Positions 1 through 64,000 of a stretch of DNA of 64,000 nt are shown piece by piece (position 1 is the first letter of the stretch; each line of letters starts with the position of its first letter). The notes below the pieces were generated by a model, which was given only the letters and a program-made list of their open reading frames with translations, had not been told where the DNA came from and ran no database searches. The position numbers and the translations under genes were made by a program. The stretch spans positions 19,850 through 83,849 of the forward strand of contig JAGCGK010000120.1 of NCBI GenBank assembly GCA_017649645.1. The letters run 5' to 3'. The DNA is from Clostridiales bacterium (lineage in GTDB: Bacteria > Bacillota > Clostridia > Saccharofermentanales > Saccharofermentanaceae).

Positions 1-62
1 TGGGGCGGATCAATGGTTGATTATAACGGTTGATGACTTATCAGCTTTTTTACTTTTCCTCT

Positions 63-93
63 AAGAGGGCTCGTCTTCGGACGGGTCCTCTTT
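63..93 (+). terminator. Intrinsic terminator of an upstream gene outside the window
   Basis: A GC-rich hairpin with a TTCG tetraloop (arms at 63-75 and 80-93, AAGAGG pairing with CCTCTT) is followed by TTTATAATTT. No gene body lies between base 1 and this hairpin. It most likely ends a plus-strand gene to the left of the window. Confidence 0.7.
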
Positions 94-180
94 ATAATTT
101 CTTAAACTTTTTTTGGCGATGTATTTACTATTCGTTTGTAACATGTAACCGTTGAAGATATATGAAATGAGGAAAATGAA

Positions 181-621
181 ATGGGGCAGAATGTTTTCGA
201 GCAGAAAAAAGGGTTAAGGATCGTAGTACTGATAATCGCATTACTTGTTACGATCGGAGTACCTGCTATCTACACGGTACAGCTGGTAAGAGGATTTCAG
301 CTTAAGAATGTATGCACCGAGACAACGACGGGCAAAGTATATCACGAGATGGGATCTGGATCACACTCGCTTCTCGCGAACAACTGCAGCGCATCATTTA
401 CCGTTGACGGAAATGCATATTTTACTTCCGGAAGAGATACGGTAAAGCACCGCTTGAATGATGATGTGATCGTGCACTACAATCCGGATGATCCGTCGCA
501 GGCGTACGCTGCCGACAGCCCGAAGAGAATGGATGAGATATTTGCAGGATTATTCGTTTTCGCGGGAGCAATGACTACATTCGCGATGATCAAATCAGGA
601 AGAAGAGCTGCACAATACTGA
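181..621 (+). CDS. DUF3592-like two-span membrane protein
   Basis: This 146-residue protein has one membrane segment near residues 15-37 and a second near 118-138. Between them is an extracytoplasmic stretch ending in VHYNPDDPSQAYA. A G-x-V-Y strand, a central V-D-G-x-A-Y strand and a terminal YNPxxPxxA signature between two helices is the layout of DUF3592 proteins, whose function is unknown. A GAGGA ribosome site lies about seven bases before the ATG. The gene stands alone and converges on the esterase gene across a shared terminator. The family call rests on motif and topology only. Confidence 0.6.
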   Translation: MGQNVFEQKKGLRIVVLIIALLVTIGVPAIYTVQLVRGFQLKNVCTETTTGKVYHEMGSGSHSLLANNCSASFTVDGNAYFTSGRDTVKHRLNDDVIVHYNPDDPSQAYAADSPKRMDEIFAGLFVFAGAMTTFAMIKSGRRAAQY

Positions 622-629
622 TAACGAAA

Positions 630-662
630 AAGCCCGGGTTCACTTCAGAGTGATCCCGGGCT
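630..662. terminator. Bidirectional terminator between convergent genes
   Basis: Fifteen-base arms beginning AAGCCCGGGTT and ending CCCGGGCTT (one mismatch) enclose a TCAG loop. AAAA lies on one side and CGTTTTGTT on the other, so it can end both the gene at 181-621 and the minus-strand esterase gene. Confidence 0.85.
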
Positions 663-678
663 TCGTTTTGTTATTTGA

Positions 679-2838
679 TTATCGGTCGATACCGTATGTG
701 TTACAGATCTCTGTAAATTCTTTGGAATCTGCGAATCCGTAAAGGACATCATCACGGGTCTTTCCGTCTTCGAGTTCCTTGAGCCAGAATGCCATTCCGT
801 CAGCGTCGGAAGCTCTTCCCATGAATGTCTCATAGAGACGCTCGATGTACTCTTCATCGGAAGTCTTGAATCCAACGAACTCTGCAGATGTGAAGAACTG
901 ATATGCTGCCTTTGTTCCCGTTATCTCAAGATTTGTAAGTGAAAGTGACCAGAACTTAAGTCCTTCTTCCTCTGCTTCTCTTCCGAGGCACTTGGTGTAA
1001 AGACGCGAAGCGAACTCAATTGCATTAGCTGATGGCTCAGTTGCATATGCTGTTGTGTTGCCCGGCTTTACGCCGTATCTGGCGCAGATGTTGCACCACT
1101 CTGTGGAATTAACAAAGCACTTAATAACTTCTACCTTATCAAGAGACTTGGTATCAAGTTTATCTACCCAATAAGCTTTTCCCTCAGGCTCAGATGCACG
1201 GTCGAAGAATGTCTTGTAGAGTACTTCGACGAAGTCTTCAGTAGACATGTTCTTCTCGAGGAACTCAGGTGAGATAAGGAATTCCTTAGCGCAGTCGCCG
1301 CCTGTTCTGATTCCTGTCTTAACTTCATTAGCCCAGAAAGCCTTACCTTCAGGATCGGATTCTCTTCCGAGAGCCACAACGTACAATCTCTCTATAAGAT
1401 CTTCGAAATTGCCGGTTGAAGGAGCAGTTGTTACTTCCGCGCTTGGAGTCGGAGTAGTTGTCGAATCTGAACCCTCAGGTGCAGGACCAGGATATACAGT
1501 AACCTTCTTGATGTTGCCTGCAGGAGTTGTGTCTGTTGCAGCTACTCTGATGTAGTAGTCGCCAGCGAAAAGTCCTGTGATCTCAGTTCCCGTGCATGGC
1601 TTTGCATTCTGGAAATCGATATATGTTGAATACTCCATTGTCGTATCAACACCCGTGATCTTACCGTCTCCGCCGTTAAGAACTGAAGGCTCAAACGTCT
1701 TTATTCCTTCAGGTGCTGCAGGAGCCATCGGATCAGGACCAGGATATACAGTTATTTTCTTAGCATTACCTGCAGGAGTTGAAGCAGTAGCTGCTACTCT
1801 AATGTAGTAATCACCGGCGAAAAGACCTGTGATCTCAGTTCCCGTGCATGGCTTTGCATTCTGGAAATCGATATATGTTGAATACTCCATCGTCTCATCA
1901 ACACCCGTAATCTTACCGTCTCCGCCGTTAAGAACTGAAGGCTCATATGATGTTAATCCCTCAGGTGCTGCAGCTACGAGATTTTCCATATCGTTGCAGA
2001 TCGAAGCTGATGGTGTAACGTCATTCTGAACATAATACAAAAAGTAGAAGAGTTCATCTACGAAAAGGTCCCATACGTGACCGGATTCCTCGATATAGTA
2101 CTCCTTGATGCCGTACTTTTCACCGCAAGCTTTGGCAATATTCTGTGCTACATCGTAGTGAAGACCGCCATTCTCAGTCTTGCTGGCAGCTACAAGATAG
2201 TGTGAACCTTCAGCTTCAGAGAAAATGATCTCGCTGTTCTTATTGATCCAGCCACCTGTTACGTCGTAAGCATTTCTTACATCGTTTGCAGGGCTGAGTG
2301 CTCCTACATTCTTGATCTTGTCATTGAAGAGAACACCTGCATAAACAGCAGCCGCACCGCCCATGGAAAGACCTGATACAACAACGTCCTTGGAAGTATC
2401 GATCTTACTGCTTATCGTACCGGTGATGGTTGCATCAAGGAGTTTCTCGAACTGCTCTTCGACGAACACCTTCATCTTGTTGCCTTTTTCAGCATCAACA
2501 TTACCGATATTCGCTCTTGGAATGATGATAACCATAGGATCGATATAGCCGAGGGCATTCCACTTTGTCATCTCTTCATTGAGCTTGTCAGGCCATGTCA
2601 CGCCATTCTTTTCAATACCGCTGTTACCGTGGATATAGATGAGCGCCTGAACCTTGTAATCAACGTCAGGTGTCAGGACATATCCGAAGTAATCCGTGGA
2701 TTCATCACCGTAAGTGGTGACAGTGTAAGTAACTTTTGTTGATGCTTCTGCCTTTTTTGCATTCGCGAAAACAATACCCGTCGATATCATTATTATCGCG
2801 AGCAAAGAAGCGAGCATCCTGCACACTTTATTTCTCAT
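679..2838 (-). CDS. Secreted alpha/beta-hydrolase (esterase) with duplicated beta-domains and C-terminal DUF4214 modules
   Basis: This is a 719-residue exported protein. Residues 1-32 form a signal peptide. Residues 35-275 are an alpha/beta hydrolase domain of the polymer esterase type, with an oxyanion-side IHGNSG near 69, the nucleophile elbow GLSMGG (Ser158) and a probable catalytic His254 in ESGHVW. Two near-identical 84-residue units follow (about 291-450). Residues 478-719 hold tandem DUF4214 modules with recurring LY..xLGRExxxEGxxFW signatures. DUF4214 occurs in bacterial surface proteins and its role is unsettled. A GAGGAGG ribosome site precedes the ATG, and TATAAT lies at 2872-2877 (complement). 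The likely role is deacylating plant polymer outside the cell; the substrate is not visible. The gene diverges from the xylanase fusion. Confidence 0.8.
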   Translation of the reverse strand: MRNKVCRMLASLLAIIMISTGIVFANAKKAEASTKVTYTVTTYGDESTDYFGYVLTPDVDYKVQALIYIHGNSGIEKNGVTWPDKLNEEMTKWNALGYIDPMVIIIPRANIGNVDAEKGNKMKVFVEEQFEKLLDATITGTISSKIDTSKDVVVSGLSMGGAAAVYAGVLFNDKIKNVGALSPANDVRNAYDVTGGWINKNSEIIFSEAEGSHYLVAASKTENGGLHYDVAQNIAKACGEKYGIKEYYIEESGHVWDLFVDELFYFLYYVQNDVTPSASICNDMENLVAAAPEGLTSYEPSVLNGGDGKITGVDETMEYSTYIDFQNAKPCTGTEITGLFAGDYYIRVAATASTPAGNAKKITVYPGPDPMAPAAPEGIKTFEPSVLNGGDGKITGVDTTMEYSTYIDFQNAKPCTGTEITGLFAGDYYIRVAATDTTPAGNIKKVTVYPGPAPEGSDSTTTPTPSAEVTTAPSTGNFEDLIERLYVVALGRESDPEGKAFWANEVKTGIRTGGDCAKEFLISPEFLEKNMSTEDFVEVLYKTFFDRASEPEGKAYWVDKLDTKSLDKVEVIKCFVNSTEWCNICARYGVKPGNTTAYATEPSANAIEFASRLYTKCLGREAEEEGLKFWSLSLTNLEITGTKAAYQFFTSAEFVGFKTSDEEYIERLYETFMGRASDADGMAFWLKELEDGKTRDDVLYGFADSKEFTEICNTYGIDR
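1477..1980 (-). repeat. Two tandem 252-bp intragenic repeats
   Basis: Two consecutive copies offset by exactly 252 bp (84 codons) encode the duplicated beta-domain of the esterase. Long stretches are identical at DNA level, for example the segment encoding YSTYIDFQNAKPC in both copies. Boundaries are approximate. The near identity suggests recent duplication or gene conversion. Confidence 0.85.
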
Positions 2839-2892
2839 TTTCTTCCTCCTCGAAAATAATCAAGTTTCTTTATTATATCACACTATTCGAGT

Positions 2893-2921
2893 TTGAAATT
2901 AAACCCCGGATGCACTAAAAT
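2893..2921 (+). promoter_or_regulatory. Promoter of the GH10 fusion gene
   Basis: TTGAAA (2893-2898) and TAAAAT (2916-2921) are separated by 17 bases. An AGGGAGG ribosome site at 2935-2941 precedes the ATG at 2950. An upstream in-frame start at 2893 would place the promoter inside the gene, so it was not used. Confidence 0.6.
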
Positions 2922-2949
2922 ATTCATTATAGTTAGGGAGGATATAAAA

Positions 2950-4908
2950 ATGAATCTTAAAACAGCTTTCGACTCCAGATTTAAGATCGGAGCCGCAATT
3001 TCCCGCATGAATCTTGAGTGTCGCGGAAACATGAAATTTCTTCTCGATCAATTCAACAGTTTCACTGCCGAGAACGACATGAAACCGATGTTTTTCCTGG
3101 ATACCGAAGAGAATCTGAATGACCCGAAAAAGTACGATCTCGAACCATGTCTTTGTTTTGACTTCGCTGTTCCGTACTTAGAGTTTTCGAGAAAGAATAA
3201 TATACCGATGAGAGGCCACACGCTTCTTTGGCACAACCAGACTCCAAAGTGGTTCTTCTACAACGATTACGACGAGGGCAAGGGCCTGGTCGACAGAGAC
3301 AAGATGCTCATAAGGCTCGAAAACTACATCAAGGGCGTGCTGACCTTCGTGCAGGAGAATTACCCGGGTCAGATATACGCATGGGATGTGTGTAACGAGA
3401 TCATCGACGAGGGCGATTTCAGAAAGTCTCTCTGGCTCAAGGTCGTGGGCGAGGATTTCTTCATCAAGGCTTTTGAGTTCGCCCGCAAATATGCTTCTCC
3501 AGAAGTGAAGCTCTTCTATAACGACTACAATACATACGAGGAATGGAAGCGTGACCTCATCTTAGAGAAAGTCCTGAAGCCTCTTATCAAGAAGGGACTT
3601 GTGGACGGTATGGGAATGCAGTCTCACCTTCTGATGAATGAGCCTGAGCTGTCGCTTTATGAGAAGGCTCTTCATATGTACGGTGCACTCGGGATCGAAG
3701 TTCATGTAACCGAGCTCGACATCCATAATGCGGATCATTCTGAAGAGTCCATGAACAAGCTCGCTGAAAGATATAAGGAACTTTTCACCATTCTCGTTAA
3801 GGCAAAGGACGAAGGCAAAGCCAACGTTACGTCGGTAACTTTCTGGAATCTTCTTGATCAGTTCTCATGGCTTACGGGATTTAGGAAAGAAAGAAGCCAT
3901 CCGCTCCTTTTCGAAGGAAAATGCGAGGCTAAGAAAGCATACTACAGCGTTCTCGAGACCGTGGTCGACAAGGATAAGATCGACAAGTGGGTCCCGCCTT
4001 ATTCCGATGACGAATTGAGGATGATCACGCCGCTGGATTACTTCAGGGACATGCAAAAACTCATGTATCACAGACTCAACATCGAGCCTGGTCTTGATCT
4101 GTACTATGAGGAATTCGGATTCGGCGATAACTATATCCTCTCTGCCCAGGTAGGATTCTATCCGTTCGGAATGCAGCAGCACCTGGCTAGGATGGGATAT
4201 CACGTTATCTGCATCACGCTCAGAGGATTCTACCCTTCATCCTACGTAACCGAAGATTACGGTGACAGATGGTATGATATTTTCGCGAAGGACGTCGTCA
4301 CTGTAGCAGACAAACTTCATATCGATAAATTCGTTTACATGGGTGCATCCCACGGTGCAGGCGTCGGCTGGCATCTGATGCTCAATAACCCTGAGCGCGT
4401 TACGGGATTTATCGCATGCGTACCGGGTCCTCACTCGATAGACGAAGGTGCCATGTCCATCCGCCAGATGCTCCTGTCGGGTATCATCAAGGAAGCTCCC
4501 CCGATGGATCCGCCGATCGACAACGATCCTCTTCGTGAAGAGAGAAGGAATTTCAGAGCAATGCACATCTCTCATAATCTCGAGCCTGATCCGCGTGAGA
4601 AAGCCATCGATTACGGAAGGCCGCTCATGAAGTATAAGAACGAAGAAAAGCTTCGCGAGATGCTCCACACGATACAGGTGCCGACCCTGATCTTAGGTGC
4701 AACCGATGATCCGATAAGTACACCTGAGCTTATGCTCCGTGCAGCAAAAGAACTTCCTCACTGCAAGATGATCATGTACTCTAACACGGGACATAATATC
4801 GATACCGATCTGGTCGAAGAGTTGAGCGACGAAGCTGACAGATTCATCAAGCAGGTACAAAAAGACGGTCGTGTTTACCGCATAAATGATCAAATGCCCA
4901 GAATATAG
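2950..4908 (+). CDS. Cytoplasmic GH10 endo-xylanase fused to an alpha/beta hydrolase
   Basis: This is a 652-residue two-domain enzyme. Residues 1-340 are a glycoside hydrolase family 10 barrel with the substrate-binding RGHTLLWHNQTP, the acid/base Glu150 in WDVCNE and the nucleophile Glu255 in VTELDIH. Residues 360-650 are an alpha/beta hydrolase with elbow GASHGAG (Ser467), a later DDPIS acidic turn and a terminal TGHN histidine. There is no signal peptide, so both activities should be intracellular, acting on imported xylo-oligosaccharides. An esterase fused to a xylanase suggests removal of acetyl or feruloyl side groups. That substrate is inferred; the triads are seen. The start was chosen for the AGGGAGG site eight bases upstream. 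Confidence 0.88.
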   Translation: MNLKTAFDSRFKIGAAISRMNLECRGNMKFLLDQFNSFTAENDMKPMFFLDTEENLNDPKKYDLEPCLCFDFAVPYLEFSRKNNIPMRGHTLLWHNQTPKWFFYNDYDEGKGLVDRDKMLIRLENYIKGVLTFVQENYPGQIYAWDVCNEIIDEGDFRKSLWLKVVGEDFFIKAFEFARKYASPEVKLFYNDYNTYEEWKRDLILEKVLKPLIKKGLVDGMGMQSHLLMNEPELSLYEKALHMYGALGIEVHVTELDIHNADHSEESMNKLAERYKELFTILVKAKDEGKANVTSVTFWNLLDQFSWLTGFRKERSHPLLFEGKCEAKKAYYSVLETVVDKDKIDKWVPPYSDDELRMITPLDYFRDMQKLMYHRLNIEPGLDLYYEEFGFGDNYILSAQVGFYPFGMQQHLARMGYHVICITLRGFYPSSYVTEDYGDRWYDIFAKDVVTVADKLHIDKFVYMGASHGAGVGWHLMLNNPERVTGFIACVPGPHSIDEGAMSIRQMLLSGIIKEAPPMDPPIDNDPLREERRNFRAMHISHNLEPDPREKAIDYGRPLMKYKNEEKLREMLHTIQVPTLILGATDDPISTPELMLRAAKELPHCKMIMYSNTGHNIDTDLVEELSDEADRFIKQVQKDGRVYRINDQMPRI

Positions 4909-4946
4909 TAGCCGGTTTTCGTTTATCGATAAAAGGTTAGTCGTTC

Positions 4947-5600
4947 TTACCACATGAACCGATCAATAAAATCGTGAATATAGAGGAATCTGCATCCGGC
5001 ATTACGTGCCGTTTGCAGATCCTTTTTTTCGTCTCCGACAAAAAGGATCAAAGTAGCATCAACGCCAAAATGCTCCGCGATCTTATCGATACCCGCCTTA
5101 TTCGGCTTACGGTAACCGCAGCTCTCGGATGACATATAAAGATCCAGAAGATCCGTCACTTCAGTTATCGCACTTTTAAATATCCTGTCCGGCATTCCGC
5201 TTGGAAGATCCGTAAGACAGGCAACTTTAGCGCCGTTTGCTTTACATAGATCAATGATGTTTTTTGTGTATTCGAAGATCCTCGGTCTCAGTATAAGTCC
5301 GGAAAAGAAATCGTCCGCGACTTTGCCGATCTTCGGCTTTTGATCCCAGTCCGCTATAGCTTCGCCGAATATCACTTCGGGTGCGAACTCCACTTCCCTT
5401 CCCGTGAGCCTCGGGTTAAATGACCGCATGATCTCAGCCGATCTTTTTATCTTTTCTTCAGGGATATTTAATCCGTTGGCCTTTGATATTTCTCGAAAAC
5501 CATCGCAGTAGAATCCGCTCCAGTCAAGCGGCATTCCCTCATACTCCATAAGCGTTCCGCCAAGATCGAAAACTACAACTTTGTGATCAAAACCGCTCAT
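4947..5600 (-). CDS. HAD-superfamily hydrolase
   Basis: This 217-residue protein has the HAD motif order. Motif I is VVFDLGGTL (Asp12), with glycine in place of the usual second aspartate. Motif II is a Thr in CLTDLPSG, motif III a Lys in GYRKPNK, and motif IV is FVGDEKKD. A helical cap lies between motifs I and II. The FDLGG form occurs in some sugar-phosphate phosphatases and dehalogenase-like members. Because the second Asp normally serves as general acid/base, the missing residue makes the reaction uncertain. It is transcribed divergently from the methyltransferase gene. Confidence 0.75.
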   Translation of the reverse strand: MSGFDHKVVVFDLGGTLMEYEGMPLDWSGFYCDGFREISKANGLNIPEEKIKRSAEIMRSFNPRLTGREVEFAPEVIFGEAIADWDQKPKIGKVADDFFSGLILRPRIFEYTKNIIDLCKANGAKVACLTDLPSGMPDRIFKSAITEVTDLLDLYMSSESCGYRKPNKAGIDKIAEHFGVDATLILFVGDEKKDLQTARNAGCRFLYIHDFIDRFMW

Positions 5601-5656
5601 ATATCTCCTCTTTCAGATCCTTATCTGAAACCATTATACCTTATCGTTTTCGGGTA

Positions 5657-5684
5657 TTGACTTTCCCCGCCTTCGTGCTATCAT
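5657..5684 (+). promoter_or_regulatory. Promoter of the methyltransferase gene
   Basis: TTGACT (5657-5662) and TATCAT (5679-5684) are 16 bases apart. They lie between the divergent HAD and methyltransferase genes. A TAGGAG ribosome site follows at about 5721. Confidence 0.5.
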
Positions 5685-5733
5685 ATGAACAGATATTCAT
5701 ATGAACAATAATTCATTTGTTAGGAGAAGCAGT

Positions 5734-6330
5734 ATGTTTTGGAATAGGATCGCACCTGTGTATGATGTTTTCGAGAAGGTATATAACAACAAGGTCATCA
5801 AGGAGACCGCCAGAATATGTGCAGGTCACATGAGCGATACCGATGATGTTTTGGAATGTGCGTGCGGCACAGGACTTATCACGAGCAGCACAGCGCCGAA
5901 GACACGTCATTATGTGGCTACGGATTTCTCGAAGAATATGCTCAAAAAATGCATGAAGAAAATGAAGGGTCAATATAATACGGAGTTTAATTTCGCGGAT
6001 ATCAACGATCTGGAATTCGAAGATAACTCTTTTGATAAGGTCATTGCGGGAAACGTGATCCATCTTCTCGATGATCCGAAGAAAGCAATGAAGGAATTGG
6101 AGCGTGTCGTAAAGCCGAACGGTCTTCTCATCATCCCGACATACATCAACAAGGAAAACAGGATGGCAACAGGACTTGCCGGAACATTTAACAAGATGGG
6201 AGCGAATTTCAAAAGGCAGTTCGATATCGATTCGTACAGACTATTTTTCGAGGATATGGGATACGATAATGTATCTTATGAGATAGCAGACGGAAAGATG
6301 CCGTGCGCAGTAGCCGTTATAAGGCTATGA
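5734..6330 (+). CDS. SAM-dependent class I methyltransferase (UbiE-like)
   Basis: This 198-residue protein opens with MFWNRIAPVYD, the usual start of the UbiE/Methyltransf_11 group. It carries the SAM-binding glycine motif LECACGTG, the acidic ATDFS after strand 2, and the post-motif strands DKVIAGNVIHLL and LLIIPTYI. The acceptor cannot be told from sequence; these enzymes methylate quinones, lipids or small molecules. The start at 5734 was preferred over an in-frame ATG 33 bases upstream because the TAGGAG site lies directly in front of it. Its stop is five bases from the convergent response-regulator gene, and I see no terminator between them. Confidence 0.8.
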   Translation: MFWNRIAPVYDVFEKVYNNKVIKETARICAGHMSDTDDVLECACGTGLITSSTAPKTRHYVATDFSKNMLKKCMKKMKGQYNTEFNFADINDLEFEDNSFDKVIAGNVIHLLDDPKKAMKELERVVKPNGLLIIPTYINKENRMATGLAGTFNKMGANFKRQFDIDSYRLFFEDMGYDNVSYEIADGKMPCAVAVIRL

Positions 6331-6335
6331 TACGG

Positions 6336-7118
6336 TCACTTGATCTTCTTGAAGATGGAATACTCCGCCCAGCTGTACTGGGTCATATACTCGCCCTGAT
6401 AGGAATTAAGTATCGTGCTGTCGCCTTCAAGATATTTAAAGTAGTCGCACTCAATGAACTTAGGATTGATACCGACCTGACCGCGCTGTCTTACAAGGAC
6501 ATTCTCACAGCCGAGTTCACTTAAAGTATTGGTCAGATCCTGTCTTAATTTCTTAAGGTAATCCTGTCGATCCACGCCGAAATCATCGTCAGCCCAGATA
6601 ACTGCAATAACTTCGTTGATGGAGCACATGGCTCCCCTTCTGTCGATAAGATAAGCAAGAAGTTCTTTGGTCTTTTTATATTTGAACTTGATAGGTTCTC
6701 CGTTATGATAGACTTCAAAATTACCGAATGTTACAGCCTTAAGCATGCCTGAATCCAGGACAGAACCGTACCTTAAGGTCTCAAGCGCTTTCTTGATCTT
6801 CTCGGCTGTAACAGGCTTCATGATATAAGCTGACGCATATAGTGAAAAAGCTTCACCGGTAAAATCACCATAACCCGTAACGAATACGATATTTACCTTA
6901 GGATTTACGGCCTGAATGTTCTTAGCCAAAGTGATACCGTTGACATCTCTCATCTCAATATCGAGAAAGGCGATATCACAACCGTGCCTGCCGACGAAGA
7001 CCTCGGCTTCGTCAGTCCTTCTGAAGGAATTAATGGTCTCATTGGGAAGATTCTCCTGTATGGCAGATACAAGCGCCTCCAAAGATAACTTCTCATCATC
7101 TACAGCTATAATAATCAT
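6336..7118 (-). CDS. Response regulator with SARP-like winged-helix output domain
   Basis: This 260-residue protein is the last gene of the pilus locus. Residues 1-118 are a receiver domain with acidic pair Asp7/Asp8, phospho-acceptor Asp53 in FLDIEM and Lys102 in YIMKPV. Residues 125-235 resemble the winged-helix DNA-binding domain of SARP/OmpR regulators (FGNFEVYHNGEPIKFKYKKTK, then KLRQDL). An AAGGAG site sits nine bases before the ATG, and only four bases separate it from the kinase stop. The pairing and co-location suggest that it controls pilus genes. The doubled TGTCCC sites at 11960-11976 and 19261-19277 are the best candidate targets; this link is inference. Confidence 0.85.
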   Translation of the reverse strand: MIIIAVDDEKLSLEALVSAIQENLPNETINSFRRTDEAEVFVGRHGCDIAFLDIEMRDVNGITLAKNIQAVNPKVNIVFVTGYGDFTGEAFSLYASAYIMKPVTAEKIKKALETLRYGSVLDSGMLKAVTFGNFEVYHNGEPIKFKYKKTKELLAYLIDRRGAMCSINEVIAVIWADDDFGVDRQDYLKKLRQDLTNTLSELGCENVLVRQRGQVGINPKFIECDYFKYLEGDSTILNSYQGEYMTQYSWAEYSIFKKIK

Positions 7119-7122
7119 TCAA

Positions 7123-8535
7123 TCAATCTCCTTGTGCTTTGACAGCAGCCGGAACAGAGTCATTACCGACATTTATTTCCTTCTCAGCAGGCAATTTAGG
7201 AACGGTAATTACAGCCGTAGTTCCCCTGCCCTTTGATGAGAATATCTCCAGTTTTCCCTTTACTCTTTTCTCGATCCTGAGACGGACATTATCAATTCCT
7301 ATATGGGAACGTTCGTCATTGTGATGATATTTGTCTGTATCAAAACCTACACCGTTATCGATAACATAGATGTAGAAATTGTCCGGATCTTCAATGGTCC
7401 TTATGACAAGTTTTCCGCCGTTAGAGCTCTTGGCGATACCGTGCTTAACTGCGTTTTCGGCCAGAGGCTGAACTACCAGCATCGGGATATGGAAATCCGA
7501 AGGACCGATATCATATTCGATCTCAAGCTCATCATCAAAACGGAGCTTCTCGAGATCAAGATAGTTCTTGACATGCTCGAGTTCTTTGCTGAACGGTGCG
7601 AGTTCATTTGATACAAGAGAATCGATATTAGCTCTCAGGTAACTCGAGAAGATATCGATGGCTGTCTGAGCAAGTTTTGAATCCTTGGCACAGAGATAAT
7701 AGATGATGTTCAGCACATTAAAAACGAAATGCGGCTGCATCTGGGTAATTACCATATTGAGCTGGAGATTCTCGATCTCTTCCTTCTTCTCGGCAATGAT
7801 CTTGTTCTGGGATAAAAGGACCACATTCTGCTGGAGCACTTTTTTATTCAATTCGATCTCGGAGAAAGTTACACGAATGTTATTAACAATAAAGATGGAA
7901 ATAAGTGAGATAGCCATTCCGATATTCAGAAGTCCTATTCCGGGTTTAAGCACTACCTGAAGAACGATCATTATGACCGGGACGGTAACATATAGGCAAA
8001 GACTTACTATCTGCTTAGCGGCAAGCTTTTTCGAGCAGGAAATGATCTGAATGATGATCAAACTAAAAAGGATTCCCGAGAAAACAAACGCTAACGCATA
8101 AAAAGATTCCCTGTGGTATACGTTATGCTCATCGATATAGTAGTACCAGTGAGTGTATTTGGCGGAAATGATGCTGAACAGAGCCGCGATCGCAGCTACA
8201 AAATAAGTAATAAGGGAAACGGCTCCGGGAGCCCTGTTCGAGTCAGCCAGATGTCTTACGTAAGTAACAAACAAAGCAACCATCAAGTACTGCAAAATGA
8301 GAGTGGCGAGCATCGAGATGTCAAACAGGATATGAGCCCATTTCTCATCAACGCCCTGACTTACAACAACGCCTACGTCAAATGCCAAAGTCAGAGCAGT
8401 AACAAACTGCATGATACACATGGAGAAGTCTGCGTTGGTATTGATTTTACGCACAACGAAAAAGTATATTCCGATTCCGGAACATATAAGAACTCCCCAT
8501 AGTTCAAAAGAAGCCAGTAAGAACTCTATAGTCAT
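7123..8535 (-). CDS. LytS-type sensor histidine kinase
   Basis: This 470-residue membrane kinase has about seven hydrophobic spans in residues 5-225, then a coiled segment. The family His_kinase domain follows, with the phospho-acceptor in QMQPHFVFNVLN and an ATP-binding domain carrying NAVKHGIAK and IDNGVGFD. The H-box form QPHFxFN is typical of LytS/YpdA-like kinases, which usually pair with LytTR regulators. Here the partner has a winged-helix output instead. Its ATG overlaps the sortase stop by four bases (ATGA), implying translational coupling to pilus assembly genes. Confidence 0.88.
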   Translation of the reverse strand: MTIEFLLASFELWGVLICSGIGIYFFVVRKINTNADFSMCIMQFVTALTLAFDVGVVVSQGVDEKWAHILFDISMLATLILQYLMVALFVTYVRHLADSNRAPGAVSLITYFVAAIAALFSIISAKYTHWYYYIDEHNVYHRESFYALAFVFSGILFSLIIIQIISCSKKLAAKQIVSLCLYVTVPVIMIVLQVVLKPGIGLLNIGMAISLISIFIVNNIRVTFSEIELNKKVLQQNVVLLSQNKIIAEKKEEIENLQLNMVITQMQPHFVFNVLNIIYYLCAKDSKLAQTAIDIFSSYLRANIDSLVSNELAPFSKELEHVKNYLDLEKLRFDDELEIEYDIGPSDFHIPMLVVQPLAENAVKHGIAKSSNGGKLVIRTIEDPDNFYIYVIDNGVGFDTDKYHHNDERSHIGIDNVRLRIEKRVKGKLEIFSSKGRGTTAVITVPKLPAEKEINVGNDSVPAAVKAQGD

Positions 8536-9923
8536 CTCTTATTTCCTTCAGGCTTAGGCATCTGTGCAACTTCATCCGGTGTAAGAATTCTATTACCTCT
8601 GTAGACAAAAAACAATATGTCTACTGTTAACATAATAACACTAATTCCTATCATAAGCGGAGTATAACTATCACACATTACAACCGGGGCTGTCATGTCC
8701 TGAGTAAGGAAAAATACCACGAGAGCCACGACGGCCATGATGATCTCGAGAGCAGATCCCCAGTTCATTCTTCTACTGAATCTCTTAAGCTTTTTCTTGA
8801 TATCATCACCATATTTAACGATAGCCATTGCATCGGCACCGTCATAACCGTATCCGTTGTAGATATCTTTGACCTTACGTGCTACCGTAATCTGCCTGAA
8901 CTTAAGGCCCGTCTTCGCGAGCGGAAGGACAACCAGGACGCAGTAGACCAAACATACAAGGTTAAGGAAACCCCAGCTGTCGGCACCAAAAGGATGTCCT
9001 ATTGCTTTTAACTTCTCGATCACGGAAGGCTCATTGTCACCGTTATCTCCATTATTACCAAGACTGCTGTCGGCTCCGAGTATATCATTAAAATCCACCG
9101 GCGTTGCCTTACAGAAAACAACTATTCTTCCGTTTGTGATAGCCGACTCACAGGTTGAAAGAGCAATGATCATTGCTGGATCACCCGACTTCTGCAGATC
9201 ATCCAATACAGCAGGACCTTCAGTCTCAAACAACTCCATGGCCTCTTTGTCGGATTCGCTCAATTGTTTAACGTAATCGGAATTTGCATGAATATATTCG
9301 ATCCTCTCACTGATCTTGAGCTTATCGATACTGTAAACATTCTCATCATAAGCATCAGTCATCATCTCAGCGAAAACTTCAAGCTTATAGTATCTGCCGG
9401 CTGCGTAGAGCCAGCCCTCAATATGAGAATTGAAATAATCTTCTTTTTTGTACTTCTCAAGATCACCGAACATGGCACCGTTATCCATGTGGTGTCCGAA
9501 AATAATATTATACGGATCGCTCAGATCTTCCGAGTTCTCCGTCTTCATGTAGATAGCACCGGTAATACTGGATTTACCGTAGATATCCTTAGATGCGTAT
9601 TCGAGGTCATCTTCACCCTGTACAAAAGGATAATCGATATTCGTATCATAAATCGTTATCCATCCCCTGGCATCAGGATTGACCTCTTTCAGCTGGCTGA
9701 ATCCGTCCTGATCATAATCACTGCCATTTCCGTTATCATCGTTTTCGATGACAGGGATCGGCTTATACTGTTTAAGCTCATAGGACGAGAAAGCATGTCT
9801 ATTGATATAGAATGAATCGTAAAGGGAATAAGCGGCAAATAAGATTATAACCGTGGCAACGACGGCTACGATAACCTTCATAACCGTCTCGATGATCTTA
9901 ACTAAGCCGCATATAGTTTTCAT
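8532..9923 (-). CDS. Class B-type pilus sortase with a C-terminal membrane extension
   Basis: This 463-residue transpeptidase has an N-terminal anchor (about 15-38) and a sortase core at about 75-280. The catalytic residues are His144 in FGHHMDNGAMFGDL, Cys258 in LSTCES and Arg266. The IIFGHxMxxGxMFxxL pattern is that of class B sortases. These are the pilin polymerases of FctA-type pili in streptococci. Unusually, about 180 further residues carry three predicted membrane spans. The gene starts 26 bases after the SipA-like gene. The likely substrates are the neighbouring pilin and adhesin, whose C-termini carry (S/A)PT sorting motifs. Confidence 0.85.
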   Translation of the reverse strand: MKTICGLVKIIETVMKVIVAVVATVIILFAAYSLYDSFYINRHAFSSYELKQYKPIPVIENDDNGNGSDYDQDGFSQLKEVNPDARGWITIYDTNIDYPFVQGEDDLEYASKDIYGKSSITGAIYMKTENSEDLSDPYNIIFGHHMDNGAMFGDLEKYKKEDYFNSHIEGWLYAAGRYYKLEVFAEMMTDAYDENVYSIDKLKISERIEYIHANSDYVKQLSESDKEAMELFETEGPAVLDDLQKSGDPAMIIALSTCESAITNGRIVVFCKATPVDFNDILGADSSLGNNGDNGDNEPSVIEKLKAIGHPFGADSWGFLNLVCLVYCVLVVLPLAKTGLKFRQITVARKVKDIYNGYGYDGADAMAIVKYGDDIKKKLKRFSRRMNWGSALEIIMAVVALVVFFLTQDMTAPVVMCDSYTPLMIGISVIMLTVDILFFVYRGNRILTPDEVAQMPKPEGNKR

Positions 9924-9949
9924 CTTATGCCCCTATACAATTTAATTGA

Positions 9950-10528
9950 TTACAAGTTATTACGCCTGATTACCGTAACTACCGATCCTTTGATCTCTTT
10001 TTCCGTTACGGTGCCGTAGTAACGGCTGTCCTCTCCACCCTCTCGTTTATCTACAAGGATGAAATATTCACCTTTCGGAACTGTCTGAGGGAATTCCTCA
10101 TATCCTTCATAGCGAGGGGTCGTATAGAATATCTTTGGCTCGTTGATTACATTACCGTTAACGACCAGGTTAGCTTCATCAGTGATATCAACCGTGTCGC
10201 CTCCAACGGCTATAACTCTGCCAAGATAGATAGTATCATTTTTCTTGATGATCACGACTTCATTGATGTCGTATTTATTATCCAATCGGAAATACAAAAG
10301 AAGATCTCCGTAATCGATCCTTGGAGTCATATCATTTGAAGGAGCCTTCATGATTCCGAAAACAACTCCCAGCATGAGCCATACAATGATTATGATGATC
10401 AGTATGCTCAAGAGTGAAAAGTGGAGAGATCTCATCTGAGAATTGGCTTTACCAATCGTTTTCTGCGCATTGAATGCTACAGAATTCTCCTCATTTCTCT
10501 TCTCTACAGGATTACCATTGTCGCTCAT
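9950..10528 (-). CDS. SipA-like signal-peptidase homologue lacking catalytic Ser and Lys
   Basis: This 192-residue protein has the signal peptidase I fold signature. A membrane span lies at about 37-60, then the S-M-x-P box, then YLGRVIAVGGDTVDI. In the first box the nucleophile Ser is Asp66 (NDMTP). In the second the general-base Lys of the usual (V/I)KRVIG is Gly103 (YLGRVI). The same Asp/Gly replacements are known in SipA of Streptococcus pyogenes, a protein needed for FctA pilus polymerisation that does not cleave signal peptides. By position between pilin and class B sortase, this is a probable pilus assembly factor. The residue changes are seen; the role is inferred. Confidence 0.85.
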   Translation of the reverse strand: MSDNGNPVEKRNEENSVAFNAQKTIGKANSQMRSLHFSLLSILIIIIIVWLMLGVVFGIMKAPSNDMTPRIDYGDLLLYFRLDNKYDINEVVIIKKNDTIYLGRVIAVGGDTVDITDEANLVVNGNVINEPKIFYTTPRYEGYEEFPQTVPKGEYFILVDKREGGEDSRYYGTVTEKEIKGSVVTVIRRNNL

Positions 10529-10563
10529 ATAGCTACCTCTTAACTCACCAATGTTTTAAATAA

Positions 10564-10592
10564 GGTACGGATGCATTTTCAGCATCCGCACC
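10564..10592 (-). terminator. Attenuating hairpin after the pilin gene
   Basis: Eleven-base arms (GGTACGGATGC and GCATCCGCACC, one mismatch) with a seven-base loop lie between pilin and the SipA-like gene. On the minus strand they are followed by TTATTTAAAAC. The weak T tract suggests partial termination, which would keep structural pilin above the assembly enzymes. Confidence 0.6.
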
Positions 10593-10641
10593 TCTTATTA
10601 CATTTTAACCGATTAATCTAACAACCGAATCTTGTCCCGGT

Positions 10642-11883
10642 TCAAGCCTGATCTTCTTTTCTCTTAGTTGTACAAACTACCATGAGTCCTACACCGAATC
10701 CAAGGAGGATTACGAATGGAACTACTGCAAGTGCAACACCTGTAGGTGAGATAAGTGCCAAAGTGTTGGTGAACGTTACATCAAAGTTTGCGTCTGCAGG
10801 TGTATCAACAGCTGTAGTATTGATCGATACATCCGTATCACCTGTTGTCTCATTATAGTTCACGAGCAGATCAGATACATTATCATCTGCGCCATCAGTC
10901 GTTACATAGTATGCTGCTGTAGCAATATCATTTGTCTCAATGATATCTACTCTGGTTCCGCAAGGAATGCCCTCATAAGTTACGGAATTTTCGTGAGCAA
11001 TTGTTGTCGTTACATCATCCATAGCAACAGGATCAGTTGTGTAAGAAGCTACCAGATTGAAGCTTCCTGTTACGTTCGTATCCTTTGTGAATACGAACTC
11101 GAACGGGAATCCGTGACCTTCATTGATACTGTCATTCACAAGATCCTTCGTTACGGTTACATTGTATGTGTAGTAAGAATCTGCCGTAAGATCGTCTGTT
11201 TGAACAAAACCTTCTGTCTTAACTGCTTCATCAACAGTATCTGTTTGTGCGTCCTGACTTCCATCGATATTGTTATTGTTCTCGAAAAGAACATATCCGT
11301 AGATCTTATAGCCAGGCTCTTCATTAGCCTTGGCATCTCTTACATAAACATCAAGATAACGCACTTCAGCAATATCACCATCAGTTACACCGACAGCTGC
11401 CTTGTTAGCGCATGTCTCAGTGATCTGATAACGATAAACGCCTGCACCTAAACCTTCACCGGAGAAACTAACGTTAGAAAGATCTATGGTGATATCTTTT
11501 CTGTTAGGTGTACCAGTTGGTGATACATCGATCATCTCGGTCGATGTCCAGGAGATCGTCTGTGTTATTGTAGCTCCGGCAGGGCCTGGCTTAGTTGTAG
11601 CCTTTACTCCGTCTACATCTGTTATTACCTTCTGAGCATCGATACCTGCTATAGCGTAAGTATATGTTACGTTTGGAGCATACACTTCTGTTGTTTCCGG
11701 ATTATAACCTGTAAGTTCCTTCTCAATAATAAGAGAAGTAGTAAGTGCAGTAGCCGGATCTTTGTCGCCTATGACATTGCCATTTCCGTCTATATTTTCA
11801 ACGGCCAACGAGGTTATTCCCATCGCTGTAACTACGGCAATGGCAATGCATATGCTTGTCATTTTGCGTAATATACGTTTCAT
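10642..11883 (-). CDS. FctA/Spy0128-like major pilin
   Basis: This 413-residue surface protein has a signal peptide (1-27) and two pilin domains of the intramolecular isopeptide type. Candidate bond residues are Lys55 with Glu156 in domain 1, and Lys246 in VTVTKDL, Glu316 in DIIETND and Asn373 in VTFTNT in domain 2. The C-terminus has sorting motif ISPTG (378-382), a hydrophobic span and a TTKRKEDQA tail. That resembles the EVPTG signal of streptococcal FctA, which a class B sortase uses. A GAGGAGG site lies eight bases before the ATG, and a dedicated promoter lies at 11943-11976. It should form the shaft of the pilus. Confidence 0.88.
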   Translation of the reverse strand: MKRILRKMTSICIAIAVVTAMGITSLAVENIDGNGNVIGDKDPATALTTSLIIEKELTGYNPETTEVYAPNVTYTYAIAGIDAQKVITDVDGVKATTKPGPAGATITQTISWTSTEMIDVSPTGTPNRKDITIDLSNVSFSGEGLGAGVYRYQITETCANKAAVGVTDGDIAEVRYLDVYVRDAKANEEPGYKIYGYVLFENNNNIDGSQDAQTDTVDEAVKTEGFVQTDDLTADSYYTYNVTVTKDLVNDSINEGHGFPFEFVFTKDTNVTGSFNLVASYTTDPVAMDDVTTTIAHENSVTYEGIPCGTRVDIIETNDIATAAYYVTTDGADDNVSDLLVNYNETTGDTDVSINTTAVDTPADANFDVTFTNTLALISPTGVALAVVPFVILLGFGVGLMVVCTTKRKEDQA

Positions 11884-11942
11884 AATAGGTTCCTCCTCAT
11901 CTAAAAATCTTATTTGAGTTTTGTAAAAGTTCTGTTAGTTCT

Positions 11943-11976
11943 TTTATATCATCCGATTAGGGACAGATACGGGACA
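11943..11976 (-). promoter_or_regulatory. Pilin promoter with doubled TGTCCC half-site
   Basis: Read on the minus strand, two TGTCCC hexamers (11971-11976 and 11960-11965) are spaced 11 bases start to start. They are followed after exactly 11 bases by a TATAAA -10 element (11943-11948). No good -35 box is present, which is typical of activator-dependent promoters. The same geometry precedes the adhesin gene. Confidence 0.65.
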
Positions 11977-12034
11977 CTTTTTACTGTTTTTTACCTTCCT
12001 CGAAAAAGTGTCACAAATTATTCATAATTTATTC

Positions 12035-15000
12035 TTATCCGGCCCTCCTTTTCTTCTTCCACTCATTCTGCATCGTAACGCCGGCAAGACAAACCGTGGA
12101 AGAGATCATTAGGACTGACAAGATCAGGCTGTTGTCCTTGACATCCGTTGGCGCTGCGATTGATGCCTCTGTGTTCGTAAATGTAATTGTTATATTCGTT
12201 CTAGCTGCTACAAAATCAGTCGTCTTACCGTTACCTTCGGTCAGGACATCAGATCCTGAGGTAACAGCATAAACTGTCGTATATCTGTTTTCGGCTTCGG
12301 TAACGTTTATCGACATTCCCTTATGAACGGTAAAGACGATATATTCTGTTCCGTCTGTTTCCGGTGACAATGTAAATGTTGCTACACCATTTGAATCTGT
12401 AACAATATCATCCGATGTGTCATCCGGCGTGCCGTTATCTGTCAAAGTGTAATCAGAAACTACCGAGTAGTCCTGCTTCAATTGAGCTGTAAACGTAAAC
12501 TCTCCGCCGTTTCCTACAACGGTCTTTTCAACAGTAACATTGACCTTCTGTCTGTCGTTTGTGAAAAGAACGTACCTGTCTCTTGTTACTCCGCTGAGAG
12601 TCGTAGATGTTCCCTCTACTTCAATGCCGAGATCATTCGCGTTATTTCCTACTTGATATGTAGTAATATAGCGGTCATCCACTGTTTCCGAGATCTGTAC
12701 ATTTGTATTTCTCGGGACATAAAGCAGTGCTGTCTGGTTGTTGACCAATGTAAACTCCAACTTACCCTGACTGTTGGTACCATTGTTGCCATATACATGT
12801 GACAACTCGATCGGATCACCGTTACTGTCAGTCAAAGTTACGGTAAAGAGGAAACTGTTGATTCCATAATCATTCTCGATCATCTTCTTAACCGTGACAC
12901 GATGCATCTTAGGGTTAACTACTGTGATGATATAGATATCATTAGCAGAATCATAAGTAACCGTAACCCTGTCAGCCTCATTGTGTACAGTAGCCGTAAC
13001 CTTGTTAAGACCTGAGCCGCCCAATACATTGATATCTACCGGATCCTGAAGTTTGGTGTAACGCACTCCTGCGTGATCAGGCATCGATGTCTCAGTAAGT
13101 TCATACTGACCAACATATACTTCGCCTTCCCATACAAGACCGGTTCCTGAAGCAGAGAACTTTGTTCCGTCGAAAACACCAGGGAACGTAAAGTTCGCAC
13201 TATCCAGGTAATTAGCAGGTTCATCGTCGTCTATTACAACAAGACGTATATTTCTTGTCCTGAAGGTATTTGTGAAAACAACCTCTGTATCATCCGTGAT
13301 CACAAAACTGAATACCTTCTCATCAGAATTCAGATCAGTAACAGCAGAGCCGTTTACGATCTTAGTACCATTTATCTGAGTTATAAATCTGTCATCCTCG
13401 TCACGCTCTGTAATCGTCAATGTTGAACCGGTTGGAACATCTTCGATCTTCCATACACCGCCATGCTCTTCATCAGCACCGCTGGCAATTACCATAGTGC
13501 TCGGATCAAGCGTGTAACTCATATTCTCGCCTGAAGGGAGGGTTAATTCCGCTTCGAAAGTAAAGTTCTCAGCCTCTGCTTCTGAAGGTAACAAGACTTT
13601 GCTGATCATTACATCAGCCGTCTTACGGGTATTGGTAAAGATTACCGTTCCACCTGCAAAAGTATCATCCCAATTAAGTTTCCTGTTTGCTTCATTAACA
13701 GTCAGTTCGGCATTAGTATATGCTGCAACCTCAAGTCCCAGATCATATCGGGTTGTATAATCACTTTCCGTAACAGAAAGACTGAGATTCTTGAATGTGA
13801 AATTTCCATATTTATTACTTGCGGGACTATCAACAACCTCGTTTTTCCAATACCAACTTAGAACGGAAGCATTACCTAGCTGAGTTTCTGTTCCATTCGC
13901 ATTCCTCTGCCATTTAGTGACAGTCATTTTAAGATAAGGTCTTCCGGAAGTCTGATTCTGTTCAGTAACTATCTTCAAGTACTGATTATGTTTCAATGTA
14001 TAATTACCTGAAAGCGTTGCACTGTTATTCTGTGCTGTACTTGCCTGTATGGTTTCTGTAGTAAGCGCTCCCCATTGATAACCAAGAATTCTCCACTCAG
14101 CTTTGTTATAGCTGAACTGGCCTCCGAACTCGACCGCAAATGTGAAATCTTCGTTCTGATCTCCTGGTTCAGGAACATCCTTCCATACATAAACCGTACT
14201 TGCTTCGACATTAATGGTCCATATAGCGTATAGAGTCTTATCTCCATCAGGCGAAGATGCAAAGAAAGCTGTCAGATCATTAATCGTCCATGCACCTGTC
14301 TTATATGTAGGCGTTTGTGTTTCAGGATCAAGATCTTTATTTTCATCCCAACCTATAAGTTCCCAACCGATACGAGTGCTGGTACTTGGCAAAGTATATG
14401 CGGTAGTACCGACGTTCTGATAATAAACGACCCCTTCAGGTGTTTCAGAGAATGTTACTTCTCTTTTAGCTCCACCTGTATAGTTATCATCAAGGATCAA
14501 GGTATGAGGTGCTTTCTCAGCCGTAAATGTTATTACGATTCCTTCAGGATCTGTTACTAATCCCGGATCTGTGAAACTAAACGTTTCGGAATTCGGGACA
14601 TGGTAATAAGTTCCGCTCAGAGTCCTTTCTGTCGGATTTGTAATTCCAAGTTTGTCATCAGCACTAAGCCAATAACCCGTTCCTAATGTATTAGTACCGC
14701 TCAATGTGAGCATCTCACCTGCGCCATATGGAATTACCAGTTTAATGGTTTCACCATCAGCCAATGTGATGTTCTGATTAGGATTCAGTGTGATTCTAGA
14801 GAATGAACCGGTAGCCTGGTTAACAACACGGATCGCCTGGTCGGTACCGCTTACTTTGAAAGTTACAGGGCCAACATCTGTATCATTTGTAATCGTCATA
14901 TAGACCGCAGGTTCCCAAACAGCATACAAAACATGCTCATCACCCGGAGAAACAGCTATTACCGCATCAGCAGGATAATCAGGAACAAAATCCGTATCCG

Positions 15001-18000
15001 GCTTATCAAGATCAAAACCGATCAATGTAAATCCTTCGGTATGCTTAAACACGTTAGTTCCGGCAGGATTCAGTGTTTCACCTGTCACTTCGCTCTCAGT
15101 AAGAGTCGTGGCATACTTATATAGATGGACAGCCGTATTGGACTGTGTATCTCCAAAATAAATGCAGGTGCCGTCAGACCAATAATGACCTGGCCAAGTC
15201 CATACCGGCAATGAACTTATGGAACTGTCAATATAACCTGTACCCTCATTCATGGCATCTTTACTTGCATCCAAAGTAAGACCTACAACTTCCGGACGAC
15301 GGTATGCTTCATCTCTGCGCTGATATACGGCCTGCATATGGATAACCATATTCGCATCGGAGTAACTTGCTTTTACCGTCAATTCCTGACCTGCCGTATA
15401 ATAGACGCCCGGCTCCAAAGGAGTATAACGAGGTCTTCCAGCAATAGTCTCTATTGTTACGATCTGCCAACCGAGGAACTGATAGTCTACATAGTCCGAA
15501 TCTTCGGCACCCTTACCATTAACCATAATGGATGTAGGCTCCTGCATAGCCTGAGTCGTAGCACCGTCTGAATATTTGGAAGTTCCGTCCAAAGGATCTG
15601 TCCAGTCTTCCAGATTAGCAGTGATGTAATCATTATTATCAGCATAATACTCTGTGGTATAAAGCAAGCTGTATCCGCCATCAAGACGCCATTCAGCAAC
15701 CAATTTGGTATCATGCTCGGCAGGTGTCGTGAAGTCGTACGGCTTGCTTTCACGCTCACCATTAACTACCTCGTACCAAGCAAGAAATACATACTGCTCA
15801 CCTGTTCTAAGTTCACGATATTTCTCGGAAGATACATAAGTAGCTTCCCACTGTGCTCGCGGAAGAGGTGTCAACCCGGAACCAGCTTCATTAACACGAT
15901 CACAGTAATAGTCATAGAAAATATCCAAAGACTCAACCGTGTCTTTTATATAAACAGCCGCACGGACATCCGCAGGAAGTTTACCGTTTCCACCCTCTTG
16001 ACCTGACAAATAGATATACACATATCTATATACAGTTCCGACAGGCATCTGTGCTGCTTCTGCTTCGCTCACTTCAACAAAAGGTCTGAAAAGATTTTCA
16101 TATGGTTCTATCGTCTGAGTAGCATCATTGCTAAAGTATGTTGCATATCCGTTAGATACACCAGTTTGGTCAAGACCTGTGGTTTCCAGATCAGACTGTG
16201 AGAACCACCTATAATCAATAGAATCAATAATACCGCCATTCGGATCTATGTCGACCGCGAACTTAACAAACTGCCATTTTGCATAGATGATCTTATTTGC
16301 CGAAGGCATCGTAGCAGTTGAAAAGTCAAAAGGTACCGTGCAGCTAGCATCTTCATACCAACCATCGAAAACGTAATCGACGCTTGGAACTTCAGGAACA
16401 GGTACACTACTATAAGAATCAAGACTCAACTCATAAGGAATATTATCAAATTCCTGCGGATTCGGTTCTACACCTGAATAAGCACTAGGATAGTTTGCAG
16501 AAAACTTCAAAGTATACGAATTGCGTTTGTAGTAGAAATTTACTGATGATACATTCTGAATCTTTCCACCGGAAAAAGCCGGATTAGAACCGTTTTGAGT
16601 AAAACCTTCGATTTCAACATAATCCTCTTGAGTGAAGTAGTTTACGTTAACACTAATCGATTTGCCGTTGTTCAGCTTATAACCTATGCCATTTACAGTA
16701 ATATCCGGAGTTTCGCCGGGAAGAACTTCAACATAATAGTTTATCGTCTTGGTCGAAGCATCTGAGGTATTTAAATGGAAATTGATATTCTCATTAGGGA
16801 TAACATTAATGTATACAACAACCTCGTTATACGTGCTGCTGTTAATAGGTTCCCAACGCTCACCATTGTTAAACAATACTCCATTATCACCTACGATAGG
16901 AAACTGAGAAGATATGTCCTGTCCGGAAAGAGCAGTAATGGTTTTTCTTGTTAACCACGAATTGTTACTTATAACATATCTTGTTCCTGAATATACTGGT
17001 GCAGTATTATTATTCGCTGTTCTCCATTGACCGTTTCTGTTATATATTCTCGTGTATGCTCCATTAATCACTCCATATTGAGTTCCACTGGTGCCTGTTG
17101 TCACATTGTAATTATCTTGGAACGTTAATGTGTAAACATTGCGATCATAATAAACATTTAAGACCGTACCGCCCTGAGGATCAACTTCAACAGCAGCACT
17201 ATATGAACCCAAATGGAAACCGGTAAAGTCATTATTCGGATTAGTTGTAGCATAGTTCCGATCATCAGCTGTAGTACTTACAATATAACTGTTGCCATTG
17301 CCGGAATAGCTAAAGTCTCTCTCAAAGTGAGTATAGTAGTCGTATGTTTTTTGGGTAGCATCGACAGAATCCGTTACTTTTTGTTTCCAGATAACGACCT
17401 TATATGTTGTAGTAAGATTCGGAGTCCACTTAGCATACAATTCAAGCTTTTCAAGAGCATTATATGCATAGAGCTTACCGTTTTTGACTTCATAAGCAAC
17501 ATCATCGGTTCCTTCTAAAGTTTCAGCAAAATCAGAATTAATAATATTACCCTGTCCATCAGTGATCTGACGTCCTGTGCCGTTTTCGCCGATATACCAA
17601 CCGCTGAATGCAAAACCGTTTCTTGTCGTAGTAGGAAGAGAACTTAATCCATACTCGTCGCTTATAGCTTCATCACTGGTGAATACGAGTTGAGGACCAA
17701 TATAATTGGCACCGTTTCCGCTTTCACCAATTTTAAATTCAATATAACGAGCCTGAACGAAGACCGGATAAAGATCTATGGTCTCAGCACCGACAGTAAT
17801 ATATTTGCCGTCCTTGCCTGGATCAATGATAACGTTATTGTTGGAATCTATTGTTCGGAACAAAGTCCACTCAGAACTTTGCTCATCAAGTTTTGCCTGC
17901 CATCCGATAAATACGACGTGAACAGGATCATTACTCGGAGCCTGTACATCACTGATCTTAACTTCAGTCTGATTACTGTTACCGAGAACGATAAGTTTAC

Positions 18001-19201
18001 GGGAAAGAAGTGTTTCGGCTGTCGTCTCACCTACTGCACCGATATGGAAATTTACGAAATAGTAGTTGCTGTAGATCGGTGCAAGATAAACATGAGCACA
18101 TCCGTCTGAATCAACATCGGTACATGTGCCTGAAGCATTTCCTACAGTCCAATTGATAGCTGTTATAGAGTCATTGGAATCTCTTACAGCACTAACCGAA
18201 GCAGTTTTATCCAGTTCAACGCGAACAGGATCTGTTACAGACCAACTGTATGTAATAGTTCCGGAGTGTGTATTATTTGTAGGATTATAAGTTACAGTAT
18301 CAGATGTCTTATCAACGGTGTACCAACCGTAGAAGAATGTCGTCTGAGTATTCATCGGTGCCTCGATCGACTCGAGCTTGTCACCGTCACGAACGATCGA
18401 AGATACCTGCTTATTGCCGGCCTGAGAATCATCTGCGGCATTATTATATTCATAAGGTGCAGACGTATAGTAGTAGATACCGTTAGTATTTGTAGGCTCA
18501 TAGTTTTCAGCTACAGGAGAAATGAAATGGAACTCAACTCGTGGAGTAACAACCTCTCCGCCTTCGTGTTCGATGATTACATATACGCTGAAGTGGTCTA
18601 CCTCAAATTCAACGTTGCCTTCCGTAACAACTGCGTCTATCTTCTCTATACTTTCATTCTCTATATCAACAGGCTCACCGCTTACGGCGAGATCATCCGG
18701 AACATATATAACCTGAGCCCCTTCATCTTCTGCCATGTTAGAAACAGAGATCTTAAGAGGTTCAAAAGGCTGCCATTCATTTCCGTCCTTATCGAAAACC
18801 TTGATGTCGTAAGCTGCGATTACGTTAGCGCCGCTTATCTCTACATCTACACGCTCAGCTGTTACACGGACTTCTGCAGGCATAAGACCTGATACATAAA
18901 CATCTTCGCCTTCAGCCTTAACTTCGCGTTCTATAAGCTCGATATCCGGAACAGCCTCTGTCGGCTCAGCTTCTGTTTCACTTGTGGTTTCTTCGATAAC
19001 AACTTCTTCAGGATCAGCGCTGATCTCGAACTCAGGGGCTTCACTTTCAGGCTCCTCAGTCTCATCAGCAAATACGGTTTGGATTGAATTCAGGAGTTCA
19101 CCTGCTACGTCGCAGGTCATGAAGAGGGACATAGTCATCGTAGCAGCCAGAACGGTTGCTGTGATCTTTTTGAGTAATAGGCGATAGTCTTTACGTTTCA
19201 T
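12035..19201 (-). CDS. Giant sortase-anchored surface adhesin
   Basis: This is a 2388-residue surface protein. It has a signal peptide (about 1-50, ending VFA before DETEE), an acidic Thr/Glu-rich segment, a beta domain ending DHFSVYVI, and several InlB B-repeat-like units with FxGWY...YAKW patterns through the middle. At least four C-terminal beta domains follow, with Lys/Glu/FTNT isopeptide signatures (VTVEKTVVGN, VTEAENRY, TFTNTE). The tail has an APTDV sorting motif, a hydrophobic span and KKKRRAG. As first gene of the pilus locus it is the likely tip or ancillary adhesin, like Cpa. No clear thioester domain is visible. A GAGGG site eight bases upstream supports the ATG at 19201; an in-frame TTG 21 bases earlier is less likely. 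Confidence 0.85.
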   Translation of the reverse strand: MKRKDYRLLLKKITATVLAATMTMSLFMTCDVAGELLNSIQTVFADETEEPESEAPEFEISADPEEVVIEETTSETEAEPTEAVPDIELIEREVKAEGEDVYVSGLMPAEVRVTAERVDVEISGANVIAAYDIKVFDKDGNEWQPFEPLKISVSNMAEDEGAQVIYVPDDLAVSGEPVDIENESIEKIDAVVTEGNVEFEVDHFSVYVIIEHEGGEVVTPRVEFHFISPVAENYEPTNTNGIYYYTSAPYEYNNAADDSQAGNKQVSSIVRDGDKLESIEAPMNTQTTFFYGWYTVDKTSDTVTYNPTNNTHSGTITYSWSVTDPVRVELDKTASVSAVRDSNDSITAINWTVGNASGTCTDVDSDGCAHVYLAPIYSNYYFVNFHIGAVGETTAETLLSRKLIVLGNSNQTEVKISDVQAPSNDPVHVVFIGWQAKLDEQSSEWTLFRTIDSNNNVIIDPGKDGKYITVGAETIDLYPVFVQARYIEFKIGESGNGANYIGPQLVFTSDEAISDEYGLSSLPTTTRNGFAFSGWYIGENGTGRQITDGQGNIINSDFAETLEGTDDVAYEVKNGKLYAYNALEKLELYAKWTPNLTTTYKVVIWKQKVTDSVDATQKTYDYYTHFERDFSYSGNGNSYIVSTTADDRNYATTNPNNDFTGFHLGSYSAAVEVDPQGGTVLNVYYDRNVYTLTFQDNYNVTTGTSGTQYGVINGAYTRIYNRNGQWRTANNNTAPVYSGTRYVISNNSWLTRKTITALSGQDISSQFPIVGDNGVLFNNGERWEPINSSTYNEVVVYINVIPNENINFHLNTSDASTKTINYYVEVLPGETPDITVNGIGYKLNNGKSISVNVNYFTQEDYVEIEGFTQNGSNPAFSGGKIQNVSSVNFYYKRNSYTLKFSANYPSAYSGVEPNPQEFDNIPYELSLDSYSSVPVPEVPSVDYVFDGWYEDASCTVPFDFSTATMPSANKIIYAKWQFVKFAVDIDPNGGIIDSIDYRWFSQSDLETTGLDQTGVSNGYATYFSNDATQTIEPYENLFRPFVEVSEAEAAQMPVGTVYRYVYIYLSGQEGGNGKLPADVRAAVYIKDTVESLDIFYDYYCDRVNEAGSGLTPLPRAQWEATYVSSEKYRELRTGEQYVFLAWYEVVNGERESKPYDFTTPAEHDTKLVAEWRLDGGYSLLYTTEYYADNNDYITANLEDWTDPLDGTSKYSDGATTQAMQEPTSIMVNGKGAEDSDYVDYQFLGWQIVTIETIAGRPRYTPLEPGVYYTAGQELTVKASYSDANMVIHMQAVYQRRDEAYRRPEVVGLTLDASKDAMNEGTGYIDSSISSLPVWTWPGHYWSDGTCIYFGDTQSNTAVHLYKYATTLTESEVTGETLNPAGTNVFKHTEGFTLIGFDLDKPDTDFVPDYPADAVIAVSPGDEHVLYAVWEPAVYMTITNDTDVGPVTFKVSGTDQAIRVVNQATGSFSRITLNPNQNITLADGETIKLVIPYGAGEMLTLSGTNTLGTGYWLSADDKLGITNPTERTLSGTYYHVPNSETFSFTDPGLVTDPEGIVITFTAEKAPHTLILDDNYTGGAKREVTFSETPEGVVYYQNVGTTAYTLPSTSTRIGWELIGWDENKDLDPETQTPTYKTGAWTINDLTAFFASSPDGDKTLYAIWTINVEASTVYVWKDVPEPGDQNEDFTFAVEFGGQFSYNKAEWRILGYQWGALTTETIQASTAQNNSATLSGNYTLKHNQYLKIVTEQNQTSGRPYLKMTVTKWQRNANGTETQLGNASVLSWYWKNEVVDSPASNKYGNFTFKNLSLSVTESDYTTRYDLGLEVAAYTNAELTVNEANRKLNWDDTFAGGTVIFTNTRKTADVMISKVLLPSEAEAENFTFEAELTLPSGENMSYTLDPSTMVIASGADEEHGGVWKIEDVPTGSTLTITERDEDDRFITQINGTKIVNGSAVTDLNSDEKVFSFVITDDTEVVFTNTFRTRNIRLVVIDDDEPANYLDSANFTFPGVFDGTKFSASGTGLVWEGEVYVGQYELTETSMPDHAGVRYTKLQDPVDINVLGGSGLNKVTATVHNEADRVTVTYDSANDIYIITVVNPKMHRVTVKKMIENDYGINSFLFTVTLTDSNGDPIELSHVYGNNGTNSQGKLEFTLVNNQTALLYVPRNTNVQISETVDDRYITTYQVGNNANDLGIEVEGTSTTLSGVTRDRYVLFTNDRQKVNVTVEKTVVGNGGEFTFTAQLKQDYSVVSDYTLTDNGTPDDTSDDIVTDSNGVATFTLSPETDGTEYIVFTVHKGMSINVTEAENRYTTVYAVTSGSDVLTEGNGKTTDFVAARTNITITFTNTEASIAAPTDVKDNSLILSVLMISSTVCLAGVTMQNEWKKKRRAG

Positions 19202-19243
19202 ATCTTTGCCCTCATTACACAAATGCCCTTATCCTACAATCCA

Positions 19244-19277
19244 ATGATATCACCGCATCGGGGACAAAACGGTGACA
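19244..19277 (-). promoter_or_regulatory. Adhesin/pilus operon promoter with doubled TGTC half-site
   Basis: On the minus strand TGTCAC (19272-19277) and TGTCCC (19261-19266) are 11 bases apart. The second is followed after 11 bases by TATCAT (19244-19249). The 11-base spacers here and at the pilin promoter also agree at several positions and both end in TGA. The expected transcript starts about 36 bases before the ATG. Confidence 0.65.
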
Positions 19278-19397
19278 CATAGTTTTATTAAAGAATAATG
19301 GGGATCTTGATGTCGTTTTTTGGGTGTCTTTTTTCCAAAAAACAAAATGTAACAATGTTACATTTACGTCAACAGTGGGTTTTTTCGGCATTTTAAA

Positions 19398-19426
19398 CGG
19401 CCGTCATCAAAAATTGACGACGGCCG
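19398..19426 (-). terminator. Terminator after the ABC exporter/Ntn-hydrolase operon
   Basis: CGGCCGTC (19398-19405) pairs with GACGGCCG (19419-19426). TCAA/TTGA adds an inner stem. On the minus strand it is followed by TTTAAAATGCCGAAAAAA. It separates the exporter operon from the pilus locus. Confidence 0.6.
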
Positions 19427-19443
19427 CTTCTTCTCATGTATCT

Positions 19444-20838
19444 TTATGTCCCGAATTTCTCTACTTCAATAAAATCCGGTTTATCGACCACTCCTTCAGA
19501 TCCTGTGAACGCCACCTGAACAGTTCCTTCATGATAATCCACCAATATCAGCTGCGCACTTCCGCCGCTGTGACAATTTGATACGGCGTACTGATCGACT
19601 ACCTCTTGGGTAATGAGATCCTTGACATCTTTCGGCGAGAACTTATCAAGAGCCTTCACCCATTCGTTGTATTTAGCGAATCTTACAATGTTGCTTCTTA
19701 CTCCCGTGAATCCATCCTGATTACCTTCAGATGCAAATGAATTTACGATACAAAGAGAATCAGGGTTATCCCATGTAAGTCCATCCAATAACGGTGTGTT
19801 GTTGTCACGAAGTACTGACTTGCCCTTGCCGGTTTCAGCTACCTGGCTTACACAGTTCTCAGCACAGAACGAGTCATTCTTATCTGTGATAAAGATGTTG
19901 TTGCACCAGGTAAAGTCACCGCTTTCTGCGATCATGAATTCACCCAGTTCGCGTGCCGTGGAATATTCCTCAAGCGCAAAGCGAAGTTCCATCGTATAAC
20001 ATTTCTTTCCCTCATAGATATAAGGTGCTGCCTGAACAGAGCCGACATCCAGGATAGCTGCGAAAACTCCGTCATCGTTGATTCCGGAAATGATATCGAG
20101 AAGTCCGAGGACTGAGATCGCAGTAAGTGATCGGGAACCGTTCTTCATGTGAGTTACTGCATTGATAAGTCCCATCTGGTTCTCGGATCCCAGGTTCCAC
20201 TCCAGATTTCTAAGAGATATCCTGTCACCTGTCTCGGTCTTACTTCCCCACAGCGACAATGCACTGCAGCATGTCGGACGAAGCGCATCAGGTATCATCT
20301 GCATAAGGATCGCCTCCTCATAGCTCAGAACTTTGTCTTCCTTGATACCGTGAACGTCATTCGATATTGCTTCCGCATATGCAGCAAGCTCCTCCTGATA
20401 CTCCGGTCTCATTGATGAGAATAATGTCTCAGATCTTTTTTGGACAGCCTCAGGATCAAACTCACCGTTATATGCACACCTGATGTTTTCGAAAATATAC
20501 GGTTCCATCTCGGTAGTATACTCAGGTATCTTTTCCCTTATGAGCGTTCCGTATGCCTTGCCGACGCTTGCTCTGTCTCCGTTTTCATAGTCGAGAGTGA
20601 TATCGTAGTAACTCGGCATTACCTTTATAACGCAAAGTCCGTCATCTGATGTATATGTTGCTTTTGGCTCTTCGATCATTCCTTCGTCGGTATACTCGCG
20701 AACTTCCTTCGTGTAATACGAATCGACCGAATTTAAAGCCGCATCATCGTTCGCCATTACTTTTACGGTCTTACTGCAGCCTGACATAAGAAGGGCTGCC
20801 ATAAGGATAAATGCTGATATCTTTGTTAGTCTTTTCAT
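19444..20838 (-). CDS. Lipoprotein Ntn-hydrolase (C45/acyltransferase-like)
   Basis: This 464-residue lipoprotein has a signal peptide and lipobox ending LLMSGC (Cys21). The central PTCCSALSLWGSKTETGD...SLRNLEWN matches the nucleophile region of C45 peptidase, acyltransferase and NAAA-type Ntn-hydrolases: a Cys nucleophile (Cys190 or 191), then a turn and RN(L)(D/E)W about 20 residues later. Such enzymes cut amide bonds of acyl-amino compounds or bile-salt-like substrates. The substrate here is unknown. Its ATG overlaps the permease stop (TAATG), so it belongs to the exporter operon. That makes an extracellular step on an exported or sensed compound plausible. Upstream in-frame codons lie inside the permease gene and were excluded. 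Confidence 0.7.
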   Translation of the reverse strand: MKRLTKISAFILMAALLMSGCSKTVKVMANDDAALNSVDSYYTKEVREYTDEGMIEEPKATYTSDDGLCVIKVMPSYYDITLDYENGDRASVGKAYGTLIREKIPEYTTEMEPYIFENIRCAYNGEFDPEAVQKRSETLFSSMRPEYQEELAAYAEAISNDVHGIKEDKVLSYEEAILMQMIPDALRPTCCSALSLWGSKTETGDRISLRNLEWNLGSENQMGLINAVTHMKNGSRSLTAISVLGLLDIISGINDDGVFAAILDVGSVQAAPYIYEGKKCYTMELRFALEEYSTARELGEFMIAESGDFTWCNNIFITDKNDSFCAENCVSQVAETGKGKSVLRDNNTPLLDGLTWDNPDSLCIVNSFASEGNQDGFTGVRSNIVRFAKYNEWVKALDKFSPKDVKDLITQEVVDQYAVSNCHSGGSAQLILVDYHEGTVQVAFTGSEGVVDKPDFIEVEKFGT

Positions 20839-23270
20839 TATTCGTTTCTCACTTTCCATATCTGGATCTTGTTTGTCAATCTTGTCATCAGGTAGATGAC
20901 TACCGCCAATCCCGTGACCACACAAAGAGGTATGATGACGAAGTTACTGAACGGCAATACCGTGAAATGGAATTCCTTACTTCTCAGAATGCTCTTGAAC
21001 AGGAGTCCGATTAAATAATTGCCTCCGGTCGCGAGGAATATATAGGTCAGGATCAAAGAGAAAACTGACAACAGCAGAAGCCTAAAGAAATGCCATGCAC
21101 GTATGGTTCCTCTTCCGAATCCCATGCTCTTGAGAAGTGCTATATCCGCTGTCTCCTCATCTATAAAGATGTTCTCGTAAAGAGTTGTCAAAAGTGCGAG
21201 CATCAACGCACATATCACGGATACGATCGCTATTATTAGCCTGAACATCTCCTGGTATCCCGTAAGATAATACGGCATTATCTCATTGTTTCTGAGCACC
21301 TTGATCTCACCATTCGGATAGAGAGCTTCCATCTTTTGGAGGATCTGCTCATGCTCACTTTTCGGTGCATCGATCGAACAACTGAAATATTCCGAATCCG
21401 TAACAAGCGAACCTTCAAATTCATCACCCATAAACAGTGTCGGGTTCTTCTGTCCGTATTGATCTACAAAAGCCGTAACGATGAAATCCTCTTCGACCTT
21501 GTTGAAAGTCGTGTGATCCTCCGCATACTTTTCGTATGTGACTTTTATGGTGTCGCCTAACTTGATGTTTCTCTCGTCAGCGAAATAGTAACCCATAGCA
21601 ACTTCATTTTTCAGTTTCGGAGGATTACCCTCGAGAAATAAGATCTCGGAAGAAGGAGCATCCTGCCACTGAAGATCACCTGCGACCTCTCCTCCGTCAT
21701 ATTTGAAGACGGCTTGAGCTCTGTCACAAACTACCATCTTTGCCGGAATGTCGTTATCTTCAAAATCCTTATTGATGAGATCCACTACTCCATCAAAACT
21801 TCCTGCACTGCTTATGAGCTTATCGTAATATGAATCTTCAATAGTAATGATAAAATCCAGATTACCCAGTTGGAAATATTGTTGTGCATAACGCGTAGTC
21901 ATGATGGTATCGTTAAGTCGAACTACGAACAGAACAATAGTGATCCCGAGCACGAAGGCGACAACAAGAAGCATGTATCTTTTGAATCCTCTGAGGATAT
22001 CACTGAGTGCCATGAAGAACGGTACAGACATGTGTTTTTTGTTGTTAAGGAACAATCCCGGAACAGCTGCAAATCTTTCTCCTCTGTTCTCGCCATGAAT
22101 AGCATCAATAACACTTATTCTACTCATTCTTCTGAGTGCGAAGAAACTGAAGATAATGATCAGGGCAACGGTTGTTAAACTGGCAACGGCACCGATGATT
22201 ATCATCATGAAAACATCAGGATACATGATGTGCATAACGAACTTTTTGAACAGGAGCTTACTCGCGATAAATCCCGCAGGAAGTCCGATAAGGCCTCCGA
22301 TAACTGCAAACGCCAGATACTTTACGATGAACAGAGTCTTATATGACAAAGACCATACACCTATAGCCTTCATCATGCCTATCTCACGTTCTTCCCTCTT
22401 GATCGCCGACTTAAGACTAAAGTCGATGGTGATCATGGTCATCGCCATAACGGCAACTGCCACTACGAGCATACATGTTGAAACGATGATCGCGAACAGG
22501 CCGTCATTGGTCATGAAGAGAACTTTCGAGGCATTGCCATTCGTATCGTATTCCTTGTATTTGAGGATCTGGTCAGTATAGTAATCTCTCAAAGTGTTGA
22601 TGTAATCGCCGGACTTTATATTTGCTGCAGCTACAAACACCTCAGATTTCTGAGGACACTCATTGTAGAACAGTTCCTTATCGCGGTCGGACAAGTAGAA
22701 TTGATCCGCATATGCCGTTGCCGGATTTTTATAGATCTCGGATACAACATACTCGTATATATTTCCGAACTGTGTGGCAAGACGGATCTTATCGCCCTCT
22801 TTAACACCCAGTCTGTTGCTGAATGTCTGGGAAACTGCAACACATCCGTTAGGCACTTCAAAATAGTTGTTGTCCAAGTCGATCGGAATATCAAACTTAT
22901 CAGGCATATCCGTAACATAGATACCTGAAGAATAATGCACCTTATCGCCTTCATATCCGACTACTTCTATATTCGAAAACGGAACGAATACCTTCTCCAG
23001 ATGCTCGCTTTCTCCTATGATCGGGCTTTCATCAAGATCACCCATGAATCTGTCCACGAGCCCTTGCCTATCGGATATATCCGCATTCATAATAAAATAT
23101 CCGTCAGAGGTGTGACACTTCTCATAGGTCTTCTTTTCTCCTCCCAAAAGAGCATAAAGAAGAGTTGATCCGATTACCATGAACATGACCGCTGCGATCA
23201 TGAATATAAACGCTACGATATTAAGGCCCGGTTTGTCCTTAAGATCTCTTTTTAACATTCGAAAATACAT
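20838..23270 (-). CDS. FtsX/MacB-type ABC transporter permease
   Basis: This 810-residue permease has an N-terminal span (about 15-40), a roughly 220-residue extracytoplasmic domain, three central spans, a second extracytoplasmic domain and a final group of three spans near 680-800. That is the duplicated FtsX layout of antimicrobial-peptide, lipoprotein or bacitracin-type exporters. The EREIGMMKAIGV and IALLKSMGFGR loops are the coupling-helix motifs of the family. The ATG is one base after the ATPase stop; an in-frame TTG 21 bases earlier would overlap that gene. A homologous pair lies at 55467-58577. Confidence 0.85.
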   Translation of the reverse strand: MYFRMLKRDLKDKPGLNIVAFIFMIAAVMFMVIGSTLLYALLGGEKKTYEKCHTSDGYFIMNADISDRQGLVDRFMGDLDESPIIGESEHLEKVFVPFSNIEVVGYEGDKVHYSSGIYVTDMPDKFDIPIDLDNNYFEVPNGCVAVSQTFSNRLGVKEGDKIRLATQFGNIYEYVVSEIYKNPATAYADQFYLSDRDKELFYNECPQKSEVFVAAANIKSGDYINTLRDYYTDQILKYKEYDTNGNASKVLFMTNDGLFAIIVSTCMLVVAVAVMAMTMITIDFSLKSAIKREEREIGMMKAIGVWSLSYKTLFIVKYLAFAVIGGLIGLPAGFIASKLLFKKFVMHIMYPDVFMMIIIGAVASLTTVALIIIFSFFALRRMSRISVIDAIHGENRGERFAAVPGLFLNNKKHMSVPFFMALSDILRGFKRYMLLVVAFVLGITIVLFVVRLNDTIMTTRYAQQYFQLGNLDFIITIEDSYYDKLISSAGSFDGVVDLINKDFEDNDIPAKMVVCDRAQAVFKYDGGEVAGDLQWQDAPSSEILFLEGNPPKLKNEVAMGYYFADERNIKLGDTIKVTYEKYAEDHTTFNKVEEDFIVTAFVDQYGQKNPTLFMGDEFEGSLVTDSEYFSCSIDAPKSEHEQILQKMEALYPNGEIKVLRNNEIMPYYLTGYQEMFRLIIAIVSVICALMLALLTTLYENIFIDEETADIALLKSMGFGRGTIRAWHFFRLLLLSVFSLILTYIFLATGGNYLIGLLFKSILRSKEFHFTVLPFSNFVIIPLCVVTGLAVVIYLMTRLTNKIQIWKVRNE

Positions 23271-23271
23271 A

Positions 23272-24033
23272 TTACCAACCCATCTCTCCAAGCCAATTTC
23301 TTACCTGACGTTCTCTGATCGAGATGTCGTCGCCATCCTTCATCTTGCCGAGGATAAGATCGCCCTGAATATTTCCGTCTACCAGATAGATTATCCTGTC
23401 GGAGATGGATGCGACTTTCTCGCTGTGTGTAACCATAAGGATCGTCGTGCCCATTCTGTTCGCATCAAGAAGTCTGTCCATGACTTCGCCCGAAGCCTTG
23501 GAATTAAGAGCTCCCGTTGGCTCATCGGCAAAGATCACCTTAGGGTGATTTATAAGTGCTCTGCAAAGACAAGCTCTTTGAAGCTGTCCGCCGGAAACCT
23601 CCGTGATCTCACGGTCTGCCTCATCGATGATGCCGAGTTTTCTCATAAGTTCTTCGGCATCTTTTCTTATCTCTTCCCTCGGCCTGATCTTAGCCTGAAA
23701 ACCGGGAAGGATGATGTTATCGATGATGCTCAGTTTCTTCATCATGTACATCTGCTGGAAAACAAATCCCATCTTGATAAGTCTCAAGTTAAGAAGGTCT
23801 TTCTCCTTCATGGATGATATCTCGTCGCCGTCGAAAAATACGCTTCCGGCGGTTACGTTATCCATTCCGCTTACCGTATAAAGAAGAGTCGATTTACCTG
23901 AACCTGAAGGTCCCATTACTGATACGAACTCGCCCTCTTCTACTCTAAAATTCACGTTCTGAAGAACGTTGTTGCTCTGTTTATTAACTATGTATGTTTT
24001 GCAAAGATCCCTTGTTTCTATGACAGTACTCAT
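23272..24033 (-). CDS. ABC transporter ATPase (MacB/LolD type)
   Basis: This 253-residue ATPase has Walker A GPSGSGKST, Q-loop GFVFQQMYMM, signature VSGGQLQRA, Walker B VIFADEPTGALNS and the VTHSEK switch. Together with the next gene it forms an exporter of the FtsE/LolD/MacB group. Both this protein and the ATPase at 57816-58577 end in (G/T)EMGW, pointing to paralogous cassettes. No regulator adjoins it; the OmpR-type system at 27373-29369 lies in the same direction upstream. Confidence 0.9.
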   Translation of the reverse strand: MSTVIETRDLCKTYIVNKQSNNVLQNVNFRVEEGEFVSVMGPSGSGKSTLLYTVSGMDNVTAGSVFFDGDEISSMKEKDLLNLRLIKMGFVFQQMYMMKKLSIIDNIILPGFQAKIRPREEIRKDAEELMRKLGIIDEADREITEVSGGQLQRACLCRALINHPKVIFADEPTGALNSKASGEVMDRLLDANRMGTTILMVTHSEKVASISDRIIYLVDGNIQGDLILGKMKDGDDISIRERQVRNWLGEMGW

Positions 24034-24137
24034 CTACTGCAACCTCCATTTCTCATCTATGGTCTCTATTGTCAAACTTAACTATTAAAAAATCCTTAAA
24101 GCGTTTAATAATTTTCGGAAATAAAAAACATTACAAC

Positions 24138-24173
24138 ATAAGACCGTCTCTGTTGATTTAGAGACGGTCTTAT
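24138..24173 (-). terminator. Terminator after small membrane protein gene
   Basis: A perfect 13-bp stem (ATAAGACCGTCTC at 24138-24150 with its complement at 24161-24173) and a 10-base loop are followed on the minus strand by a T-rich stretch ending TTTTTTAT. Confidence 0.75.
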
Positions 24174-24207
24174 TTGAGGTTGGTATATGAAGTTATAAAT
24201 GGTTGCC

Positions 24208-24450
24208 TTATTTTTCTGCTTCAGCTTCTTTTGCCTTTGCTGCTTTCTTTTTCTTCTCGTTCTCACACAATGCAATGACTGAGCTTAAGCATGCAGTGTT
24301 AGAACACAAAAGGAAAACATCAGTATGTGAAGGAGTTCTCTTAAGAATAAATATATTAAATATAAAGAGTCCTACTGTTGCGATTAATACGATTGCAGCG
24401 AATATCGGTAATACCGTTGTGATTGTGATCTTCTTGTTTGTGTTTTTCAT
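24208..24450 (-). CDS. Small membrane protein with charged tail
   Basis: This 80-residue protein has one long hydrophobic span (about 10-37) and a strongly basic/acidic Lys-Ala-Glu tail after LCENEKKKK. No family is recognised. A GGGAGGG site lies in front of the ATG and a strong terminator follows, so a real gene is likely. Its promoter and leader resemble those of the small membrane protein gene at 40597-40785. Confidence 0.6.
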   Translation of the reverse strand: MKNTNKKITITTVLPIFAAIVLIATVGLFIFNIFILKRTPSHTDVFLLCSNTACLSSVIALCENEKKKKAAKAKEAEAEK

Positions 24451-24657
24451 TTCTTTACCCTCCCGAGGTATTTGTTTTTTGTTTTGTGATTACATCATAC
24501 AAACCGGGATTTAACACTTCGCAAATATCACATCAAGATAATCTATAGAAAGTATAAAGAAATGTTTAAGGCTGCTATACATATAGCTTTTCCGCCCAAA
24601 CCAAACACAACGTATTGGTGATCAAAGACGTTTACGGGGGATTTTTCCAGAAAGAAA

Positions 24658-25509
24658 TTAAGGCCAACCCTCGATTCCGAGTCCGTTAAGCGACATGCCG
24701 TAGTAATTCAGGACTCCTTCTATAGAATCCAGATATGTTCCGTAGTTTTCCAGGTAGGTATCCTGGAATTGTTCCCAGGTTATCATCTCACTGTCACCGA
24801 ACATCTCCTCGAGTGTCATTTCATTACTCTTGGAATCCGGCGAATAGTATGTTCTGTCACCCAGTTCCTTGGTATAGTACGCGAATAAACCTTCTTCGTC
24901 TTCAAATATCTCGCCGGATCCGCATTTACTGATATAATCGTCAGGGTCACATTCTCCGGTAGTGCCCATTATGATCTGTCCGATATCATCATAATCCGGG
25001 ACCTGACCGAAGTGAGTCTCTATACTGAAATCAAAAGCATAGAAATTGTACTCCGGATCAAAATCATCCACGTAGCGTCGGATAGTATAGCTCATCTGCA
25101 GATCATCTTTGATCGGTGACTCATAGGTGATCAGGAACCCGGTAGGATCAGCAGCTATCTCTATTACTGCATCAGTATCAATATCGTTTGCCGTACCGAC
25201 AGTCTTCTCTGCATATCCGCCGTCAGGCGTTTTCCCGATCTCCTCACAAATGGATTCATAAAAACATTCTTCCCATGTCTTACCGCAATCCGTACATACT
25301 CTGTCCTCGAAAACGTGCTCTCCCTTGAACTCTTCTGAGGAAGGCTTGACCTCGGCCTTTTCCTCCTCGGATTCTATGGTCTCTTCTTCGTCAGTCTCAT
25401 CATCCGGTATCTTGTCTCTGTCGTTCGGAGTCCTGCACGAACAAATGACTGTCATCAATGTCAAGCTCAGAAACAAAGCCGCTGACTTCAAAACATAAGA
25501 TCTTTTCAT
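24658..25509 (-). CDS. Acidic lipoprotein with a CxxC motif
   Basis: This 283-residue protein has a signal peptide ending VICSC, an Asp/Glu-rich linker (residues about 28-60), a short GEHVFEDRVCTDCGKTWEEC zinc-ribbon-like element, and a folded acidic domain without recognisable family. The H-x-F...CxxCG element recurs in clostridial secreted proteins and may bind metal. It is monocistronic as far as spacing shows, with an RBS-like GGGAGGG before the ATG. Function is unknown. Confidence 0.6.
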   Translation of the reverse strand: MKRSYVLKSAALFLSLTLMTVICSCRTPNDRDKIPDDETDEEETIESEEEKAEVKPSSEEFKGEHVFEDRVCTDCGKTWEECFYESICEEIGKTPDGGYAEKTVGTANDIDTDAVIEIAADPTGFLITYESPIKDDLQMSYTIRRYVDDFDPEYNFYAFDFSIETHFGQVPDYDDIGQIIMGTTGECDPDDYISKCGSGEIFEDEEGLFAYYTKELGDRTYYSPDSKSNEMTLEEMFGDSEMITWEQFQDTYLENYGTYLDSIEGVLNYYGMSLNGLGIEGWP

Positions 25510-25620
25510 CTTGCCCTCCCGTCAGAAAGAATATATCTGATTACTATTTAACACTTAAGGCTCTGCCTTTTCAACCTCGACAGAATCTTGTTTATCTGTT
25601 ACTCCTTCAGATCCGCTCAA

Positions 25621-25666
25621 TGTGGGATAACTTACATTAATTGCAGGGGCAAGAAAACTTCCAGTT
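25621..25666. repeat. 46-bp direct repeat, copy distal to the kinase gene
   Basis: Forty-two of 46 bases match 27353-27398. The match consists of identical blocks of 21 and 19 bases flanking a six-base variable core. On the minus strand it carries codons for the kinase ending LEVFLPL but lacks the stop in register. With the other copy it brackets two small envelope genes. Confidence 0.8.
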
Positions 25667-25685
25667 TTAAATATTCCCCCAACGA

Positions 25686-26126
25686 TCAATGCCTGGCTAT
25701 AGCTAAAACTTCGGCGAACTTAGTATAAAGATCACCTGCTTTGGGATTACTTCCGAAATCATATGAAATCTCTTTTTCTCCGTGATACCTTATGGAAACG
25801 GTATAACGAGTCGTACCACATCCGAGGCCTGATTCGGATTTAGCATTATAGATCTCGTCCAGTTCCTCTATAGTCGGGATACTCTTTTTATACTGATATC
25901 TGCTCAGTTTATACGTCTCTTCTCCGTTTACAGTAACAAAGTACTTTCCGTCTCTTTGATAAAAGAAATAATATGATGTGACGTTAGTATAGCCTCCCTG
26001 CTGCCAGAAGTACGAGTAATATACAGGAAGCGGCTCTTTGTAATCCTTCACGACAGATACTGTTACGATACCGGCAACTACAAAAGACAGAGCAATGATG
26101 AGCATAACAATCCATTTGCGTTTCAT
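25686..26126 (-). CDS. Membrane-anchored hypothetical protein, paralogue of its neighbour
   Basis: This 146-residue protein has an N-terminal span (about 5-27), then an extracytoplasmic domain starting EPLPVYYSYFW, and no recognised family. The start matches the neighbour's N-terminal layout (a span, then SPLPEYYEFYY). Shared spaced motifs are a central DGKYF/NRKYY strand, an (I/V)P.I.EL.. segment and an E(K)(E/I)(I/L)...YDF/YDYKFG strand. The two are therefore diverged tandem duplicates. The ATG overlaps the neighbour's stop by four bases. Confidence 0.6.
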   Translation of the reverse strand: MKRKWIVMLIIALSFVVAGIVTVSVVKDYKEPLPVYYSYFWQQGGYTNVTSYYFFYQRDGKYFVTVNGEETYKLSRYQYKKSIPTIEELDEIYNAKSESGLGCGTTRYTVSIRYHGEKEISYDFGSNPKAGDLYTKFAEVLAIARH

Positions 26127-27268
26127 GATCTCGTACTCCTTTTCGAGTGTTTTCGAATAATAATGATGACAGCCAGATTAATGACAACATTCGCGACAGC
26201 GACACAGAACATGATCCTGAATATTATCTTCTCACCCGGGATTACAGATAGTTTGCCTTTGGTGAGGAATACACGGAGTGCCGCAAGTCTTACTTCTGTC
26301 CTGGTTATTGGATCGGTTGTTTTAAACTCGATATTCGACTCCGCATTATCATGAGGACAGGCATAATAGAACTGAAGCCATTCATTGTCGGACATGGTCT
26401 TGGTGTACACGAGATACGGACCTTTAAGGCTGATATCGTAGTAGCGGAGCATAAGTAATTCATATCTGCTCTTTAGTTCCAGCTTGTGAAGTCTCAAGGG
26501 CCACGCGGTAACATCGCGATGGTACAGACGATCATCCATCGTACGACCTGTCTTCTTTTCATACATCCATTCGATAAACTTTGCGTTCTTTCCCAAATAG
26601 GGCAACGGCGTTTTTCTCTTTACGAAAAGGGATACATTGACATCCTCCATTTGAATTCGACGACAGATATTGTTTAATGATTCTTTGTCATTTTTGGTAA
26701 TATCCCATTCCCGATACACTGCGGATGAATCGTCACCTTTTTGGGAATACACCCTGTAATCCTCTATTCCGTATGCTTCAAAAACTTCCTTCATCGCGCA
26801 GACTATCCTTGTAGGATCACTGTCCGTATTCTTTCGCAATATTGAATTCTCTGCCTTAATGAACTTATCTAATTGTTCGCCATAACCGACTCCGAACTTG
26901 TAATCGTACAGTATTTTCTCCTCACCGGGATACTTAAGTACGACCGGATTATCGTCATCAGATCGACCCTCAGCGTATGACCTTTTTAGTTCACTGATAT
27001 CCGGAACACATTCTCTGTATTGTTCTTCGGTTATTACATATTTAACGCTTCTCTCAGCTTTATTATGATCGATGATCATATAGTACTTACGATTTTTGAT
27101 GAATGCCGTATATCTGACTGCAGACGGGAAACAACCTGCATGATCGCAATAGTAAAACTCATAGTATTCAGGAAGCGGGCTTTCTTTTTTTGTGCTGAAA
27201 TTCATAACGGATATCACTATTGATATTCCAATCAAAATAATAACAGCAATGACAGTTAGTTTTCTCAT
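26123..27268 (-). CDS. Membrane-anchored hypothetical protein with N- and C-terminal spans
   Basis: This 381-residue protein has a span at about 5-23, a first extracytoplasmic domain (30-145) related to the adjacent smaller protein, and a longer unrelated domain with basic YRLHKLELKSRYELLMLRYY. A second span lies at about 352-372 before a basic tail. No family is recognised. Its promoter region contains the terminator of the kinase gene, so it is expressed separately from that system. Confidence 0.6.
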   Translation of the reverse strand: MRKLTVIAVIILIGISIVISVMNFSTKKESPLPEYYEFYYCDHAGCFPSAVRYTAFIKNRKYYMIIDHNKAERSVKYVITEEQYRECVPDISELKRSYAEGRSDDDNPVVLKYPGEEKILYDYKFGVGYGEQLDKFIKAENSILRKNTDSDPTRIVCAMKEVFEAYGIEDYRVYSQKGDDSSAVYREWDITKNDKESLNNICRRIQMEDVNVSLFVKRKTPLPYLGKNAKFIEWMYEKKTGRTMDDRLYHRDVTAWPLRLHKLELKSRYELLMLRYYDISLKGPYLVYTKTMSDNEWLQFYYACPHDNAESNIEFKTTDPITRTEVRLAALRVFLTKGKLSVIPGEKIIFRIMFCVAVANVVINLAVIIIIRKHSKRSTRS

Positions 27269-27306
27269 GATTGTCGCCCCCCCATATCGTTTGACCTGAT
27301 TATAAA

Positions 27307-27334
27307 AAGAGCATCTGCCTTAGCAAATGCTCTT
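27307..27334 (-). terminator. Terminator after the two-component operon
   Basis: AAGAGCAT pairs with ATGCTCTT, with an inner TGC/GCA stem. The minus-strand 3' flank is TTTTTATAA. Confidence 0.75.
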
Positions 27335-27352
27335 GGAATAACTTACAAACTA

Positions 27353-27398
27353 TGTGGGATAACTTACATTAATCAAAGAGGCAAGAAAACTTCCAGTT
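27353..27398. repeat. 46-bp direct repeat overlapping the kinase 3' end
   Basis: This is the partner of 25621-25666. It covers the last eight codons and stop of the histidine kinase plus 20 bases beyond. A duplicated gene 3' end at both ends of a segment is the usual footprint of site-specific integration, though no integrase is present. Confidence 0.8.
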
Positions 27399-28683
27399 CT
27401 GTTTCTTCCGTCTCATCCAGGTATCTCGCGACTATATCACCGCCGAGTTTTCGAGCGATGAAAGAAGCTTCATAAAGACCTAAGCCGTTTCCTTCAACAT
27501 CAGCGGCATTCGAGCCTCTCCAGAAACTATTGAAGATATACGGCATCTCGCCTTCAGGGATCCTGCTGCCCTTGTCGCGGACGGCAAATGTATAACCGTC
27601 TTCGTTCTTATCGACGATCACCTTGATGCCCCTGCCGTCACCATACTTGATCGCGTTCTCCATGAGCTGCGTAAGGATACGTATGATGCCGGTCTTATCG
27701 CTGTTGATCATGACCTTGCTTCTCATATCGATCTCATACGGGATCCTTAATACACTTAATCTGTTGTCATACTCACGCTTAATGAATTCCTCTATCTCAG
27801 TAAGATAAAATGATTCTTTCTTCGGCTCGAAAACAACCACTCCCTTGGATGCGCTCTCAAGAAGCTCCTGCAAAAGGTCCGTGATGTCATCCGCATTCTT
27901 GGTGATCTTATCAGCGACCTCGGAATCCTTCTTGTCGGGAACTCCGTCATCTCTATAAAGGCCGCTCTTTATCGCTTCTGAATAAAGCTTGATATTTGCA
28001 ACAGGAGTCTTGATCCCGTGAGCGATCGTCGATACCAGCGTGAGCTGTTCTTTCTCCATCTGACGAAGTTTTCTGTTGTCGCCTGAGAGCCTGTCACGGA
28101 GCATGTTCATACCCCAGATATATCTTCCGAAATATCTGTTCTTCGATTCGGGAAGTGCAGCAGCGTTCTCGTTCTTGGCGATACGCTCAGGATATTCTGA
28201 AAGCGTGTTAAACGGCATGATGACCTTACGGTCGATATAGATGAAGAACAGTACCGCTATCACGAAAACGACCGCGATGGAAGCTTCACATATGATGATC
28301 GTTCGAAGCATATGATCATCATTAAACGAGAAAACAAGAAATCCTTTGACGGTTCCGTCTTCGGTGATCTTCCATACAGATGTGCCGCCTGTGATCTCAT
28401 ACATTCCGTCTTCGGATCCGCTTAAAGACATGTATCTGATATCAGTCGGAACATTACTTTTTCCGTACTCTTCTTCCCATGAGTTTGAGGAGATCATGGC
28501 GTTAAGATCCGACTCGATGTTTTCGCTGCCCTTTTTCGAGAGTTCAGTCGTAACACGGTTCATCAAAGTCTTCCTTTGGCCTTTGTTCCTGTCTTCTGTT
28601 TTCGAGAAGAAAAGGAATACTCCAAGGCCCAAAAGAACGCATATAAGAAAAAGGAGAATGTACTTACTTAAGTATTTCTTCAT
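27373..28683 (-). CDS. Sensor histidine kinase (OmpR partner)
   Basis: This 436-residue kinase has spans at about 8-27 and 129-150 flanking an extracytoplasmic sensor of about 100 residues. A HAMP-like linker follows, then HisKA with His222 in STIAHGIKTP, and a catalytic domain with NAIKYGDG and GNGLGLYEASFIA. Its ATG overlaps the regulator stop by one base (TAATG). The target is not evident. An exporter of the kind often controlled by such systems lies about 3 kb downstream in the same direction. Confidence 0.9.
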   Translation of the reverse strand: MKKYLSKYILLFLICVLLGLGVFLFFSKTEDRNKGQRKTLMNRVTTELSKKGSENIESDLNAMISSNSWEEEYGKSNVPTDIRYMSLSGSEDGMYEITGGTSVWKITEDGTVKGFLVFSFNDDHMLRTIIICEASIAVVFVIAVLFFIYIDRKVIMPFNTLSEYPERIAKNENAAALPESKNRYFGRYIWGMNMLRDRLSGDNRKLRQMEKEQLTLVSTIAHGIKTPVANIKLYSEAIKSGLYRDDGVPDKKDSEVADKITKNADDITDLLQELLESASKGVVVFEPKKESFYLTEIEEFIKREYDNRLSVLRIPYEIDMRSKVMINSDKTGIIRILTQLMENAIKYGDGRGIKVIVDKNEDGYTFAVRDKGSRIPEGEMPYIFNSFWRGSNAADVEGNGLGLYEASFIARKLGGDIVARYLDETEETELEVFLPL

Positions 28684-29369
28684 TACTCAGGAGCCTCGCC
28701 GAACTTGTAGCCGACACGCCACACGGTATGGATATACTTAGGATTTTTCGGATCATCTTCAAGCTTTTCTCTAAGCCAGCGGATATAAACAGTAAGCGTC
28801 GACATCTCAGAGATGCAGTCCGAACCCCAAACAGCATCGAACAGGGCTTCCTTGTGGATGACCTTGTCAGGGTTCTTAAGAAAATAGATGAGGATATCAA
28901 GTTCCTTGCCGTTAACGGAGATAACCTTGTCTCCCTTACGGACGGTCATATCATCGAGATCGACCTTGATATCCTTGTAGGAAAGTTCTTTACGTTCTTC
29001 CTGCATGTCGTAGTTACGGCGAAGGATCGCCTTGATCTTGGACGACAGGACAGGGATCGAGAACGGCTTCTCTATATAATCATCAGCACCTACATCAAGA
29101 CCTAATATCTTACTTTGATCGTCGTTTCTGGCACTCATCATGAGAACGGGAAGTCCCATGTCCTTACGGATTATGCGAAGCGTCTCGTATCCGTCAAAAC
29201 CCGGAAGCATAACATCAAGGAGCATGATCCTGAACTTATCCTCTTTAAGTGCGAGGATGCCCTGTTCTCCGGTTGTCTTCCAGGTAACCGAATATCCTTC
29301 GCGCTTTAAAAAATCACGAATAAGCGCTCCGAGTTCTTCGTTATCTTCGACGATCAGAATATCTGTCAT
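28683..29369 (-). CDS. OmpR/PhoB-family response regulator
   Basis: This 228-residue regulator has a receiver domain with DNEELG acidic residues, MLLDVMLPG phospho-acceptor Asp51 and the KPF lysine. A winged helix follows with LSYKDIKVDLDDMTV and the recognition region SEMSTLTVYIRWLREKLE. It is encoded one base after a small lipoprotein gene and overlaps the kinase start, so the three genes form one unit. Confidence 0.92.
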   Translation of the reverse strand: MTDILIVEDNEELGALIRDFLKREGYSVTWKTTGEQGILALKEDKFRIMLLDVMLPGFDGYETLRIIRKDMGLPVLMMSARNDDQSKILGLDVGADDYIEKPFSIPVLSSKIKAILRRNYDMQEERKELSYKDIKVDLDDMTVRKGDKVISVNGKELDILIYFLKNPDKVIHKEALFDAVWGSDCISEMSTLTVYIRWLREKLEDDPKNPKYIHTVWRVGYKFGEAPE

Positions 29370-29370
29370 A

Positions 29371-29556
29371 TCAGTTAGTCTCTTCTTCCGTTATTTCAGA
29401 TTCTGTGGTCTCACTCGTTTCTGCCGATGGCGGCGGAGACATCTCTCCCGCGATCATAGGTCCGCAGGATGTACACAGTAGTGTTGTTCCGACCAATGAG
29501 GCCAGACCGAGAGCATAAAGCGGTTTCCTGTAATTCTTCTTAGGTTCAATCTTCAT
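29371..29556 (-). CDS. Small lipoprotein-like peptide leading the two-component operon
   Basis: This 61-residue protein has basic residues, a hydrophobic stretch and a TTLLCTSCGP lipobox-like site, then an acidic Ser/Thr/Glu tail. The start was chosen because AAGGGGGT lies in front of this ATG, and the upstream in-frame codons cover the promoter (TATAAT at 29584-29589, complement). It could be an accessory sensor for the adjacent kinase. That is inference from position only. Confidence 0.6.
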   Translation of the reverse strand: MKIEPKKNYRKPLYALGLASLVGTTLLCTSCGPMIAGEMSPPPSAETSETTESEITEEETN

Positions 29557-29625
29557 AGAAAAATACCCCCTTCTTCCGTCATCATTATAACACAAGAAGA
29601 AGAGGGGCTCACTTTTATGGCTTAG

Positions 29626-30189
29626 TTATTTGGTGATCACACAATAACCGTTATATGCGTATCCGTCCTCACCAATAAGACATGTGTCGGTTCTCTTAAA
29701 ACCGTAACCTAAGAACGCTTTTTCCCGTTCCACTGCATAGATCGGAACCTTGGATATGATCTCATTACAATCAAACAATTCGAATGCAGGAGGAATTATA
29801 AGTGATAAGATCTCTCTAAGAGATGACTCATTCTCATAGTCTGATCCCACATCAAGACGGATAACTCCGACTTCTCCGAAATCACCGTTGGAAGGCCTAT
29901 GGAACATCTCTATCGTTCCAACAGCCTTGGATGATGTCTTATCGATTATCGTCCAGCGCACAAAAAACTTCTCGTTATATGAATAGAGCCAGAAGTCGAT
30001 CGCCGAAGCCATTTTCTCCTTTGTCGGATAGTAGAAATTATCACCGTGACAGTTATCGCTGTTAAAAAACGGAAGTGCATTTTTATCTCCATAGACATAT
30101 AGAAGATCATCTATATCTTCCTTCTCGACAAAACGCAAAAGCCACTTATCATTCTCTAAGATCGGACAATTATCATATACGTTTTCCAT
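29626..30189 (-). CDS. GNAT-family N-acetyltransferase
   Basis: This 187-residue protein has RFVEKEDIDDLLYVYGDKN in the alpha1 region, the central GTIEMF and GVIRLDVGSDY strands of acetyl-CoA binding, and VEREKAFLGYGF near the C-terminus, in the order expected for RimJ/RimL-like GNATs. The pyrophosphate loop Q/RxxGxG/A is not canonical, so the acceptor and activity are uncertain. The ATG at 30189 directly follows GGGAGG and a short spacer. Upstream in-frame codons would begin inside the promoter. Confidence 0.7.
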   Translation of the reverse strand: MENVYDNCPILENDKWLLRFVEKEDIDDLLYVYGDKNALPFFNSDNCHGDNFYYPTKEKMASAIDFWLYSYNEKFFVRWTIIDKTSSKAVGTIEMFHRPSNGDFGEVGVIRLDVGSDYENESSLREILSLIIPPAFELFDCNEIISKVPIYAVEREKAFLGYGFKRTDTCLIGEDGYAYNGYCVITK

Positions 30190-30196
30190 AAAAAAT

Positions 30197-30242
30197 CCTC
30201 CCGGGTCTCTCGTTGATCTTATTGTAGACCAACCCCGGGAGG
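30197..30242 (-). repeat. Inverted repeat spanning promoter spacer and ribosome site
   Basis: CCTCCCGGG at 30197-30205 is perfectly complementary to CCCGGGAGG at 30234-30242. One arm contains the acetyltransferase's ribosome site, the other lies in the spacer of its promoter. An inner GTTGGTCT/AGATCAAC stem with one mismatch is also present. Confidence 0.7.
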
Positions 30243-30249
30243 TTGTCAA
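30221..30249 (-). promoter_or_regulatory. Near-consensus sigma-A promoter of the acetyltransferase gene
   Basis: On the minus strand TTGACA (30244-30249) and TACAAT (30221-30226) are 17 bases apart. The expected start point is about 25-30 bases before the ATG. Confidence 0.75.
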
Positions 30250-30264
30250 ACATTTGTTCTTTTT

Positions 30265-30312
30265 CTACTGATCAATCTTTCTCAATGAATCAACGAACAA
30301 CTTAAAATCCAT
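30265..30312 (-). CDS. Possible 15-residue peptide
   Basis: An ATG follows AAAGGA with an eight-base spacer and opens a 15-codon frame (MDFKLFVDSLRKIDQ) that could form a short amphipathic helix. No promoter is convincing. The frame is short enough to occur by chance; it is recorded because the ribosome site is well placed. Bases 30313-30463 upstream hold nothing else I can support. Confidence 0.2.
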   Translation of the reverse strand: MDFKLFVDSLRKIDQ

Positions 30313-30463
30313 GATGACATTCCTTTCGTTTGAAGTACAAGTTTCTTTGATATCCATAATATAAGACCGCACTTCGTTTTTCTGTGTAAAGAGAATGTAG
30401 ATAATCCGAGTCATAATATTGACCATATTCAAAACACGGACTCCGTTATAAAATTATTTTGCC

Positions 30464-30492
30464 TTGACTTGAAAAGAAATAGGGTTTAAAAC
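30464..30492 (+). promoter_or_regulatory. Promoter of the mgtE leader transcript
   Basis: TTGACT (30464-30469) and TAAAAC (30487-30492) are 17 bases apart. This places the transcript start just before the leader peptide's ribosome site. Confidence 0.5.
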
Positions 30493-30524
30493 ATACTTAG
30501 TTTTTGAAATGGGAGGTGATCGTC

Positions 30525-30608
30525 ATGGATGCTGACAGTTATTACCGAAGTACGAACTGCTGCGACCTTGCATCATATGATCTCACCTTCTGTAACGATC
30601 GGGCTTGA
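30525..30608 (+). CDS. mgtE leader peptide
   Basis: This 27-codon frame begins MDADSYYRSTNCC and ends at TGA. It is preceded by GGGAGGTGAT at 30511-30520, one of the best anti-16S matches in the window, four bases from the ATG. It lies between a promoter and an intrinsic terminator upstream of the magnesium transporter gene. The acidic N-terminus, paired Tyr and paired Cys could influence ribosome progression, as in Mg-responsive MgtL leaders of enterobacteria. No sequence homology to MgtL is claimed. Control by attenuation is inferred. Confidence 0.6.
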   Translation: MDADSYYRSTNCCDLASYDLTFCNDRA

Positions 30609-30641
30609 TCTGATCGGACAGATTTCCTGTCATCCTGTGAT

Positions 30642-30666
30642 GCATCGCCGTACGCGGTGCTTTTTT
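30642..30666 (+). terminator. Attenuator terminator in front of mgtE
   Basis: GCATCGC pairs with GCGGTGC (one wobble pair) around a CGTAC loop, followed by TTTTTTATTTT. It ends 26 bases before the mgtE ATG. In between is the AAGGAG ribosome site, so full-length message requires read-through. CTGTCATCC at 30627-30635 can pair with the start region of the leader frame (TGACAG plus GGA), giving a possible alternative fold. Confidence 0.75.
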
Positions 30667-30691
30667 ATTTTAGAGAAGGAGACAAGAGATC

Positions 30692-32077
30692 ATGGAACCA
30701 AATGTACTCAAAGAGCCGAATTTTGTAGAGGAGATCCTCGCCATATTCAGAAGCGACATTTCGCCTGCTGAATTAAACGAGAAGATCTCGGATTACCACG
30801 AAAACGATATAGCAGGCGCACTCGAGCAGATGACTCCGGAGGAGCGTCAGAAGGTCTACCCTATACTCGGTGCCGAGAAGGTATCAGAGATCTTCACTTA
30901 TATTGAGGACGTAGACAAATACATCGGCGAACTTAATATCGAGAAGGCCGCGAAGGTCATCTCCCACATGGACTCAGATGACGCCGTTGACGTTCTCGAG
31001 GAAATGGATGATTCGACTTCCGAGAAGATCATGAGCATGCTCGAGGAAGATTCCGGAAGAGACGTCCGACTGATCCTGTCATATGATGATGATGAGATCG
31101 GCAGTAAGATGACTACCAATCTCATCGTTATCAAGAACGATCTGAACATAAGATCCGCCATGAGAGAACTCGTTAAGCAGGCGGGCGACAATGACAACAT
31201 CTATACGATCTATGTCGTGGACGAAGAAGAAAAATTCTACGGAGCTATCGATCTTAAAGACCTTATCGTAGCAAGATCCGAGACGCCTCTCGAAGACCTG
31301 ATCGTTACATCTTACCCGTATGTCGGCGATCACGAACACATAAGCGACTGTATCGAGAGGATCAAGGAATACGCCGAGGATTCCATTCCGGTTTTGTCGG
31401 ATGACAAGAAGATAGTCGGTATCATCACATCTCAGGATATTGTAGAAGTTGTCGATGATGAGCTCGGTGATGACTACGCTAAGCTCGCAGGTCTTACCGC
31501 AGAGGAGGATCTGAACGAGAAGACGAACGAGAGCATGAAGAAAAGACTTCCATGGCTCATCATCCTTTTGATGCTGGGAATCGTTGTGTCCACAGTCGTG
31601 GGTGTTTTCGAGAAGGTCGTAGCAGCGATACCTATCGTAATATGCTTCCAGTCACTGATACTCGATATGGCAGGTAATGCGGGAACGCAGTCGCTCGCTG
31701 TTACCATCAGAGTACTGATGGACGAGACGCTTACCGCCAGACAAAAGATCGGCCTCGCATTCAAAGAGATGCGCGTGGGTCTTTGTAACGGATTGTTCCT
31801 GGGAAGCGCGGCACTTCTGGTCATCGGCGCGTACTTAAAGTTCATCAAGAGTGATACGCTTTCACACTCGCTTCTGATCGCAGTGTGTGTCGGAGGCGCA
31901 CTGGTCCTCTCGATGATCATATCAAGCCTTCTCGGAACTTTGATCCCGATGTTCTTCCACAAGATCAAGATCGATCCGGCCGTAGCATCAGGTCCGCTGA
32001 TCACGACAGTAAACGATCTTGTAGCAGTCGTTGCATATTATGGTCTTGTGTGGCTGATAATCCTGCCTTTAATGTAA
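30692..32077 (+). CDS. mgtE: Magnesium transporter MgtE
   Basis: This 461-residue transporter is full length for the family. Residues 1-130 form the superhelical MgtE N-domain, with the HMDSDDAVDVLEEMD and DDEIGSKMTTN signatures. Two CBS domains span about 140-260. Five membrane spans follow, with the selectivity-region AGNAGTQSLAV and the terminal NDLVA. MgtE is a Mg-gated channel whose cytoplasmic domains close it at high internal magnesium. The leader peptide and terminator upstream suggest that transcription too responds to Mg or translation state. Confidence 0.95.
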   Translation: MEPNVLKEPNFVEEILAIFRSDISPAELNEKISDYHENDIAGALEQMTPEERQKVYPILGAEKVSEIFTYIEDVDKYIGELNIEKAAKVISHMDSDDAVDVLEEMDDSTSEKIMSMLEEDSGRDVRLILSYDDDEIGSKMTTNLIVIKNDLNIRSAMRELVKQAGDNDNIYTIYVVDEEEKFYGAIDLKDLIVARSETPLEDLIVTSYPYVGDHEHISDCIERIKEYAEDSIPVLSDDKKIVGIITSQDIVEVVDDELGDDYAKLAGLTAEEDLNEKTNESMKKRLPWLIILLMLGIVVSTVVGVFEKVVAAIPIVICFQSLILDMAGNAGTQSLAVTIRVLMDETLTARQKIGLAFKEMRVGLCNGLFLGSAALLVIGAYLKFIKSDTLSHSLLIAVCVGGALVLSMIISSLLGTLIPMFFHKIKIDPAVASGPLITTVNDLVAVVAYYGLVWLIILPLM

Positions 32078-32085
32078 CAGATCCC

Positions 32086-33237
32086 TTACTTGGAAGCAGT
32101 CTTTTTAGGAGAAGGTTTGATAAGCTTTGCAACCTTCTTATCAAGAAGGCTTATCGCGTATGCGATCGGGATCGAACATGCAAATACCACGAATACATAG
32201 AACGGAACGTACTTGATGTAGTGAAGCGGCTTAACGCCTTCGTGGATCATGTAGTAGCTGAACAGGTGGCAGAAGATACCGTGAACGAGATAAAGTTCGA
32301 GGGTAAATTTGCCGAAGAAACGAAGCACTGCATTTCCAACTTTTAGCTTCATTCCGAGCAGATAGAAAAGCGACATGAATGCGAGTGTATAAAGGATCTG
32401 GAAGACGCAGCTTACGAGATCACAGTAACGCGCATCCATACCCATGTACATTTTCTTATTAGCCTGAAGCCACATACCGCCTGCGTTATCGCCTAAGAAC
32501 CACAATACCACGCACAGCAATATGGTTCCGATAAGTCTTAATACATATAGCTTTTTGCAGCTCTCGAAAAATCTCTTCTCATACTTTGAAACGAGGATAC
32601 CTGCGATAAACATATGGACAGTATTGAACCACCATGTACCGTATCCGAGGAACAGGCAGAATGCGATGTATCCGAGTGTTCCCAAAGTAACGACCAAAAT
32701 GCCGATCCAGTCCTTCTTGAAAAGACCGAAACCGATGTAGAAAAGAAGGTACATCAAAAGCATGCAAGGGATGTACCAGATATAAGGATGCCAGGTGCTA
32801 TGGGAATTAACCTGGAACGGATTATCGATCACAAACGGAACCTTTCTTATGTACATCATAAGAACATAAACAAGGAACGTAAGAGCTGTCGGGATCAAGA
32901 TCGGGATCATTCTCGCAGGAATGAATCGCTTAAAAAAATCAGGCTTACTCTTCGCACTCTTATAAAGTCCGAAGCCCGAGAAAAAGAAGAACATTCCGAC
33001 CATCGGGTATCCTGCCGTTACGAAGATATCAAGACCGTGTCTTATGAAGTACGGATTGACCCATGAAGCGCATGTCATATGCGAGCAGTGATGAAGCACG
33101 ATAATGACAGCACAAAAACCAAGGAAGCACTTCGTGTGATCAAAAGACATAACATCTTCGTTCCACGTCTTCCTCTTATAACTTACCTTGATTCCGAAAA
33201 AGAGCATTAACGCCAACAGGATATAGATCAGATACAT
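32086..33237 (-). CDS. Acyltransferase family 3 membrane protein
   Basis: This 383-residue protein has about ten spans. The N-terminal FDHTKCFLGFCAVIIVLHHCSHM region carries the catalytic-type histidine pattern of Acyltransferase_3, then FFFFSGFGLYKS and the basic FFKRFIPARMIPIL. Members O-acylate cell-wall polymers, exopolysaccharide or lipids. There is no fused SGNH domain, so it is the minimal form. The start follows a GGGGGACA site. It stops eight bases from the convergent mgtE gene, with no terminator visible between them. Confidence 0.85.
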   Translation of the reverse strand: MYLIYILLALMLFFGIKVSYKRKTWNEDVMSFDHTKCFLGFCAVIIVLHHCSHMTCASWVNPYFIRHGLDIFVTAGYPMVGMFFFFSGFGLYKSAKSKPDFFKRFIPARMIPILIPTALTFLVYVLMMYIRKVPFVIDNPFQVNSHSTWHPYIWYIPCMLLMYLLFYIGFGLFKKDWIGILVVTLGTLGYIAFCLFLGYGTWWFNTVHMFIAGILVSKYEKRFFESCKKLYVLRLIGTILLCVVLWFLGDNAGGMWLQANKKMYMGMDARYCDLVSCVFQILYTLAFMSLFYLLGMKLKVGNAVLRFFGKFTLELYLVHGIFCHLFSYYMIHEGVKPLHYIKYVPFYVFVVFACSIPIAYAISLLDKKVAKLIKPSPKKTASK

Positions 33238-33337
33238 AACAATTGTCCCCCACTTGTAGTTACAGTATTACTCTACCAAAATTTTCGAGCAGAAGAACGG
33301 TACATACTTTTGATATTATCCTGTCAAACTATATGAA

Positions 33338-34021
33338 TTAGCCCATTCCGTTAACGTTACGGATATAATCCTCTGCAGAGATCATAGGTCTTTCGAGTTC
33401 AGCGATAGTCTCGGGAGACAAAGTCATGTTTGCTTCGTACTCTTCTCCTGCTTTCTCAAATCTCGCGAGAAGCGGATCTGCTACAACAGCTGCTGCAGGG
33501 ATATTGAGCATAGGTGTCTCAGGAACGCATACCATACTAAGATTACCGAAGCAGTTTCTGCTCGAGATCTTCATCGCATCGAAGTTACCTTCCCAATCCG
33601 GGAATCCGCATCCGCAGATGACAAGAGTATGTATTTTCGAAAAGTCTACGAGCGCAACGTGACTTACGGTTCCGTCAGCGTGCTTTTCCATATCCATCTT
33701 AACAAGAGGGATCGTACGGTCTAAAAGAGCCTTAAGGTGTGACGGCATTCCGTAACAGTACAAAGGATAACTCCAGATGATAAGATCTGATTCACGGTAA
33801 AGATCGAGGATCTCATTCTGATCATCGTTTATCACACAGTGACCATCAAGTTTCTGCCAGCAGCCAAAGCATCCGCGGCAAGGAGAGATTTTCTTATCAA
33901 TGACATTGATGATATTGATCTCATGCTCACTGTTGCGGTTTAATCCCTTAAGAAACGCGTCAGTCAATCTGAAAGTATCACTCTTCTTTTTGGGACTTCC
34001 GTTCAATACTAAAACTTTCAT
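33338..34021 (-). CDS. NAD(P)H-dependent FMN reductase / iron-sulfur flavoprotein-like
   Basis: This 227-residue flavodoxin-fold protein has the FMN phosphate loop LNGSPKKKSDT, then CRGCFGCW with three cysteines typical of the NADPH-dependent FMN reductase/ISF group. The ISYPLYCYGMP-like segment (WSYPLYCYGMPSHLKALLDR) contacts the isoalloxazine. It should be cytoplasmic and may transfer electrons or reduce quinones. The cysteine spacing CxxCxxC is shorter than the ligand set of true iron-sulfur flavoproteins. An AGGAGG site precedes the ATG. Confidence 0.8.
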   Translation of the reverse strand: MKVLVLNGSPKKKSDTFRLTDAFLKGLNRNSEHEINIINVIDKKISPCRGCFGCWQKLDGHCVINDDQNEILDLYRESDLIIWSYPLYCYGMPSHLKALLDRTIPLVKMDMEKHADGTVSHVALVDFSKIHTLVICGCGFPDWEGNFDAMKISSRNCFGNLSMVCVPETPMLNIPAAAVVADPLLARFEKAGEEYEANMTLSPETIAELERPMISAEDYIRNVNGMG

Positions 34022-34125
34022 TATGCTTTCCTCCTGATGGTCTTTATTGTCACTTATAGATCGATTATAACCTTAGGGAACAGCACTTTTCCACGAAAAG
34101 TTTTTTGATTTTTTCTTGTCAAAAA

Positions 34126-34154
34126 AATGAGGATCAAGATCTCTGATCCTCATT
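34126..34154 (-). terminator. Terminator overlapping the end of the ATPase gene
   Basis: AATGAGGATCA and its perfect complement enclose a seven-base loop. On the minus strand it is followed by TTTTTTT. The 5' arm lies within the last codons and the stop lies inside the loop region, so translation to the end competes with folding. Confidence 0.8.
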
Positions 34155-34964
34155 AAATTCATTATCATGTTTCTTGAAAAAATCGTAGAAATATCTCACG
34201 TTCTCGAGTTCAGTCCACGATGCTTCCCTGTAGTCTCTCGAATCAAGATCATAGATCTTCGAATTAAGAGTTCCAAGCATAAAAGGTGAATGCGTTGCGA
34301 TGATAAACTGACACCTCAAAAGTCTCGTCATCTCGTTAATCTTCTCCGCCAGATAGACCTGATTTGAAGGAGACAAAGATACTTCCGGCTCATCAAGAAG
34401 ATAAAGACTATTAGGTCTTATAAGTTCATCAAAAAGTTGAAGTGCCGTCTCACCATTGGAGTATTTTTCCTGAGAGAATTCTATCCTCTCCCTGGCAACT
34501 TTTCCCGCATATGACTCCATGAATTTCTCAGCACCTTCTTCGTCCTTACCGTCAAGTCTCATATCGAAGATCATGCTCTCACTAAGGACCTGCCTCTGCT
34601 CGATCTTCTTGATCTCATAGAGGATATCTTCACTTTTAATGTATCTGCTGTCACCAGGAACACTTCTTAGGGTCCTTCCGAATTCGTCTTCGCCCAATCC
34701 GTATGAACATTCGCTTAAATATCGTCCGCAGTAATCTACGTTTCCGAACGTGTTAGGAGTAGCATATTCCCTGCCCTCGATCAGAAGTTTACTCGCGATC
34801 TGATTCAGAAGAGTCGATTTACCTGATCCGTTGTTGCCGTAAAAAACAGTTATCTGATCAAGATATAATACGATCCCTTCCTTTCCCCGAAAAACATTGT
34901 ACGGATATATATTCGGGCAGGATACTTTCTTAGGGCTCAGCTTAAAACTACTTAGATAGATCAT
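34134..34964 (-). CDS. AAA/ABC-type ATPase (OLD/RecF-like, stand-alone)
   Basis: This 276-residue single-domain ATPase has Walker A YGNNGSGKST, a short lid with signature-like YSNGETALQ, Walker B LYLLDEPEVSLSP and an IIATHSPFML switch. This is the arrangement of the AAA_15/AAA_21 proteins related to OLD nucleases and RecF. No TOPRIM or nuclease domain is attached. The reading frame begins inside the acetyltransferase gene (17-base overlap), so the two are translated together. Such ATPases occur as housekeeping proteins and in defence modules; nothing here decides between these. Confidence 0.8.
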   Translation of the reverse strand: MIYLSSFKLSPKKVSCPNIYPYNVFRGKEGIVLYLDQITVFYGNNGSGKSTLLNQIASKLLIEGREYATPNTFGNVDYCGRYLSECSYGLGEDEFGRTLRSVPGDSRYIKSEDILYEIKKIEQRQVLSESMIFDMRLDGKDEEGAEKFMESYAGKVARERIEFSQEKYSNGETALQLFDELIRPNSLYLLDEPEVSLSPSNQVYLAEKINEMTRLLRCQFIIATHSPFMLGTLNSKIYDLDSRDYREASWTELENVRYFYDFFKKHDNEFNEDQRS

Positions 34965-35517
34965 CGTGAATATATTCTTCTCTCAATAATGAATACCAGC
35001 TGGCATCGCAGATGCCGGTGTTGTTTCTATCTGACTTACGAAGGGTACCGTCAAACTTAAGACCGCACTTCTTCATTACCATTCCCGAATGAGGATTCAT
35101 AGGATCATGGTAACTGCAGATCCTGTTCGCCTCAACTTCTTCGAAAAAGAACTTTACAAGAGCAGCCATCGCTTCCGACATAATGCCCTGATGCCACCAC
35201 TTTCGTCCTAAGCAGTAGCCGATCATTATAGACTCGGTGTCCTCATTTACCTGACCGTGTATAGTACCGACCGGTTCATCACCGTTGCTCTTTAAGATGA
35301 TCTTCCAATGGTAATAATCATTCTTCTCATAAAGAGGGACCCAGGTCGAAAGAACATATCGAGTTACATCTATATTTGCATGAGTCGGCCAGGTAAGAAA
35401 CTTTGTAACCTCAGGATCACTCGCCCAATTGTTGAACATAGCTTCAGCGTCAGTTTCAACAAATCTTCTGAGGATGAGCCTGTCTGTCTCTAGTTGTATC
35501 GTTCCGCAATGTTTCAT
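34948..35517 (-). CDS. RimJ/RimL-type GNAT acetyltransferase
   Basis: This 189-residue protein has the family opening LETDRLILRRFVETDAEAMFNNWASD. It then has GTIHGQVNEDTESIMIGYCLGRKWWHQGIMSEAM (acetyl-CoA loop GRKWWHQGIM) and the MVMKKCGLKFDGTLR ending. Members acetylate ribosomal protein termini, antibiotics or free amines. The acceptor is unknown. A GAGGAG site precedes the ATG. Confidence 0.85.
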   Translation of the reverse strand: MKHCGTIQLETDRLILRRFVETDAEAMFNNWASDPEVTKFLTWPTHANIDVTRYVLSTWVPLYEKNDYYHWKIILKSNGDEPVGTIHGQVNEDTESIMIGYCLGRKWWHQGIMSEAMAALVKFFFEEVEANRICSYHDPMNPHSGMVMKKCGLKFDGTLRKSDRNNTGICDASWYSLLREEYIHDDLSK

Positions 35518-35585
35518 ATAAGCTCCTCACTTAATTATTTGTCTAAGATTATAACAGAATAACAAAATTCTGATCGATCCAAAAA

Positions 35586-35613
35586 GGGGGCGCCTCACAG
35601 ATGAGACACCCCC
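35586..35613 (-). terminator. Terminator after the EF-hand/LRR protein gene
   Basis: GGGGG...CTCA pairs with TGAG...CCCCC around a CAGA loop. The two plus-strand mismatches become G-U pairs on the minus strand, which continues TTTTT. Confidence 0.75.
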
Positions 35614-35649
35614 GACCGTTTATGAGTTGAATTTCAAAAAATGTTCTGA

Positions 35650-36291
35650 TTATTTCTTAACGATCTTGACAGAACTGTCCACAATACAAGATGTCAATTT
35701 AGCATTCTTGTTAACAGTAACACTGGTAACACCGGTACTTGTAACTAACAGATCACGGAGATATGTGCTGGAAGAAGTATCGATATTTCCTCTGAGTTTT
35801 TTGTCATTGACCAACCAAAGTCTTGATACATAATCACAATCTTCAAGATTTATCTTCTTGATATTATCGCAAAAATCGATTTCAAGATTTGTTGTGTATA
35901 TACCCGGAGTCAATTCTTCAATGCCCTTGACGTTGATCAGGTATAACTTTATGAGATTGAAGTCGCTAAACAGGTCAAGTTTCTTATCATCAAGTACAGT
36001 ATCGCTGATAACAATTTCCTTTAAGAAAGAAAGATACTTGATTCCCTGAAGGCTCTCAACATTATCTTTGCCATCGATAGCCATATAAAGCGCCCCATAT
36101 ACCTCGTTGACACTCAATGTTCCGTTGTGATCCGTGTCGTAATTCTTGGATACATAAGCTCTGAATCCCGGATCCGGGAAATGAGCCGCATCCACCTTAA
36201 CACTCTTAGGTGCAGCCATAATGCTCGAACCGAGTCCCATGACAATTGTTGCAGTCACTACCAGTGACGTGATCTTTTGTAGTAATTTCAT
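35650..36291 (-). CDS. Secreted EF-hand/leucine-rich protein
   Basis: This 213-residue exported protein has a signal peptide (1-26, ending IMA), then HFPDPGFRAYVSKNY and one canonical EF-hand calcium loop DTDHNGTLSVNEV. About 110 residues of short strand-turn repeats follow (LQGIKYLSFLKEIVI, FNLIKLYLINVKG), resembling bacterial leucine-rich repeats. Surface-associated clostridial proteins with this FPDxxFRxY plus EF-hand opening are common, with unknown ligands. GGAGG five bases before this ATG decided the start over an upstream TTG. Confidence 0.7.
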   Translation of the reverse strand: MKLLQKITSLVVTATIVMGLGSSIMAAPKSVKVDAAHFPDPGFRAYVSKNYDTDHNGTLSVNEVYGALYMAIDGKDNVESLQGIKYLSFLKEIVISDTVLDDKKLDLFSDFNLIKLYLINVKGIEELTPGIYTTNLEIDFCDNIKKINLEDCDYVSRLWLVNDKKLRGNIDTSSSTYLRDLLVTSTGVTSVTVNKNAKLTSCIVDSSVKIVKK

Positions 36292-36486
36292 ATAATCCTC
36301 CAATTCTCGCGCATAGCGCTTTTTTTGCGCAGCAATGACGCTGCCATACTACAAATTTGGAAAACAAAATGAATGGGAGGACAAAATCTTCCTCTCATTT
36401 CTCATATCTTCCGCCAATCAATTTATCACACATCATTGATAAATTCCACATTAATTTGAGAAATAGTTGTTTTTCGACAATAAAAA

Positions 36487-36512
36487 ACTGCCTTAGTCAT
36501 TCCTAAAGCAGT
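36487..36512 (-). terminator. Terminator after the DUF2156 gene
   Basis: ACTGCCTTAG pairs with CTAAAGCAGT (one mismatch), and TTTTTTATTG follows on the minus strand. It is the only structure I see in the 36292-36520 gap. Confidence 0.7.
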
Positions 36513-36520
36513 CTTGTCAT

Positions 36521-37426
36521 TTATTCAACATCAAGTCTCCACTTGTTGATCTTCGCGATCGGGAAGTACGACTCCTTGGCCTTTCGAAGTCCCGGTATGC
36601 CGAGATCTTCCTCTCGGTTAACGTATCTTATATTCGGAAACTCATTTTCCAAGACCAACTTGTTGATCGCGGTATAAAGTCCGTCGTAGCTTATGTCAGC
36701 CTTCTCAAAGTGAATGAATCCGACTTCTTCTCTTCCGATGCTTCCTATCGAAAACGCGACGATCTTTCCGTCGATCCTTATGGCGCCGCCCCTGGCATCC
36801 AGGTCCTTCCAGTTATCGAATATCCTTTTGATCATGTAGTAATCACTCTCGGAAGAATCCCCGATGTCGATCCCCTTTTCCGAAGCCCAGAGCCTCACTA
36901 GTTTCAAACACTCGTCAAAGATCTCAGGCGACAACGACTCGTAGATATAGTCAGGATACAGACGCTGGAACTTGCTCCAGTGATTTCTCTTCTTGGAATA
37001 CTTTTTCCCCGCGAGCGTACGAAGCGCCTCCGCATCATAGAAATAGTCCGAAGAGTCCTCATCAAAATCTATCTTCATCGGTATCCCTGTCTTCTCGAAA
37101 ACGCTCTTCTTCTCTTCATCGACCGCTCTTATCTTAAACTTCCATCCCTTTGCATCAAAGATCGGTCTTACCGCATCTATGATCTTTTCCATCTTCTCGG
37201 GCGTAAGTTTGCCCAAAGGCATGAGCATAAAAGGAGAAGTATATCCGCCTCCGTCAGATATCTGAACAAGACAATCTTCCGCGATGGCCCATTGGATCTT
37301 AAAGACATTATCCCACGCAAACCTGCAGTGAAAAGTAAGGTCCGTCATATTCGTCTCGACCATCGAATAGTATTTGTTATAGATCGCCATATCCTTGGGT
37401 CTTAACGGATACCAGGTAAGGTTCAT
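36521..37426 (-). CDS. DUF2156 (phosphatidylglycerol lysyltransferase-like domain) protein
   Basis: This 301-residue cytoplasmic protein has the two-lobed GNAT-like fold seen in DUF2156. An N-terminal lobe contains FHCRFAWDN. A KYSKKRNHWSKFQRLYPDY helix is typical of the family, and the C-terminal lobe has GGAIRIDGKIVAFSIGS and RYVNREEDLGIPGLRKAKESY. Related domains of MprF and Fem proteins transfer amino acids from aminoacyl-tRNA. No membrane domain is present. Its ATG overlaps the ATP-grasp stop by four bases, so the two act together. An amino-acid transfer or ligation pathway is possible but unproven. Confidence 0.75.
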   Translation of the reverse strand: MNLTWYPLRPKDMAIYNKYYSMVETNMTDLTFHCRFAWDNVFKIQWAIAEDCLVQISDGGGYTSPFMLMPLGKLTPEKMEKIIDAVRPIFDAKGWKFKIRAVDEEKKSVFEKTGIPMKIDFDEDSSDYFYDAEALRTLAGKKYSKKRNHWSKFQRLYPDYIYESLSPEIFDECLKLVRLWASEKGIDIGDSSESDYYMIKRIFDNWKDLDARGGAIRIDGKIVAFSIGSIGREEVGFIHFEKADISYDGLYTAINKLVLENEFPNIRYVNREEDLGIPGLRKAKESYFPIAKINKWRLDVE

Positions 37427-38454
37427 CGGTTTTCTCCTTCCCTGTTTAAAGTGACAATATCATAGTAAAGTGAAGTCTTTATTCCGGAAGGCGTAAGTCT
37501 GAAGTTCCTGTCATCGTCCTCATTAGTCAAGATCGACAGAAGTCTTGTAACGAGGTTATTGCCTCCGACAGCTGACACATAGATACTTCCCATCGCTCTC
37601 GGATTTATCTCCAGAAGTTTGAGATTGCCATTCTCATCTTCTTTGAAGCTGATGCATGACAGATAATTAAGACCCAAAACGTCAACTATCTTCTCGCATG
37701 CCTCAAGAACTCTTCTATCATCTGATGTCTCAGTGCAAGAGGATAGTCCTCCGAACATATCAAGATTTTTACGTATGGTAGCGGATATGATCTTACCGTC
37801 AAAGACGAGCAAATCAGCATCCCATTCTTGTCCCGGAAGATATGGCATGATGAGCCTCGGCTCACTAAATTCGGAATCATCGTTATCTCTAAGAAGTGAC
37901 GGACACATGAGACCTTGGGTCTCACCTTTGAGGAGTGCCTTTTTAAACTCATCGTCTGTAACGACCTTCGCGAATCCTTCCTTGTTCTCGCCAATGACAG
38001 GCTTAACGACACACGGCACTTTGATCTTTTCTTTGAGTTCACCGATCGTCTTTGCCACGTCATGAACTGTTATATATTCCGAAGTAGATGTAACAGCTTT
38101 GAGAGTCTTAAAGAGTTCAGCTTTGTTATTGGCGCTTGTAATTGCCTCATATGAGGATGTTATGACGACCGCACCTGTTTTGTCTTTGATCTCCTGAGCT
38201 TTCGAAGCCAGTAGTGACAGGCTCTTGGTTACGACCGGGAAGATGAAGTCGACGCGTTCTTTTTCGATGACATCAATAAGAAAGGAAATGTATTCCGGGC
38301 TGTTCCAGGAAGGTGCGATATAGAACTTATCAAGCATTGCCGTATGCGCCGCATTCTCGCTAAAGCAGAAACCTACTATCCTTACGTCTGTCCTCTCCCT
38401 GAGGGCCTTGATCATACCCGTAAATTCACCGTCTGTCAGAAGAACTGTGATCAT
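37423..38454 (-). CDS. ATP-grasp ligase-like protein
   Basis: This 343-residue protein is arranged like the carbamoyl-phosphate-synthase branch of ATP-grasp enzymes. An N-terminal Rossmann-like part (VLLTDGEFTGMIKALRER) is followed by VPCVVKPVIGENKEGF, which supplies the nucleotide lysine. Acidic LIMPYLPGQEWDADLL and the metal site LLEINPRAMGS come later. These enzymes couple a carboxylate to an amine or thiol using ATP. The start at 38454 is set by AAGGAG seven bases upstream. The gene is coupled to the DUF2156 gene. Substrates cannot be read from the sequence. Confidence 0.8.
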   Translation of the reverse strand: MITVLLTDGEFTGMIKALRERTDVRIVGFCFSENAAHTAMLDKFYIAPSWNSPEYISFLIDVIEKERVDFIFPVVTKSLSLLASKAQEIKDKTGAVVITSSYEAITSANNKAELFKTLKAVTSTSEYITVHDVAKTIGELKEKIKVPCVVKPVIGENKEGFAKVVTDDEFKKALLKGETQGLMCPSLLRDNDDSEFSEPRLIMPYLPGQEWDADLLVFDGKIISATIRKNLDMFGGLSSCTETSDDRRVLEACEKIVDVLGLNYLSCISFKEDENGNLKLLEINPRAMGSIYVSAVGGNNLVTRLLSILTNEDDDRNFRLTPSGIKTSLYYDIVTLNREGENR

Positions 38455-38589
38455 CAAATACTCCTTAACGCAGGGCAAAACCCTTTGATAAAGGAAATTT
38501 TAACATTAGTTAGGCTTTCATATCCATCACCAATCGAATATAAATTATTTATTTGTTTTGTCAGATCCGGCAGTGTTTCCATAGAAAAG

Positions 38590-38598
38590 TGATATAAT
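38590..38598 (+). promoter_or_regulatory. Extended -10 promoter of ttdAB
   Basis: TGATATAAT gives a TG extension and a perfect TATAAT (38593-38598) about 37 bases before the ttdA ATG. No good -35 box is visible. Confidence 0.5.
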
Positions 38599-38634
38599 AA
38601 CTACTCGTGTGAGAGCACAGAAACGGAGGTTCAA

Positions 38635-39537
38635 ATGGAAGACAAGAAACAACAGTTGATAAAGATCATCCAGGATTTCACCGCTAACACCGGTATCTAT
38701 CTCGCAGATGATGTCGAGAAGAGGATCAGGGAACTTGCTGATGAAGAAACTATCCCTCATGCTAAAACTATGTATGAGTGCATGGTAAAAGACCTTGATC
38801 TCGCGAAGGAACTTCACAGACCGATCTGCCAGGATACAGGCGTACTTCAGTACTTTGTTGAAGTCGGTACATCCTTCCCTTACATAAACGAACTTAAGGA
38901 GATCCTTACTGAGGGAGCTCGTAAGGCTACTTTGGAGACTCCTTTACGTCCAAATGTCGTAGAACCTCTGGGCGAACACAACACAGGAGATAACGTCGGT
39001 TACGGCGCACCTTATATCGAATACGAGATCGTTCCGAACAGTTCAGATCTTCGCGTACGTCTCTATATGGCAGGCGGCGGATGCTCACTTCCGGGCAGAA
39101 GCAAAGTCCTCATGCCGCTCGAAGGCGTTGCAGGCGTAAAGAAGTTCGTATATCAGACGATCCTTGACTGGGGCGTTAACGCATGCCCTCCGCTTTGCAT
39201 CGGAATCGGACTCGGAACATGTGCTGCTACATCGGCTATGCTTTCCAAAAAGGCGCTTCTGAGACCTATCGGAACTCATTCCGAGTATCCTGAAGTTGCT
39301 AAGCTCGAGAAAGAGATCCAGGAAGGTCTCGATTCACTCGGCATCGCTCCTTTGGGCTTTGGCGGTTCGAGAACTGTATTGAACGTAAATATCGAAGCAG
39401 CTGCACATCACCCTGCTACACTCGGTGTAGGTATCACAACAGGATGCTGGGCTACAAGAAGAGGAGATATCGTAATCCACGAGGATCTCTCTTATGACTT
39501 CGTATCACATAAGAAAGCATTGGAGGGTACAAAATGA
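38635..39537 (+). CDS. ttdA: L(+)-tartrate dehydratase alpha subunit
   Basis: This 300-residue subunit is of the iron-sulfur class I fumarase/tartrate dehydratase family. Diagnostic for TtdA over fumarase are the [18 protein letters not shown] and [16 protein letters not shown] segments. The cluster-ligand region RPICQDTG is also present, with VNACPP and [11 protein letters not shown]. With TtdB it dehydrates L(+)-tartrate to oxaloacetate. An oxygen-labile 4Fe-4S cluster fits an anaerobe. The next gene overlaps by four bases. Fumarate or another hydroxyacid as physiological substrate cannot be excluded. Confidence 0.88.
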
Positions 39538-40112
39538 AAAAGATATTAACTACCCCTATTTCATATGATCAGATCAAGGATCTGAAGATCGGAGATACAG
39601 TTTATCTTACAGGTACTCTCGCTACATGCCGTGACAGCGGACACAAGAGAGTCGTAATCGAGAACAGGATGCCTGACCGTCTCGACCTTAAGGAAGGAGC
39701 TATCTTCCACGCAGGTCCCATCGTCGGCAAAGATGAGAACGGCAAGCAGTATATGGTATCCATCGGTCCTACAACAAGCAGAAGAATGGAGTCAGCTGAA
39801 GCAGAGTTTATTGAGAAGACAGGTATACGTCTTATAATCGGTAAAGGCGGAATGATGGATAAGACCGCTGAGGCATGCAAGAAGTTCGGTGCCATCCACT
39901 GTGCTTATCCGGGCGGCTGCGCTGTTGTTGCAGCTCAGGAAGTTGAAGAGATCACAGATGTTGAATGGATGGATTTCGGAATGCCTGAAGCTTTGTGGGT
40001 AATGAAGGTCAAGGAGTTCGGACCGCTCATCGTATCGATCGACACTGAAGGTAATAACCTTTTCGAGAACAACAAGAAGATCTATAAAGAAAGATTCGAC
40101 AAATTGGTATAA
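39534..40112 (+). CDS. ttdB: L(+)-tartrate dehydratase beta subunit
   Basis: This 192-residue subunit opens MKKILTTPI, as TtdB does. It has [27 protein letters not shown], the catalytic-loop [10 protein letters not shown], a conserved IIGKGGM and the closing [15 protein letters not shown]. Together with TtdA it forms the active heterotetramer. The ATGA overlap with ttdA implies balanced synthesis, and a strong terminator follows. No transporter or LysR regulator adjoins the pair. Confidence 0.9.
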
Positions 40113-40123
40113 TCGATTGAAAT

Positions 40124-40158
40124 ATACCCTCCTTACCGGAAAACAGTAAGGAGGGTAT
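40124..40158 (+). terminator. Terminator of ttdAB
   Basis: A perfect 13-bp stem (ATACCCTCCTTAC and its complement) has a nine-base loop and is followed by TTTG. Confidence 0.8.
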
Positions 40159-40229
40159 TTGTATGTGATATTTTAAAACCTGCCTTTGGAGTGATAAGAT
40201 ATATCCATTGAATAAAAGGGGATAATGAT

Positions 40230-40523
40230 ATGTATTTTGTAATGTTAGAACTTGTTCCTTCCGAAAATAACGAAGAAAAGGAATACTGTGAAGGAGCATT
40301 CCTTGATTGTTGGGTTGATTGTGAATCTGAAGACGAAGCCGTCGAAAAGGCAAAAGATTATGCTTCTTCAGAAGGTTGGGATTACGTCGAAACCAAGGAA
40401 GTATATGAGGTTCAAAGAGAAAAGTACTTAGATGATGATGAGATCCTGGAAATATATGACGAAGCCTGTGATTATGGTGTATCCGGCTTGTTTTATACAT
40501 GGCCGGATGAGGATGAAGAGTGA
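40230..40523 (+). CDS. Small acidic hypothetical protein
   Basis: This 97-residue protein is very acidic and has no hydrophobic segment. Residues 1-55 alternate strand and helix (YFVMLELVPS, FLDCWVDCESEDEAVEKAKDYA), suggesting a small alpha/beta fold like a ferredoxin-type or regulatory module. No family is recognised. AGGGG precedes the ATG. It has no operon partners. Confidence 0.5.
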   Translation: MYFVMLELVPSENNEEKEYCEGAFLDCWVDCESEDEAVEKAKDYASSEGWDYVETKEVYEVQREKYLDDDEILEIYDEACDYGVSGLFYTWPDEDEE

Positions 40524-40596
40524 TGCTTCAAGTAGTTTTTAGCTTTTGAATTTTATTGTTGTTTTTTTATTCCGTCAATTTGATTCTTATCGAAAA

Positions 40597-40785
40597 TTAC
40601 TTGTTAACGTCGGCCTCGAATGTTGTTCCCAAAAATCTCATGTTGGCAAGTCCGATGACGCAGCCGCAGATCATGAGACCCGGCTCTCTTTTCATGATTC
40701 CAAGTCCGAACATGAAGCCGCCTGCGATCGATCCGATTACTGATACAACTCTGATTACTACCTTGCTTGTGATTACGTTTTTCAT
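40597..40785 (-). CDS. Small two-span membrane protein
   Basis: This 62-residue protein has two hydrophobic stretches (about 8-28 and 36-50) joined by a basic KREPG turn. A GAGGG site precedes the ATG. Promoter and leader resemble those at 24208-24450: both carry GATGTAA(T/C)CA, then an A-rich AAACAAAAA block and GAGGGTA. Function is unknown. Confidence 0.55.
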   Translation of the reverse strand: MKNVITSKVVIRVVSVIGSIAGGFMFGLGIMKREPGLMICGCVIGLANMRFLGTTFEADVNK

Positions 40786-41024
40786 TTTTTATACCCTCGC
40801 TTTGTTTTTGTTTGATGGTTACATCTTATCGGGGGTGTTTTAACTTATCGTCAATATATGTATAAGAAAAGAATAAGAAAGTTAAAGATAGTGTTAAGAA
40901 GCAAGCGTTTTCGAGAAGAAAGATTCTGATAAAATAAATACAGAAAAATTTTTTCTCGATCTACCCAAGAAACCGTCTCAGCTATTCGTCTAATAGATAG
41001 ATGCGGATAAAAAAGGAGGCAAAA

Positions 41025-42488
41025 ATGAACGACTCTGAACTCGAGAAGATTTACAACGAAGGCTATCGTGCGGTATATTGGACGGCTATGGCGATCCTTA
41101 AAAGCGAGCAGGACGCCGAGGATATAGTTCATGATACTTTCGTAACTTTGATCAAGTCCTATGATTCCATCAAGGATAAGAGCAAAGTGTTGTCGTGGCT
41201 CAAGAAGACTGCAGCCAACAAGTGTCTGGACAAGATCAAACTTACCAAGACCGACAACGTAGATGACGAGTTCTTTGACCAGGTCGAGGCAGTGTCCGAG
41301 GATTTTCTTCCGGATTCGATCATCGAGTCTGAGGAGATGCGCAAGGTCGTCATGGACATCATCGAAAACTCACTGTCAGAAGAAGTAAGAAGGACTCTTA
41401 TACTCTTCTACTTTGACGAGATGAGCACCAAGGAGATCGCTGAAGCACTCAACATTCCTCAGGGAACTGTTTCATGGCGTATCAGTTTTGCCAAGAAAAC
41501 AATCAAGAAGGAGGTCGAGAAGTATGAAGAAAAGAATGATACGAAACTGTTTGCAATGGCAATTCCATTCTTAACCAAACTGTTTATGAAAGAAGCCGAG
41601 CAGGTGCCGTTCAGGCCAATGCCCGCTTCACTTACAACCTTGTCCGCATCAGCTAAGGCTTCCGCTTCGGGAGCCGGAACAAAGGTTGCCTCAACGGCGA
41701 TCAAGAAAGGGACTGGTTTTATGTTTAAAAAATGGATACTCGCAATCATTGCCGCTATTACACTTACAACCGTGGCAACGACCGGAATAGTCATCTATAA
41801 AATGCAAACGTCAGGCAAGAATACGGAAAGCAAGAAACACAGCTCGGAGATCTCTGAAGACAAGGAAGAAAAATCCAAGTCAGAGGAATCCGAAGATACT
41901 GAGGTCAAAGAAAGCGATAACAGTGCATCTTCTGAGGAACCGGGCATAGAAGAATTAAACGCTCTGCTCGATCCGGGAGCTACAGTCATTACTCAACTGC
42001 CTGTCATAAACGGACACGAGATAAAACTTCCGTGCACCATAGGTGACATCAAGAACATGGGATTTACGATAGATGAAGATACGATCTTTGACGGAAACGT
42101 ATCAGCTGTCTATGACGAAGGACTGTCGTACTACGCGTTCTTCTGTTATCTGGATGTTCCTGCATCAAGAGAAGGAACAAGTGTCAACGATGACGATACG
42201 GTAATCGCTATCGAAGTATTTATGGAAGGAACCGACATGGATTTCTACGATGTTCAGATCGGAATGTATGAAGAAGATTTCTTACCTCTCATCGGAACAC
42301 CTTCCTATATTACGGGATTGGCACTGGACTACGGACAATACTATTACTACATGGGCGAAGACGGCACTATGTATGAGTTATACTTCATGAACTTCAGTAA
42401 TCCGGGAGAAGACGAGAGTCTCTCATCCGTTGTATTCGGAACACAGGAATTCATGATCGAGAATCGAAGGATCGGAGAAGATCTGTAA
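41025..42488 (+). CDS. ECF sigma factor fused to a membrane anchor and extracytoplasmic domain
   Basis: This 487-residue protein has residues 1-80 as sigma region 2 (SEQDAEDIVHDTFVTL and VLSWLKKTAANKCLD) and 100-165 as region 4 (FYFDEMSTKEIAEALNIPQGTVSWRI). An Ala/Ser-rich linker and a membrane span follow (about 237-258). A charged Lys/Glu/Ser stalk leads to an extracytoplasmic domain of about 170 residues. The output and sensor parts are therefore one polypeptide, so release of the sigma part would require proteolysis or the factor would act tethered. AAGGAGG fixes the start. A lipoprotein gene follows 13 bases later. Confidence 0.85.
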   Translation: MNDSELEKIYNEGYRAVYWTAMAILKSEQDAEDIVHDTFVTLIKSYDSIKDKSKVLSWLKKTAANKCLDKIKLTKTDNVDDEFFDQVEAVSEDFLPDSIIESEEMRKVVMDIIENSLSEEVRRTLILFYFDEMSTKEIAEALNIPQGTVSWRISFAKKTIKKEVEKYEEKNDTKLFAMAIPFLTKLFMKEAEQVPFRPMPASLTTLSASAKASASGAGTKVASTAIKKGTGFMFKKWILAIIAAITLTTVATTGIVIYKMQTSGKNTESKKHSSEISEDKEEKSKSEESEDTEVKESDNSASSEEPGIEELNALLDPGATVITQLPVINGHEIKLPCTIGDIKNMGFTIDEDTIFDGNVSAVYDEGLSYYAFFCYLDVPASREGTSVNDDDTVIAIEVFMEGTDMDFYDVQIGMYEEDFLPLIGTPSYITGLALDYGQYYYYMGEDGTMYELYFMNFSNPGEDESLSSVVFGTQEFMIENRRIGEDL

Positions 42489-42501
42489 AGGAGAAAAATC
42501 A

Positions 42502-43251
42502 ATGAAAAATATAAATAAAATATTCGCACTTATTATCTGTTCAGCAATGGCTCTATCTTTGATCGGTTGTTCAAGTGATAAGGCAAACAATGACGTCGAA
42601 ACGAATGATACAAAAAAAGAAGAAGTTCAGAACGATTCAACATCCGAAGATAAAGACAAGGAAGACTCTTCATCTCCTTCTGAGGAGACATCTGCAAACA
42701 TGTTTGAAATGAACAAGATGATACACTTTGGCAAGTGGAAGATCTATTACCCGGAAACTGCTGTCAACGTAAATAATCAGTCTCAGGGTTACGCTTATAT
42801 TGAGGATGATGTAGCACTATTCTATTTTTACACCTATAGAGTAATGAATACTGAAGGAGTTGATCTCCCATCTCTTACAATAGACGAATTAATGTCCATG
42901 TGTGAGGAAGACCTGTTGCACGAATTAAAACATTACTTCTATTCAGCATTCGACTATCTTGACTTGAAGAATGTTACTGTAGAGCCTGCAGGAATCGAAG
43001 GTATAGATGCGTATTTTGTACGTGGCCAGATCGGCGACGGCAATAAGATGGATGACTCTGATTTTGTTGCTCTTTACGTTCTTGATGATGAGATCCCATA
43101 TGTTCTCTGGTGTTCCTATTTCTACCACAGCCTGGAAGAGGATCATGATACATGGGTCGTTCAGGAAAAAGCTCCGTCAATCGATGTATTGGAAGAGTTT
43201 GTAATAGAACTTCAGAATACATTTGAAGTCGATGAAGAGTGGCTGGGTTGA
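42502..43251 (+). CDS. Lipoprotein cotranscribed with the tethered sigma factor
   Basis: This 249-residue protein has a lipobox ending LSLIGC (Cys23), an acidic Ser-rich linker (about 30-70) and a compact C-terminal domain (MIHFGKWKIYYPETAV to the end). The fold is not recognised. It directly follows the sigma-anchor gene behind an AAAGGAG site and ends at a bidirectional terminator. It is therefore a candidate partner or target of that regulator. Confidence 0.65.
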   Translation: MKNINKIFALIICSAMALSLIGCSSDKANNDVETNDTKKEEVQNDSTSEDKDKEDSSSPSEETSANMFEMNKMIHFGKWKIYYPETAVNVNNQSQGYAYIEDDVALFYFYTYRVMNTEGVDLPSLTIDELMSMCEEDLLHELKHYFYSAFDYLDLKNVTVEPAGIEGIDAYFVRGQIGDGNKMDDSDFVALYVLDDEIPYVLWCSYFYHSLEEDHDTWVVQEKAPSIDVLEEFVIELQNTFEVDEEWLG

Positions 43252-43261
43252 TCAATAATCG

Positions 43262-43290
43262 AAGGACTGATCATTATGAGATCAGTCCTT
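43262..43290. terminator. Bidirectional terminator
   Basis: A perfect 11-bp stem (AAGGACTGATC and complement) with a seven-base loop lies between convergent lipoprotein genes. TTTATATCT follows on plus and TTCGATTATT on minus. Confidence 0.75.
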
Positions 43291-43295
43291 TATAT

Positions 43296-44156
43296 CTAGA
43301 ATTCATCAGTTGTGTGACAGTCTGTTTCACCCGGATAAGTAAATATCCTACACGAGTGCTCACTAACCAGTTTCTTCAATTCCTCTTTGTTCTCCGCCAG
43401 TCCGAATCCTGTTATGATTTTGTCAGAAGCAGCCGGATTTATATCTCCAAATGAGCTGATGACCAACCACTTGTATCTGCCATCCTCGAGTTCGTATACG
43501 AAGATATTATCCTGACCTCCGTCATCATAGAAAACAGCGGTATAATCATCACTTATTTCTTCATCTCTCATATAGACATATATACGATCAAGGATTTCGT
43601 TATCAGTCGTCATGACTATAACGTCATCAGGAAACTTATCTATTTCAACTGAGGTACATGGCCAACTTCCCTTTTCGAAAACAGAATCCAACTTACATTC
43701 TTCAACCGTAATCGTCAATACGGAACCGACAAATTTAATATCAGTTACATCAAATCCATAACCGGTTTCACTTCCGTCATCCGAAGAAACGATGATCGCA
43801 TACTTAAGATCGTTTTCAGGCATATTGAAAACATAGTAACCTCTGTCAGATGATTCGCCTTCTGACTTAGTTTTAGTGATCCGATAAGTGATATCTTCTA
43901 AGATTTCTATTTCGGCAACAGGTTCCGTAATTGTCTCCTCTTCCATTTTTTCTGTTGTCTCTTCGGTAGTTTCTACAGTCGTTACTTCTGTCGTCACTTC
44001 CGTTTCAATTTCGTGCATAGCAGACGTTTCTGTCGTCATCTCGATAACCTCAGAAGTTTCAGCGTCAGGCGGCTCTATCTTCTTATTGCACGCTGCAACA
44101 ACTAAAGCCGCGATCAACAAGGATGTAGCAATATGCAACAGGTTTCGTTTTTTCAT
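43296..44156 (-). CDS. Lipoprotein with Thr/Glu-rich linker
   Basis: This 286-residue protein has a signal peptide ending ALVVAAC, a long Thr/Glu low-complexity stalk (about 30-75) and a folded domain from EIEILEDITYRI to the end, without a recognised family. AAAGGACAAAGAAG before the ATG decides the start. It appears monocistronic. The stalk-plus-domain build matches several lipoproteins in this window and suggests a surface-displayed binding domain. Confidence 0.6.
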   Translation of the reverse strand: MKKRNLLHIATSLLIAALVVAACNKKIEPPDAETSEVIEMTTETSAMHEIETEVTTEVTTVETTEETTEKMEEETITEPVAEIEILEDITYRITKTKSEGESSDRGYYVFNMPENDLKYAIIVSSDDGSETGYGFDVTDIKFVGSVLTITVEECKLDSVFEKGSWPCTSVEIDKFPDDVIVMTTDNEILDRIYVYMRDEEISDDYTAVFYDDGGQDNIFVYELEDGRYKWLVISSFGDINPAASDKIITGFGLAENKEELKKLVSEHSCRIFTYPGETDCHTTDEF

Positions 44157-44258
44157 TCTTCTTTGTCCTTTCTCTTCTATACTCATATAGACAGAACAAA
44201 GGTCACAATGTTTCAATTCTTGTTATAATTAAGATATCAATCGACGAGGAAAAGTATC

Positions 44259-45119
44259 ATGACCAAGTGTAATGTTTGCTTCAGACATTGTGATATCAAA
44301 GAAGGCGGTCGAGGATTTTGCAAAGTCAGAGTCCTCAGAGATAACGTTGTCGTTCCTGAGAATTATGGTCGTGTAACTGCTATCGCACTTGATCCGATCG
44401 AGAAGAAACCTCTGCACAGATTCCACCCGGGAACACGTATCCTGTCAGTAGGAAGTTACGGTTGTAACTTAAGATGTCCGTTCTGTCAGAACAGTGATAT
44501 CTCATGGTCTGATTATGCTATAAAATCAGGTCCGTCATCTGAAGTTTTTACTCCTCAGGAGATTGCTGACCTGACTCTAAAATATAAGTCACGCGGAAAT
44601 ATCGGTGTCGCCTTCACCTACAACGAACCTCTGATCGCATATGAATTCGTACGCGATACTGCTAAGCTCGTTCACGAACAAGGCATGGTAAACGTTCTGG
44701 TTACCAACGGCACTGCTGAAGTCGCCATTCTTGAAGAACTCGCTCCATATATCGATGCAATGAACATCGATCTAAAAGGTTTCAGCGACAGCTACTATTC
44801 TGATGTTCTCGGTGGCAGCCTTCCTATGGTCAAGACATTCATAACACGCGCCGTTCAGTTCTGTCATGTAGAACTTACTACCCTCATTGTACCGGGCTAC
44901 AACGACACTATAGAAGAGATGCGTGAGATCACAGGTTTCATCTCTTCATTAACTGATGCTTCAGGCAATAAGATCGGCCACAAAATACCTCTTCACATAT
45001 CGCGATTCTTCCCGCGTTTTAATCTGACTGATCGCGATGCAACTCCTGTTAAAGACATAATGAATCTGTGTGATATCGCACGCGAATCACTGGACTACGT
45101 TTACGAAGGAAACTGCTGA
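44259..45119 (+). CDS. amrS: AmmeMemoRadiSam-type radical SAM enzyme
   Basis: This 286-residue radical SAM protein has an N-terminal CNVCFRHCDI...GRGFCKVR cysteine region and LDPIEKKPLHRFHPGT. The SAM-cluster motif Cys69-x3-Cys73-x2-Cys76 lies in GCNLRCPFCQN. This combination marks AmrS, related to pyruvate-formate-lyase activating enzymes. AmrS is usually linked with AmrA (AMMECR1) and AmrB (Memo) genes; neither is in this window. TATAAT at 44224-44229 lies just upstream. The reaction product of the family is not firmly known to me. Confidence 0.85.
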   Translation: MTKCNVCFRHCDIKEGGRGFCKVRVLRDNVVVPENYGRVTAIALDPIEKKPLHRFHPGTRILSVGSYGCNLRCPFCQNSDISWSDYAIKSGPSSEVFTPQEIADLTLKYKSRGNIGVAFTYNEPLIAYEFVRDTAKLVHEQGMVNVLVTNGTAEVAILEELAPYIDAMNIDLKGFSDSYYSDVLGGSLPMVKTFITRAVQFCHVELTTLIVPGYNDTIEEMREITGFISSLTDASGNKIGHKIPLHISRFFPRFNLTDRDATPVKDIMNLCDIARESLDYVYEGNC

Positions 45120-45121
45120 TC

Positions 45122-45319
45122 TTATAACAATGAAGCTGCGCATGCCGGAAGCTCTGTAATGCTATTAATAACCTCATCAGCAGCCTTCGCTTCACCGAAT
45201 CCGTTCTTAGCCCAGATAAACGGAAAACCCGCAAACCTTGCTGCATTTTCATCGCCTGTCGTATCGCCGATATATACTACTAAAGTTCCGTCCAGATCAA
45301 ATATTAAAGCCTTTTTCTT
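45122..45319 (-). pseudogene. Collapsed HAD phosphatase remnant
   Basis: The frame reads KKKALIFDLDGTLVV (motif I) and passes directly into YIGDTTGDENAARFAG (motif IV) and the usual GFPFIWAKNGFG ending. All of the cap domain and motifs II and III are missing; intact members have well over 150 residues between these points. No start codon or ribosome site precedes it, and its frame opens inside the nitroreductase gene. It is best read as an internally deleted gene. Confidence 0.75.
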
Positions 45320-45327
45320 AGTATCTC

Positions 45328-45945
45328 TTAAAACTTTTCCCAGTGTAGTAATTCGTCGATATTGATATCGATCTGCTTTGTCTTGACCGCGTCTTCTGTT
45401 GCTTTTCCGACACCGATAAAACACGGGATCATATAGTTTTCGGGAAACCCCAAAACTTTTCTAGCGATAGATTCCTCATCACCCAACGGGATCCTTAGAT
45501 TGCAGGCATATCCTTCTGCAACTGCCGCGAGCCAAAGGTTTTCGATACTGCACCAAACGGATGCATAGCAGTTAAGATCAGAAAGGCTTGAAGGATGAAG
45601 GATATCACACTTTTTCTTCATCAACGGAATGATGATCGCAGCCGCATCGATAAGCATTCTGTACTGCATCGGAACAGCGATCTGATATGCTCTTTTCTGC
45701 TCGGGATCAGATATGAATGTCATGTTATCAACATCTTTCTCATTCAGGTTCTTCGGAACACCGTCGATAACTTCCCTCATCTTGTCCTTATCGGTAATGA
45801 CTATATAATGCCAATCTCTGAAGTGATCATTGGCTGGTGCTTTGTATGCTGCTTCAACGATCCTCTTAATAGTTTCTTCAGGGATCTTTTCATCTGTAAA
45901 ATTTCGAATGCTTCTTCTGTTGTTTACTGCCTCGTAAAAATCCAT
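45328..45945 (-). CDS. Nitroreductase-family flavoprotein
   Basis: This 205-residue protein has the family opening DFYEAVNNRRSIRNFTDEKIP, whose arginines bind the FMN phosphate. It also has APANDHFRDWHYIVI, a central SIENLWLAAVAEGYACN helix and PCFIGVGK near the end. Such enzymes reduce nitro compounds, flavins or enones with NAD(P)H. ATG at 45945 was chosen over an ATG six bases upstream because AGAGGA is too close to the earlier one. Confidence 0.85.
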   Translation of the reverse strand: MDFYEAVNNRRSIRNFTDEKIPEETIKRIVEAAYKAPANDHFRDWHYIVITDKDKMREVIDGVPKNLNEKDVDNMTFISDPEQKRAYQIAVPMQYRMLIDAAAIIIPLMKKKCDILHPSSLSDLNCYASVWCSIENLWLAAVAEGYACNLRIPLGDEESIARKVLGFPENYMIPCFIGVGKATEDAVKTKQIDINIDELLHWEKF

Positions 45946-46066
45946 AAGCATATCCTCTTTTCACTAAGATGTTTTAATTATATCTGAGAACTAACATACA
46001 AAATATCGGAATCATGCTACAATTTATAACAATATCGTAAAATTACACAAAAAGAAGAGCACAATC

Positions 46067-46975
46067 ATGAGAAATGACAGTTATCTAGCAAAACGCGAAC
46101 AATGGCGCGCCATGATTAGACAAAGGGATGACAGATCCGAGATCGTCAACTACGACGACCCGTCCTTCCCTTCGTATTCTTTTGAAGGACATATGGATGG
46201 TTCTTCTCCGTGGCTTCGTAAAGTTCACTGGCACGAAGACGTTGAACTGATGACAGTCTTAACGGGAAAGATGGCATATAACATTAACGGATCCCTGATC
46301 GAAGTTTGCAAAGGTGATACGTTATTCATTAATTCCAAACAACTTCATTTCTCAACAGATGTAAATGGCACCTATTGCACATACATCATCACGGTCATCC
46401 ATCCTAAGCTTCTGATCTCATCTCCTGAGATCGAATCAGAATACATCCTGCCTGTAATTACGGATCCGGATATTCCTTATATCCTCTGGCATTCAGATTC
46501 ACCTGACGCCGCTAATATAGCAACTATCACGAGAGCAATAAACAACTCCCGCGGCAATCAGTTTGAGATCACGAGAAACTTTTTCGATATATGGCATTAT
46601 GTGTTAAAGTGCGAGAAGGTCAATAATGCTGAGGCTTCATTTTCATCATACAGACATATCGAATGTTTGAAAAATATGATCGGTTACATGAAGGATAATT
46701 ATCTTGAGACTATTCCGCTCGAAGATATTGCAAAAGTCGGTAACGTGAGCAAGTCCACATGCAATAATATCTTCAAGAAATATACCGGTCATACACCGAA
46801 TGATTATCTCATTCGCTATCGTCTCGAAAAAGCTATGGAACTTTTATCCACTACAGATGAAGCCATAGGAATGATAAGCGGAGAGTGCGGGTTTTCTTCA
46901 TCCGGATATATGACCGAGCAGTTCGTCAAATGTTATAACATGACGCCAAGGGAGTTTAGAAAAAATCACGCTTAG
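46067..46975 (+). CDS. AraC-family transcriptional regulator
   Basis: This 302-residue regulator has an N-terminal cupin-like sensor (WHEDVELMTVLTGKMAYNING, KGDTLFINSKQLHF). The two helix-turn-helix units of AraC lie at about 205-300 (ETIPLEDIAKVGNVSKSTCNNIFKKYTG and AIGMISGECGFSSSGYMTEQF, ending MTPREFRK). The ligand is unknown, and the adjacent divergent nitroreductase gene is a possible target. TACAAT lies about 50 bases before the ATG. Confidence 0.88.
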   Translation: MRNDSYLAKREQWRAMIRQRDDRSEIVNYDDPSFPSYSFEGHMDGSSPWLRKVHWHEDVELMTVLTGKMAYNINGSLIEVCKGDTLFINSKQLHFSTDVNGTYCTYIITVIHPKLLISSPEIESEYILPVITDPDIPYILWHSDSPDAANIATITRAINNSRGNQFEITRNFFDIWHYVLKCEKVNNAEASFSSYRHIECLKNMIGYMKDNYLETIPLEDIAKVGNVSKSTCNNIFKKYTGHTPNDYLIRYRLEKAMELLSTTDEAIGMISGECGFSSSGYMTEQFVKCYNMTPREFRKNHA

Positions 46976-47049
46976 ATTGTCCCATTAATGAATAACCATT
47001 TATGATAAAAATATATTGTCAGCAAAGAGATGAATTGGTTTTAAATGTG

Positions 47050-47079
47050 TTTACATCGACAACTGATTCATTGTATAAT
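47050..47079 (+). promoter_or_regulatory. Promoter of the DUF3800 transcript
   Basis: TTTACA (47050-47055) and a perfect TATAAT (47074-47079) have an 18-base spacer. Transcription should begin at the base of the first hairpin of the leader. Confidence 0.7.
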
Positions 47080-47087
47080 TCATGCAT

Positions 47088-47156
47088 AGGAAGCATAGTG
47101 CTTCTTGGGCTGGTCGTAAGACCCAGGTCCATCTGCTGGCGGGGAAGTTCCTCGCC
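47088..47156 (+). ncRNA. Structured leader RNA of the DUF3800 gene
   Basis: Three consecutive hairpins fill the leader. The first is GAAGCA/TGCTTC with loop TAG (47090-47104). The second is CTGGTC/GACCCAG with a GTAA tetraloop and bulged C (47110-47126). The third is GGCGGGGA/TCCTCGCC with loop AGT (47138-47156). They lie between a strong promoter and the ribosome site. Conserved RNA motifs upstream of DUF3800 genes have been catalogued in comparative surveys. I cannot say which, if any, this matches. Confidence 0.6.
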
Positions 47157-47181
47157 TTTATTATTGGGAGGAAAATCTGGC

Positions 47182-47859
47182 GTGAAGGAATTAAGTGTAT
47201 TTATTGACGAGTCAGGTGATTTCGGTGAATATGCTTCTCATTCTCCGTACTATATCATCACTATGGTCTTTCACGATCAGAGCATACCTATAACAGAGGC
47301 CGTCCATAGACTTGACCAAGAACTGTCATATTTGAATCTGAATGATATATGTATTCATACAGGACCGATTATTCGAAAAGAAGAAATTTATGAGTATATG
47401 TCTGTACTAGAAAGACGACGTATTTTCAATAAATTAGTGGGATTCTTTCGTCAAGTTGATATTAAGTACAAATGTGTGAGTATTGAGAAAAAGAACTGCG
47501 ACGATATAGTTCAAGTGATAGTTCAACTGTCAAGAAAGATGTCACAGTTTATCAAAGATAATATCGATAGTTTTAGTTCATATGATTCAGTTAAGATCTA
47601 CTACGACAATGGACAAATAGAAGTCAGCAGAATACTTGCTTCTGTTTTTAGTGTGCTGACAACAAATGCCGAGTTCAGGAAAGTAATGCCAAAAGATTAT
47701 AAATTGTTTCAGATTGCTGACTTGATTTGCTCTATGGAATTGATTCGTCTCAAGTTGGAGGCAAATAATTTATCGCATTCCGAAGAAATCTTTTTTGGTA
47801 ATTCTTATGACCTTAAACGTAACTATCTCAGAATTATTCAGAAAAAGAGATGGAAATAG
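47182..47859 (+). CDS. DUF3800 protein
   Basis: This 225-residue protein has the family start LSVFIDESGDFG, with acidic DESG residues at the end of strand 1. It then has the YYIITMVFHD strand, a central VKIYYDNGQ, and a C-terminal YKLFQIADLICSMELIRLK with a conserved Q-x-AD. The acidic residues recall RNase H-like nucleases, but activity is unproven. DUF3800 genes are frequent in mobile and defence contexts. Start GTG at 47182 follows GGGAGG with a 10-base spacer. In-frame codons further upstream would cover the structured leader and were rejected. The gene is somewhat richer in A+T than its neighbours, which is consistent with transfer. Confidence 0.8.
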   Translation: MKELSVFIDESGDFGEYASHSPYYIITMVFHDQSIPITEAVHRLDQELSYLNLNDICIHTGPIIRKEEIYEYMSVLERRRIFNKLVGFFRQVDIKYKCVSIEKKNCDDIVQVIVQLSRKMSQFIKDNIDSFSSYDSVKIYYDNGQIEVSRILASVFSVLTTNAEFRKVMPKDYKLFQIADLICSMELIRLKLEANNLSHSEEIFFGNSYDLKRNYLRIIQKKRWK

Positions 47860-48013
47860 TATCAAGCAATCAATTTGCACTTTTGGATTTTGAAAAATCT
47901 ACTTCTGTCTACCAAGGAGAGAGTTTTTTCATTTCTAGATTACTTAACGAGACAAATTCGGTACATCAGAAATATTAAAATCCAGTTGAAAATACGAGGA
48001 GAGGTGATGTTCC

Positions 48014-48574
48014 GTGTTGTTTAAAGATTATCTTCAAATAATAAATAATACGCCGTTTAGTGATGTTGATTACCGGATGAGATATGGGGCAGCAATTCCA
48101 TCTCGTTTTATCCCGCTTTACGTACATAAGATCAATGATACGGATTCAGAGATAATCCGTCTGTCACCCAAAGCTATGGATACAGGACATGAAAAGTTGG
48201 TTGTCGGTTTCTATGACGATGTTCTTAAGGGAAATACCAAGATCACGGATCTTATAATTCCTCATCCGATCCACGAGCTGCCGGACGCATTATTGGAAGG
48301 ATGCAGCAATCTTAAGAGGGTCACTATTCCCAGAGGCATCTATAAGATCGGGCAAGACTTTTTTAAGGGTTGCGATTCTCTCGAAGATATCTACTTCCAA
48401 GGACCTAAAGAGGAATGGGATAAGATTAAGATCTTTTGGGGTGAACGCATCATCGAATTCGGCGATCTGATACCTGGTTCCCCTGTATGTGAACTTAAGT
48501 CTGACAGGTTTGAAAGTGATAACGGCAACGCGTCGCTACTGAAGGCCACCATTCATTTCAACTGCGAATTCTAA
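48014..48574 (+). CDS. BspA-like leucine-rich repeat protein
   Basis: This 186-residue protein lacks a signal peptide. Residues 75-140 hold LRR_5-type repeats (ELPDALLEGCSNLKRVTIP, KIGQDFFKGCDSLEDIYFQG) ending in the usual PKEEWDKIK cap. The N-terminal 70 residues are unassigned. GTG start follows GAGGTGAT by five bases. Its stop overlaps the convergent DUF3021 gene by four bases. The preceding gap (47860-48013) shows nothing else. Confidence 0.65.
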   Translation: MLFKDYLQIINNTPFSDVDYRMRYGAAIPSRFIPLYVHKINDTDSEIIRLSPKAMDTGHEKLVVGFYDDVLKGNTKITDLIIPHPIHELPDALLEGCSNLKRVTIPRGIYKIGQDFFKGCDSLEDIYFQGPKEEWDKIKIFWGERIIEFGDLIPGSPVCELKSDRFESDNGNASLLKATIHFNCEF

Positions 48575-49011
48575 TTCTTGCCCTTCATAACCTGAAGCTT
48601 CTCGTTCATTTTCACTGCCTCGCGTCTGTAGAACAGCATGAACGGAACCCAGATAATGAATGCCACAGCTATGTAGCACAGTGACAGAATCAGGAAATGA
48701 ACCGGAGTCTTGATGCTTCCGAACCATCCCACAAGATACGCAACAACGATATACACCAGACACCCGATGCCCATATGGACGATCACCTGAACCGGGCGAG
48801 GGATCTGGTCGCGATCATAAACAATCGACGGGATTCCGAAGCCAAGGCCGACTGCCAGGCAACCAATTACCATTTTTGTAAATGAGTAATTCTCAAAGTC
48901 GAGCGTTCCGCCGCCGCGCACTTCGAAGAATACGCCCACGGCACAGAATATCATCAGTGCGATGCAAAGACTTATCATAACGCTTTTGGCTATTTCTTTT
49001 ACAGTTCTCAT
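48571..49011 (-). CDS. DUF3021 membrane protein
   Basis: This 146-residue protein has four hydrophobic spans (about 8-28, 44-64, 76-96 and 106-128). The conserved short loops SFTKMVIGCLAVGLGFGIPS and VIVHMGIGCLVY are typical of DUF3021. These genes are almost always downstream of a LytTR regulator, as here (nine-base gap). The membrane partner is thought to hold the regulator in check, which I take as inference for this pair. Confidence 0.85.
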   Translation of the reverse strand: MRTVKEIAKSVMISLCIALMIFCAVGVFFEVRGGGTLDFENYSFTKMVIGCLAVGLGFGIPSIVYDRDQIPRPVQVIVHMGIGCLVYIVVAYLVGWFGSIKTPVHFLILSLCYIAVAFIIWVPFMLFYRREAVKMNEKLQVMKGKN

Positions 49012-49020
49012 ATTAACCTC

Positions 49021-49458
49021 CTACAGTCCCAGATATTTCTTAAAACCCGGAAGAAATCTTCTCGATATGCTCTCTGTAAGGCCGTTTCGCATCTTTATGT
49101 TGATGCTGCCTCCGAAGCCCGGTTCGATCCGGTCGAGATAGTCAGGATTTATGATCGTGCCCTTGGAGATCTGAATGAACTTATCTCCAAGGACCTCTTT
49201 TAATTCATACAAACGCTTACGTGAAATGTATCTTTTATCCCTATCGAAAATGACCGCTTTCTCATTTTCGATCCTTACCATATAGATCTCATTTGCTCTT
49301 AATATGACCGTCTTTTCATCCAGCGACGCAGTAAGAAGTCCTGCAGCAGGCTGTCCCAAAAGATCAACTGCATGCTTTACTTCGTCAGTCATCTTGTCTG
49401 AACAGATGATCGCATATGTTTCTGAATGTTCAGGTGAAATATCTATCTTAACTTTCAC
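49021..49458 (-). CDS. LytTR-domain transcriptional regulator
   Basis: This 145-residue regulator has no receiver domain. Residues 45-143 are a LytTR DNA-binding domain (ANEIYMVRIENEKAVIFDRDKRYISRKRLYELKE, FIQISKGTIINPDYLDRIEP, ISRRFLPGFKKYLGL). Its output is likely controlled by the following DUF3021 protein. A likely target is the adjacent small membrane protein or ABC exporter region upstream (49494-51732). Confidence 0.88.
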   Translation of the reverse strand: MKVKIDISPEHSETYAIICSDKMTDEVKHAVDLLGQPAAGLLTASLDEKTVILRANEIYMVRIENEKAVIFDRDKRYISRKRLYELKEVLGDKFIQISKGTIINPDYLDRIEPGFGGSINIKMRNGLTESISRRFLPGFKKYLGL

Positions 49459-49493
49459 GGCATCAACTCCCTAAAGTACAATCACTAAAAGTA

Positions 49494-49682
49494 TCATACA
49501 ACACTTTTTCGACCTTTATCGAAAATGTATACTTCGATACCCAACATGAACACTGTTGATACCAGAAATCCCACCATGAAGATGTGATGCACCGCCGCGA
49601 AGAAAACTATGTATGCGATTATCGCGAGCATGTAAAAGGCGCAGAACAGATGCCACCAGTTGCCGGTAAGAAACTTTTTCAT
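49494..49682 (-). CDS. Small two-span membrane protein
   Basis: This 62-residue protein has two spans (about 10-29 and 33-53) and a basic FDKGRKS tail. AAAGGAGG lies nine bases before the ATG, and a promoter-like pair sits directly upstream. No family is recognised. Confidence 0.6.
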   Translation of the reverse strand: MKKFLTGNWWHLFCAFYMLAIIAYIVFFAAVHHIFMVGFLVSTVFMLGIEVYIFDKGRKSVV

Positions 49683-49689
49683 AATAGAA

Positions 49690-49735
49690 AACCTCCTTTG
49701 TTTGATGACCCGATAGTATCATCACAAAGGAGGTT
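49690..49735 (-). repeat. Perfect 11-bp inverted repeat around a promoter
   Basis: AACCTCCTTTG (49690-49700) is the exact complement of CAAAGGAGGTT (49725-49735). One arm includes the ribosome site of the small membrane protein gene, the other falls in the promoter spacer. The arrangement matches that at 30197-30242. Confidence 0.75.
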
Positions 49736-49744
49736 AAGTCTCAA
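49715..49744 (-). promoter_or_regulatory. Promoter of the small membrane protein gene
   Basis: On the minus strand TTGAGA (49739-49744) and GATACT (49715-49720) are 18 bases apart, with transcription expected from about 49708. Confidence 0.5.
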
Positions 49745-49805
49745 TGTTTTCGGTAAGAGGTAAGATTACGACGGTAAGCGGTAAGATACCTCTGCCAAAT
49801 GCTTA

Positions 49806-50837
49806 TCAGAATACATTCTTCTTTCTGAAGAGAGCGTATCCTGCGCCGAAATAAACAGCAATCCAAACAATTGATTTGATGTTGTACTGGAGCTCGGCAG
49901 TCTCGACAGATACATATGCTCCGTCGATCTTATGAAGTTCTTTTTCTTCAAGGATAGCCATGTCCTGAGTAACAATGCTCATGATTGAATTGAACGGATG
50001 TCTTGAGATCTCATCGTTGTAGGATAGAGAATCAGAACTCAAGGATATGAATGCTGTTGTTCCAGGTACGAACTCTTCCTGCATACCTGCATTAGTCAAT
50101 ACGAAAACAGGATGACCAATGTACCAACCGAAATTGAAGTACTTGTCCTCATCAACTTCAAAGTCATCAGGATCTAATCCCATCTTCTCTATCTTCTTCT
50201 CACGGACTCTCTCATAATCCTTGAGCATTGCGTGATCGTATGCAAATGTTGTAGAAAGAGTTCCAGCAAGACTAAATGACATAACAAATACAACTGAAAG
50301 AATAACCGGTACTGCTCTGTTCTTGATGATCAATGCCAATACAGTAAAGAGAACTGAAGTAGCAACTACTGACAGCATCATTGAAAGCAGACGCAGGAAC
50401 ATCTCACCATCGTTAACATCAACACCAAAAGGAGAGATTGCAGAAGCGATAAGTCCTGCACCGATATATGCAACACAAAGAGCAACTGCATATGCTGCTT
50501 TGGAAATGATCGCAGAAGTAAAGATCTGGAATCTCGTGTGTCCGCCTGTAAGCTTGTTACGGATAAATCCGTCTCTATAGTCTCGTCCAACGAAGAGCGG
50601 GATGAACAATGCCAATACCATAGGTACCCACTTGTAAAAATACGATACAAATACCCAAGTAAGGAAACGTGATAATTCAGGCTCGATCTTTCCTTCTTCG
50701 CCCCTTGTGGCATAGACATATATCAGTGTCAATGCGATTACTGCAAGTATCGGAAGAAGAGCCATTACTCCTACAAGGATCCAGGAAAGCTTACTCTTAT
50801 AAAGTCTGTAGAATTCAAATTTCAATAACTCAATCAT
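49806..50837 (-). CDS. ABC-2 type permease (bacitracin/lantibiotic exporter class)
   Basis: This 343-residue permease has a span at about 20-42, a cluster of spans between 65 and 200, a large extracytoplasmic loop (about 205-320) and a terminal span before FRKKNVF. VPMVLALFIPLFVGRDYRDGFIRNKLTGG is the ABC-2 coupling region. It works with the ATPase encoded directly upstream, whose gene overlaps it by eight bases. The cargo is not evident. Confidence 0.85.
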   Translation of the reverse strand: MIELLKFEFYRLYKSKLSWILVGVMALLPILAVIALTLIYVYATRGEEGKIEPELSRFLTWVFVSYFYKWVPMVLALFIPLFVGRDYRDGFIRNKLTGGHTRFQIFTSAIISKAAYAVALCVAYIGAGLIASAISPFGVDVNDGEMFLRLLSMMLSVVATSVLFTVLALIIKNRAVPVILSVVFVMSFSLAGTLSTTFAYDHAMLKDYERVREKKIEKMGLDPDDFEVDEDKYFNFGWYIGHPVFVLTNAGMQEEFVPGTTAFISLSSDSLSYNDEISRHPFNSIMSIVTQDMAILEEKELHKIDGAYVSVETAELQYNIKSIVWIAVYFGAGYALFRKKNVF

Positions 50838-51732
50838 GATTCATTCCTCCTACGACATCAACGTAGAATTCCTCAAGATCGGTCTCTACAGTTCTAAGAT
50901 CAGTGATCTTGATTCCGGCATTCTTGGCGATCATCGCGATATCGATGATGTCAACTTCGCCGTGAATAGTAACCTTATCAGGGTTACTTATAAGTTCACT
51001 CTTGAATCCGTTTGCGTTAAGAAGAGCGTTATACTCCTGCGGATTACTTGACTTGATGATCATGAGTTTCTCACCTGCATGCTCGATATCATAAGCAGTA
51101 CATTCACGGATCATCCTTCCGTCTTCGATAAATCCGAATCTGGTAGCAAGCTTAGAAAGCTCAGAAAGGATGTGACTCGAGATAAGGATCGTGATACCCT
51201 TTTCTCGGTTGAGCTTAAGGAGCAAGTCACGTACCTCGATGATACCCTGAGGATCAAGGCCGTTGATAGGCTCGTCGAGAACGAGAACTTCAGGATCGCC
51301 GACCATGGCGATAGCGATTCCAAGACGCTGTCTCATACCGAGTGAGAACTTACCTGCTTTCTTGTTTCCCGTATTATCAAGTCCTACAAGTTTGAGGATC
51401 TCCTTGATAGAATCATCAAACTTCAAACCGAGATTCAGATACTGGAATTTAATGTTTTCCTCTGCTGATTTGTTTGCGTAGATAGACGGCAATTCTACAA
51501 GAGCACCTGTTGAACCCAATCTCTTTCTCTCATAACCGTATTCAATATTTCCTTTGGTCGGAACCTGAAGTCCGGTCATGATACGCATGATAGTTGTCTT
51601 ACCCGCACCGTTACGTCCTACAAGACCGTAGATATCACCCTTGTTGATCGTGATATTCACGTCTTTGAGGATCGGCTTGGTACCATAATTCTTGCAAAGC
51701 CCTGTGGCTTTCAATATCATTTGATCTTCCAT
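50830..51732 (-). CDS. ABC transporter ATPase (BcrA type)
   Basis: This 300-residue ATPase has Walker A GRNGAGKTT, signature FSLGMRQRLGIA, Walker B VLVLDEPINGLDP and an ISSHILSEL switch, plus the roughly 80-residue C-terminal extension of the BcrA/CcmA group. AAAGGGG precedes the ATG. With the permease it forms an export or antibiotic-resistance type transporter. Confidence 0.92.
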   Translation of the reverse strand: MEDQMILKATGLCKNYGTKPILKDVNITINKGDIYGLVGRNGAGKTTIMRIMTGLQVPTKGNIEYGYERKRLGSTGALVELPSIYANKSAEENIKFQYLNLGLKFDDSIKEILKLVGLDNTGNKKAGKFSLGMRQRLGIAIAMVGDPEVLVLDEPINGLDPQGIIEVRDLLLKLNREKGITILISSHILSELSKLATRFGFIEDGRMIRECTAYDIEHAGEKLMIIKSSNPQEYNALLNANGFKSELISNPDKVTIHGEVDIIDIAMIAKNAGIKITDLRTVETDLEEFYVDVVGGMNHD

Positions 51733-51782
51733 GATATTCCCCTTTCCATAAAAGTCTTTTCAATTATACACCAAAAACAAAA

Positions 51783-52562
51783 TTACAAATCTGCCAGTTC
51801 CTGAAGCTCGCGGATCTTGTATCCAACGTCTGAAGGAATATGTGCGTCAGATGAAGTTATTATCGGAACATTATGTTTATGAAGTATTTTGATAAGTTCC
51901 TTATCCATTCCGAGATTTGCAGTATCAGGACATCTTCTCTCAGCACCGCTGTTTTGATCTGCGTACATCTTCGAATCAGCAAGAGCAGATGCGAGCTTCT
52001 CATAATAATCGGTTAGAGAGAATGACGGTCTATGTCCGAAGAGACCAATGGTATCAGGATGTCCTATGCCGTCAAAGATCTTACTCTTCGCGAGAAGAAC
52101 TGAGTCTTCGAAATACCTGTGGTACGTCTTATCAACATCGATCCCTTCCCACAATTCAGCCTTGTGATCGAAGCCGAATCCGTCAACAAAATGCATGCTG
52201 CCGAGAAGGAAATCAAAGCCCCTCCCTTTGGTAAGATCAACGATCAGATCTTCGTACTCTTTGAAGTAGCAGACTTCAAGCCCGAACTTGATCTTAACCG
52301 GGAATTTCTCCTGCCTTACTTTGTCAATAAGGCGAAGGTATTCATCGTAGTTCTTGAAGGCTGCTTTTCTTTTAAACCAATCATTAATAAAGTCGCTTTT
52401 CTCGCAGACTTCTTTGTACATCGGAGAAAACTCCGGAAACATGTAGTTATGCTCGAGAAGCCTGATCTCGCTAAGTCCCGTCTCAACTGCCCTGTCAACA
52501 AATTGTCTTATCCAGTCGATGGTATAATCACCGCGTTCGATATGTATGTGTCCGTCTATCAT
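51783..52562 (-). CDS. PHP-domain histidinol-phosphatase-like hydrolase
   Basis: This 259-residue protein has the PHP metal motifs DGHIHIERGD, a central RLLEHNY and FGLEVCY, LLGSMHFVDGFGF, DGIGHPDTIGLFG and the terminal TSSDAHIP. Those are the HisJ/YtvP-like positions for three metals. No other histidine genes are nearby, so the substrate may be another phosphomonoester. The start has only a weak ribosome site (GGAATT). Confidence 0.85.
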   Translation of the reverse strand: MIDGHIHIERGDYTIDWIRQFVDRAVETGLSEIRLLEHNYMFPEFSPMYKEVCEKSDFINDWFKRKAAFKNYDEYLRLIDKVRQEKFPVKIKFGLEVCYFKEYEDLIVDLTKGRGFDFLLGSMHFVDGFGFDHKAELWEGIDVDKTYHRYFEDSVLLAKSKIFDGIGHPDTIGLFGHRPSFSLTDYYEKLASALADSKMYADQNSGAERRCPDTANLGMDKELIKILHKHNVPIITSSDAHIPSDVGYKIRELQELADL

Positions 52563-52665
52563 TTCTTTAATTCCTTGATGTTTTTTCCACTAGATTTTAT
52601 CACACACAAAAACAGGTCCGCGTGAGACCTGCTTTTATGAAAGAAATCAATCGTATTAATATTTC

Positions 52666-54474
52666 TCAAGGCTCTGTGCTCGGAGTAAATCCTTCAGGAT
52701 ATGAAAGGCCGTAACCTCTCTCGAAAACGCACTTATCCGTCAGGATATCCTGAACTGATCCGTACCACGGAGAAGGAAGTCTTCCGGTAAAGTCTGCGCA
52801 TCCGCACAAAACATCCGAGATACCCTTGCCTTCAGAACCCGGCAGATAGCACATAACTACGCTGTCCCAGCTACCATAATCTTCCTGATCGAGGATGACG
52901 TTTCTTCCTGCAATGATGCAGGTAACTGTAGGCTTACCGAGAGCCTTTGCTTCGTCGATCGCTTCCTGGTTACCCTTAAGTCCGCAGTCTCCGCAAAGCT
53001 GCATGTCTGCAGTATCGCCGTAACCTTCTGCGTATGATTTCTCACCTACGCAAAGAAGAACCACATCTGCTTCATTGGCTCTTTCAGGATCAGTGATGAC
53101 TTCGATGCCGTAATCAGCCGCATATGTCTCGAAAGCTTTTTGGATAGTCGTTACACCCTTGATGTCTTTGCTCGGACTTTCGATCCATCCTATCGTCCAA
53201 CCGCCGCACTGCGCCTGAGCGTTGTCTGCCGCCGGACCAGTGATATAGACTTTGGTGCCGCTCTTAAGAGGCAAAACATTATTATCGTTTTTGACCATTA
53301 CGAGGCTTTCTTCAACGAGTTTCTCTGCTACTTTTCTGTACTCGGCTGAACCGGTCTCCTGCTGCTTTGTCTGAAGATTCTCGCAGAGAGGATCAGCAAA
53401 GATGCCTGCATTCTGCTTAACTCTGATGATTCTCGTAACTGCATCGTTGATTCTGTCTTTGGTGATCTTGCCGTCGTTAACGCCTTTGATGATCGCAGCT
53501 TTTGCTTCTTTATACTTGTAGCTTGTCATGAACATGTCGATTCCGCAGTTAACTGCTGAGATGACCTGTTCTTCGTATGTAGCAGGTGATGTGTTATCGA
53601 TGGCATCGTAGTCGCTTACGATAAAGCCTTCAAATCCCATCTCGTTCTTGAGCTTCCAGATATAGTCGCCCTGCTCGTGCATCTTAAGACCATTGAGGGA
53701 TGTGTAGCTGACCATGATGGTCTGAACACCTGCATCGATCTGTGCCTGATATACGCTCATGAGTTCGTTGATCTCTGCTTCGCTGAGCTGAGCATCGCCT
53801 CTGTCGATGAGACGCGGCATGTCACTGCACTCGCCTGTTCCGTATACCGCATTTCCGTCTCCGAAAAAGTGCTTAGCGCACGCAACTATTCCGCCGTCGA
53901 CCAATCCTTTGGTATATGCCGAACTGAGTTTCTTGATCGTCTCGAGATCTGAGCCGTAGCTTTCGTATGTTCTTCCCCATCTCGGGTCAGTTGACTGAGC
54001 AACGCACGGGTACATGTTCCAGAGCATGTGACAAAGCTTTGCTTCGTCAGCTGTTATGAGACCTACCTGATAAGCAAGTTCCTCATCGTTAGCTGCGCCC
54101 TGTCCGATATTCTGCGGGAAATAAACTGCGTTGATGCAGTAGCCTACACCGTGAACATCATCCTGTCCGTAAAGATAAGGGATACCTGCTTCGGATTCGA
54201 TGGCTGCCTTCTGGTAAGTATCTACCAGTTCACGCCAGGCGGATGCTTCAATGCCGCCCATGTCACCGTAGATGCTTCCGTAGCAAACATCTTTCATCTC
54301 TTCTTCGGTGATACCTGCATAGACGACAGGCTGTACCATCTGAGCTGCTTTCTGCTCGAGGGTCATTTTCTTGACGATCTTTTCCGGCGTCATCTCAGAA
54401 AGTTCCTTGGAACCGCAGGACACACAAGAAAAAAGCATCATAGTTGCCAACAGTAGCGAAAATACTTTTTTCAT
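52666..54474 (-). CDS. GH3 beta-glucosidase lipoprotein
   Basis: This 602-residue lipoprotein has a lipobox near VSCGS, then a GH3 barrel with YGQDDVHGV, DPRWGRTYESYGSD, KHFFGDG (Lys201/His202) and the nucleophile in IVSDYDAIDN (Asp288). The second GH3 sandwich domain carries VVLLCVGEKSYAEG. There is no fibronectin III tail. The enzyme should sit on the outer face of the membrane and release sugars from beta-glucans or xylo-oligosaccharides. It fits the xylanase and esterase elsewhere in the window. Confidence 0.92.
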   Translation of the reverse strand: MKKVFSLLLATMMLFSCVSCGSKELSEMTPEKIVKKMTLEQKAAQMVQPVVYAGITEEEMKDVCYGSIYGDMGGIEASAWRELVDTYQKAAIESEAGIPYLYGQDDVHGVGYCINAVYFPQNIGQGAANDEELAYQVGLITADEAKLCHMLWNMYPCVAQSTDPRWGRTYESYGSDLETIKKLSSAYTKGLVDGGIVACAKHFFGDGNAVYGTGECSDMPRLIDRGDAQLSEAEINELMSVYQAQIDAGVQTIMVSYTSLNGLKMHEQGDYIWKLKNEMGFEGFIVSDYDAIDNTSPATYEEQVISAVNCGIDMFMTSYKYKEAKAAIIKGVNDGKITKDRINDAVTRIIRVKQNAGIFADPLCENLQTKQQETGSAEYRKVAEKLVEESLVMVKNDNNVLPLKSGTKVYITGPAADNAQAQCGGWTIGWIESPSKDIKGVTTIQKAFETYAADYGIEVITDPERANEADVVLLCVGEKSYAEGYGDTADMQLCGDCGLKGNQEAIDEAKALGKPTVTCIIAGRNVILDQEDYGSWDSVVMCYLPGSEGKGISDVLCGCADFTGRLPSPWYGSVQDILTDKCVFERGYGLSYPEGFTPSTEP

Positions 54475-54652
54475 AAACTACACCCCATAGTCATAGAATT
54501 ATGAGACCATCATATTTATGCTTCCTGAAATCAACTTGAAATAAATCTGAATCTTAGTTCGTCATTATTAATGATGTCATCAAAAACCAGCCTATACGGA
54601 TGATACTTATGGTATATACTATGGGCGGGACACATATATAAAGGAGACAAAA

Positions 54653-55393
54653 ATGAAAAACAGAAAATTCATTACTACTGTCGCTGCTTTAACCATCGCT
54701 TCCACAATGATGATCGCAAGCGGATGCAGCAAGGAAGAGACAAAGGAAACAGCAGCCGAAGAAACAACAACTGCAGCTAATGAGACAGCGGCTGAGGCTG
54801 TCTCGGAAGTTTTGGAAGAAGAAACCGAGAGTGAGCCGGAAGTTATAATCGAGACTGATTACGAGAGCCCGACGGGAATGAAAGACGGCGATCAGTTCGA
54901 GGTATCGATCATGCTCGAAGGCATGGAAGAGACCGTTTCTTATGAGCACGTCATCAACTCGGGTGTGGGCTTTGAGATGGACTTCGAATGCGAGATCCTC
55001 AACCGCGTCAGTGAGGCAGATAAAGAGACATTCATCTCGATGTATGAGGATCAGAGCAATCCGCAGATCTTTTTCGAGGTAGAGTATGAAGGCGACAGCA
55101 CAGATAATGTTGCTTCATCAATAAGTTCACTTCTCTCGGGAAGCTACGAACTTACGCAGGATACATACAAGCTCGATAATGCAGGCGCATGCACAAGGAT
55201 CGTTGCTTCAAGCACAACAGGCGACAACACCGTGCAGACGATCTACATCATTCCTGCTGGAAATGGTTCCGTAGTTGCGACTGCACATTATACTCTCGAG
55301 AGCACAGAAGGATTCGGAAGCAGATTCAACCAGATGGCAAACACCATCATCATTATCGAAAACAATTCCGCAAACCTGACCGCGATCGGATAA
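54653..55393 (+). CDS. Hypothetical lipoprotein
   Basis: This 246-residue protein has a signal peptide with MIASGC lipobox, an Ala/Thr/Glu linker (about 28-60), and a beta-rich domain of about 170 residues with regular ..QIFFEVEYEGDS.., ..TRIVASSTTGDN.. strands. No family is recognised. TATACT and AAAGGAG precede the ATG. It is a single-gene unit ending in a strong terminator. Confidence 0.6.
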   Translation: MKNRKFITTVAALTIASTMMIASGCSKEETKETAAEETTTAANETAAEAVSEVLEEETESEPEVIIETDYESPTGMKDGDQFEVSIMLEGMEETVSYEHVINSGVGFEMDFECEILNRVSEADKETFISMYEDQSNPQIFFEVEYEGDSTDNVASSISSLLSGSYELTQDTYKLDNAGACTRIVASSTTGDNTVQTIYIIPAGNGSVVATAHYTLESTEGFGSRFNQMANTIIIIENNSANLTAIG

Positions 55394-55410
55394 TAATTTT
55401 TGCATATGAT

Positions 55411-55446
55411 AAATGCACCGATGAGAAAATTCTCACCGGTGCATTT
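55411..55446. terminator. Bidirectional terminator
   Basis: AAATGCACCG pairs with CGGTGCATTT, with an inner TGAGAA/TTCTCA stem. TTTTTATG follows on plus, so it ends the lipoprotein gene and probably the convergent exporter operon. Confidence 0.8.
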
Positions 55447-55466
55447 TTATGTGAAACTTCCTTTTG

Positions 55467-57812
55467 TTATTCTCTTATGAGTTTGTAAGCGGATATCTTT
55501 TTGATCCTGTGAGACAGGAACCAAACGAGAATAAATGTGACGACCGTTCCTGATACGACGGAGGCTAACGGCATCCACGGAAGTTCTTCAAGGGTACTTC
55601 TATATATTCCCAAATTCTTCAGTATAAGGCTCAAAAATCTGTTGGCATTCATAAATCCGATGAGCGAACCGATAGCAAGACCGATTACAATGTTCGGCAT
55701 CAGCGACAGCGTAAGTTCCATCCTGAGCTGGGAACTCGTGAAGCCGAGTGACTTCTTGATACCGATCTCCTTCTGGCTCTTGATGATGATCGTCTTAACG
55801 AGCAATACCATCGACAGGAAGATGATAACGATCGAGACTATGATAAAGACAAAGCAGAGAGCCTTGGCAACCATAAGATCCACATCATCACCATTCTTGA
55901 TATAGTCATAAGCATTGGAATAGTAATAAAGCTTATCCCCATAAATCTCCTGGATATTCTCCAGGACACTCTTGGATGACTCGTAATCTGTCACGGAAAA
56001 GGTCATCTCAACCCAGCGAGGTGAATATTCAATATTGAGAGCTTCAAGACCATCTGCCGTCATCCTTGCGACCACACCAAAATTATATGTAGTCTGGCAA
56101 AGACCCGTCACTACATATGTACCCTCATAACCTGAACATGCAACTTCGATCTCATCTCCGACCTTGATATCACAATTGTCCGCGAGCGTATTTCCGATAA
56201 CGATCTCATTACTTAAGACCGGAACACGTCCTTCGGTCAGGTTCATGTTATTAACATAAGCCCAATCGTCCGAAACAGTAATTTCCGTTAAGGTTCCCTT
56301 TATCGTTGCTACGATATACATCTCTGTCCAGGCTTTATCTACACCCGGAATATCTCTTATATCTTCTGCATCCGTATTCTCCTCGAAAATGAGACTTGCT
56401 TCGCTGCTTGTATCTGAAAGAAGCTTATAAAGATTCATTGTCTTATATGCAATGTTGTACGTGAAAAATACCGATATCGATAAGGTGATTCCGACGACAG
56501 CCATGATGAAGATTATAAGAAGGTTCTGCTTCTTGTTCCTAAAAGCACTCTTAAGAGAGAGTATCCATACGATCGGACCGGATGTGATCTCGACCGGGAA
56601 ACTGTTCTTCTTGAATGTGTGACTTTTCAATCCGAATCTTATAGCTGTTACAGGATCTATCGTACTGATCCTCATGGTGGACAAGTATGATACGATCATC
56701 GTCGCGCCGACTGTGAAAGCTCCCGTGATAAGAAAAGCCGTCAGATTAAACGGAGGTTTCCAGATCGTTCCCGTCATTCTTCGAAGAAGCCGCTCCTCAA
56801 AGATAGGAAGCGAGATATAGAGTAATACCGTACTTACAGCAAATCCGACCGACGATGTTATGGTAAATTCCAGTATCTGCGCAAGTCTAAGCTGACTTCC
56901 CGTATATCCCAGAGATTTGAGAGCACCGAGATTAACGATATTCTGTTCAATACTGTTCGATATACGGAAGTAGATAACGGTAACTACAACGAGGGTAATG
57001 ATGACGGCAAATACACACAAGATTGCAGATACGATATTGATCATATACAAACTGGCCTTTATCGTTTCCGGCAAAGAGAAATAATATGCATCAAGTCCCT
57101 TGATATTGAAATCCGCCAGCATCGCCTGAACATATTCTTCGGTATTAACACCATCCTTAAGCTGGATATCGAAAAATCTGTTCATGTTGTCATCGTCCTT
57201 GATCTGAATGAAATCGTAGGAAGAAAGATATACAGGGGAAGCACCGGATAAAGTCTCATACGAACCAGCGAGAGTAAATGAATACTCTTTTCCGTTGATC
57301 TTCATCTTTATCTCGTCTCCGATACTATATTTATTCCTGAACCTGCCTTTCAAAGCGCTATAAGGCAAGTAGATCGGATTTGCATATTCTTCATCAGATC
57401 TCTCGATAAACATCGGAGCGCCGATCTCTCCATAATCATCAAGTGCTCCGAAACGCATATTGAACGTTTCTTTATCTTCTGAACTTATACTGTCAAAATT
57501 ATCCTCATTAAAGATGACTTCGCACTCACAGATGGTAAACATCTGCTCCTCGTAAGTTTCAATTGACGGATCGTTTTCAATGTAATTTGCTACATTTTCC
57601 TCATTGGAAACATCATCATCATATTGATAGACATAGAGAATAACATCCGCTGAATTCAGTTCCTCTGCCTTCGTATCATAATGATTGTTGTAACCCATAA
57701 CGATACAAAGTCCGAACTGGAGCATGAAAGATGACAGCACAACGATCAGGACAAAGCTGATCATATGAGAAAGATCATTACGGAAATTGGATTTGATCAG
57801 TTTCGTTAGCAT
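55467..57812 (-). CDS. FtsX/MacB-type ABC permease (second exporter)
   Basis: This 781-residue permease has an N-terminal span, an extracytoplasmic domain (about 45-250), central spans with LGALKSLGYTGSQLRLAQ, a second extracytoplasmic domain and terminal spans with EIGIKKSLGFTSSQLRMEL. The two coupling motifs show the internal duplication of FtsX permeases. The start is three bases after the ATPase stop. It is the last gene of a five-gene unit with regulator, kinase and surface protein. Confidence 0.88.
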   Translation of the reverse strand: MLTKLIKSNFRNDLSHMISFVLIVVLSSFMLQFGLCIVMGYNNHYDTKAEELNSADVILYVYQYDDDVSNEENVANYIENDPSIETYEEQMFTICECEVIFNEDNFDSISSEDKETFNMRFGALDDYGEIGAPMFIERSDEEYANPIYLPYSALKGRFRNKYSIGDEIKMKINGKEYSFTLAGSYETLSGASPVYLSSYDFIQIKDDDNMNRFFDIQLKDGVNTEEYVQAMLADFNIKGLDAYYFSLPETIKASLYMINIVSAILCVFAVIITLVVVTVIYFRISNSIEQNIVNLGALKSLGYTGSQLRLAQILEFTITSSVGFAVSTVLLYISLPIFEERLLRRMTGTIWKPPFNLTAFLITGAFTVGATMIVSYLSTMRISTIDPVTAIRFGLKSHTFKKNSFPVEITSGPIVWILSLKSAFRNKKQNLLIIFIMAVVGITLSISVFFTYNIAYKTMNLYKLLSDTSSEASLIFEENTDAEDIRDIPGVDKAWTEMYIVATIKGTLTEITVSDDWAYVNNMNLTEGRVPVLSNEIVIGNTLADNCDIKVGDEIEVACSGYEGTYVVTGLCQTTYNFGVVARMTADGLEALNIEYSPRWVEMTFSVTDYESSKSVLENIQEIYGDKLYYYSNAYDYIKNGDDVDLMVAKALCFVFIIVSIVIIFLSMVLLVKTIIIKSQKEIGIKKSLGFTSSQLRMELTLSLMPNIVIGLAIGSLIGFMNANRFLSLILKNLGIYRSTLEELPWMPLASVVSGTVVTFILVWFLSHRIKKISAYKLIRE

Positions 57813-57815
57813 AAC

Positions 57816-58577
57816 TTACCATCCCATTTCCGTAAGGAATGCGCGCAGTTTATCATGACGCTCTTTGTCGCCCGTCTTATACGGTCCGAGATCACATTCA
57901 CCGCATATCGTACCGTCTTTGAAATATATGATCCTGTTTCCTCTTCTGGCCGACTTCATATCGTGTGTGACCATGAGGATAGACTGTCCGTTCTGATTGA
58001 TCTCGGTAAGGATATTAAGTACCGCATCACTTGATGAACTGTTAAGTGATCCCGTAGGCTCATCCGCAAATACCATATCCGGCGAATTGATAACGGCACG
58101 AACGATACCTACACGCTGTGCTTCACCGCCTGATAGCTGGTTAGGAAATTTACGCCAGAGCTCAGGACCGATCCCGACCTTCTTAAAAAGATCCTTAGCC
58201 TTTGCAGCGAGCTGCTTTTTGTTTTGTCCCGTGAGAAGGCCTGCGGTAAGGACATTATCCATAACGCTCATAGTCTCCATGAGATATACCTGCTGGAAGA
58301 CAAAACCGCAGTGCTTGCGTCTGAAGATGGCAAGCTGGTCACTGGTGAAGTTCGTGATATTCCTGTCGCTGAAATATACCTGTCCCATGCTCGCTTTATC
58401 CATTCCGGAAAGCGCGTAGAGAAGAGTGGATTTACCTGCACCCGAAGAACCCATGATGACGGTAAAATCGCCCTCATAGATCTCGGTATCCAGATTCTTT
58501 ATAATGTGTCGCTGAACTCCTCCGGTCGAGAAACTCTTACAAAGCTTCTCGGTCCGTATGATGCTCTTTTTAGGCAT
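57816..58577 (-). CDS. ABC transporter ATPase (second MacB/LolD type)
   Basis: This 253-residue ATPase has Walker A GSSGAGKST, Q-loop CGFVFQQVYLM, signature LSGGEAQRV, Walker B MVFADEPTGSLNS and the VTHDMK switch. It shares the EMGW ending with the ATPase at 23272-24033. The start at MPKKSII is set by GAGGG upstream. It overlaps the end of the surface protein gene by eight bases. An earlier in-frame ATG would extend the overlap to 44 bases. Confidence 0.9.
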   Translation of the reverse strand: MPKKSIIRTEKLCKSFSTGGVQRHIIKNLDTEIYEGDFTVIMGSSGAGKSTLLYALSGMDKASMGQVYFSDRNITNFTSDQLAIFRRKHCGFVFQQVYLMETMSVMDNVLTAGLLTGQNKKQLAAKAKDLFKKVGIGPELWRKFPNQLSGGEAQRVGIVRAVINSPDMVFADEPTGSLNSSSSDAVLNILTEINQNGQSILMVTHDMKSARRGNRIIYFKDGTICGECDLGPYKTGDKERHDKLRAFLTEMGW

Positions 58578-59466
58578 ATGCTTTTTCCCTCTTCTTACGG
58601 ATAATAGTTCCAACTACTATTACTAATAATACTACACCGCCTGCGACCCACAATCTGCGATCCATGTAGATCGGTTCCTTCTCGATAACAGGCTCTATGA
58701 CAGGCTCGACTACCGACAGCGTAACGGATGATTCGTTGCTATATACGTTGCCCTGTGCGTCTTCGTATGTTACCTCTGCCACTATGTCACCTGTGCCGAG
58801 AGCTGTAGACAAGACGGAAAGATCCACATCCACACTGTTTTCGATAGGGATGGATCCAATGAAATCATCTGTTGTCTGGATATTGTTGCCCTTTAAGACC
58901 ACATTAACATTATAAATATCGCTCTTACCCGTATTATTTACGCGAAGCGAGCAGCTCGTCTTACCGTCAATGATGACACTGTCTCTCGTAAGCTTCATTC
59001 CGGTAACAGAGAGCTTCGGGATCTGCACGATCGGAACAGTAAGTTCGGCCTCATCTTCGAAAAAGCGCCAGTCATCTTCCTCATACGCATACTTAACATT
59101 AACGGAATAAGTGTTAGGAAGAAGATCCGATTTCGTAGTCATCTCAACAGCCACATCAAATTCCGCTTCCTTGTCGACGGAATCCACATAGATGCTGTTT
59201 GTTCCTGACTTCGGAACGATATTATTCTCTTCGCTCGAAAGTGTGAGTTTGATATTAGTGAGTTTTTTCTTCGATTCATTCTTCATGTGAATGGTAAGTT
59301 CGAAATCATCACCTGCTTTGATCTCATCCTTGTCGATGTCGCTTCCCGTGATGATAAGTCTAGGTACCACGTCAGCCTTAACAGGTACTTTGAAACCGGC
59401 CAGAATGCCTGTCATACTTAATCCCATTATTCCTATGGAAAGTATCTTCGCGAAAACATTTTTCAT
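58570..59466 (-). CDS. Membrane-anchored surface protein with CARDB-like domains
   Basis: This 298-residue exported protein has a signal peptide (1-32), then two or three immunoglobulin-like beta domains (PRLIITGSDIDKDEIKAGDDFELTIHMKN; LSVTGMKLTRDSVIIDGKTSCSLRVNNTGKSDIYNV) of the CARDB/NPCBM-associated kind. A C-terminal span near 274-292 is followed by a basic KKREKAYA tail. In this operon it may act as a sensor, chaperone or periplasmic adaptor for the exporter. GGAGA precedes the chosen ATG. Confidence 0.75.
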   Translation of the reverse strand: MKNVFAKILSIGIMGLSMTGILAGFKVPVKADVVPRLIITGSDIDKDEIKAGDDFELTIHMKNESKKKLTNIKLTLSSEENNIVPKSGTNSIYVDSVDKEAEFDVAVEMTTKSDLLPNTYSVNVKYAYEEDDWRFFEDEAELTVPIVQIPKLSVTGMKLTRDSVIIDGKTSCSLRVNNTGKSDIYNVNVVLKGNNIQTTDDFIGSIPIENSVDVDLSVLSTALGTGDIVAEVTYEDAQGNVYSNESSVTLSVVEPVIEPVIEKEPIYMDRRLWVAGGVVLLVIVVGTIIRKKREKAYA

Positions 59467-59537
59467 ATAGGGTATCTCCATTTCATACTGATTGACAAAT
59501 AGAGAATATCCCAACAAACATTAAGTGTCTTTGCGTT

Positions 59538-59557
59538 AACCTTAAGGGAACCTTAAG
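59538..59557 (-). promoter_or_regulatory. 11-bp direct repeat, candidate OmpR-type regulator site
   Basis: AACCTTAAG occurs twice, starting at 59538 and 59549, separated by GG. Tandem half-sites with 11-bp period are the binding mode of OmpR/PhoB regulators. The element sits between the kinase stop and the surface protein gene, directly next to a regulator of that family. Confidence 0.6.
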
Positions 59558-59558
59558 A

Positions 59559-60806
59559 TTATGCCAGTTTGAAAAATAAAGTTACCCTGAAACCGCCGTC
59601 AACATTGCTGCATTCCAAAGATCCGTCCATCTTTTCCATGAGCTCGCTCGCGATCGCGAGGCCTAACCCTGCGCCCTGCTTTCCCTTGGCATTGGAGCCT
59701 CTTCTGAATCTCTTGGTTATCATCGGAAGATCATCTTCACTTACGCCGCCACCATTGTCGGTAAAGCTTATGACAAATAGATCATCTTCTATATGTGATC
59801 TTACATTGATCACCGTATCTGCATATTTATATGAGTTGTTAATGATGTTATTTATGACCTGCGTTGTCCTTACCAGATCGCACTCGATGATGCACGGAGC
59901 AAGTTCCGATATGTCAGTATATTCCTTGTGATCCGCATCTTTAATGATGTCCTTAAGCGCGGAGCTGGGCTGTTCGGACAACGATACATCGAGATTATTA
60001 AGATCGGTAAGAGTAGTCGCGAAGAGGTCTGATACCAGTACATCGATCTGATCCGCTTTAGAAACTATTGAATGGATCTTGGTCTTCTGATCCTGCTCGG
60101 TGCTCTTTGCTTCAAGAAGCTCGCCCATTGCTTTTATGGAAGCGACAGGAGTCTTGATGTCATGGGACAATTGGGCAACAAGTTCCGCTTTGCTTCTTTG
60201 CGCTTCATATTCTTTCTGTCTTGCTTCCGCAAGTTCAGTTCGCATGATATCGAAGCTCTCGGTAAATGCACCGAAGATATTTCCCCTGTCCATTGTAAGA
60301 GGAATATCCAGGTCACCTGAGGAAATGTTTGTAGCAAAGCGCTTCATTTTTTCGAAAGGCTCAATGATAAAGAAATATGTCCATGTCAGGAAAGCAACGA
60401 TTATCAGTCCTTCGACAATAACGCATGCAATGATACTGGTGCGGTATTTCTCGTAAGCTTTCTCCCACACTGTCTCATAGTCGTTTCTGATAAGAAGATA
60501 GCCCATTACCTTGCCATCTTTCTCGAGTGTCCTTATTGTATATCTCTCGGTTGTGGCACGGCCGATATCGTCAGGCAGATCGAGAGAGGATTTATAAGTT
60601 ACATGGGCGTTTTCATCCAGGATGACATAGTCGAAATCATACTTACCTTTGATCTCTTTGCCGGAATCGATCTCGGTTATGAGTTCGTTTATCTTCACGT
60701 TGTCCAGAGGAGCGAGCGACCTGGTCATAGGGTCCGACAAAAGAAGGATCGGAACCGCCAGAAGAAGTATCATGAATATAGCGATTACGACAAATCTCTT
60801 TTTCAT
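59559..60806 (-). CDS. Sensor histidine kinase of the second exporter
   Basis: This 415-residue kinase has spans at about 5-23 and 124-148, with a 100-residue extracytoplasmic sensor between them. A HAMP domain follows, then HisKA with His215 in AQLSHDIKTPVASIKA and a catalytic domain with NNIINNSYKYAD, FTDNGGGV and GAGLGLAIASELM. Its ATG overlaps the regulator stop by four bases. It probably senses envelope stress and controls the adjacent exporter. Confidence 0.92.
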   Translation of the reverse strand: MKKRFVVIAIFMILLLAVPILLLSDPMTRSLAPLDNVKINELITEIDSGKEIKGKYDFDYVILDENAHVTYKSSLDLPDDIGRATTERYTIRTLEKDGKVMGYLLIRNDYETVWEKAYEKYRTSIIACVIVEGLIIVAFLTWTYFFIIEPFEKMKRFATNISSGDLDIPLTMDRGNIFGAFTESFDIMRTELAEARQKEYEAQRSKAELVAQLSHDIKTPVASIKAMGELLEAKSTEQDQKTKIHSIVSKADQIDVLVSDLFATTLTDLNNLDVSLSEQPSSALKDIIKDADHKEYTDISELAPCIIECDLVRTTQVINNIINNSYKYADTVINVRSHIEDDLFVISFTDNGGGVSEDDLPMITKRFRRGSNAKGKQGAGLGLAIASELMEKMDGSLECSNVDGGFRVTLFFKLA

Positions 60807-61492
60807 GAATTAGGATCCTTAAACATATATCCCCTGCCCCTGGATGTCTTGATGTAGACGGGATCATTAGGGTCTTCTTCGAGCTTTTCACGAAGGTGTC
60901 TTATATGAACATTAAGAGTACCGTCACTTACGAAGCTGTCATCCCAGACTTTGTCGAAAATATCCTGCTTATCGATTACCTTGTTCCTGTTCTCTACAAG
61001 GTACGCCAGAAGTTTAAATTCAACTGCGGTAAGATCGACATCCCTGCCGGATCTTTTGACGGTCCCGCCTTCAAGATCTATCTCAAGCTCACCGAAAACA
61101 AGTGTCTCGCCTGATGGCTTACTGGAGTTCTCGTATCTTTTGAGGACAGCCCTTACCTTGGCGTATAAAACGTTAAGCGAATATGGTTTTGTGATGTAAT
61201 CATCGCCGCCGATATTAAGCGCTACGACCATGTCATCGTCACTTGATCTGGCACTGATAAAAAGGATCGGAATGTCAGTATTCTCACGCAAAGTCTTACA
61301 AAGTGCAAAGCCTGAGAGATCTTCAAGGTTTATATCGAGAAGTATGAGTTCCGCTTCGTTCTCCTTAAAGAATTCCAAAGTCTCTGCAGCCGTATAGACA
61401 CAACAGGTCTTAAGATCCATCATGTTAAAATACTCAGCCGTGGAATCAGCCAATTCACGTTCGTCATCTACGATCAGGACTTTGTATTTCAT
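60803..61492 (-). CDS. OmpR/PhoB-family response regulator
   Basis: This 229-residue regulator has a receiver domain with VDDERELADS, LILLDINLED phospho-acceptor and TKPYS lysine. The winged helix has VDLTAVEFKLLAYLVEN and GTLNVHIRHLREKLEEDPNDP. The start follows GAGGAAGCGGGAA; an in-frame extension upstream has no ribosome site. It heads the unit regulator, kinase, surface protein, ATPase and permease. Confidence 0.92.
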   Translation of the reverse strand: MKYKVLIVDDERELADSTAEYFNMMDLKTCCVYTAAETLEFFKENEAELILLDINLEDLSGFALCKTLRENTDIPILFISARSSDDDMVVALNIGGDDYITKPYSLNVLYAKVRAVLKRYENSSKPSGETLVFGELEIDLEGGTVKRSGRDVDLTAVEFKLLAYLVENRNKVIDKQDIFDKVWDDSFVSDGTLNVHIRHLREKLEEDPNDPVYIKTSRGRGYMFKDPNS

Positions 61493-61570
61493 TTCCCGCT
61501 TCCTCGAAAAAGATAATTTAATCTTAACAATTATATCATTAGTGATCCATAACGCGACAACACAAGAAAA

Positions 61571-61590
61571 AACCACGCCGAAGCGTGGTC
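61571..61590 (-). terminator. Terminator after the GlcG-like gene
   Basis: ACCACGC pairs with GCGTGGT around a CGAA tetraloop and is followed on minus by TTTTTTCTTG. Confidence 0.85.
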
Positions 61591-61638
61591 TTTCACTGAG
61601 TAGGCTATATACTTCAGTTTATGATCTCTTGATTCTGA

Positions 61639-62046
61639 TCAGGCAAGTAGTGCCTTCATTTTTTCAATGCCGAACTTGGCAACTTCCAGATCTTCTTCGG
61701 ACAATGCACCGCTAAAAGCAAATGCCAATTTATATCCGTCATACTCGTCGTATGCTCCTCCTACAAAACCGCATTCACCAAGGATAGGCTTATGATTGGG
61801 ATCTCCGCTGTCAGCTTCGGTCGCGATAACTTCACCGCACTTAGACCACGCAATAGCTACAAGGTTCCATCCTTCTTTAAAGTTATAAGGAGTTTCTACG
61901 ACTTTCATCTCACCGATCCAGTCATACTCCTCGCCTTTATTGAGAACGGATGCTACCGCTACGCCTTGGATCCCCATATCAAGAGCCTTGTTCTTCATGT
62001 CTTCAAGAACAGAAGCGATGAGGTTTCTTAATTCGTCGTTAGTCAT
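61639..62046 (-). CDS. GlcG/HbpS-like small protein
   Basis: This 135-residue cytoplasmic protein has an N-terminal helix (RNLIASVLEDMKNKALDMGI), strands with VAVASVLNKG, and a closing AFAFSGALSEEDLEVAKFGIEKMK. The ending recalls the AFSGA-x(3)-DLEVA segment of GlcG/HbpS-type heme- or cobalamin-binding-fold proteins. The match is short, so the call is tentative. It lies 24 bases downstream of the alcohol dehydrogenase gene and is probably cotranscribed. Confidence 0.5.
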   Translation of the reverse strand: MTNDELRNLIASVLEDMKNKALDMGIQGVAVASVLNKGEEYDWIGEMKVVETPYNFKEGWNLVAIAWSKCGEVIATEADSGDPNHKPILGECGFVGGAYDEYDGYKLAFAFSGALSEEDLEVAKFGIEKMKALLA

Positions 62047-62070
62047 TTATTCCTCCGCTATGGCAGAACA

Positions 62071-63249
62071 TCAAATGCTGGCACGATAGATAGCGAGCAT
62101 CGCTTCTTCATCGAGGACCTTAGCTGATCCCATCTGTCCGCCTACGCCGACTGCACACTTATGAGCCATGTCGACCAGCTCTTCTTCAGTCGGATTTACA
62201 CCGAGCTCACGAAGATTTGTAGGCATCTTGATGCTCCTATAGAAATCTTCCATCGCTTCGATTCCGCGAAGTGCGATCTCTTCATCAGAACCGGTATTTT
62301 CAACTTCCATAACGTTAAGAGCGAACTTCTTAAATCTAGGCAGACAATTCTTATAAACGTATCTTGCCCAGCTGCCCCATACGGCGGCAAGACCTGCACC
62401 GTGAGCTACGTCATAAAGGCCTCCGAGCTCATGCTCGAGCTTATGAGTCATCCAGTCACCGCCGTCGTTGCCGCAGCCTGTAAGACCGTTATGAGCAAGG
62501 CTTCCTGCCCACATGACTTCCGCACGTGCATCGTAGTTCTTCGGATCATCGCGAAGGATAACTGCGTTCTTCTTGACTGTTCTTAAAAGTCCTTCAGCGA
62601 GAGCATCAGTGATCTCCATATTGCCGCCGTTCGTGAAGTATCTTTCCATCGTATGCATCATGATGTCAGTACATCCGCAAGCGGTCTGATAATCAGGAAG
62701 AGTCATGGTAAGTTCAGGGTTAAGGATAGCGAACTTCGGACGGCTGTAGTCACTGCTGTAGCCACGCTTAACAAGGCCTTCCTCTTTGGTGATAACTGAT
62801 GAGTCACTCATCTCGCTTCCTGTTGCAGCGATCGTTAAGATAACGCCCAAAGGAAGACATCCTGTTGCCTTACGCTTGTAGTCATAGAAATCCCAGACTT
62901 CGCCTTCGTTGGCTACACCGTATCCGATAGCCTTAGCTGAGTCGATCGCACTTCCGCCTCCGACTGCAAGGAGAAAATCCACGTTTTCTTTCTTACAAAG
63001 CTCGATGCCTTCATACACGAGTCCGAGATGCGGATTCGGTACCGCTCCACCCAAAGTCACATACTTGATACCTGCAGTGTCAAGCGTGTCAGTCACGCGC
63101 TTAAGAAGACCGGAACGAACTACGCTTCCTCCTCCGTAATGAATAAGGATCTTTGTTCCGCCAAACTCTTTTATAAGCTCGGCAACTTTCTCTTCTTTAT
63201 TCTTTCCGAAAACAACCTTTGTGGGAGTAAAATATTGGAAATCAAACAT
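62071..63249 (-). CDS. Iron-containing alcohol dehydrogenase (butanol-dehydrogenase type)
   Basis: This 392-residue group III dehydrogenase opens MFDFQYFTPTKVVFGK. It has the nucleotide motif VGGGSAIDSAKAIGYG, TIAATGSEMSDSSVI, and the metal ligands Asp and His in GCTDIMMHTMERY and in DWMTHKLEHELGGLYDVAHGAGLA. It reduces aldehydes such as butyraldehyde with NAD(P)H in fermentative clostridia. A 24-base gap links it to the GlcG-like gene. The physiological aldehyde is not determined. Confidence 0.93.
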   Translation of the reverse strand: MFDFQYFTPTKVVFGKNKEEKVAELIKEFGGTKILIHYGGGSVVRSGLLKRVTDTLDTAGIKYVTLGGAVPNPHLGLVYEGIELCKKENVDFLLAVGGGSAIDSAKAIGYGVANEGEVWDFYDYKRKATGCLPLGVILTIAATGSEMSDSSVITKEEGLVKRGYSSDYSRPKFAILNPELTMTLPDYQTACGCTDIMMHTMERYFTNGGNMEITDALAEGLLRTVKKNAVILRDDPKNYDARAEVMWAGSLAHNGLTGCGNDGGDWMTHKLEHELGGLYDVAHGAGLAAVWGSWARYVYKNCLPRFKKFALNVMEVENTGSDEEIALRGIEAMEDFYRSIKMPTNLRELGVNPTEEELVDMAHKCAVGVGGQMGSAKVLDEEAMLAIYRASI

Positions 63250-63398
63250 ATGCGTTATCTCCTTTCGCGTTATATTCTACTTATATCATACTTATAACCT
63301 CGTCGCTTCAAGTATTTTAGTGTTTCAAAAATATTCAGACATGATACAACATTAAAAACAACGGATCTGACATTTCGGGTGCTTTCGAGAATAAAAAA

Positions 63399-63426
63399 AC
63401 GAGGCTGTCCTGATGGACAACCCCGT
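63399..63426 (-). terminator. Terminator of the DUF4214 gene
   Basis: Twelve-base arms (ACGAGGCTGTCC and GGACAACCCCGT) have a four-base loop. The two mismatches are G-U pairs on the minus strand, which continues TTTTTTT. Nothing else is evident in 63250-63398. Confidence 0.8.
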
Positions 63427-63441
63427 CGATAAAATATTAAA

Positions 63442-64000
63442 TCATCCTCTGTCGATAGCGTAATCTTTACAGATCTGAGTGAACTCCTTGGACTGAACGA
63501 AGCTGTCAAATACCTGCTGCTTTGTCATGCCCTTGCTCATCTCGCCGAGCCAGTAGTTCATACCGTCTGTGTCAGGATCACGGCCCATGAATGTCTTATA
63601 CATTCTCGTAAGAAGTTCTTCGTTACTGTAGTTATGATCGTTGAATTCCTTACTGAAGAAGAACTCGTGAGCTGCCTGTGAACCTGTAAGCTCGAGATTA
63701 GTGAGACCTAAGCTCCAGAAGTTGAGACCATCAGTCTCAGGATCTCTTCCGAGACACTCAGTGTAAAGTCTCGTAGCAAAGTCTTTCGCGTTCTTGGAAG
63801 CTATCGTAGCCTTAGCTCTTGTGGCACCTGACTTAACGCCGTAGGAAGCACAGACGTTACACCACTCCTGAGAGTTGATGAAGCAGTCAACAACCGTTGC
63901 ACGACCGTCAGTCTTAAGGCTGTTCATCCAGAAGTTAAATCCTTCCTTATCTTCTTCAGCTTTTCTGTTGAAGAATGTGCCGTAGAGAACCTTAAGGAAG
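63442..64000 (-). CDS. C-terminal part of a DUF4214 protein (runs off the window)
   Basis: The frame is open to the right edge, so the true start lies outside. At least 185 residues are visible. They begin FLKVLYGTFFNRKAEEDKEG and hold two or more DUF4214 modules with TRLYTECLGRDPETDGLNFW and TRMYKTFMGRDPDTDGMNYW. The module order and the closing KEFTQICKDYAIDRG closely parallel the C-terminus of the esterase at 679-2838. The N-terminal catalytic or binding domain is not seen. Confidence 0.85.
   Translation of the reverse strand, partial: FLKVLYGTFFNRKAEEDKEGFNFWMNSLKTDGRATVVDCFINSQEWCNVCASYGVKSGATRAKATIASKNAKDFATRLYTECLGRDPETDGLNFWSLGLTNLELTGSQAAHEFFFSKEFNDHNYSNEELLTRMYKTFMGRDPDTDGMNYWLGEMSKGMTKQQVFDSFVQSKEFTQICKDYAIDRG

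Follow-up and report, generated by a model that had tools for sequence, protein, structure and literature searches.

A probable MgtL-like, ribosome-mediated attenuator upstream of the Mg2+ transporter gene mgtE in Clostridia

Among Gram-positive bacteria, mgtE is known for the M-box, and leader-peptide translational sensing of Mg2+ is, to our knowledge, established for enterobacterial mgtA only. The enterobacterial MgtL leader peptide contains a PLP motif. Translation attenuators of the ermC/cat type take a drug as their signal, and a stall early in their short leader sets an RNA segment free. Extracts of the published work describe E. coli ribosomes leaving MgtL at its EPDP motif under low Mg2+, and pausing or dissociation of ribosomes caused by acidic residues early in the chain (PMC11282234). 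Extracts on Salmonella mgtCBR describe leader ORFs (mgtM and mgtP, in tandem) and alternative stem-loops before Mg2+ genes, with ATP and proline as signals and no intrinsic terminator (PMC3641672). The M-box (ykoK, RF00380) controls an MgtE-type transporter in Bacillus subtilis, and in mycobacteria an M-box controls a conserved small uORF of a Mg2+-responsive leader, with the aptamer sensing Mg2+ (extract of PMC12810186). The mgtE motif, a candidate cis-regulator 5' of mgtE in Thioalkalivibrio, is described as a riboswitch candidate confined to one genus, and the extract of PMC11109978 names no leader ORF for it. In the open-licence PMC literature searched, including extracts of PMC11109978, PMC11282234, PMC3641672, PMC12810186, PMC8336468 and PMC11611912, we found no description of a clostridial mgtE leader peptide.

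Here we analyse the mgtE leader of a clostridial window (the whole stretch of DNA under analysis, 64,000 nucleotides). It resembles the Salmonella leaders in combining a leader ORF with alternative stem-loops before an Mg2+ gene, the mycobacterial one in its conserved small uORF, and the B. subtilis and Thioalkalivibrio elements in the gene that it precedes. It differs from the Salmonella system by its intrinsic terminator, and from the M-box systems in that neither a match to RF00380 nor such an aptamer was found at the leader. It shares with ermC/cat-type attenuators the proposed release of an RNA segment by an early stall; in those the hidden start is that of the resistance gene, whereas in the window the leader's own start appears to be hidden as well.

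All elements of the locus lie on the + strand. A possible sigma-70-type promoter at 30464-30492 combines a -35 element TTGACT (30464-30469) and a -10 element TAAAAC (30487-30492) with a 17-nt spacer. These elements fit the promoter proposed in the initial annotation, and TAAAACATA recurs in the near relatives L002 and L003, and as the variant TAAAACTTA in L004, but a promoter consensus scan of this region returned only a weak, shifted site (9/12). Downstream lie the leader-frame ribosome site GGGAGGTGAT (30511-30520), with similar sites in relatives, and a leader ORF of 27 codons plus a stop (30525-30608; ATG at 30525, stop codon at 30606-30608) encoding the peptide MDADSYYRSTNCCDLASYDLTFCNDRA. 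Comparison of leaders marks codons 1-9 (30525-30551) as a conserved block, M-D-x-D-S-x-Y-R-S, containing GACAGT and CGAAGT. A hairpin predicted from folds spans the leader stop codon (30596-30616), between leader and terminator. An intrinsic terminator, evident from the sequence and a terminator scan, occupies 30642-30671; its stem (30642-30660) is followed by TTTTTTATTTT, the U-tract extending to 30671. The mgtE ribosome site GAAGGAGA (30675-30682) precedes the ATG at 30692 of mgtE (30692-32077), which encodes a Mg2+ transporter of 461 aa, assigned as MgtE by Pfam (MgtE, MgtE_N, CBS) and by NCBIfam TIGR00400 above its cut-off. The strong ribosome site, the 27-codon frame, the hairpin and the mgtE ribosome site that had been pointed out initially can all be read directly from the sequence. 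The leader RNA folds better than shuffled versions of itself (z -2.7), with 2 of 200 shuffles folding equally well.

An Rfam search of the leader region matched no family; when 421 bases were searched with a relaxed threshold, three matches appeared, all far below the cut-offs. The same search of 12 related loci gave no match. M-box RF00380 was absent from 35/35 genomes of the genus (Infernal, stricter filters), and was present in 3 of 59 relatives, all three belonging to one other genus. The covariance search agrees with the earlier remark that M-box conserved blocks could not be recognised here. An M-box or another Rfam family was rejected as a candidate; the window's single above-threshold match lies elsewhere, at 47106-47153 (+ strand), and is a DUF3800-XI RNA (RF02975, E 4.2e-12).

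Comparison with relatives confirmed that the mgtE leader in the window is real and conserved beyond chance, since the same leader occurs in relatives, many of them bacteria of the gut and rumen, its reading frame is under selection and its RNA covaries. The consensus before mgtE in relatives is M/V-D-x-(x)-D-S-...-R-S. Relatives carry MDPDSTYRSSN (L002), MEADSHYRSSN (L003), MDGDSHYRS (L004) and MDSDSHYRSSN (L005); further leaders read MDGCDSKGRSSN (L006) and VDAGDSCDKRGKR (L010 and others), MDSCSSFGRS in Ruminococcus sp. FMBCY1 (L053), MDSCDSTGRS in a Lachnospiraceae MAG (L058), MDGCDSYGQR in Lachnospiraceae bacterium COE1 (L067), MDKSDSHGR in Pseudobutyrivibrio MAGs (L089, L090) and MDGCEQRSIYGWR in Bulleidia extructa (L059). 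A regular expression found the leader in 99 of 166 mgtE upstream regions, a count that is descriptive and not a test because the expression was partly hand-fitted and extended by eye; the 166 regions exclude loci L031-L046 and 13 repeats, and two spurious matches (L050 -414 and L194 -228) were removed. Discarding 37 leaders that were at least 85% identical to a kept one left 62 non-redundant leaders. The expression had no match in 17 Bacillus-like loci (L110-L126). Both the frame and its ribosome site are kept in relatives, as the initial annotation would lead one to expect. As to the peptide features that it had singled out, the acidic start is kept, the paired Cys is not conserved, and Tyr-Arg-Ser is conserved in the closest relatives. 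A separate leader type, MDS[HS]PEPGSC, lies before mgtE in L186, L187, L188 and L194 (family f2 of the order); it contains a PEP motif and its ribosome site is strong.

Folds and covariation point to a helix, P1, in which the leader SD, spacer and start codon (segment 1, 30509-30532) pair with 30570-30593 inside the leader ORF. It had been suggested that the start of the frame pairs with CTGTCATCC (30627-30635); such a helix can be drawn, but relatives conserve the P1 3' strand as the partner. As partner of the spacer and start, a leader's own 3' part was in the best 5% for 31 of 62 leaders, compared with 5 of 62 for an upstream control. The 3' arms of individual leaders are best duplexes, to be taken as candidate helices. 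Each leader supplies a distant partner that fits its own, unconserved P1 spacer. Pairing between the leader SD and the terminator arm, suggested by the VDAGDSCDKR group, proved unspecific (4/52 in the best 5%) and was dropped.

Pairing tests and folding further predict an antiterminator. Its 5' strand (segment 2, 30562-30577) comprises leader codons 13-18 and overlaps the P1 3' strand, and its 3' strand (segment 3, 30636-30648) overlaps the terminator 5' strand; in the window, 30562-30565 would pair with 30645-30648 and 30569-30577 with 30636-30644, in competition with the terminator. When own pairing was ranked against that with others' segments, 12 of 52 leaders fell in the best 5% (p 5e-5 in a rank test whose cells are not independent), an earlier segment choice having given 9/52 before the segment was moved. 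The 52 leaders remained after seven of f2/f3 type (L181, L183-L187, L194) and then three with too little downstream sequence were taken out. Segment 2:3 pairing is extensive in the window's group (L001-L005, L163-L165), and many Lachnospiraceae-type leaders rank poorly. The window's group thus has mutually exclusive segments 1:2, 2:3 and 3:4 together with an intrinsic terminator. Terminator-like hairpins were seen in 35 of the 62 leaders by a crude scan in which some are doubtful; in L009, L152 and L159, which show no terminator, a hairpin seems on inspection by eye to cover the mgtE ribosome site. Pairing tests also indicate a helix, P3, between the bases directly 5' of the terminator (30621-30636), an anti-SD of mgtE, and 30677-30691, which includes part of the mgtE ribosome site. 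The own partner was best in 5 of 9 leaders and first or second in 7 of 9, the window's own being fourth of nine. Read-through RNA may still be caged at the mgtE ribosome site by P3.

We propose that the leader is probably a ribosome-mediated, MgtL-like attenuator of mgtE. The leader mRNA would start about a dozen bases 5' of the strong ribosome site, and a ribosome would load while the 3' part of the leader is still to be transcribed. If this ribosome pauses or drops off in the conserved early codons (acid at 2 and 4, then the rare codon CGA, and AGT), the leader start could not pair with segment 2; the freed segment 2 would capture the terminator 5' strand (2:3), transcription would continue and mgtE would be ON. 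Translation on through codons 13-20 would cover segment 2, allowing the terminator (3:4) to form and P3 to cage the mgtE ribosome site, the OFF state. A leader free of ribosomes would hide its start in P1 and form the terminator: also OFF. Because P1 would restrict any later loading as well, the outcome may hang on the first ribosome. By analogy with enterobacterial MgtL, the signal that arrests or destabilises the ribosome on the early codons is likely to be low Mg2+. We infer Mg2+ as the signal, pause versus drop-off, the codon of the halt, one-shot loading and the transcription start; comparison supports the link to mgtE, a peptide selected as coding, its biased codons, and three pairings, namely P1, P3 and, for the window's group, segment 2:3. 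The comparative data support what the initial annotation had inferred, translational attenuation of mgtE in a clostridial genome by an element of an unfamiliar type. The attenuator stands, with corrections to its mechanism: the leader start would be hidden by the leader's own 3' part, codons 13-18 with 30636-30648 would be the antiterminator, and the output would comprise caging of the mgtE ribosome site in addition to the terminator.

Eight leaders from the window's group, among them the window's own, were folded with ribosome footprints kept unpaired. With codon 4 in the P site, the antiterminator prevailed in 8/8 before the terminator was made and was dominant in 7/8 thereafter, L165 keeping its terminator. 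With codon 7 in the P site, the antiterminator formed in 8/8 before completion and in 3/8 after it, the model letting P1 close around the ribosome. At codon 14 the antiterminator was absent in 8/8 and the terminator formed (weakly in L003), and at codon 19 the terminator was present in 6/8 (weak in L003, and only 0.4 pairs in the window). In the full leader free of ribosomes, P1 and the terminator dominated in 6/8, L003 and L163 keeping the antiterminator; with the terminator incomplete, the antiterminator prevailed in 7/8 (about even with P1 in the window), so the ribosome-free OFF state rests on P1 forming first or on refolding. Taken together, the models favour the following: 1) a halt in the conserved block gives ON; 2) running on gives OFF; and 3) no ribosome gives OFF at equilibrium.

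Such a switch would be a new form of leader-peptide attenuation that probably works like MgtL, without being an MgtL member by output mechanism. Both have a short leader ORF before a Mg2+ transporter gene, and in both early ribosome failure is expected to mean ON. The acids at 2 and 4 in the window's group correspond to Glu2 and Asp4 of MgtL, within its EPDP motif (extract of PMC11282234). The gene and the output differ: mgtA encodes a P-type ATPase and is controlled by a Rho-dependent terminator, whereas the present gene encodes MgtE and has an intrinsic terminator and a putatively caged mgtE ribosome site. Sequestration of the leader start by the leader's own 3' part and the CGA-AGT block are further differences of the clostridial leader.

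The folding logic depends on ribosome position only, which would suit a general sensor of translation status, in which any slowing of early elongation (by drugs, ribosome shortage or a missing rescue factor) turns mgtE ON and Mg2+ is one cause among others. MgtL itself is described, in extracts of the respective articles, as affected by proline supply (PMC3641672), by EttA (PMC11282234) and, per the authors, by EF-P or EfpL (PMC11611912). We consider this reading unlikely, since an association with mgtE as tight as this argues that Mg2+ is the signal that was selected. The link was seen with R1, a sequence-only model trained on D5-type leaders (D at 5) and searched against 391 genomes of the class in full, irrespective of where mgtE lies. 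R1 had matches in 20 genomes at E up to 0.01; those with E <1e-4 lay before mgtE in 10/10 cases (tblastn with the window's MgtE), and all 20 divided into 13 before mgtE and 7 elsewhere, each of the latter with E >8e-4. Its D5-type training set explains why R1 missed the window's own leader. A pattern search had matches in 15 of 59 genomes, and the reversed control pattern gave three.

Next, we considered the codons of the conserved block. In the non-redundant set of 62, CGA encodes 39 of the 44 conserved Arg residues; beyond codon 12 these leaders use it for 8 of 66 Arg, and 47 long ORFs of the window use it for 5.8% of theirs. Similarly, AGT encodes 38 of the 47 Ser residues of D-S, compared with 12 of 97 Ser beyond codon 12 and 16% of Ser in the 47 ORFs. 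Both CGA and AGT are decoded via weak wobble pairs (inosine-A and G-U), which suggests that slow decoding may be part of the leader design. Nearly fixed rare Arg CGA and Ser AGT, together with segments that exclude one another in trp-type fashion, could also indicate a classical amino-acid attenuator sensing the charging of tRNA-Arg (CGA) or tRNA-Ser, with mgtE regulated by amino-acid starvation. However, the block contains a single Arg codon and lacks a run of regulatory codons, a Mg2+ transporter gene lies downstream of every one of the ten best-supported R1 matches, and other members of the class have PLP yet retain the acidic second residue. Regulation of this type is therefore quite improbable.

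Selection on the frame is evident from pN/pS, given here as pairwise counts uncorrected for phylogeny. In the eight leaders of the window's group it is 0.33 for codons 2-9 (1.21 and 1.60 in the other frames) and 1.05 for codons 10-20; in 16 distinct leaders of VDAGDSCDKR type it is 0.26 for codons 2-13 (1.22 and 0.66 in the other frames) and 0.87 for codons 14-22. These low values, found early and in the reading frame only, indicate that the first nine to thirteen residues are under peptide selection, which then fades. The Mg2+ transporter gene is thus preceded, in its 5' leader, by a short ORF whose translation is implied by this selection. Of 27 occurrences of CGAAGT, 25 keep the frame of the leader start, at offsets of +18, +21, +24 or +33, and the two that do not are a second start in L004 and L166. 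These data bear on whether the leader is a metal- or metabolite-binding riboswitch, in which the conserved loop (GACAGT...CGAAGT) only looks coding and the ORF is incidental. Nucleotide conservation of CGA and AGT exceeds amino-acid need, and P1 could be read as a covarying stem around a conserved loop. Nevertheless, a riboswitch is distinctly improbable: CGAAGT stays in frame though its spacing shifts in steps of three, low pN/pS is confined to the reading frame, TCN codons replace the Ser AGT in 8/47 leaders, the SD and start are conserved, and Rfam matches nothing in the window's leader or the 12 related loci. A short functional protein beside mgtE without cis regulation would account for the conserved N-terminal peptide, but it is very hard to credit, as selection fades after about codon 9-13 whereas the 3' part retains RNA complementarity, and no Pfam or NCBIfam family was found in five leaders scanned.

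To return to the MgtL-like attenuator, its spread was assessed in 60 further mgtE regions of the class, picked along the match list with same-genus rows skipped. A strict window-type peptide motif was rejected as a class-wide rule, being hardly enriched (3/115 small frames, 1/37 antisense, 9/1982 shuffled). A small SD-preceded frame with an acidic second residue was present in 30 of the 60 regions, compared with 2 of 27 trkH regions (the best-scoring 30 loci, less 3 clipped by contig ends). Counted per frame, acid at position 2 occurred in 41/114 before mgtE, 2/25 before trkH (Fisher p 0.004) and 1/36 antisense, in a test chosen after the strict-motif result had been seen. Some of the 41 frames are un-leader-like (e.g. 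L226, L234 -578, L242 -437, L250 -499, L251 -144, the overlapping frames of L262 and L264 -551). The 41 pair with their own 3' part at a median z of -2.1, compared with -0.15 in the other 73 (p 2.8e-7). An early in-frame CGA AGT is found in 7 of the 41 (e.g. L219, L222, L239, L245). PLP within the first ten residues, soon after the acid and reminiscent of MgtL, is found in 9 of them, examples being VDPVPLP (L228, L233), MDSGPLP (L238) and MDSDPLP (L253). The window's leader has D2 and D4 and no proline.

These patterns lead us to suggest, tentatively, that Clostridia as a class measure Mg2+ by the ribosome. Their mgtE leaders would carry an early hard-to-translate block, composed of an acid at position 2 and, in addition, PLP or the weak-wobble codons CGA-AGT, and ribosomes would get past it or not according to Mg2+. 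As the leader conceals its start, each transcript would be read about once; enterobacterial MgtL would be a distant or convergent case of a widespread sensor. If a conserved mgtE leader-peptide switch operates in many Clostridia, ribosome fragility at low Mg2+ would be a widely used sensor. The leaders would also constitute a natural experiment, in which early codons are nearly fixed (acid at 2, CGA-AGT or PLP) and RNA arms drift yet match, so that the question of what makes a ribosome Mg2+-sensitive could be tested directly.

Several single loci deserve mention. L228, L233, L235 and L238 have tandem frames, one beginning MESG or MECG far upstream (about -440 to -520 from the mgtE match) and a PLP frame close by (about -110); as with the tandem leader ORFs mgtM and mgtP in the extract on Salmonella, they are possibly tandem attenuators. 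The leader of L166 (MDSCDSIGEVPEPV...) keeps CGAAGT out of frame, by a natural frameshift or an assembly error. In L215 (G415), a frame MDSSDGNPLRR... lies about 180 bases before a corA-like gene (by eye), with an R1 match near chance (E 0.0096) and a terminator-like hairpin inside the frame. In L207, the R1 match (E 0.0013) falls on the N-terminus, MDSDSMGQ, of a CorC/CNNM-like membrane protein (by eye), again a Mg-related gene and perhaps a coincidence.
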